Below, one piece after another: positions 1-17,693 of a stretch of 17,693 nt of DNA. The notes beneath the pieces are model-generated. The model made no database searches. It worked only from the letters and a program-made list of their open reading frames with translations, and was not told the origin of the DNA. Source of the stretch: Chloroflexota bacterium (GTDB lineage Bacteria; Chloroflexota; Anaerolineae; Promineifilales; Promineifilaceae); assembly GCA_020353135.1 (NCBI GenBank), contig CP070688.1, forward strand, positions 3,019,699-3,037,391. The letters are read 5' to 3'. The position numbers and the translations under genes were made by a program. The first letter of the stretch is position 1. Each line of letters begins with the position of its first letter.

Positions 1-1860
1 AGCGACACTCATTTCGGTCGCGCCACTAGCGCTCGGGCTTGTCAGGTATAGTAGGGTTGAGCCAAGCGCAGCGGCGGCCACCGAGGCCACCAGAATTGCC
101 AGCTTGGCCGTCTCTTGGATGAGAGGCTCGCCTCTGAACGCCGCGCCGCTGATAAATAACGACATGGTGAAGCCAATGCCGGCCAATATGCTGGCGCTGA
201 AGAATTGATGCCAGGTCACACCGCCGGGCAAAGTGGCAAGGCCCAATCTGACAGAGCTGGCGGTCAACAACGTGATGCCCAGCGGCTTGCCGATCACCAA
301 TCCGAGAATGATACCCAGGCTAAGGGGCGTCGTTAACGTGCTGACGCTATCTGGATCGATGACGACGCCGGCGTTTGCCAGGGCGAACAGGGGCAAAATG
401 AGATAGGTCGTCCAGGGCGCCAGTCTTTCTTCAAGTCGCTGCGCGGGAGATTGCATCCTCTCAGTGATCTCTTCCAGCGTGCTGACGGCTGCTTGGCGCC
501 GGCTGTCAACTTGCTCACGCCATTGAACCGGCAGCTCAAAGCTTTGCAGCAGCGTGACGACTTGGGCCAGGAGCGTGCGCATGTTAACCGGGCTGCGGGT
601 GGGTATTGTAATCGCCAACAATACGCCGGCCATTGTCGGGTGCACACCAGATTGGAGGAATGCCAGCCACAGCCCAATGCCAAGAATCACATAAGGCGCG
701 GGTGAATAGACGCGAGCTCGATTCAGACCTATCAGACCAATAAGGAACACCGCCGCAATGCCAAGTGCGACCAATGAAACATCCGAGGTATAGAATATGG
801 CGATGACGAGAATCGCTCCCAGATCGTCGGCAATGGCCAGGGCTGTGAAGAACACCTTGAGCGCCAGTGGCACGCGACTACCCAACATGGTCAATATACC
901 CAGGGTGAAGGCTATATCGGTTGCCATCGGAATGCCCCAACCCTGCTCGGCCGGACCGCCTGCGTTGAAGAGCAGGTAAAGCGCGGCCGGAAACAACATG
1001 CCGCCTATTGCACCGGCGACAGGCAACGCGGCGCGCCGAGGCGAAGCCAACTCTCCGGCCGTCAATTCACGCTTGATCTCCAGGCCGACCACGAAGAAGA
1101 AGATGACCATGAGGCCGTCGTTGATCCAGTGCAGCAGGCTTTCGGTCAGGGTCCAGTTGGCAAGAGTGATCGATAGTTCAGTCTCCCAGAAGTGAACGTA
1201 TGTCTCGCCCCATGGAGAATTGCGCCAGAAGAGGGCGATTAAGGTGCAGATGAGCAAGACGATTCCGCCTGACGCGGCAAGGCTGGCAAATTCCTGTGTC
1301 AGTAAACGAACTCGCACCCCTAGCGGTTTTTGAACCAATTCAACCAGGGATTCCAGGTCCCAGGCGCCATCGTACCTCTCGCCGTTGAGAAAGAAGGTCG
1401 GCGTGCCGTTTACGCCGCTACGAATACCTCCGGCGAAGTCATTCTTCACACGCTCGGCAAAAGAATGATCGTCAAGATCGGCCTGGAAGCGATCGAGGTC
1501 AAGTCCTAACTCGGCCGCGTAGCGAAGAAGATGAGGCCTGTCCAATTCGTCATTTTGATAGAGCTTGTCGTGCATCTCCCAGAACTTGCCCTGGGCGCCG
1601 GCCGACTCGGCCGCTTCGGCGGCGAGCTGGGCGTCCGGGTGCATCGAGGAAACAGGCAAGTGACGGTAAACGTAGTGTAGCCGATCGCCCAGGCGGGCTT
1701 GCAGTTCCCTTATGTTATAATAGACCAGACGGCAGTGGGGGCATTGATAGTCGCCGTACTCCACCAAGGTCACCAGCGCGTCAACCGGTCCCTGGAAGTG
1801 ATCGTCGGCCCGCGCCGGCTCGACGAGCCGAGCCTTTTCCGTAGTCGTATCTCCGGACAA
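1..1860 (-). CDS. nhaA: DsbA-like/NhaA fusion Na+/H+ antiporter (3' end cut by window edge)
   Basis: About 620 codons are visible and the frame stays open to the window edge. Residues 1-190 form a cytoplasmic (no signal peptide) DsbA/thioredoxin-like domain with active site C40-P-H-C43 and a cis-Pro segment GVNGTPTFFLNG. From about residue 200 the chain is a classic NhaA antiporter: the WINDGLMVIFFFVVGLEIKREL region, TM IV motif ATDIAF (D315), TM V double aspartate D345-D346 (equivalent to D163/D164 of E. coli NhaA), FALANAGVV and GKPLG (K525). NhaA exchanges two H+ for one Na+ across the inner membrane; the fused redox domain may tie activity to thiol state (inference). The start is set at a TTG preceded by AGAGAGG five bases upstream; no ATG or GTG exists between the in-frame stop near 1915 and the redox domain. 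The gene lies 40 bp behind a same-strand peroxiredoxin gene, so the two probably form an operon. Confidence 0.93.
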   Translation of the reverse strand, partial: MSGDTTTEKARLVEPARADDHFQGPVDALVTLVEYGDYQCPHCRLVYYNIRELQARLGDRLHYVYRHLPVSSMHPDAQLAAEAAESAGAQGKFWEMHDKLYQNDELDRPHLLRYAAELGLDLDRFQADLDDHSFAERVKNDFAGGIRSGVNGTPTFFLNGERYDGAWDLESLVELVQKPLGVRVRLLTQEFASLAASGGIVLLICTLIALFWRNSPWGETYVHFWETELSITLANWTLTESLLHWINDGLMVIFFFVVGLEIKRELTAGELASPRRAALPVAGAIGGMLFPAALYLLFNAGGPAEQGWGIPMATDIAFTLGILTMLGSRVPLALKVFFTALAIADDLGAILVIAIFYTSDVSLVALGIAAVFLIGLIGLNRARVYSPAPYVILGIGLWLAFLQSGVHPTMAGVLLAITIPTRSPVNMRTLLAQVVTLLQSFELPVQWREQVDSRRQAAVSTLEEITERMQSPAQRLEERLAPWTTYLILPLFALANAGVVIDPDSVSTLTTPLSLGIILGLVIGKPLGITLLTASSVRLGLATLPGGVTWHQFFSASILAGIGFTMSLFISGAAFRGEPLIQETAKLAILVASVAAAALGSTLLYLTSPSASGATEMSVA

Positions 1861-1865
1861 GATGT

Positions 1866-1872
1866 CCTCTCT
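1866..1872 (-). promoter_or_regulatory. Shine-Dalgarno site that decides the TTG start of the DsbA-NhaA gene
   Basis: On the minus strand AGAGAGG sits five bases before the TTG at 1860. Only 18 codons separate the upstream in-frame stop from this TTG, and none is ATG or GTG, so this site with the TTG is the best supported start. Confidence 0.65.
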
Positions 1873-1900
1873 ATCTAATACGCGCTGGAGCCAATCCGGG

Positions 1901-2419
1901 CTAATCGCTTCCGTTCAGCGATTCCAGCGCTTCAAGAATACCGTTTGCGCCTGGATTTACCCCCCGCGGTGCAACATATCGCCAGTGAATCCTTCCTTCC
2001 GCATCCAGCACGAATAAGGCTCGTTCAGCCACTTGGTCTTGCTCACTGTATACACCAAACTCCTTGGCGGTCTCGCCGGCCGGATCGTCGTCCGACAATA
2101 ACGGGAAGTTCAGATTGAGCGCCCTGGCAAACTTCTGATGAGACGCGTGATCGTCCACAGATATACCGACTAGCTGAGCATCGTACTCTTCAAACATGGA
2201 CAGGGCCTCATTATAGAGCGCCAACTGGCTGCTGCAGACTGAACTGTTGTCCTTCGGGTAGAAGACCAGCACCACCGGTCGGCCGCGTAATTTGCTGAGC
2301 TTGAGGGTAGTTCCACTATCTGACTGCAACGTGAAATCGGGAGCTGCCTGGCCGGTCGCCAACGGAGCGTCGATCGTATCTTGTCTTGCTTTTCTATATT
2401 TTAGAAGGAATTTGATCAC
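1901..2419 (-). CDS. AhpC/TSA-type peroxiredoxin, BCP/PrxQ-like, single cysteine
   Basis: A 172-residue thiol peroxidase of the AhpC/TSA superfamily, expected to reduce H2O2 and organic peroxides in the cytoplasm. The fold begins with AAPDFTL (26-31), and the peroxidatic motif P55-x3-S59-x2-C62 lies in FYPKDNSSVC. The conserved arginine is in AERALFVLD. C62 is the only cysteine in the protein, and the usual BCP partner cysteine five residues on is absent, so it would act as a 1-Cys enzyme that needs an outside thiol reductant. The DsbA-like domain encoded next door is an obvious candidate partner (inference). It has no signal peptide. The start is GTG; I see no convincing SD before it, and a short basic N-terminal extension precedes the fold. 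The gene sits 40 bp upstream of the nhaA fusion on the same strand. Confidence 0.9.
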   Translation of the reverse strand: MIKFLLKYRKARQDTIDAPLATGQAAPDFTLQSDSGTTLKLSKLRGRPVVLVFYPKDNSSVCSSQLALYNEALSMFEEYDAQLVGISVDDHASHQKFARALNLNFPLLSDDDPAGETAKEFGVYSEQDQVAERALFVLDAEGRIHWRYVAPRGVNPGANGILEALESLNGSD

Positions 2420-2592
2420 GGGGGTAAAGATGCCTAATTCGATTTATGGTCAATACAGTTTGCGCTTTATTGTCTTGGACGGGATTTCGTACAGTCGGGT
2501 GCCCATTTCCTTAAGCGCTACGATTGTGTCTTAGTCTGTCAAACGAGGCAAATGATAGCATTGGCGTATTAGATTCTCGTTAGGAAGAGTTG

Positions 2593-2645
2593 AGTGGAGT
2601 GCTCTCGGCATGAGTTGTCCACCCTACTGGGCGACTCGCTCCACT
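2593..2645 (+). repeat. Compound inverted repeat (possible structured leader or regulator site)
   Basis: Outer arms AGTGGAG (2593-2599) and CTCCACT (2639-2645) enclose inner arms GAGTTGTCC (2612-2620) and GGGCGACTC (2629-2637), which pair over nine positions if two G-U pairs are allowed, around an 8-base loop. No T-run follows on the plus strand, so a terminator is unlikely. Confidence 0.4.
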
Positions 2646-2728
2646 TCTAGTTTGACGCGGTAGAGGCGATCACATCCCGAGGGATTTGTCACAAATGAGA
2701 GCCGGCTGGTGTTATGAAGAGTGAGCCT

Positions 2729-2734
2729 TATAAT
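2729..2734 (+). promoter_or_regulatory. Candidate -10 box for the LolA-like gene
   Basis: A perfect TATAAT lies 77 bases before the ATG at 2812. The region 16-17 bases upstream (CTGGTG) is a poor -35 match, so this is a weak candidate that may need an activator. Confidence 0.3.
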
Positions 2735-2811
2735 TGAGAAGGTGAAGTCTTGTAGATACTGATAGTTACAGACATCAATCTTTACGAAGGTAAAAGGTAG
2801 AGTTACCAAAT

Positions 2812-3987
2812 ATGAATACCAAGCTGCGAACCGTTCTTATTGTCCTGGTCGTCGTATTACTTCTGGCCACCGCTGGGCTGGTAGCGGCCACGGTCATTCC
2901 CAACGCAGAAGATCTGCTGATAAGCTCCGCGGAAACCCTAGAATATGTGACCAGTGGCTACGCCGAAGTAGATTTTCAGGCCGAGTTGCCAGAGCGAACC
3001 ATCAGCGGTTCCTTCGAGGCCTGGGGTAAGCTGAACGTTGGCCCGAATGGCGAGCCGGCCGGTCGGCTGCGAATACTAAGCGCTGATGCGATCGAGCATG
3101 TTGGCATAACGTTTGTTTCTGACGGCGCTCAATTCTGGCTTTACAATCCGCATCTTAACACGGTCGTAGTTGGCCAGCCAGAGGAGCTGGCCCCGCTTCT
3201 GGCCGAAAAGCTGGCGGAGTATGAATCTCAATTTGGTGGCCAATGGGACCATGGCGGCGAGTTCGATCCCGATTCTGTTACCCATCCCCAAACGCCGGCC
3301 GAGGCCGTGGCCGAGTTACTGCTTTATTTCACCGCCGAGCGCGAGGGATCAGGCCAGATCGGAGAAAACGAAGCTGACATCGTGCGGCTTGTGCCCATCG
3401 CTGAACAGATGCCGGAAGAAATCCGGCTTGCCGGCGGCTTCGTTAACCTATGGTTGCGCGCTGACGATCAATTACCCCTGGCGGCCGAATATGCCGAGAG
3501 CTCTCTCGGTCATGTCAAGATTGAAGCTACCGGGGTCCAGATCAACCAGGACATCGAAGAGACTACCTTCACCTTTGACATCCCTGAAGAGGCCACCGTC
3601 CTGGAAGCCGCCGATCTGCTGGCTGAGATGGAGCCGTTCAGTCAACCGGTCGACCTGGCCGAAGCTGGTGCGCTGGTACCGTCCGAACTGCCGGCCGGCG
3701 CCGAAGCATCCGGAAGCGAGTTGATCGCCGGAGCGATAGTCCAGCGTTTCACGTTGCCGGACGGCAAGTCCTTCGTCATCGCTCAGGGATCGGAGGTCCC
3801 ACAGGATGTCCCGGCCGAGGCTTCCAGCAGTGAAACCGTGACCGTGCGCGGCGTTGAAGGGACGCTACACGTCAACGATGAGGCGACGCGCTCGCTGCTC
3901 GTCTGGCAGGAAGAAGGCGGTTATTTGCTTGTCGGCGGCGATTTGAGTCCAGAGCAGGCGCTTGCCGTCGCCGATTCGCTGCAATAA
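2812..3987 (+). CDS. Membrane-anchored LolA-like protein with DUF4367-like C-terminus
   Basis: 391 residues. Residues 7-28 form one hydrophobic segment after a short basic N-terminus, either a signal anchor or an uncleaved signal; no lipobox cysteine is visible. The extracytoplasmic part (about 35-265) has the look of the LolA/RseB-like fold: a threshold-like beta region, FVSDGAQFWLYNPHLNTVVV near 102-121, and many short beta strands. After a linker (about 270-300) the C-terminal part (to 391) resembles DUF4367 domains, with IVQRFTLPDGKSFVIAQ, VRGVEGTLHV, LLVWQEEGGYLLVGG and a closing helix with PEQALAVADSLQ. The family binds lipid-like ligands or lipoproteins in diderms; in a Chloroflexota-type envelope its role is unclear. 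A MacB-type exporter gene follows 96 bp downstream on the same strand, so this is probably its extracellular partner (inference). Exact function is unknown. Confidence 0.75.
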   Translation: MNTKLRTVLIVLVVVLLLATAGLVAATVIPNAEDLLISSAETLEYVTSGYAEVDFQAELPERTISGSFEAWGKLNVGPNGEPAGRLRILSADAIEHVGITFVSDGAQFWLYNPHLNTVVVGQPEELAPLLAEKLAEYESQFGGQWDHGGEFDPDSVTHPQTPAEAVAELLLYFTAEREGSGQIGENEADIVRLVPIAEQMPEEIRLAGGFVNLWLRADDQLPLAAEYAESSLGHVKIEATGVQINQDIEETTFTFDIPEEATVLEAADLLAEMEPFSQPVDLAEAGALVPSELPAGAEASGSELIAGAIVQRFTLPDGKSFVIAQGSEVPQDVPAEASSSETVTVRGVEGTLHVNDEATRSLLVWQEEGGYLLVGGDLSPEQALAVADSLQ

Positions 3988-4083
3988 CGCGCAATTCTGT
4001 CATTGCCCCTGAGGACGTGGCGCACAATCCGAGCGTGAGCCGATGGCGCCGCAGCCACTATAGACGCCTCCAAGCCACCTATC

Positions 4084-6105
4084 ATGACAGATTCAATTCG
4101 AATAGAATCTCTTGAACGCTCCTTCAAGCGGGGCGATTCAACTGTCCAAGCTCTTCGAGGCCTAGATTTAGCCATCGCCCGAGGCGAGTTCATTGCCCTC
4201 GTCGGACCCTCTGGCTCTGGCAAGTCGACCTTGCTCAATCTGCTGGGTGGTCTCGATCGTCCAACGGCCGGCGAACTGTGGTTAAATGGCCTGGCATTGC
4301 ATGACGCCACGGCCGAGGAACGGACTCGCCATCGAAAAAAGCGGCTAGGTTTCGTATTCCAGAGTTTCAATCTGCTTCCCAGGCTAACGGCGGTCGAGAA
4401 TGTCGCCGTACCGCTCATGTTGGCTGGACATCACAAGGAGTCCCGCGAGGAGCAAGCGCGTGCGTTGCTCAAGCGGATTGGCCTGGGCGATCGTTTCGAG
4501 CACTATCCAGCGGAACTTTCTGGTGGCGAGCAGCAACGGACGGCCATTGCCCGGGCTCTGGTGCATCGGCCGGACCTGATCCTGGCTGACGAACCAACCG
4601 GCAATCTGGATTCGACCACTGGGAAATCGATCATGAAGCTGCTGCGCGACCTGAATCGCGAGCAGGGAATCACCCTCGTAGTTGTGACCCACGACCACGA
4701 GGTAGCTGGCTACGCCGATCGGATAGTCCGCCTGCGCGATGGACGGATAGAACAAGTTGAGACCGGTCGGACTGTGCACGACGAGGCAGCCGTTGCGGAG
4801 ACCACTGAGTCTGGGACCGTGAATTCGTCACCCGGCAAATTTACGCTACGTGATACGATCATGGCCGCGTTGCGCAATTTAAGACGCAGACCGGTGCGAA
4901 ACATTCTGACCGCGGCCGGCGTGCTTATTGGCATCGTCACCCTGGTGGCCATGGTCTCCTTCGGCGTCGGGGTGCAGCGCGAGGTGCAGCGCAATTTCGA
5001 AACCGTGGGCCTGGAGAACCTGTTCGTGCAGCCCCAATACGGCGAGTCAGACGGTTTCGATCCCTTCGCCCGGCCGGATCCCATCGTGCCTCTGACACCT
5101 GCCATCGTCAAACAAATCGAAGCGACGGAGAATGTCAGAAGTGTCATGCCTTCCCTTTCTTTGCCGGTCGGCATGGACATAGAACTGGCCTGGGAAGGTG
5201 AAATGATACCGGTGGGTATCAGCGAGAGCGGCGGTACGCCTTTTCGTTTTGGTCCGCCCGGGCAATCGGATATTCTGGCCGGCCGTGACATCGTCGTGAG
5301 CCAGGAAGGCGCGATGCTAGTAAGTGGCTTGGCCGACCGGTTGCTAGCGGAAGGCGAGACATATGACGAATTGATCGGCCGCGAAATCATACTGACTCTC
5401 ACGCTGCCGCGCGGCGAGTCGGCCGAATTTCCCATGCCGATAAGCGGCGTACAAGGTGGTTTTGGCAGTCGCTCCCTCGACGTAGGTCTGCGCGAGCGAG
5501 AAGCGATGAAGACCTGGTGGTTTGACGATCCCGGGTTACTAGAGCGCGAAGGATATGACCAGGTGACGGTGCAGGCGATCGATCTCAGCGCTGTGCCCGC
5601 CGTAACGGCAGCCATCGAAGAACTCGACCTGCGGGTTCAGTCCCTGGAAGCGATATTGGATGTGGCCAACCAGGTCCTGGCGTTGTTGCAGGCCCTGCTT
5701 GGGTCAGTTGGCGCCCTGGCCCTGCTGGTGGCCGCCTTGGGAGTGGCCAATACGATGATGATGGCCATCTATGAGCGGACGCGGGAGATTGGCGTCCTCA
5801 AGGCCTTGGGGGCATCGGCCGGCGAGATCCGGCGTTTGTTCACCGTCGAAGCGGGCATGATCGGTTTGATTGGCGGTTTCTTTGGGCTGGTGGTCGGCGC
5901 CTTGTTGGGCCGGCTCATCGATTGGATCGCTCACCAATACTTGATCAACGAAGGTGTGACTGGCGTGGGCGCACTATCCGTTATCCCACCTTGGCTTGCG
6001 TTGGGCGCATTGCTTTTCGCCGCCCTGATAGGCGTTGTGGCCGGCCTCTATCCGGCCGCGCGTGCTGCCCGTCTGGATCCGGTTGCGGCCCTGCGGCACG
6101 AGTAA
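4084..6105 (+). CDS. MacB-type ABC exporter, ATPase and FtsX-like permease in one chain
   Basis: 673 residues, close to the length of E. coli MacB (648). The N-terminal nucleotide-binding domain (1-225) has Walker [10 protein letters not shown] (41-49), Q-loop Q93, signature LSGGEQ (145-150), Walker B LILADE (165-170) and H203. The next part is TM1 (about 273-297), a large extracytoplasmic MacB_PCD-like domain (about 298-530), and three C-terminal TM helices (about 535-557, 590-612, 638-660), with the FtsX hallmark [14 protein letters not shown] after TM2. Such type VII ABC proteins work as mechanotransmitters that move lipoproteins, peptides or drugs outside the membrane rather than through it. 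It lies downstream of the LolA-like gene, an arrangement that echoes LolA/LolCDE. The ATG at 4084 has no clear SD, but the protein starts at the family's usual place. Confidence 0.9.
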
Positions 6106-6109
6106 GTTT

Positions 6110-7765
6110 TTAGTTCAGCGGCACGTCACCGCACAGGTGAACGGTGATGCCCATCTCGGCCAGCATGGCCGCCTTAGCCGCCAGCGCCTTGTCGGCCGTC
6201 ACGGCGTCGTCCCCGTAAGCAACATTCAGGTGATTGGCTTTGTGCCGAGCCATCATTTGGTCGCGGCTGACTCCGTGCAGCACGGCGTGCATGATCGGCC
6301 ATTGAGGCGTGGTAGCCAACCAACGCCGCTGCGTTTCTTCCTGCGGCAGTGAAACCACTGTCGCCCGGCCGAGATCGGCGTGCAGGCGACTGTCCTGGAT
6401 ATAGACGCGACTCCACACTATCTCTCCCGGCTTGCTGATGCCTTTCAGCGTTCCGCCGCCCAGGTGGAAGTACATCGGCGGTTGGCGCTCGCTGTGTGCG
6501 CCGGCGTAGCCGCCGATGAAATGGGACGCCGGCGCTGCGCCAGAGATGAGGAAAACCCAGACGAAGTCATCTAGGCCTTGTCCCTGGTAGTATTCACCCC
6601 AACGCAAATCGTGCAATGTGGTGGCCGGATCGAGACCCATGGCCCGCCAGATACGGTTGGTCACCAGGGCATCCAGGCCTGCGCCCTCGTCGACCTCGTT
6701 GAAGTGTGGCAGCGCCTGCCCGGCATATAGCTCTTTGCCTCCATCCCAATCATATACAGGCGGTCGGTCGACGTTGTTGAGCAATCCCTCGGCCAGGTCT
6801 GATGCAGGTGCCATGTCTTTGAGACCCTGCTGGTACTGGATGCCGATCGCGTCACAACCGAATTCGGCCGCGATGCGCACGGCCGCGATATACATCTTGA
6901 GTTGCTGCTGTATCTGGCGATCAGTTAGTTCTGCCGCTTCGTCGGAGCCAGTAATGAAAGTCATGCCTCTTTTTGTCAACCATTCTCGCGCGGCAAGGGT
7001 CTCTTCATCCCCGACGCGCCGCATGGCCGCAACCAACGCCGACTGGCTAAGCCGCTCCTTGTATATCCCAGTTGGGTTCAACAGCTCATCGTCGATGATC
7101 GCGTTGTACATGCCCATGCAGCCTTCGTCGAAGACGCCAAGGATGGCCTTTTCGCGAGCCAACTGAGCTGCCAGAGCCTGGCCCAGTTCCGCTTCCGTGA
7201 CCGGTATCGCCCGCACGTCCAGGTCCCGGCAATGTGAGGTATCGTGATTTATCTTGCCTTGCTTCAGCCACTGGCGAATGCCACTCCGGAAGAAGTCGTC
7301 GTCGAAATCTTGGCTCCAGAGAGTACTATAGGCGACTCCAGCCTTGGTCAGGCAACCGTTCAGATTGAGCATGCCGACCAAGCCTGGCCATTGGCCGCTC
7401 CAATTGGCGATCGTCAGTATCGGTCCCCGGTGTGTGCGCAGGCCGGCCAGCACGTGGTGGCTGTACTGCCATACCGCCTCGGCCACCACCAGCCTGGCCT
7501 CAGGATCGATGCCCCTGAACACATCCATGCCCTGGCGCTGGCTGGCGATGAAGCCATGGCCGGCCGCGGCATCGTACGCATGGGCGCGCTGCAGTTGAAA
7601 ACCTTCCATGGCGAAGGCGACGGCCAGCTTATCTTCCATCGCCTTCTGGGCCGGCCAGCAGTTTTGATTGGCAGCCGGCCGCAGATCGCCGCTGGCGACC
7701 AGGATCACGTCTTTATCGCCCACAGCCTTAGCCTCTATTACTTCCGGTATACGATACCCTGTCAC
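6110..7765 (-). CDS. L-fucose isomerase-like protein
   Basis: 551 residues, resembling the L-fucose/L-arabinose isomerase superfamily. The N-terminus has ILVASGDLRPAANQNCWPAQ (21-40), then FDEGCMGMYN (212-221) and IGIQYQQGLKD (307-317). By eye alignment with E. coli FucI, E357 in FNEVDEG and D386 in LHDLR fall where the Mn2+ ligands E337 and D361 lie, and H512 in ANHLNVAYGD could match H528. This would fit a metal-dependent aldose-ketose isomerase in the cytoplasm. The true sugar is unknown, and no kinase, aldolase or sugar transporter lies nearby. Start is GTG with a good SD (AGGAG, nine bases upstream). The 3' end faces the ABC exporter gene with only 4 bp between the stop codons. A non-isomerase role within the superfamily is possible. 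Confidence 0.72.
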   Translation of the reverse strand: MTGYRIPEVIEAKAVGDKDVILVASGDLRPAANQNCWPAQKAMEDKLAVAFAMEGFQLQRAHAYDAAAGHGFIASQRQGMDVFRGIDPEARLVVAEAVWQYSHHVLAGLRTHRGPILTIANWSGQWPGLVGMLNLNGCLTKAGVAYSTLWSQDFDDDFFRSGIRQWLKQGKINHDTSHCRDLDVRAIPVTEAELGQALAAQLAREKAILGVFDEGCMGMYNAIIDDELLNPTGIYKERLSQSALVAAMRRVGDEETLAAREWLTKRGMTFITGSDEAAELTDRQIQQQLKMYIAAVRIAAEFGCDAIGIQYQQGLKDMAPASDLAEGLLNNVDRPPVYDWDGGKELYAGQALPHFNEVDEGAGLDALVTNRIWRAMGLDPATTLHDLRWGEYYQGQGLDDFVWVFLISGAAPASHFIGGYAGAHSERQPPMYFHLGGGTLKGISKPGEIVWSRVYIQDSRLHADLGRATVVSLPQEETQRRWLATTPQWPIMHAVLHGVSRDQMMARHKANHLNVAYGDDAVTADKALAAKAAMLAEMGITVHLCGDVPLN

Positions 7766-8022
7766 GCGTTCCCTCTCCTTCTCTTCGAAGCCTTACTTCA
7801 CCCCAAATCGCCGAATAGGTGCACGCGATACGCCGTCGCACAAAACATGCGGCTGCCTTCCTCATGGAAAGCGGCCGACTCCGGATCGGCCTACATTTAT
7901 CAAGCCCGGCAGGCTTGTAGTCGGATGGTCTTCGTTTCGTAATCGCTGTTACCTCGATCAGTGGCCGTCAGATCCACTGGCTGCGTCGCACCGTTGATCA
8001 ACTCCGAAGCCGCGGCGTCAAT

Positions 8023-9801
8023 TCAGTCTGCGTAATCCCAGCCAAAATCGAGATCTAGAGCCTGTTCACCTGGATCAAGAAAGAATGTATAGCGGCCGAC
8101 GCCGGTAGCCGGCCAGGTCCAGTTGCCCGGAATCAGGAAGTCGACATTGTCTTCGCTCAAGGCGTCCATAAATATACAGTACATGCCGGTTTCCAGATTC
8201 TCGAAGCGATATAGGCCATCGTCGCCGGTCGTCGTCGTACTCAAGATCCTCGCGGCCGGCGGCAGGCTGCCATCGGCCGGGCAGGCCTCGGAAGCAAGGG
8301 TGATCGAGATCTCGTTCAACACATCTTCACCAGCGTCCAAGGTCCCGTCGGCGATGAAGATCCCGCTATCCTCGGGGAATTCCAGACAACCCACCCCGGG
8401 ATCACTATTGAGGCAAAAGTCGTCCCAGACGACGCCGCCGATGGTACCCGAATTGGGTGCGGCTGTGGCCGCAGGTTCAGCCTGCTCTGAGACGACGATC
8501 CGTAGCCAGAACGCGTCTTCTATAAAACCATCAATGCCGAACGGTTCACCTTGTGCATCGGCTATCTGCCAGTTGCCCCGATACGTGCCTGGTTCGGCAG
8601 GGGCGATCATGTCAATGGCCACTTCCAACGGCTGGCCTCGAACTACTGACTGTTCAAGAGGGATGGTTTCCGGCGCCGACATCTGGTCGCCGCCTACAAA
8701 GACGACGCTGTAATCCGTGGTCCACGGGCATGTGCCGTTATTGCGCAGCAGCCACTGCTTCGTGAACTGCTCTCCTGGCCCGAATGCCGTGTCGTCCGGG
8801 ATGTTCAAATCTTCCACGAATTCGAAGCTGTTCTCGCAAGATTCGAGATCTACTTCGACGGCCGGTAGGAAGTCATAATCCCAACCAAAATCGACCCCTA
8901 ATATATCAAATCCTTCTACTACAACAGCCTGTTGGGCCTGCCCGTCTTGCGGTAAGGTCCATATGCCGGACAGCAAGACGCTTTGGTTTTGCTCATCGGT
9001 GTCGTCGACTGATACACAATAATTGCCATTGACGAGCTCAGAGAAGTTATAGGAGCCGTCGGCGTCCGTGAGGGCAAATTCCGTTGCCGGCGCAGAGCAA
9101 TCTCCGGCGGCGATGCCTACCCGTACGCCTTCGATGCCTGATTCGTCCTCCTGAAGACCATCGGCCCGGAATCCGCTCTCCTCGGAAGCGACGCAACCAG
9201 CGGCCGGCTCGCCCTGCGTGCTCCCTGTGCCGGCGCATATGTCGTGCCAGACCTGGCCTGAAAGTGACGCCGTCTGAGCTTCCGGCTCCACCTCGCCAGG
9301 TGCCGCCTCTTCAGGCGGCGCTTCAACCGTGAAGGTGCCTTGTAAGCCATGTGCCGATACGGTGTACGAGCCGGGGGCAGTATCCGTCAGGGTGACAGTC
9401 TCGTCGAAAGGAACCAATGCCTCAGTGCATTCCTGATCCGCTTCGGATGGCTCTTGTACCGATATTACGGCGATAGTGTACACGTCCCCTTCCAACTCCG
9501 TAACGATATCGCCGATGGCAGCGCATTCGTTGGAAAGCGTACCTCGCAGTCGAACACCGACCTGGGCCGGATCGTCAGCGATGCTGACGATCTCCAGGCT
9601 GTCAACATCGGCCAGACGCACTGCCGATTCGGCTAGCGGCGTTGCCGTTGGCGGGACAGAAGTTGGCATCGGCGTCGCCGTTGGCTCAGGCGTAACGTCG
9701 GCCGTTTCCGGAGTCGTTTCGTCTTCTTGACCCGTGCAAGCACCTATGGTCACGACGAGCAGGACCATCAGTAGTACAAACAGCGAAGTCCTAAGGCTCA
9801 T
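8023..9801 (-). CDS. Multidomain surface lipoprotein: two SdrD_B-like blocks around an NBR1-type Ig-like domain
   Basis: 592 residues. A signal peptide ends in lipobox I-G-A-C22, so it should be lipid-anchored outside the cell. A Pro/Thr-rich linker (30-56) leads to a beta-rich domain (60-160). Two related blocks follow, at 179-309 and 452-592. Each opens with G-x-V-W-x-D-x-C, includes G-S/L-Y-x-F-x-x-L-x-x-G-x-Y-C, and closes with a D-F-G-W-D-Y motif, as in SdrD_B/Cna-B-like carrier domains. Between them, 322-436 fits the NBR1-type Ig-like (four-Trp) domain, with FTKQWLLRNNGTCPW and GTYRGNWQI. Paired cysteines in the blocks could form disulfides. It probably works in adhesion or in binding cell-surface polymers (inference). 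Start ATG has SD GAGGAG seven bases upstream. No catalytic motif is seen. Confidence 0.85.
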   Translation of the reverse strand: MSLRTSLFVLLMVLLVVTIGACTGQEDETTPETADVTPEPTATPMPTSVPPTATPLAESAVRLADVDSLEIVSIADDPAQVGVRLRGTLSNECAAIGDIVTELEGDVYTIAVISVQEPSEADQECTEALVPFDETVTLTDTAPGSYTVSAHGLQGTFTVEAPPEEAAPGEVEPEAQTASLSGQVWHDICAGTGSTQGEPAAGCVASEESGFRADGLQEDESGIEGVRVGIAAGDCSAPATEFALTDADGSYNFSELVNGNYCVSVDDTDEQNQSVLLSGIWTLPQDGQAQQAVVVEGFDILGVDFGWDYDFLPAVEVDLESCENSFEFVEDLNIPDDTAFGPGEQFTKQWLLRNNGTCPWTTDYSVVFVGGDQMSAPETIPLEQSVVRGQPLEVAIDMIAPAEPGTYRGNWQIADAQGEPFGIDGFIEDAFWLRIVVSEQAEPAATAAPNSGTIGGVVWDDFCLNSDPGVGCLEFPEDSGIFIADGTLDAGEDVLNEISITLASEACPADGSLPPAARILSTTTTGDDGLYRFENLETGMYCIFMDALSEDNVDFLIPGNWTWPATGVGRYTFFLDPGEQALDLDFGWDYAD

Positions 9802-10057
9802 GGCGGTCTCCTCGGAATGTGGGACGCGGATTGGGACTGAGTTGATTATGGTTGGACCTAATCTCTACTCATGGTGATACGCCTCGGCGCATGTACTCTC
9901 CTTCCAATGAAGAGAAGATACGCAGCTCAATACAGACTACCACATCATGAAAGGGAACTGAAACCTTTTAGCCTAGCACTCATATGGGCCTGTTAGCCTA
10001 GGCCAGGTGATTACCGGCAGTTGCGAGCAGATGGAAGAGGTTGGAAAGCTGATATTC
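9802..10057. other. Intergenic region upstream of the surface lipoprotein gene
   Basis: Together with the terminator to its right this makes nearly 400 bases without a gene. It should hold the minus-strand promoter of the lipoprotein gene, but I see no convincing -35/-10 pair. It contains a direct repeat of TTAGCCTAG at 9968-9976 and 9993-10001. Confidence 0.5.
9968..10001. repeat. Short direct repeat TTAGCCTAG, two copies
   Basis: Two exact 9-base copies at 9968-9976 and 9993-10001, start to start 25 bases. The second copy overlaps the 8-base palindrome GCCTAGGC. It lies about 170-200 bases upstream of the lipoprotein start; a regulator site is possible but unproven. Confidence 0.35.
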
Positions 10058-10097
10058 AAAAAAAATGCGTCCCGCGTCAGATGACGGAGCGGGACGC
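10058..10097 (-). terminator. Rho-independent terminator of the VOC gene
   Basis: On the minus strand, 8-bp arms GCGTCCCG and CGGGACGC (10097-10090 and 10074-10067) enclose a second stem CGTCA/TGACG, giving a long GC-rich hairpin. It is followed by one A and a run of eight T (10065-10058). It lies about 100 bases past the stop of the VOC gene and is the only textbook terminator in the window. Confidence 0.88.
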
Positions 10098-10198
10098 CTA
10101 GCGCTGGTACGCGCAATGACTAACCTGTCGCCATCACATTGGACTGTTTTGGTCCAGCTAGCCGGCTGACCGATAACGCGCTTGGAACACCGTTACTT

Positions 10199-10996
10199 CT
10201 AGTAGCCGGGCGGCGGCGAAGCCGGACCGGCATATTCGATAGCGCTGAAAACTGCGCCTTGCGGATCTTGAGCTACTAGAAACTTGCCGATATCCCCGGC
10301 CGGAGTCTGCGGAACGAGTATATTGCCATCCAGCTCACCAATTTTGGCCACGGTTGCGTCGATGTCTTCCACCAAGAAATAGATCGACCAATTCGGCGGC
10401 ACGTTTTTCATCTGCTCGGTCATCTGCATCATGCCCGCCTGCATGCGGTCGTCAACCTTGGAGACCACATACCCGTTTTCGTCCACATCGTAGGTCCAGC
10501 CAAAGACCGCGCTATAGAAAGCTCGAGCGGCATCAATCGCCGGCGTATGCAGTTCATTCCAGGTCAGGGTGTTGGGAATATTGACCAGTTGGGCGCCGAT
10601 GTGAGTGCGAGGCTGCCATACGCCAAATGCCGCCCCTGTTGGATCCTGGATCATGGTCATGCGCCCGGCGTCCATGACGTCGAACGGCGGAAACATGATG
10701 CTAGCGCCTGCGTCGGCCGCCCTGGCAGCGACGCCGTCGACGTCGTCATGTTTGACATAGGAACTCCAAAATGGGGGTATGCCCTGCTCTTGCATCCCCG
10801 GATCCAGCGGGCCAAGTCCGGCCACATTGTAGCCCTCGAGCTGGGCCATTGAATAGACTGTACCTGAGTCGGTGGGAGTATCCTGAAATGACCAGCCGAA
10901 GAGGCCGCCATAGAAAGCCTTGGCCGCTTCAGGATCGGTTGTTCCAAGATCTACCCATGAGAATACACCATCAGGATAACCAGATACGACTTGCAT
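10199..10996 (-). CDS. Two-domain VOC (glyoxalase/bleomycin-resistance fold) protein, Cfp30B-like
   Basis: 265 residues from the chosen start, made of two homologous vicinal-oxygen-chelate modules (about 5-125 and 135-258). Each opens alike: FSWVDLGTTDPEAAKAFYGG against LTWNELHTPAIDAARAFYSA, both followed by FGW. Each closes with a Q-D-P-T/Q-G-A-x-F strand. The nearest relatives I recall are the CFP30B-type antigens of mycobacteria and streptomycete homologues annotated as hydrolases; the substrate is unknown. The start is the ATG at 10996, which has SD AAAGGAG eight bases upstream; a longer in-frame start at 11053 would put translation across the promoter's -10 box and is rejected. A promoter at 11052-11080 and a terminator at 10058-10097 make this a one-gene transcription unit. 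Confidence 0.87.
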   Translation of the reverse strand: MQVVSGYPDGVFSWVDLGTTDPEAAKAFYGGLFGWSFQDTPTDSGTVYSMAQLEGYNVAGLGPLDPGMQEQGIPPFWSSYVKHDDVDGVAARAADAGASIMFPPFDVMDAGRMTMIQDPTGAAFGVWQPRTHIGAQLVNIPNTLTWNELHTPAIDAARAFYSAVFGWTYDVDENGYVVSKVDDRMQAGMMQMTEQMKNVPPNWSIYFLVEDIDATVAKIGELDGNILVPQTPAGDIGKFLVAQDPQGAVFSAIEYAGPASPPPGY

Positions 10997-11051
10997 TTGT
11001 GATTCTCCTTTCTTAACTATGTGAGTACCAAATCGCCAGAAGCGAACCTGC

Positions 11052-11080
11052 ATTATAGCATGGCTAGAACAAATGGTCTA
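11052..11080 (-). promoter_or_regulatory. Sigma70-type promoter of the VOC gene
   Basis: On the minus strand, -35 TAGACC (11080-11075, four of six consensus bases), a 17-base spacer, and a perfect -10 TATAAT (11057-11052). Transcription would start near 11045, giving a leader of about 50 bases before the ATG at 10996. It overlaps the last codon of the upstream minus-strand ORF, so the VOC gene is expressed on its own. Confidence 0.65.
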
Positions 11081-11081
11081 G
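11064..11081. promoter_or_regulatory. Candidate operator palindrome over the VOC promoter
   Basis: CTAGAACA-AA-TGGTCTAG is an 18-base imperfect palindrome, with seven of eight arm positions matched. It covers the -35 box and half of the spacer of the VOC promoter. The position fits a repressor of the TetR/MarR/GntR kind, though no regulator gene lies in this window. Confidence 0.45.
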
Positions 11082-11452
11082 TACTTTATCGATTCGATAT
11101 TCAGAGAGTATCGGATAGTTGATGGATTGGTAGTTGTCTCAGCTTCGGCTAATTCCCCGTCCATTTCCTCGGCCAGGCTTAAGGCTAAGTGAATGGCCTC
11201 GGCCCAAAGCAAAGCAACGGCGAGGAGATAAATCACCACCAGTAGACGAATCCAGCCGAGAAACGCGCTCGGTCTAGCGGTGAAGTTCTCGGTCCAGGAG
11301 GAGTCGGCGTAGACGGCCGCTTCCTTCTGCAGAGTATCGGCCGCCTGTCGTGACTCTTCGCTGCACGATGGGCGAGGACCGAGCTCATCGATCAGTCTAC
11401 CCGTCAAATCCAATGCCTGATCCGCCGCATCATCGAAGTTCACGTGCATCAT
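11078..11452 (-). pseudogene. Short membrane ORF, probable severed N-terminus of an M28-type peptidase
   Basis: 124 residues with one TM segment (about 65-88). Residues 12-85 closely resemble the start of membrane-linked M28 aminopeptidase-like proteins, where an L-T-x-x-I-G-P-R-P-x-G-S-E segment, a helix and a TM region come before the zinc peptidase domain. Here GRLIDELGPRPSCSEESRQA and then FLGWIRLLVVIYLLAVALLW are visible. The zinc-binding peptidase domain is missing; after the TM the chain has about 35 unrelated residues and stops, and the next gene begins 80 bases on. This reads as a decayed remnant, though a small functional membrane protein cannot be excluded. No strong SD is present before ATG 11452. 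Confidence 0.5.
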
Positions 11453-11543
11453 AGAAGCCCTTCGAGGCTGATTTTAGTATGGAACTGTTGAGCGCGAACC
11501 CGCCCTTTGTTAACCTGGCGACGACTCAGGCGAAGGATCTTTG

Positions 11544-11552
11544 TGATAGAAT
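11544..11552 (+). promoter_or_regulatory. Candidate extended -10 promoter of the C5-dicarboxylate operon
   Basis: TG-A-TAGAAT is an extended -10 box (five of six core bases). It lies about 50 bases before the first ATG of the operon, with no clear -35. It is inside the 150-bp divergent region 11453-11602. Confidence 0.4.
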
Positions 11553-11602
11553 GATGAGATGTAGGAAGTCGTCAGTCGCGGAAATTCAAGATTGGTCAGA
11601 GC

Positions 11603-12502
11603 ATGAGCATACACTCGGCGCCTAAATCCCCACGCAGATCATTGCTGTTCACGCCGGGTGACAGCTTTCGCAGGATGAAGAAGGCGGCCGGTCTGGGAGC
11701 GGATGTGGTGATTCTTGACCTTGAAGATGGTGTAGCCGTCAGCCAGAAGGAAGAAGCCCGGCAGAATGTAGCGACCGTCTTATCCGAAGTAGATTTCGGC
11801 CGGGTTGAGCGCTTCGTTCGAGTTAATCAGCCTGATAGCGACTTCTACGCGGCCGATTTGCAGGCCGTGGTTGAAATCGGAGTGGATGGCATCGTTCTCC
11901 CCAAGGTGGAATCGTCCCGGCAGCTTCAGCGCCTTGACCAGCGCTTGACCACAGCCGAGCGATCGGAAGGGTTGCCAGCCGGCGGGATTCGTCTCTTCGC
12001 GCTCATAGAGACGGCGCAAGGGGTCATGAACCTCAACGAAGTCAGTCGGAGCAGCGGACGACTGGACGGCTTGCTCTTCGGCGCGGAAGATCTGGCCGTC
12101 GACCTGGGGGCAAGTCGGTCCCCGGCCGGCTGGGAGGTATTCTACGGGCGCAGTGCTGTGCTCACGGCCGCCGCCGCATATGGTCTGGAGGCAATCGACA
12201 CCGTCTACGTGGATTACCGGAACACGGCCGGCCTTGAGGAAGACGCTTCCTTTGCCCAGCAGCTGGGCTACACGGGCAAGATGGCCATCCATCCCGGGCA
12301 GGTCGAAGTGCTGAACCGTGTCTTCTCCCCAAGTGCGGCCGAAATTGCCCGGGCCGAGAGATTGATCCAGGCGTTCCAGTCACATGTCGCCGCCGGATCC
12401 GGGGTGTTTGTTTTGGATGATCGCATGGTTGACATGCCACATGTGCGGGCGGCCGAACGTCTACTCGAAAGAGCCCGGTTGGCCGGACTAGCTGGCGAAT
12501 AA
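11603..12502 (+). CDS. CitE-like beta-hydroxyacyl-CoA lyase (HpcH/HpaI family), probable citramalyl-CoA lyase
   Basis: 299 residues, the usual length for stand-alone CitE/Mcl-type TIM-barrel lyases. Motifs in order: RSLLFTPGD (12-20), ILDLEDGV (37-44), R73 in RVN, LPKVE (99-103), LIETAQGV with E135, FGAEDLA with E162 and D163 (Mg2+ ligands in the family), and GYTGKMAIHPGQV (222-234). Members split beta-hydroxyacyl-CoAs such as malyl-, beta-methylmalyl- or citramalyl-CoA into an acyl-CoA and a 2-oxo acid. Stand-alone CitE proteins beside MaoC and CoA-transferase genes act in itaconate breakdown in Pseudomonas, Yersinia and Mycobacterium, so (S)-citramalyl-CoA to acetyl-CoA plus pyruvate is the favoured reaction (inference). 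It is the first gene of a six-gene operon; SD is weak. Confidence 0.9.
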   Translation: MSIHSAPKSPRRSLLFTPGDSFRRMKKAAGLGADVVILDLEDGVAVSQKEEARQNVATVLSEVDFGRVERFVRVNQPDSDFYAADLQAVVEIGVDGIVLPKVESSRQLQRLDQRLTTAERSEGLPAGGIRLFALIETAQGVMNLNEVSRSSGRLDGLLFGAEDLAVDLGASRSPAGWEVFYGRSAVLTAAAAYGLEAIDTVYVDYRNTAGLEEDASFAQQLGYTGKMAIHPGQVEVLNRVFSPSAAEIARAERLIQAFQSHVAAGSGVFVLDDRMVDMPHVRAAERLLERARLAGLAGE

Positions 12503-12555
12503 GGTGGCGCATCACTTGTTGGGTCGACTTCGCTAAGCAGCGTAATAGAGCAGGT

Positions 12556-13407
12556 ATGGGAAATCAAATGCTTCGCGAGATTCACGTCAGCGCTATTCAG
12601 AACGCCGTTCGAGAGATGATCGAAGAGTCGGCCTACTCGTTGCCGGACGACTACCTGGCAGCCATGGCCGAAGCCCAGGAGCGAGAACTGTCGGCCATCG
12701 GGCGGTCAATCATCCTCATGTTGCGTGACAATGCCGCCTATGCCAGCGCCGAGCGAGTTCCCACCTGCCAGGACACGGGCATGGCGATATTATGGTTGGA
12801 AGTAGGCCAAGACGTTCATTTTACCGGCGGGGATATCAATGTTGTATTGGAGTCGGCCGTGCGCGACGCGTATCGACCACTGCGCAAGTCGATCGTATCA
12901 GATCCCCTGACGCGAAGTAACACCGGCGACAATACGCCGCCCATTGTGCATTTCGAGCTGGTTCCCGGTAATCAGGTAAAGATCACGATCATGACGAAGG
13001 GTTTTGGCGCCGAAATGATGAGCCGGCTGCAGATGTTCGCTCCGTCGGTCGGATTGAACGGCGTCAAACAATTCGTCTTGGAAACGGTCGAAAAAGCCGG
13101 TCCAAACGCTTGCCCACCGGTGATCGTCGGCGTGGGCCTGGGCAGCTCTTTTGACGGTGTGGCCATGCTGGCCAAGAAGGCGCTATTACGCCCGCTGGAC
13201 CAACCTAACCCGTCGCCTCATCTTGCTCAGCTAGAAACCGAATGGATGGAGGCATTCAACGCCCTGGGCATTGGTCCGCAAGGCTTTGGCGGCGCCGTAA
13301 CTGCGCTGGCCGTCCATATCGAAAGCTATCCGACCCATATCGCCGCTATGCCGGTAGCTGTGAACCTTAATTGCTCCGCGCCGCGACGGGCGACGATCAC
13401 GCTCTAA
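12556..13407 (+). CDS. Class I fumarase-type hydro-lyase, alpha (Fe-S) subunit
   Basis: 283 residues, matching the N-terminal half of class I fumarases and the TtdA subunit of L-tartrate dehydratase. The three cysteines expected to hold the oxygen-sensitive 4Fe-4S cluster are visible: C71 in PTCQDTG, C186 in NACPPVIVG and C273 in LNCSAPRR. The family hydrates fumarate, or dehydrates malate, tartrate or citramalate; some members act on mesaconate. The operon context (CitE, CoA-transferase, MaoC) favours mesaconate/(S)-citramalate interconversion over a TCA role (inference). The ATG at 12568, giving MLREI, is an alternative start that fits the family's usual N-terminus better. The beta subunit follows after 6 bp. 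Confidence 0.88.
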   Translation: MGNQMLREIHVSAIQNAVREMIEESAYSLPDDYLAAMAEAQERELSAIGRSIILMLRDNAAYASAERVPTCQDTGMAILWLEVGQDVHFTGGDINVVLESAVRDAYRPLRKSIVSDPLTRSNTGDNTPPIVHFELVPGNQVKITIMTKGFGAEMMSRLQMFAPSVGLNGVKQFVLETVEKAGPNACPPVIVGVGLGSSFDGVAMLAKKALLRPLDQPNPSPHLAQLETEWMEAFNALGIGPQGFGGAVTALAVHIESYPTHIAAMPVAVNLNCSAPRRATITL

Positions 13408-13413
13408 ACGGTC

Positions 13414-13965
13414 ATGTCCGAAATCCGGGTTACACTTCCCCTCGACGAACCAACAGCTATATCCCTCAGGGCTGGCGACCTTGTACGGCTGAACGGCCTG
13501 CTCTATACCGCTCGCGACGCCGCCCATAAGCGACTTATAGCGGCATTAGAGCGCGGCGAAACATCTCCCATTCCTCATGTCGATCAGGTGATTTATTACG
13601 TGGGTCCGTCACCGGCGAAGGAGGGACAGGTGATCGGAGCGGCCGGTCCAACGACCAGCGGGCGGATGGATCCCTACACGCTTCCGCTATTGAAGTTGGG
13701 TGTGCGAGGATTCATTGGCAAAGGGTTTCGCTCGGCCGAAATAAAGGCGGCTCTGGTCGAACATCAGGCGGTATATCTGGCAGCCGTCGGCGGCGCGGCC
13801 GCGTTATTGGCCCGGCATGTCGTCCAGAATCGGATCGTCGCCTACCCCGGCTTGGGTCCAGAGGCGATCCGCGAATTGATAGTCGAGGAGTTTCCCGTCA
13901 TCGTGGTCAACGATTGCCACGGCGGAGACGCATACGAAGCCGGCCGGGCTCAATATGCCGCTTGA
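13414..13965 (+). CDS. Class I fumarase-type hydro-lyase, beta subunit
   Basis: 183 residues, matching the C-terminal half of class I fumarases and TtdB. Conserved stretches are TARDAAHKR (32-40), YYVGPSPA (61-68), IGAAGPTTSGRMDPYT (74-89) and IGKG (101-104). It completes the catalytic site together with the alpha subunit; the split into two chains is common in anaerobes and Chloroflexota-type bacteria. The ATG lies 6 bp after the alpha stop, so translation is probably coupled. Substrate is as for the alpha subunit: fumarate, or by context mesaconate/citramalate. Confidence 0.88.
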   Translation: MSEIRVTLPLDEPTAISLRAGDLVRLNGLLYTARDAAHKRLIAALERGETSPIPHVDQVIYYVGPSPAKEGQVIGAAGPTTSGRMDPYTLPLLKLGVRGFIGKGFRSAEIKAALVEHQAVYLAAVGGAAALLARHVVQNRIVAYPGLGPEAIRELIVEEFPVIVVNDCHGGDAYEAGRAQYAA

Positions 13966-13991
13966 ATCTGGCAAGCGCCCAAGGAGAGATG

Positions 13992-15152
13992 ATGGAAGGA
14001 TCACACGAGCTGCATGACGACTTGCGCCAAGGTATGCGCCAGCTGTGCGCACGCTACCCAGATGAGTATTGGCGGGAGTTGGACAAGAGTGAAGCTTATC
14101 CGGCCGAATTCGTCCAGGCAATGACGGCCGCCGGCTATCTGGCGGCGCTCATCCCTGAAGAGTACGGCGGCATTGGCGTTGGCGTGACCGAGGCCTCGAT
14201 CATCCTGGAAGAGATCCACCGTTCAGGGGGAAACGCTGCCGCCTGCCACGCTCAAATGTATATTATGGGCACCCTGCTGCGTCACGGATCGAGTGAACAG
14301 AAGCAGAACTTCCTGCCCAAGATCGCCAACGGCGAGCTGCGCCTGCAGGCCTTTGGCGTGTCAGAACCGGACGCCGGCACAGATACCACGCGCATTCGGA
14401 CCACGGCCATTCGGCAAGGCAATCACTACCGTATCCGCGGTCAGAAGATCTGGACCTCCAGGGCCCAATACTCCGATTTGATGGTCTTGCTGGCCCGCAC
14501 AACGCCTCTGGAACAGGTACAGAAAAAGACGCAGGGCTTATCTGTCTTCTTGATCGACCTGCGAGAGGCGATCGGTAATGGCGTCACCATCGAGCCAATT
14601 GAGGTCATGATCAACCACCATACGACGCAAGTCTACTTCGACGATTTACTGATACCGGCCGACGGCCTGATTGGCGAGGAAGGGCTGGGCTTTCGCTATA
14701 TTCTTGACGGTTTGAACGCCGAACGCATTTTGATCGCCGCCGAATGCATTGGCGACGGCTACTGGTTTGTCGACCGGGCCAAACAATACGCCAATGACCG
14801 CGTCGTCTTTGACCGGCCGATCGCGGAGAATCAGGGCATTCAGTTCCCAATTGCAGACGCCTATATCAAGGTTCGGGCGGCCGACCTGATGCGATTCGAA
14901 GCCGCGAGACTCTTCGACAGTGGACAACCATGCGGCGCAGAAGCCAACATGTCCAAGTTGCTCGCTGCTGAAGCCTCATGGAAAGCAGCCAACGTCACGA
15001 TGCAAACCTACGGCGGCTTCGGTTTCGCCAGGGAGTATGATGTGGAGCGCAAATTCCGCGAGACGCGCCTTTACCAGATCGCCCCCATCTCAACCAATCT
15101 TATCTTGTCCTATATCGGGCAGCACATCCTGAGCATGCCCCGTTCATTCTGA
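13992..15152 (+). CDS. Acyl-CoA dehydrogenase with helix-G catalytic glutamate
   Basis: 386 residues, full length for the acyl-CoA dehydrogenase family (FAD-dependent alpha,beta-dehydrogenation of an acyl-CoA). Visible are FGVSEPDAGTD (121-131), an FAD/substrate loop QKIWTSRA (151-158), and YGGFGFAREYDVERKFRETR (340-359). The usual catalytic-Glu position in the C-terminal E-G-T segment reads A-P-I-S-T, so that base is missing. Instead E244 in GLNAERILIA matches the alternative base used by isovaleryl- and long-chain enzymes. By context a methylsuccinyl-CoA or glutaryl-type substrate is possible (inference). Two ATGs stand in tandem; the second (13992) is chosen because SD AAGGAG is five bases upstream, against two for the first (13989). 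A further in-frame start at 13914 overlaps the beta subunit and has no SD. Confidence 0.88.
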   Translation: MEGSHELHDDLRQGMRQLCARYPDEYWRELDKSEAYPAEFVQAMTAAGYLAALIPEEYGGIGVGVTEASIILEEIHRSGGNAAACHAQMYIMGTLLRHGSSEQKQNFLPKIANGELRLQAFGVSEPDAGTDTTRIRTTAIRQGNHYRIRGQKIWTSRAQYSDLMVLLARTTPLEQVQKKTQGLSVFLIDLREAIGNGVTIEPIEVMINHHTTQVYFDDLLIPADGLIGEEGLGFRYILDGLNAERILIAAECIGDGYWFVDRAKQYANDRVVFDRPIAENQGIQFPIADAYIKVRAADLMRFEAARLFDSGQPCGAEANMSKLLAAEASWKAANVTMQTYGGFGFAREYDVERKFRETRLYQIAPISTNLILSYIGQHILSMPRSF

Positions 15153-15164
15153 GGTCGAGAGACG

Positions 15165-16340
15165 ATGTTGCCATTGGCTGGAATCACCGTTGTTTCGCTG
15201 GAGGTGGCCGTCGCCGCTCCTTTCGCTTCGCGCCAATTAGCCGATTTGGGAGCGCGGGTGATCAAAGTCGAGCGGCCGGGTGTTGGAGACTTCGCCAGAG
15301 GTTATGATCAGGAAGCCAGGGGCTTATCAAGTCACTTCGTCTGGACCAATCGAAGCAAAGAATCGCTAACGCTCAACCTTAAGACTGAAGCCGGCAAACA
15401 GATCCTAAAAAAGCTGCTAAAACGGGCCGATGTCTTTATACACAACCTTGGCCCTGGAGCGGTCGATAGGCTGGGATTCAGCGCTGAGCGCCTGGTCGCC
15501 GATAATCCACAGTTGATAAACTGCGCCATTTCAGGCTACGGTGCCAGCGGTCCGTATCGCGAAAAAAAAGCGTACGATCTACTCATTCAGGCCGAGGCGG
15601 GCTTCTTATCGCTCACCGGTACGCCTGAAACACCATCCAAGGCGGGCGTGTCCGTTGCCGACATCGCCGCCGGGATGTACGCCTACAGCGGCATCCTGAC
15701 CGCCCTCCTCACCCGCCACCAGACAGGTAGTGGGTCGACGATTGAAGTGTCGATGCTGGAGGCGCTTGGCGAATGGATGGGCTTCCCGCTTTATTACGCT
15801 CTTGGCGGCAAGTCGCCGCGCCGGCATGGCGCCAGCCATGCTTCAATCGCCCCCTATGGTCCGTTTGCCGCCGGCGATGGCGGATATGTCATCCTTGGCG
15901 TCCAAAACGAATATGAATGGCAGCGATTTTGCGAGACCGTTTTGCAGCGGCCGGCGCTAGCGAAAGATGAACGCTTCGCCGGCAATCCTCATCGCGTGGC
16001 CCATCGCCATGTTCTACAGGAGCTGATCGAGGACGTTTTTTGTCGATCAACGCGCAGTGAAATCATTTCCCGTCTGGAGCAAGCCGGCATCGCCAACGCC
16101 GAAATGCGGACGATGGAGATGTTTCTCGACCACCCACAGTTGGCGGCACGTGAAAGGTGGCGAGAGGTTTCGTCGCCTGCTGGAGATCTTCCGGCGCTTT
16201 TACCGCCGGCAACGATGTCCGGCGTGAAACCAGTATTCAAACCCATTCCGGCGCTGGGCGAACACACGGACGCGATCTTGACCGAACTTGGCTACGAAGA
16301 GGCGGACATAGCCCAGCTTCGAGCCGACCAGGTCTTGTGA
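15165..16340 (+). CDS. Class III CoA-transferase, CaiB/BaiF family
   Basis: 391 residues, the family's normal length. It opens with a G-I-T-V-V-S-L-E strand, then LADLGARVIKVERPG (25-39), a Rossmann-type start, NLGPGAVDRLG (94-104) and SGYGASGPY (123-131). D138 in KKAYDLLIQAEAG is the expected catalytic aspartate (D169 in formyl-CoA transferase) that forms the acyl-anhydride and aspartyl-CoA adducts. It moves CoA between two carboxylic acids in the cytoplasm. Family members activate itaconate, mesaconate or citramalate with succinyl-CoA; that is the favoured role here because CitE, MaoC and fumarase-type genes share the operon (inference). It begins 12 bp after the dehydrogenase stop. Confidence 0.9.
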   Translation: MLPLAGITVVSLEVAVAAPFASRQLADLGARVIKVERPGVGDFARGYDQEARGLSSHFVWTNRSKESLTLNLKTEAGKQILKKLLKRADVFIHNLGPGAVDRLGFSAERLVADNPQLINCAISGYGASGPYREKKAYDLLIQAEAGFLSLTGTPETPSKAGVSVADIAAGMYAYSGILTALLTRHQTGSGSTIEVSMLEALGEWMGFPLYYALGGKSPRRHGASHASIAPYGPFAAGDGGYVILGVQNEYEWQRFCETVLQRPALAKDERFAGNPHRVAHRHVLQELIEDVFCRSTRSEIISRLEQAGIANAEMRTMEMFLDHPQLAARERWREVSSPAGDLPALLPPATMSGVKPVFKPIPALGEHTDAILTELGYEEADIAQLRADQVL

Positions 16341-16366
16341 GCTAGAAGAAAAGGAGAGAAGTCACA

Positions 16367-16873
16367 ATGACGATGAAAGAAGGATGGAGCGGCCGTGTCT
16401 ATGAGGATTTTGAAGTCGGCGACGTTTATCAGCATCCTCTCGGCCGCACGGTAACGCAAACCGACAATATCTGGTTCACCCTTTTGACCGTGAATCCCAA
16501 CCCCATACATTTTGACGCCCACTATGCCTCCCAGACTTCCTTCGGAAGACCGCTGGTCGATTCCACCTTTACCCTGGCCCTGGTAACTGGGTTGTCGGTG
16601 AGCGATGTTTCGCAGAATGGAATCAATCTTGGCTGGGACGAGATCCAGCTGCCGGCACCGGTCTATGAAGGTGATACCATCTATGCCCAGAGCGAGGTAT
16701 TGCTCAAGCGGGAGTCGAAGTCCAATCCAGACCGGGGGATCATCCAGGTCAAGACCACTGGCTATAACCAAGAGGGAACTACGGTCCTCACCTTCAAAAG
16801 AAGTATCATGGTCTACAAACGGGGGCATGTGCCGCATATGCCCAGACCAAGTGTCAAAGCTCCCGACGAATGA
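16367..16873 (+). CDS. MaoC-type (R)-specific hydratase, single hot-dog domain, FkbR2-like clade
   Basis: 168 residues with one hot-dog fold. GRTVTQTDNIWF (26-37) and NPNPIHFD (43-50) mark the overhanging-loop region, followed by LVDSTFTLALVTGLSVSD. In canonical MaoC/hydratase 2 proteins this motif reads G-D-x-N-P-x-H with catalytic Asp and His. Here H48 is kept but the Asp position is N43, a feature I believe belongs to the FkbR2-like subgroup. It probably adds water to an enoyl-CoA, by context itaconyl-CoA or mesaconyl-CoA giving citramalyl-CoA (inference). It is the last gene of the operon, with a strong SD (AAGGAGAG, eight bases upstream of the ATG). Confidence 0.85.
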   Translation: MTMKEGWSGRVYEDFEVGDVYQHPLGRTVTQTDNIWFTLLTVNPNPIHFDAHYASQTSFGRPLVDSTFTLALVTGLSVSDVSQNGINLGWDEIQLPAPVYEGDTIYAQSEVLLKRESKSNPDRGIIQVKTTGYNQEGTTVLTFKRSIMVYKRGHVPHMPRPSVKAPDE

Positions 16874-17048
16874 ACAGCCTTTACCTGATGCGCTGATCTT
16901 GGAACCGTTCCACTAGGCGCGATAACGGCAAAAGATGCGTGGGCGGCGGTCCCGTAGTTCCAGTCCCCAGGAAACATTCATCGATTCGGCCCGCACGAAT
17001 GCAAGTTCACTTCCGTCTCCGGCCGCTGTTTCAGTGTACGATGCGTCT
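16874..17048. other. Spacer between the MaoC gene and the DUF3179 gene
   Basis: 175 bases. I see no hairpin with a T-run that would end the operon, and no clear promoter pair for the DUF3179 gene. Confidence 0.4.
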
Positions 17049-17693
17049 ATGAGACTCAGGCTACTATGGACAGTTGGCTCGTTTTCTCTGCTGTTGGCCG
17101 CCTGCTCCACTTCAGCGCCTTCGATCTCGGAGGCACCCGTAGCGAACATGACTTCATCACCCAACCTTAATGACGCGCCGGGCGTGCATGAGGCGACGCC
17201 AAAACTTGCCGACTGCCCTGAACTAGGAGCGCAGGCACCCGTCATTCAGCCTGTCGAGCAGATTGACCTGGACCGGGTTCCGGAAGTTGACACAGACCAG
17301 CACAGCGTTCCTTTGGATGAGATCATCTTTGATTCGTTCAGGTCTACCAACCGGGCCGTACCCTTGACGAGCGTCCAACCGGACCTGATCCGATCTCTGA
17401 GGGATGCCATCCCGCCAATCTACGAGCCGCGCTTCGTATCGGTCGCCGAATCTGACAGATGGTTGGGCGGTTCTGACATCGTGCTGGGCTATGCCGATGG
17501 CGGCGAGGCCTTTGCCGGTTATGGCGAAAGCCTCAATGCCGGCGGCCGGTTCTTCTTCCCGGTTTCCGATGCCGGCCGCGATCCGAGGCTCGAACCGGGC
17601 GAGATCGTATTAGGCCTTTCGATTGAAGATACTCGCCGGGCTTACCCGCTGGGCCTGCTGGGCGATGTGGTTGCGCAAGATAAGCTTGGGTCG
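17049..17693 (+). CDS. DUF3179 lipoprotein, 5' part (cut by window edge)
   Basis: 215 codons are visible, open to the window end. The N-terminus is a lipoprotein signal with L-A-A-C19. A low-complexity stretch follows to about residue 90, then DAIPPIYEPRFVSVAE and DIVLGYADGGEA, and near the edge EIVLGLSIEDTRRAYPLGLL. This matches the start of DUF3179, where I-P-x-x-x-x-P-x-F-V-S and V-L-G-x-x-x-x-G-x-A-x-A-Y-P are typical. The first V-L-G repeat has a damaged A-Y-P part (A-G-Y-G), so the domain seems to begin with a degenerate half-copy. Function is unknown; the protein should sit outside the cell, lipid-anchored. No clear SD is seen before the ATG at 17049. Confidence 0.75.
   Translation, partial: MRLRLLWTVGSFSLLLAACSTSAPSISEAPVANMTSSPNLNDAPGVHEATPKLADCPELGAQAPVIQPVEQIDLDRVPEVDTDQHSVPLDEIIFDSFRSTNRAVPLTSVQPDLIRSLRDAIPPIYEPRFVSVAESDRWLGGSDIVLGYADGGEAFAGYGESLNAGGRFFFPVSDAGRDPRLEPGEIVLGLSIEDTRRAYPLGLLGDVVAQDKLGS

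Follow-up and report, generated by a model that had tools for sequence, protein, structure and literature searches.

Which substrate would be broken down by the products of six closely packed genes in a Chloroflexota bacterium? The genes lie on the + strand between positions 11603 and 16873 of the 17,693-nucleotide stretch of DNA analysed here (the window), and a first-pass annotation had proposed that they form a little-described variant of a route for branched C5 dicarboxylates to acetyl-CoA and pyruvate. This reading is supported by the close kinship of the predicted CoA-transferase and acyl-CoA dehydrogenase to the proteins of the Pseudomonas cluster, and we put the probability that the operon serves the breakdown of branched C5 dicarboxylates, with a mosaic architecture, at roughly three in four.

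In the proposed scheme, for which all substrates and the direction are predicted from sequence, the CoA-transferase (Ict) would use succinyl-CoA to activate itaconate, (R)-methylsuccinate or (S)-citramalate, and the dehydrogenase (Mcd) would convert methylsuccinyl-C4-CoA to mesaconyl-C4-CoA. A RipB-type MaoC hydratase would hydrate itaconyl-CoA and mesaconyl-C4-CoA to (S)-citramalyl-CoA, which a CitE-type lyase would split into acetyl-CoA and pyruvate. Hydration of free mesaconate to (S)-citramalate by the class I fumarase pair (FumAB) would open the pathway to mesaconate as well. The earlier claim that all steps are encoded overlooks the entry of (S)-methylsuccinate, which is missing.

Gene content of the operon

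The operon begins with the CitE-type lyase, a probable (S)-citramalyl-CoA lyase occupying the Ccl slot (11603..12502, 299 aa), followed by the alpha chain (FumA-type; 12556..13407, 283 aa) and beta chain (FumB-type; 13414..13965, 183 aa) of a class I fumarase/mesaconase. Next come an acyl-CoA dehydrogenase (ACD; 13992..15152, 386 aa), probably a (RS)-methylsuccinyl-C4-CoA dehydrogenase, and a class III CoA-transferase (CaiB; 15165..16340, 391 aa), probably a succinyl-CoA:itaconate/(R)-methylsuccinate/(S)-citramalate CoA-transferase. The last gene encodes the RipB-type MaoC protein (16367..16873, 168 aa), a probable itaconyl-CoA/mesaconyl-C4-CoA hydratase. The one-strand layout and the families named by the first-pass annotation are confirmed, its gap range of 6-54 bp being corrected to intergenic gaps of, in order, 53, 6, 26, 12 and 26 bp. 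For the ACD, the listed open reading frame extends upstream to a TTG at 13914, and we chose a later ATG with AAGGAGAG just before it.

Pfam matches above cut-off were HpcH_HpaI in the lyase (202 bits), Fumerase in FumA (344.5 bits), Fumerase_C in FumB (171 bits), Acyl-CoA_dh_1, N and M in the ACD, CoA_transf_3 as the sole Pfam match of CaiB (365 bits), and both MC_hydratase (PF19315, 78 bits) and MaoC_dehydratas (74 bits) in the MaoC protein. With Pfam and BLAST queries, no transporter, regulator or PrpD gene was recognised adjoining the operon in the window; three PrpD queries, including the P. aeruginosa one, labelled no window ORF at E 1e-15, and a promoter/terminator scan gave sites no more numerous than in shuffles. 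A VOC protein of the window (10199..11053), considered as a 2-hydroxyparaconate lactonase, was set aside, having no BLAST match to the VOC protein of the P. aeruginosa cluster.

Kinship of the CoA-ester enzymes

The ACD and CaiB were compared with the P. aeruginosa methylsuccinate/itaconate reference cluster, a copy of which was read from a plasmid. Identity to the corresponding cluster protein is 63.7% over 386 aa for the ACD and 61.6% over 388 aa for CaiB, and trees place each with its P. aeruginosa counterpart, in a 43-row and a 31-row clade, respectively (SH-aLRT 99 for both). In phmmer searches the ACD reaches 582 bits with its P. aeruginosa counterpart, and no solved ACD gives more than 206. 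CaiB scores 495 bits against the cluster transferase and at most 226 against any solved class III transferase; the clustering with a family of different proven substrate that the first-pass annotation had named as grounds for abandoning the C5 reading is therefore not seen for the transferase. Glu348 in the C-terminal motif of the ACD, which we take to be the catalytic base, is conserved in both comparisons, and Asp166 of CaiB (in ADIAAG), presumably the catalytic Asp, is conserved as well. The proposed oxidation of methylsuccinyl-CoA by the dehydrogenase is supported by this 64% kinship; PMC12290011 shows C4 specificity for the Mcd-type dehydrogenase, and the enzyme whose product was identified there is that of C. 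necator.

The proven C. necator transferase, 60% identical to PA0882 (PMC12290011), does not take mesaconate (<0.1 units; Table 2 of the same paper, which gives no mesaconate value for the P. aeruginosa transferase). Itaconate and (R)-methylsuccinate are kept as predicted transferase substrates, and mesaconate, also listed in the earlier proposal, is withdrawn: by analogy with the C. necator enzyme its direct CoA activation is unlikely, and its probable way in is conversion by FumAB to (S)-citramalate.

The hydratase and the lyase have other affinities. The MaoC protein scores 200 bits with RipB_Ich (NF038241), under the cut-off of 340, and is 56.7% identical to the annotated RipB/Ich of Paraburkholderia caribensis, which itself scores 356; against the 275-aa P. 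aeruginosa cluster hydratase it gave no BLAST match at 1e-3. We accordingly predict a member of the RipB family outside the RipB/Ich equivalog, and not a hydratase of the Pseudomonas type (275-aa MaoC-N). Plasmid records served as RipB/Ich references because no reference above cut-off exists in the 274 genomes of the class to which G408, the source of a Lysobacteraceae locus, belongs. The lyase stays under the RipC_Ccl cut-off (NF038242; 210 bits against 375), as does the P. aeruginosa cluster lyase (158 bits), to which it is 38% identical and from which it is separated by clade. Its best solved match is 5vxc, 'Citrate lyase subunit beta-like protein, mitochondrial' (187 bits; presumably CLYBL), then malyl-CoA lyase 5ugr (160 bits) and 3qll (147 bits). 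In the tree it belongs to an 11-row clade whose other rows are all Chloroflexota (SH-aLRT 98), and in several Chloroflexota this lineage also adjoins MaoC genes of other, more distant kinds. Its sequence thus assigns it to a Chloroflexota CitE lineage and not to the Pseudomonas Ccl. The formation of citramalyl-CoA by MaoC and its cleavage by CitE remain probable steps; the first-pass annotation had missed that neither enzyme is of the Pseudomonas type. Since the ACD and CaiB are Pseudomonas-like, MaoC is RipB-like and the lyase, recruited locally, is of a Chloroflexota CitE lineage, the operon is a mosaic, into which a two-chain class I fumarase is also built.

Clade membership of CaiB or the ACD does not fix gene context, since a Rhodococcus CaiB (62% identical) lies inside the 31-row clade in a region whose listed annotation has no CitE or FumAB gene, and a Pseudosulfitobacter ACD (68% identical) lies inside the 43-row clade with a carboxylase, HMG-CoA lyase, citryl-CoA lyase and MaoC-N as operon partners. 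Such kin in other contexts (L184, L180) would suit a different substrate, be it glutarate, oxalate, carnitine or an aromatic intermediate, as would the best NCBIfam match of CaiB, succinate--glutarate CoA-transferase. However, this match (270 bits) is far under the cut-off of 750 and is also the best one for the P. aeruginosa cluster transferase (237 bits), and an enzyme set with a RipB-type hydratase and a CitE lyase does not fit those routes, which makes another acid improbable. Hardly more likely is a route through the C1 ester, in which mesaconyl-C1-CoA and methylmalyl-CoA would give rise to propionyl-CoA plus glyoxylate, following the ethylmalonyl-CoA pathway or the 3-hydroxypropionate bicycle. 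The match of CitE to 5ugr, a malyl-CoA/beta-methylmalyl-CoA lyase, and that of MaoC to half of the two-domain mesaconyl-CoA hydratase (PF19315) are compatible with it, but MaoC is a single, RipB-like domain of 168 aa, the 386-aa ACD is kin to a C4-specific type (PMC12290011), and CaiB scores 180 bits (cut-off 700) with the succinyl-CoA:mesaconate CoA-transferase model and 53 (cut-off 725) with that of 2-methylfumaryl-CoA isomerase. On these family scores and the single-domain MaoC, a likeness to Chloroflexus mcl, mct, meh and mch, the comparison suggested in the first-pass annotation, is rejected, the operon having neither a mesaconyl-CoA C1-C4 transferase nor a two-domain hydratase. Least probable of all is reverse, anaplerotic or biosynthetic operation from acetyl-CoA and pyruvate, similar to the citramalate cycle of purple bacteria, whose lyase and mesaconase steps are called reversible in PMC8307300: the FAD acyl-CoA dehydrogenase argues for breakdown, as does a transferase that depends on succinyl-CoA, and kin of the operon adjoin dicarboxylate uptake systems.

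The class I fumarase pair

FumA exceeds the cut-offs of PRK06246 (360 bits against 276) and TIGR00722, FumB exceeds that of TIGR00723 (153 against 145) and falls just under that of PRK06842 (228 against 238), as befits a two-chain class I fumarase; Cys 71, 186 and 273 of FumA align with Cys of a Thermus copy. L-tartrate dehydratase was rejected (TtdA model, 190 bits against 365). The proposal that this pair takes the place of PrpD is functionally wrong, since in PMC12290011 PrpD/MmgE interconverts (S)- and (R)-methylsuccinate and a class I fumarase acts as mesaconase, and replacement is rejected because two Aneurinibacillus clusters (L022 and L030) carry both. According to PMC4682846, two-chain class I fumarase genes of glutamate-fermentation clusters are putative mesaconases, the mesaconase purified from Clostridium tetanomorphum is heterodimeric, and class I fumarases can accept mesaconate, so that fumarase and mesaconase roles may overlap. 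In P. putida, mesaconate enters by a fumarase encoded elsewhere, outside the cluster (PMC9875883).

On the sequence evidence we favour a mesaconase role for FumAB, and this is the least sure step of the scheme. It is possible, with distinctly lower probability, that the C5 pathway operates as proposed and FumAB is an ordinary fumarase, serving housekeeping or clearing fumarate derived from the succinate that the CoA-transferase releases. FumA does pass the 'fumarate hydratase' equivalog PRK06246, and the closest FumAB besides that of Thermus (64-65%) is unlinked in three of 56 genomes in the order of G002, the neighbours identified in one of them being an amidohydrolase, an NAD(P)H-hydrate dehydratase and an IDO-like protein; in the same three genomes the ACD (77-80%) lies on other contigs, accompanied by neither CaiB nor MaoC. 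In Aneurinibacillus sp. L029, the genes that precede FumAB are SdhC-SdhA and one of 250 aa. Against an ordinary fumarase stands the linkage of FumAB to Mcd-, Ict- and RipB-type genes in Chloroflexota (the window and L122), Thermus, Rubrobacter and Bacillota. Counting FumA at 200 bits or more or FumB at 110 or more, FumAB is present at 6 of 28 MaoC loci with an Mcd- or Ict-type gene and at 1 of 49 without (Fisher p 0.008), loci that are not independent, as three of the six are from Aneurinibacillus and L032 is counted by FumB alone. Furthermore, besides their cluster FumAB, four Bacillota genomes have another, distant match to class I fumarase, in an open frame of 523-575 aa that in one of them lies about 10 kb from the cluster copy. 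Full-length matches to the fumC/aspartase family occur in 11 of 11 genomes searched, two above the fumC cut-off, which is weak evidence because the family also catches aspartases. On the FumA tree the linked genes are spread over separate places, requiring at least 4 changes among 24 rows, which suggests that FumAB was recruited repeatedly.

Conservation of the gene set and comparison with known systems

On plasmid pAA2-2c of Thermus thermophilus AA2-2 (LDO10_RS12660-12690), FumA-FumB-ACD-CaiB-MaoC occur in the same order as in the window, with identities of 66, 61, 67, 63 and 75%, respectively. The run adjoins a CoA ester lyase, a GntR regulator and a TAXI TRAP transporter; it differs from the window in the presence of the latter two and in its divergent lyase, 28% identical to that of the window. 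Aneurinibacillus danicus (L022) carries all six enzymes with PrpD and a TRAP transporter on one strand (CaiB, CitE, GntR, DctPQM, PrpD, FumA, FumB, MaoC, ACD), and its DctP is 41% identical to the binding protein of the P. aeruginosa cluster. Conserved co-occurrence, proposed earlier as a check, was seen for five genes in order and for six enzymes together, and the full six-gene order in the window only; 9 of 20 Chloroflexota regions picked by MaoC have neither an ACD nor a CaiB of the window type. The gene set is not a chance one: another phylum has five of the six genes in unchanged order, and several phyla have loci that combine ACD, CaiB and MaoC genes.

Methylsuccinate breakdown is documented mainly in Pseudomonadota, which hold 96.2% of methylsuccinate isomerases (PMC12290011). 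With about even confidence, we suggest a third, mosaic C5-pathway architecture outside this phylum, in Chloroflexota, Thermus, Rubrobacter and Bacillota, in which modules of the two textbook variants are joined, a local CitE serves as lyase and a class I fumarase was repeatedly and independently recruited as a dedicated mesaconase, giving one operon for itaconate, mesaconate, citramalate and methylsuccinate. If so, these acids would also be consumed by uncultured Chloroflexota, a Thermus and several Gram-positive bacteria, modules would be exchangeable between the two 'convergent' variants, the thermophile copies would offer parts for upcycling branched dicarboxylates, and mesaconate entry, in P. 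putida the task of a fumarase encoded elsewhere (PMC9875883), would be assigned to a testable gene within the cluster.

The P. aeruginosa/C. necator cluster (ich-mcd-mmgE-ict-ccl, with TRAP in P. aeruginosa) shares with the window Mcd and Ict kin of 62-64% identity in the same clades, a CitE-family lyase and the pathway logic. It differs in its 275-aa MaoC-N hydratase and in a lyase of another CitE lineage, whereas in the window FumAB lies inside the operon and no MmgE/PrpD or TRAP was recognised adjoining it. The Yersinia-type ripABC, compared through the P. caribensis copy alone (L171, typed by gene order), has a RipB-type hydratase in common with the window (57% identical) but an acetyl-CoA hydrolase/transferase beside it; the window transferase is a CoA_transf_3 protein of class III and not RipA-type, its lyase is under the RipC_Ccl cut-off, and a dehydrogenase and FumAB are added. 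A possible precedent for mixing types is the itaconate region of Serratia entomophila, which PMC9615192 describes as four genes, RipB adjoining RipC and a 393-aa protein named 'CoA transferase', the main text being without the terms 'fumarase', 'fumarate hydratase' and 'acyl-CoA dehydrogenase'. Clostridial glutamate-fermentation clusters (PMC4682846) likewise combine a two-chain class I FumAB with the genes of a C5 pathway, its partners there being glutamate mutase, methylaspartate ammonia-lyase and a citramalate lyase acting on the free acid, and not enzymes of CoA esters.

Operon organisation and its Pseudomonas-type genes

Six open reading frames run head-to-tail on the + strand at 11603-16873 of the window, with intergenic gaps of 53, 6, 26, 12 and 26 bp, and the family names that the first-pass annotation had given them (CitE lyase, FumA, FumB, acyl-CoA dehydrogenase (ACD), CaiB and MaoC) were borne out by Pfam and NCBIfam. 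The six-gene operon is real and probably represents a new form of the known C5-dicarboxylate pathway cluster. Its nearest flanking genes look unrelated to it: upstream come a 124-aa ORF that matches no Pfam family and, on the - strand, a VOC protein; downstream comes an ORF matching DUF3179. Elsewhere in the window, a single long - strand ORF at 1-1860 runs off the edge; its translation, judged by eye, resembles a DsbA-like thioredoxin fold with an NhaA-type antiporter behind it. The stretch 6110-7765, also on the - strand, encodes a 551-aa protein whose L-fucose isomerase matches are weak and fall under the Pfam cut-offs.

As a reference we used a locus on a conjugative-typed P. aeruginosa plasmid (L183, NZ_CP131792.1 707035-722198), carrying MaoC-N (275 aa), ACD, VOC, MmgE/PrpD, CaiB, CoA ester lyase and TRAP transporter genes in that order, which by gene order and annotated products looks like a seemingly whole copy of the published PA0878-0886 itaconate/methylsuccinate cluster. 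The window ACD and CaiB are 63.7% (over 386 aa) and 61.6% (over 388 aa) identical to their counterparts in this cluster, and CitE is 38.0% identical (over 284 aa) to its lyase; the window MaoC gave no match to the 275-aa MaoC-N. For control purposes the window proteins were also scored against solved structures: no ACD among these exceeded 206 bits, compared to 582 for the P. aeruginosa ACD, and no class III transferase exceeded 226 bits, compared to 495 for the P. aeruginosa CaiB. The available text of PMC12290011 puts the C. necator transferase at 60% identity to that of P. aeruginosa, so the window CaiB is as close to the latter as a proven enzyme is; the same text gives less than 0.1 units for the C. 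necator transferase on mesaconate.

Quick maximum-likelihood trees were built from 72 of 99 ACD, 69 of 99 CaiB and 58 of 74 CitE matches, the first two without odd lengths, identical rows or loci L078-L117 and L158-L166, which are short and in many cases repeat longer ones. The window and P. aeruginosa proteins share a 43-row clade in the ACD tree and a 31-row clade in the CaiB tree (SH-aLRT 99 for both), and the window CaiB is sister to that of locus L002 (SH-aLRT 98). Both clades are mixed in gene context rather than pure, with a Pseudosulfitobacter ACD (68% identical) and a Rhodococcus CaiB (62% identical) falling inside them from different gene neighbourhoods. The window CitE sits in an 11-row clade (SH-aLRT 98), whose remaining rows all come from Chloroflexota genomes and which lies at a distance from the cluster lyases of Pseudomonas, Bacillota and Thermus; different CitE lineages therefore fill the lyase slot.

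Hydratase, lyase and proposed reactions

The window MaoC scores 200 bits on RipB_Ich (cut-off 340), the itaconyl-CoA hydratase of the Yersinia-type ripABC. It is 80% identical to the MaoC of L002 and 56.7% identical to a Paraburkholderia caribensis protein annotated as RipB; the latter reaches 356 bits on RipB_Ich, and its gene has an acetyl-CoA hydrolase/transferase and a citrate-lyase-family member as neighbours. Among 154 MaoC homologues, picked by similarity to the window and including same-locus repeats, 152 have Asn at the position occupied by Asp in typical R-hydratases. The window MaoC is RipB-like, so a Yersinia-type hydratase is combined in the operon with a front of Pseudomonas type. 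A possible partial precedent for such mixing is found in Serratia entomophila, where the available text of PMC9615192 places RipB beside a 393-aa CoA transferase. At two further loci (L023:14408-16562 and L024), SucCD-like ligase genes lie near RipB-type MaoC, PrpD and TRAP genes, and the ligase perhaps replaces the CoA-transferase there.

The best solved match of the window CitE is 5vxc (187 bits), which we take to be CLYBL, followed by malyl-CoA lyase (160 bits). CLYBL is described as a citramalyl-CoA lyase in the available part of PMC11762313. Kinship and gene context suggest a scheme in which the CaiB transferase (Ict) would activate itaconate, (R)-methylsuccinate and (S)-citramalate, the ACD (Mcd) would oxidise methylsuccinyl-C4-CoA, and (S)-citramalyl-CoA would be split into acetyl-CoA and pyruvate, with mesaconate entering via FumAB. 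Use of (S)-methylsuccinate would require an isomerase, none of which lies in the window.

FumAB as mesaconase or fumarase

In FumA trees of 24 rows, genes scored as linked (at most 15 kb from a strong ACD, CaiB or MaoC; L126, with a weaker CaiB, was scored unlinked) fall in several places, requiring at least 4 state changes, the unlinked rows being mostly Chloroflexota chosen for sampling. This scatter fits repeated recruitment of FumAB into such clusters. The available text of PMC4682846 describes mesaconase as having arisen several times from class I fumarases, and two-chain FumAB genes as present in glutamate-fermentation clusters. We consider it less likely that the operon FumAB is instead an ordinary fumarase. 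In four Bacillota genomes that carry the cluster, an open frame of 523-575 aa gives a further, distant match to class I fumarase, in one case on the cluster's own contig about 10 kb off, and full-length fumC/aspartase-family matches occur in all 11 genomes searched, exceeding the fumC cut-off in 2. In P. putida equipped with the Pseudomonas cluster, loss of PP_0897 abolishes growth on mesaconate (De Witt et al., PMC9875883, available text); this mesaconase, with a probable fumarase role too, is encoded outside the cluster. By analogy, a mesaconase FumAB in the operon would supply the step that PP_0897 gives P. putida.

Distribution of the gene set

Among the titles and abstract openings listed for open-licence papers on itaconate breakdown, itaconate enzymes and the named host taxa, none describes the gene set. 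Differently organised clusters in GTDB were counted in PMC12290011, as its available text states, possibly including an unremarked count of the window-type set.

Scanning GTDB species genomes with MaoC as anchor gave 77 loci, of which 28 contain a gene of Mcd type (ACD, 450 bits or more) or Ict type (CaiB, 430 bits or more) and 17 contain both. FumAB occurs in 6 of these 28, compared to 1 of the 49 others (Fisher p 0.008, a guide only, as locus lengths are unequal and the six include three from Aneurinibacillus and one counted by FumB alone). Aneurinibacillus danicus (L022) carries CaiB, CitE, GntR, DctPQM, PrpD, FumA, FumB, MaoC and ACD on one strand.

Among 400 genomes of Chloroflexota, the phylum of genome G002, MaoC is matched in 117 (E 1e-35), FumA in 51 (1e-60) and CitE in 19 (1e-75). 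From these, 40 regions were hand-picked (11 via FumA, 9 via CitE, 20 via MaoC), and ACD and/or CaiB of the window type occur in 11 of the 20 MaoC-picked regions and neither in 9. The 5.7-kb contig L122 carries ACD, CaiB and MaoC with a divergent FumAB, and in L126 FumAB adjoins a more distant CaiB (362 bits). In the order of G002, 3 of 56 genomes have FumA (64-65% identical) and ACD (77-80% identical) on separate contigs and no MaoC match at 1e-40; the Pfam-named neighbours of one FumA and two ACD regions include none from the C5 pathway. The Chloroflexota survey counts against a fixed gene unit. The matches in the order of G002, together with the ties of the window MaoC and CaiB to L002 and the placing of CitE, also suggest that the window probably comes from an organism near that order. 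The first-pass annotation had proposed a genome search for the co-occurrence of all six genes: 0 of the 40 Chloroflexota regions have the six-gene order, and five of the genes (FumA-FumB-ACD-CaiB-MaoC) recur in the window's order on Thermus thermophilus plasmid pAA2-2c, where genes for GntR, a TAXI TRAP transporter and a CoA ester lyase lie divergent to them.

Several loci carry further genes beside ACD/MaoC. At L141, L152, L010:10528-11889 and L168:10507-11919, which belong to Chloroflexota and Rubrobacter, not Pseudomonadota, the ACD/MaoC-type genes have MmgE/PrpD neighbours that share 62-66% identity with the isomerase of the P. aeruginosa cluster. A zinc-dependent dehydrogenase and an aldehyde dehydrogenase follow or precede ACD/MaoC in Rubrobacter (L018, L021, L168:9995-16072) and Aneurinibacillus (L030), and an aldehyde dehydrogenase alone does so on the Deinococcus plasmids L170 and L177, which also encode PrpD, two small thiamine-diphosphate subunits and PxpA. 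These dehydrogenase neighbours hint that methylsuccinate may be preceded in the route by a branched semialdehyde or 2-oxoacid.
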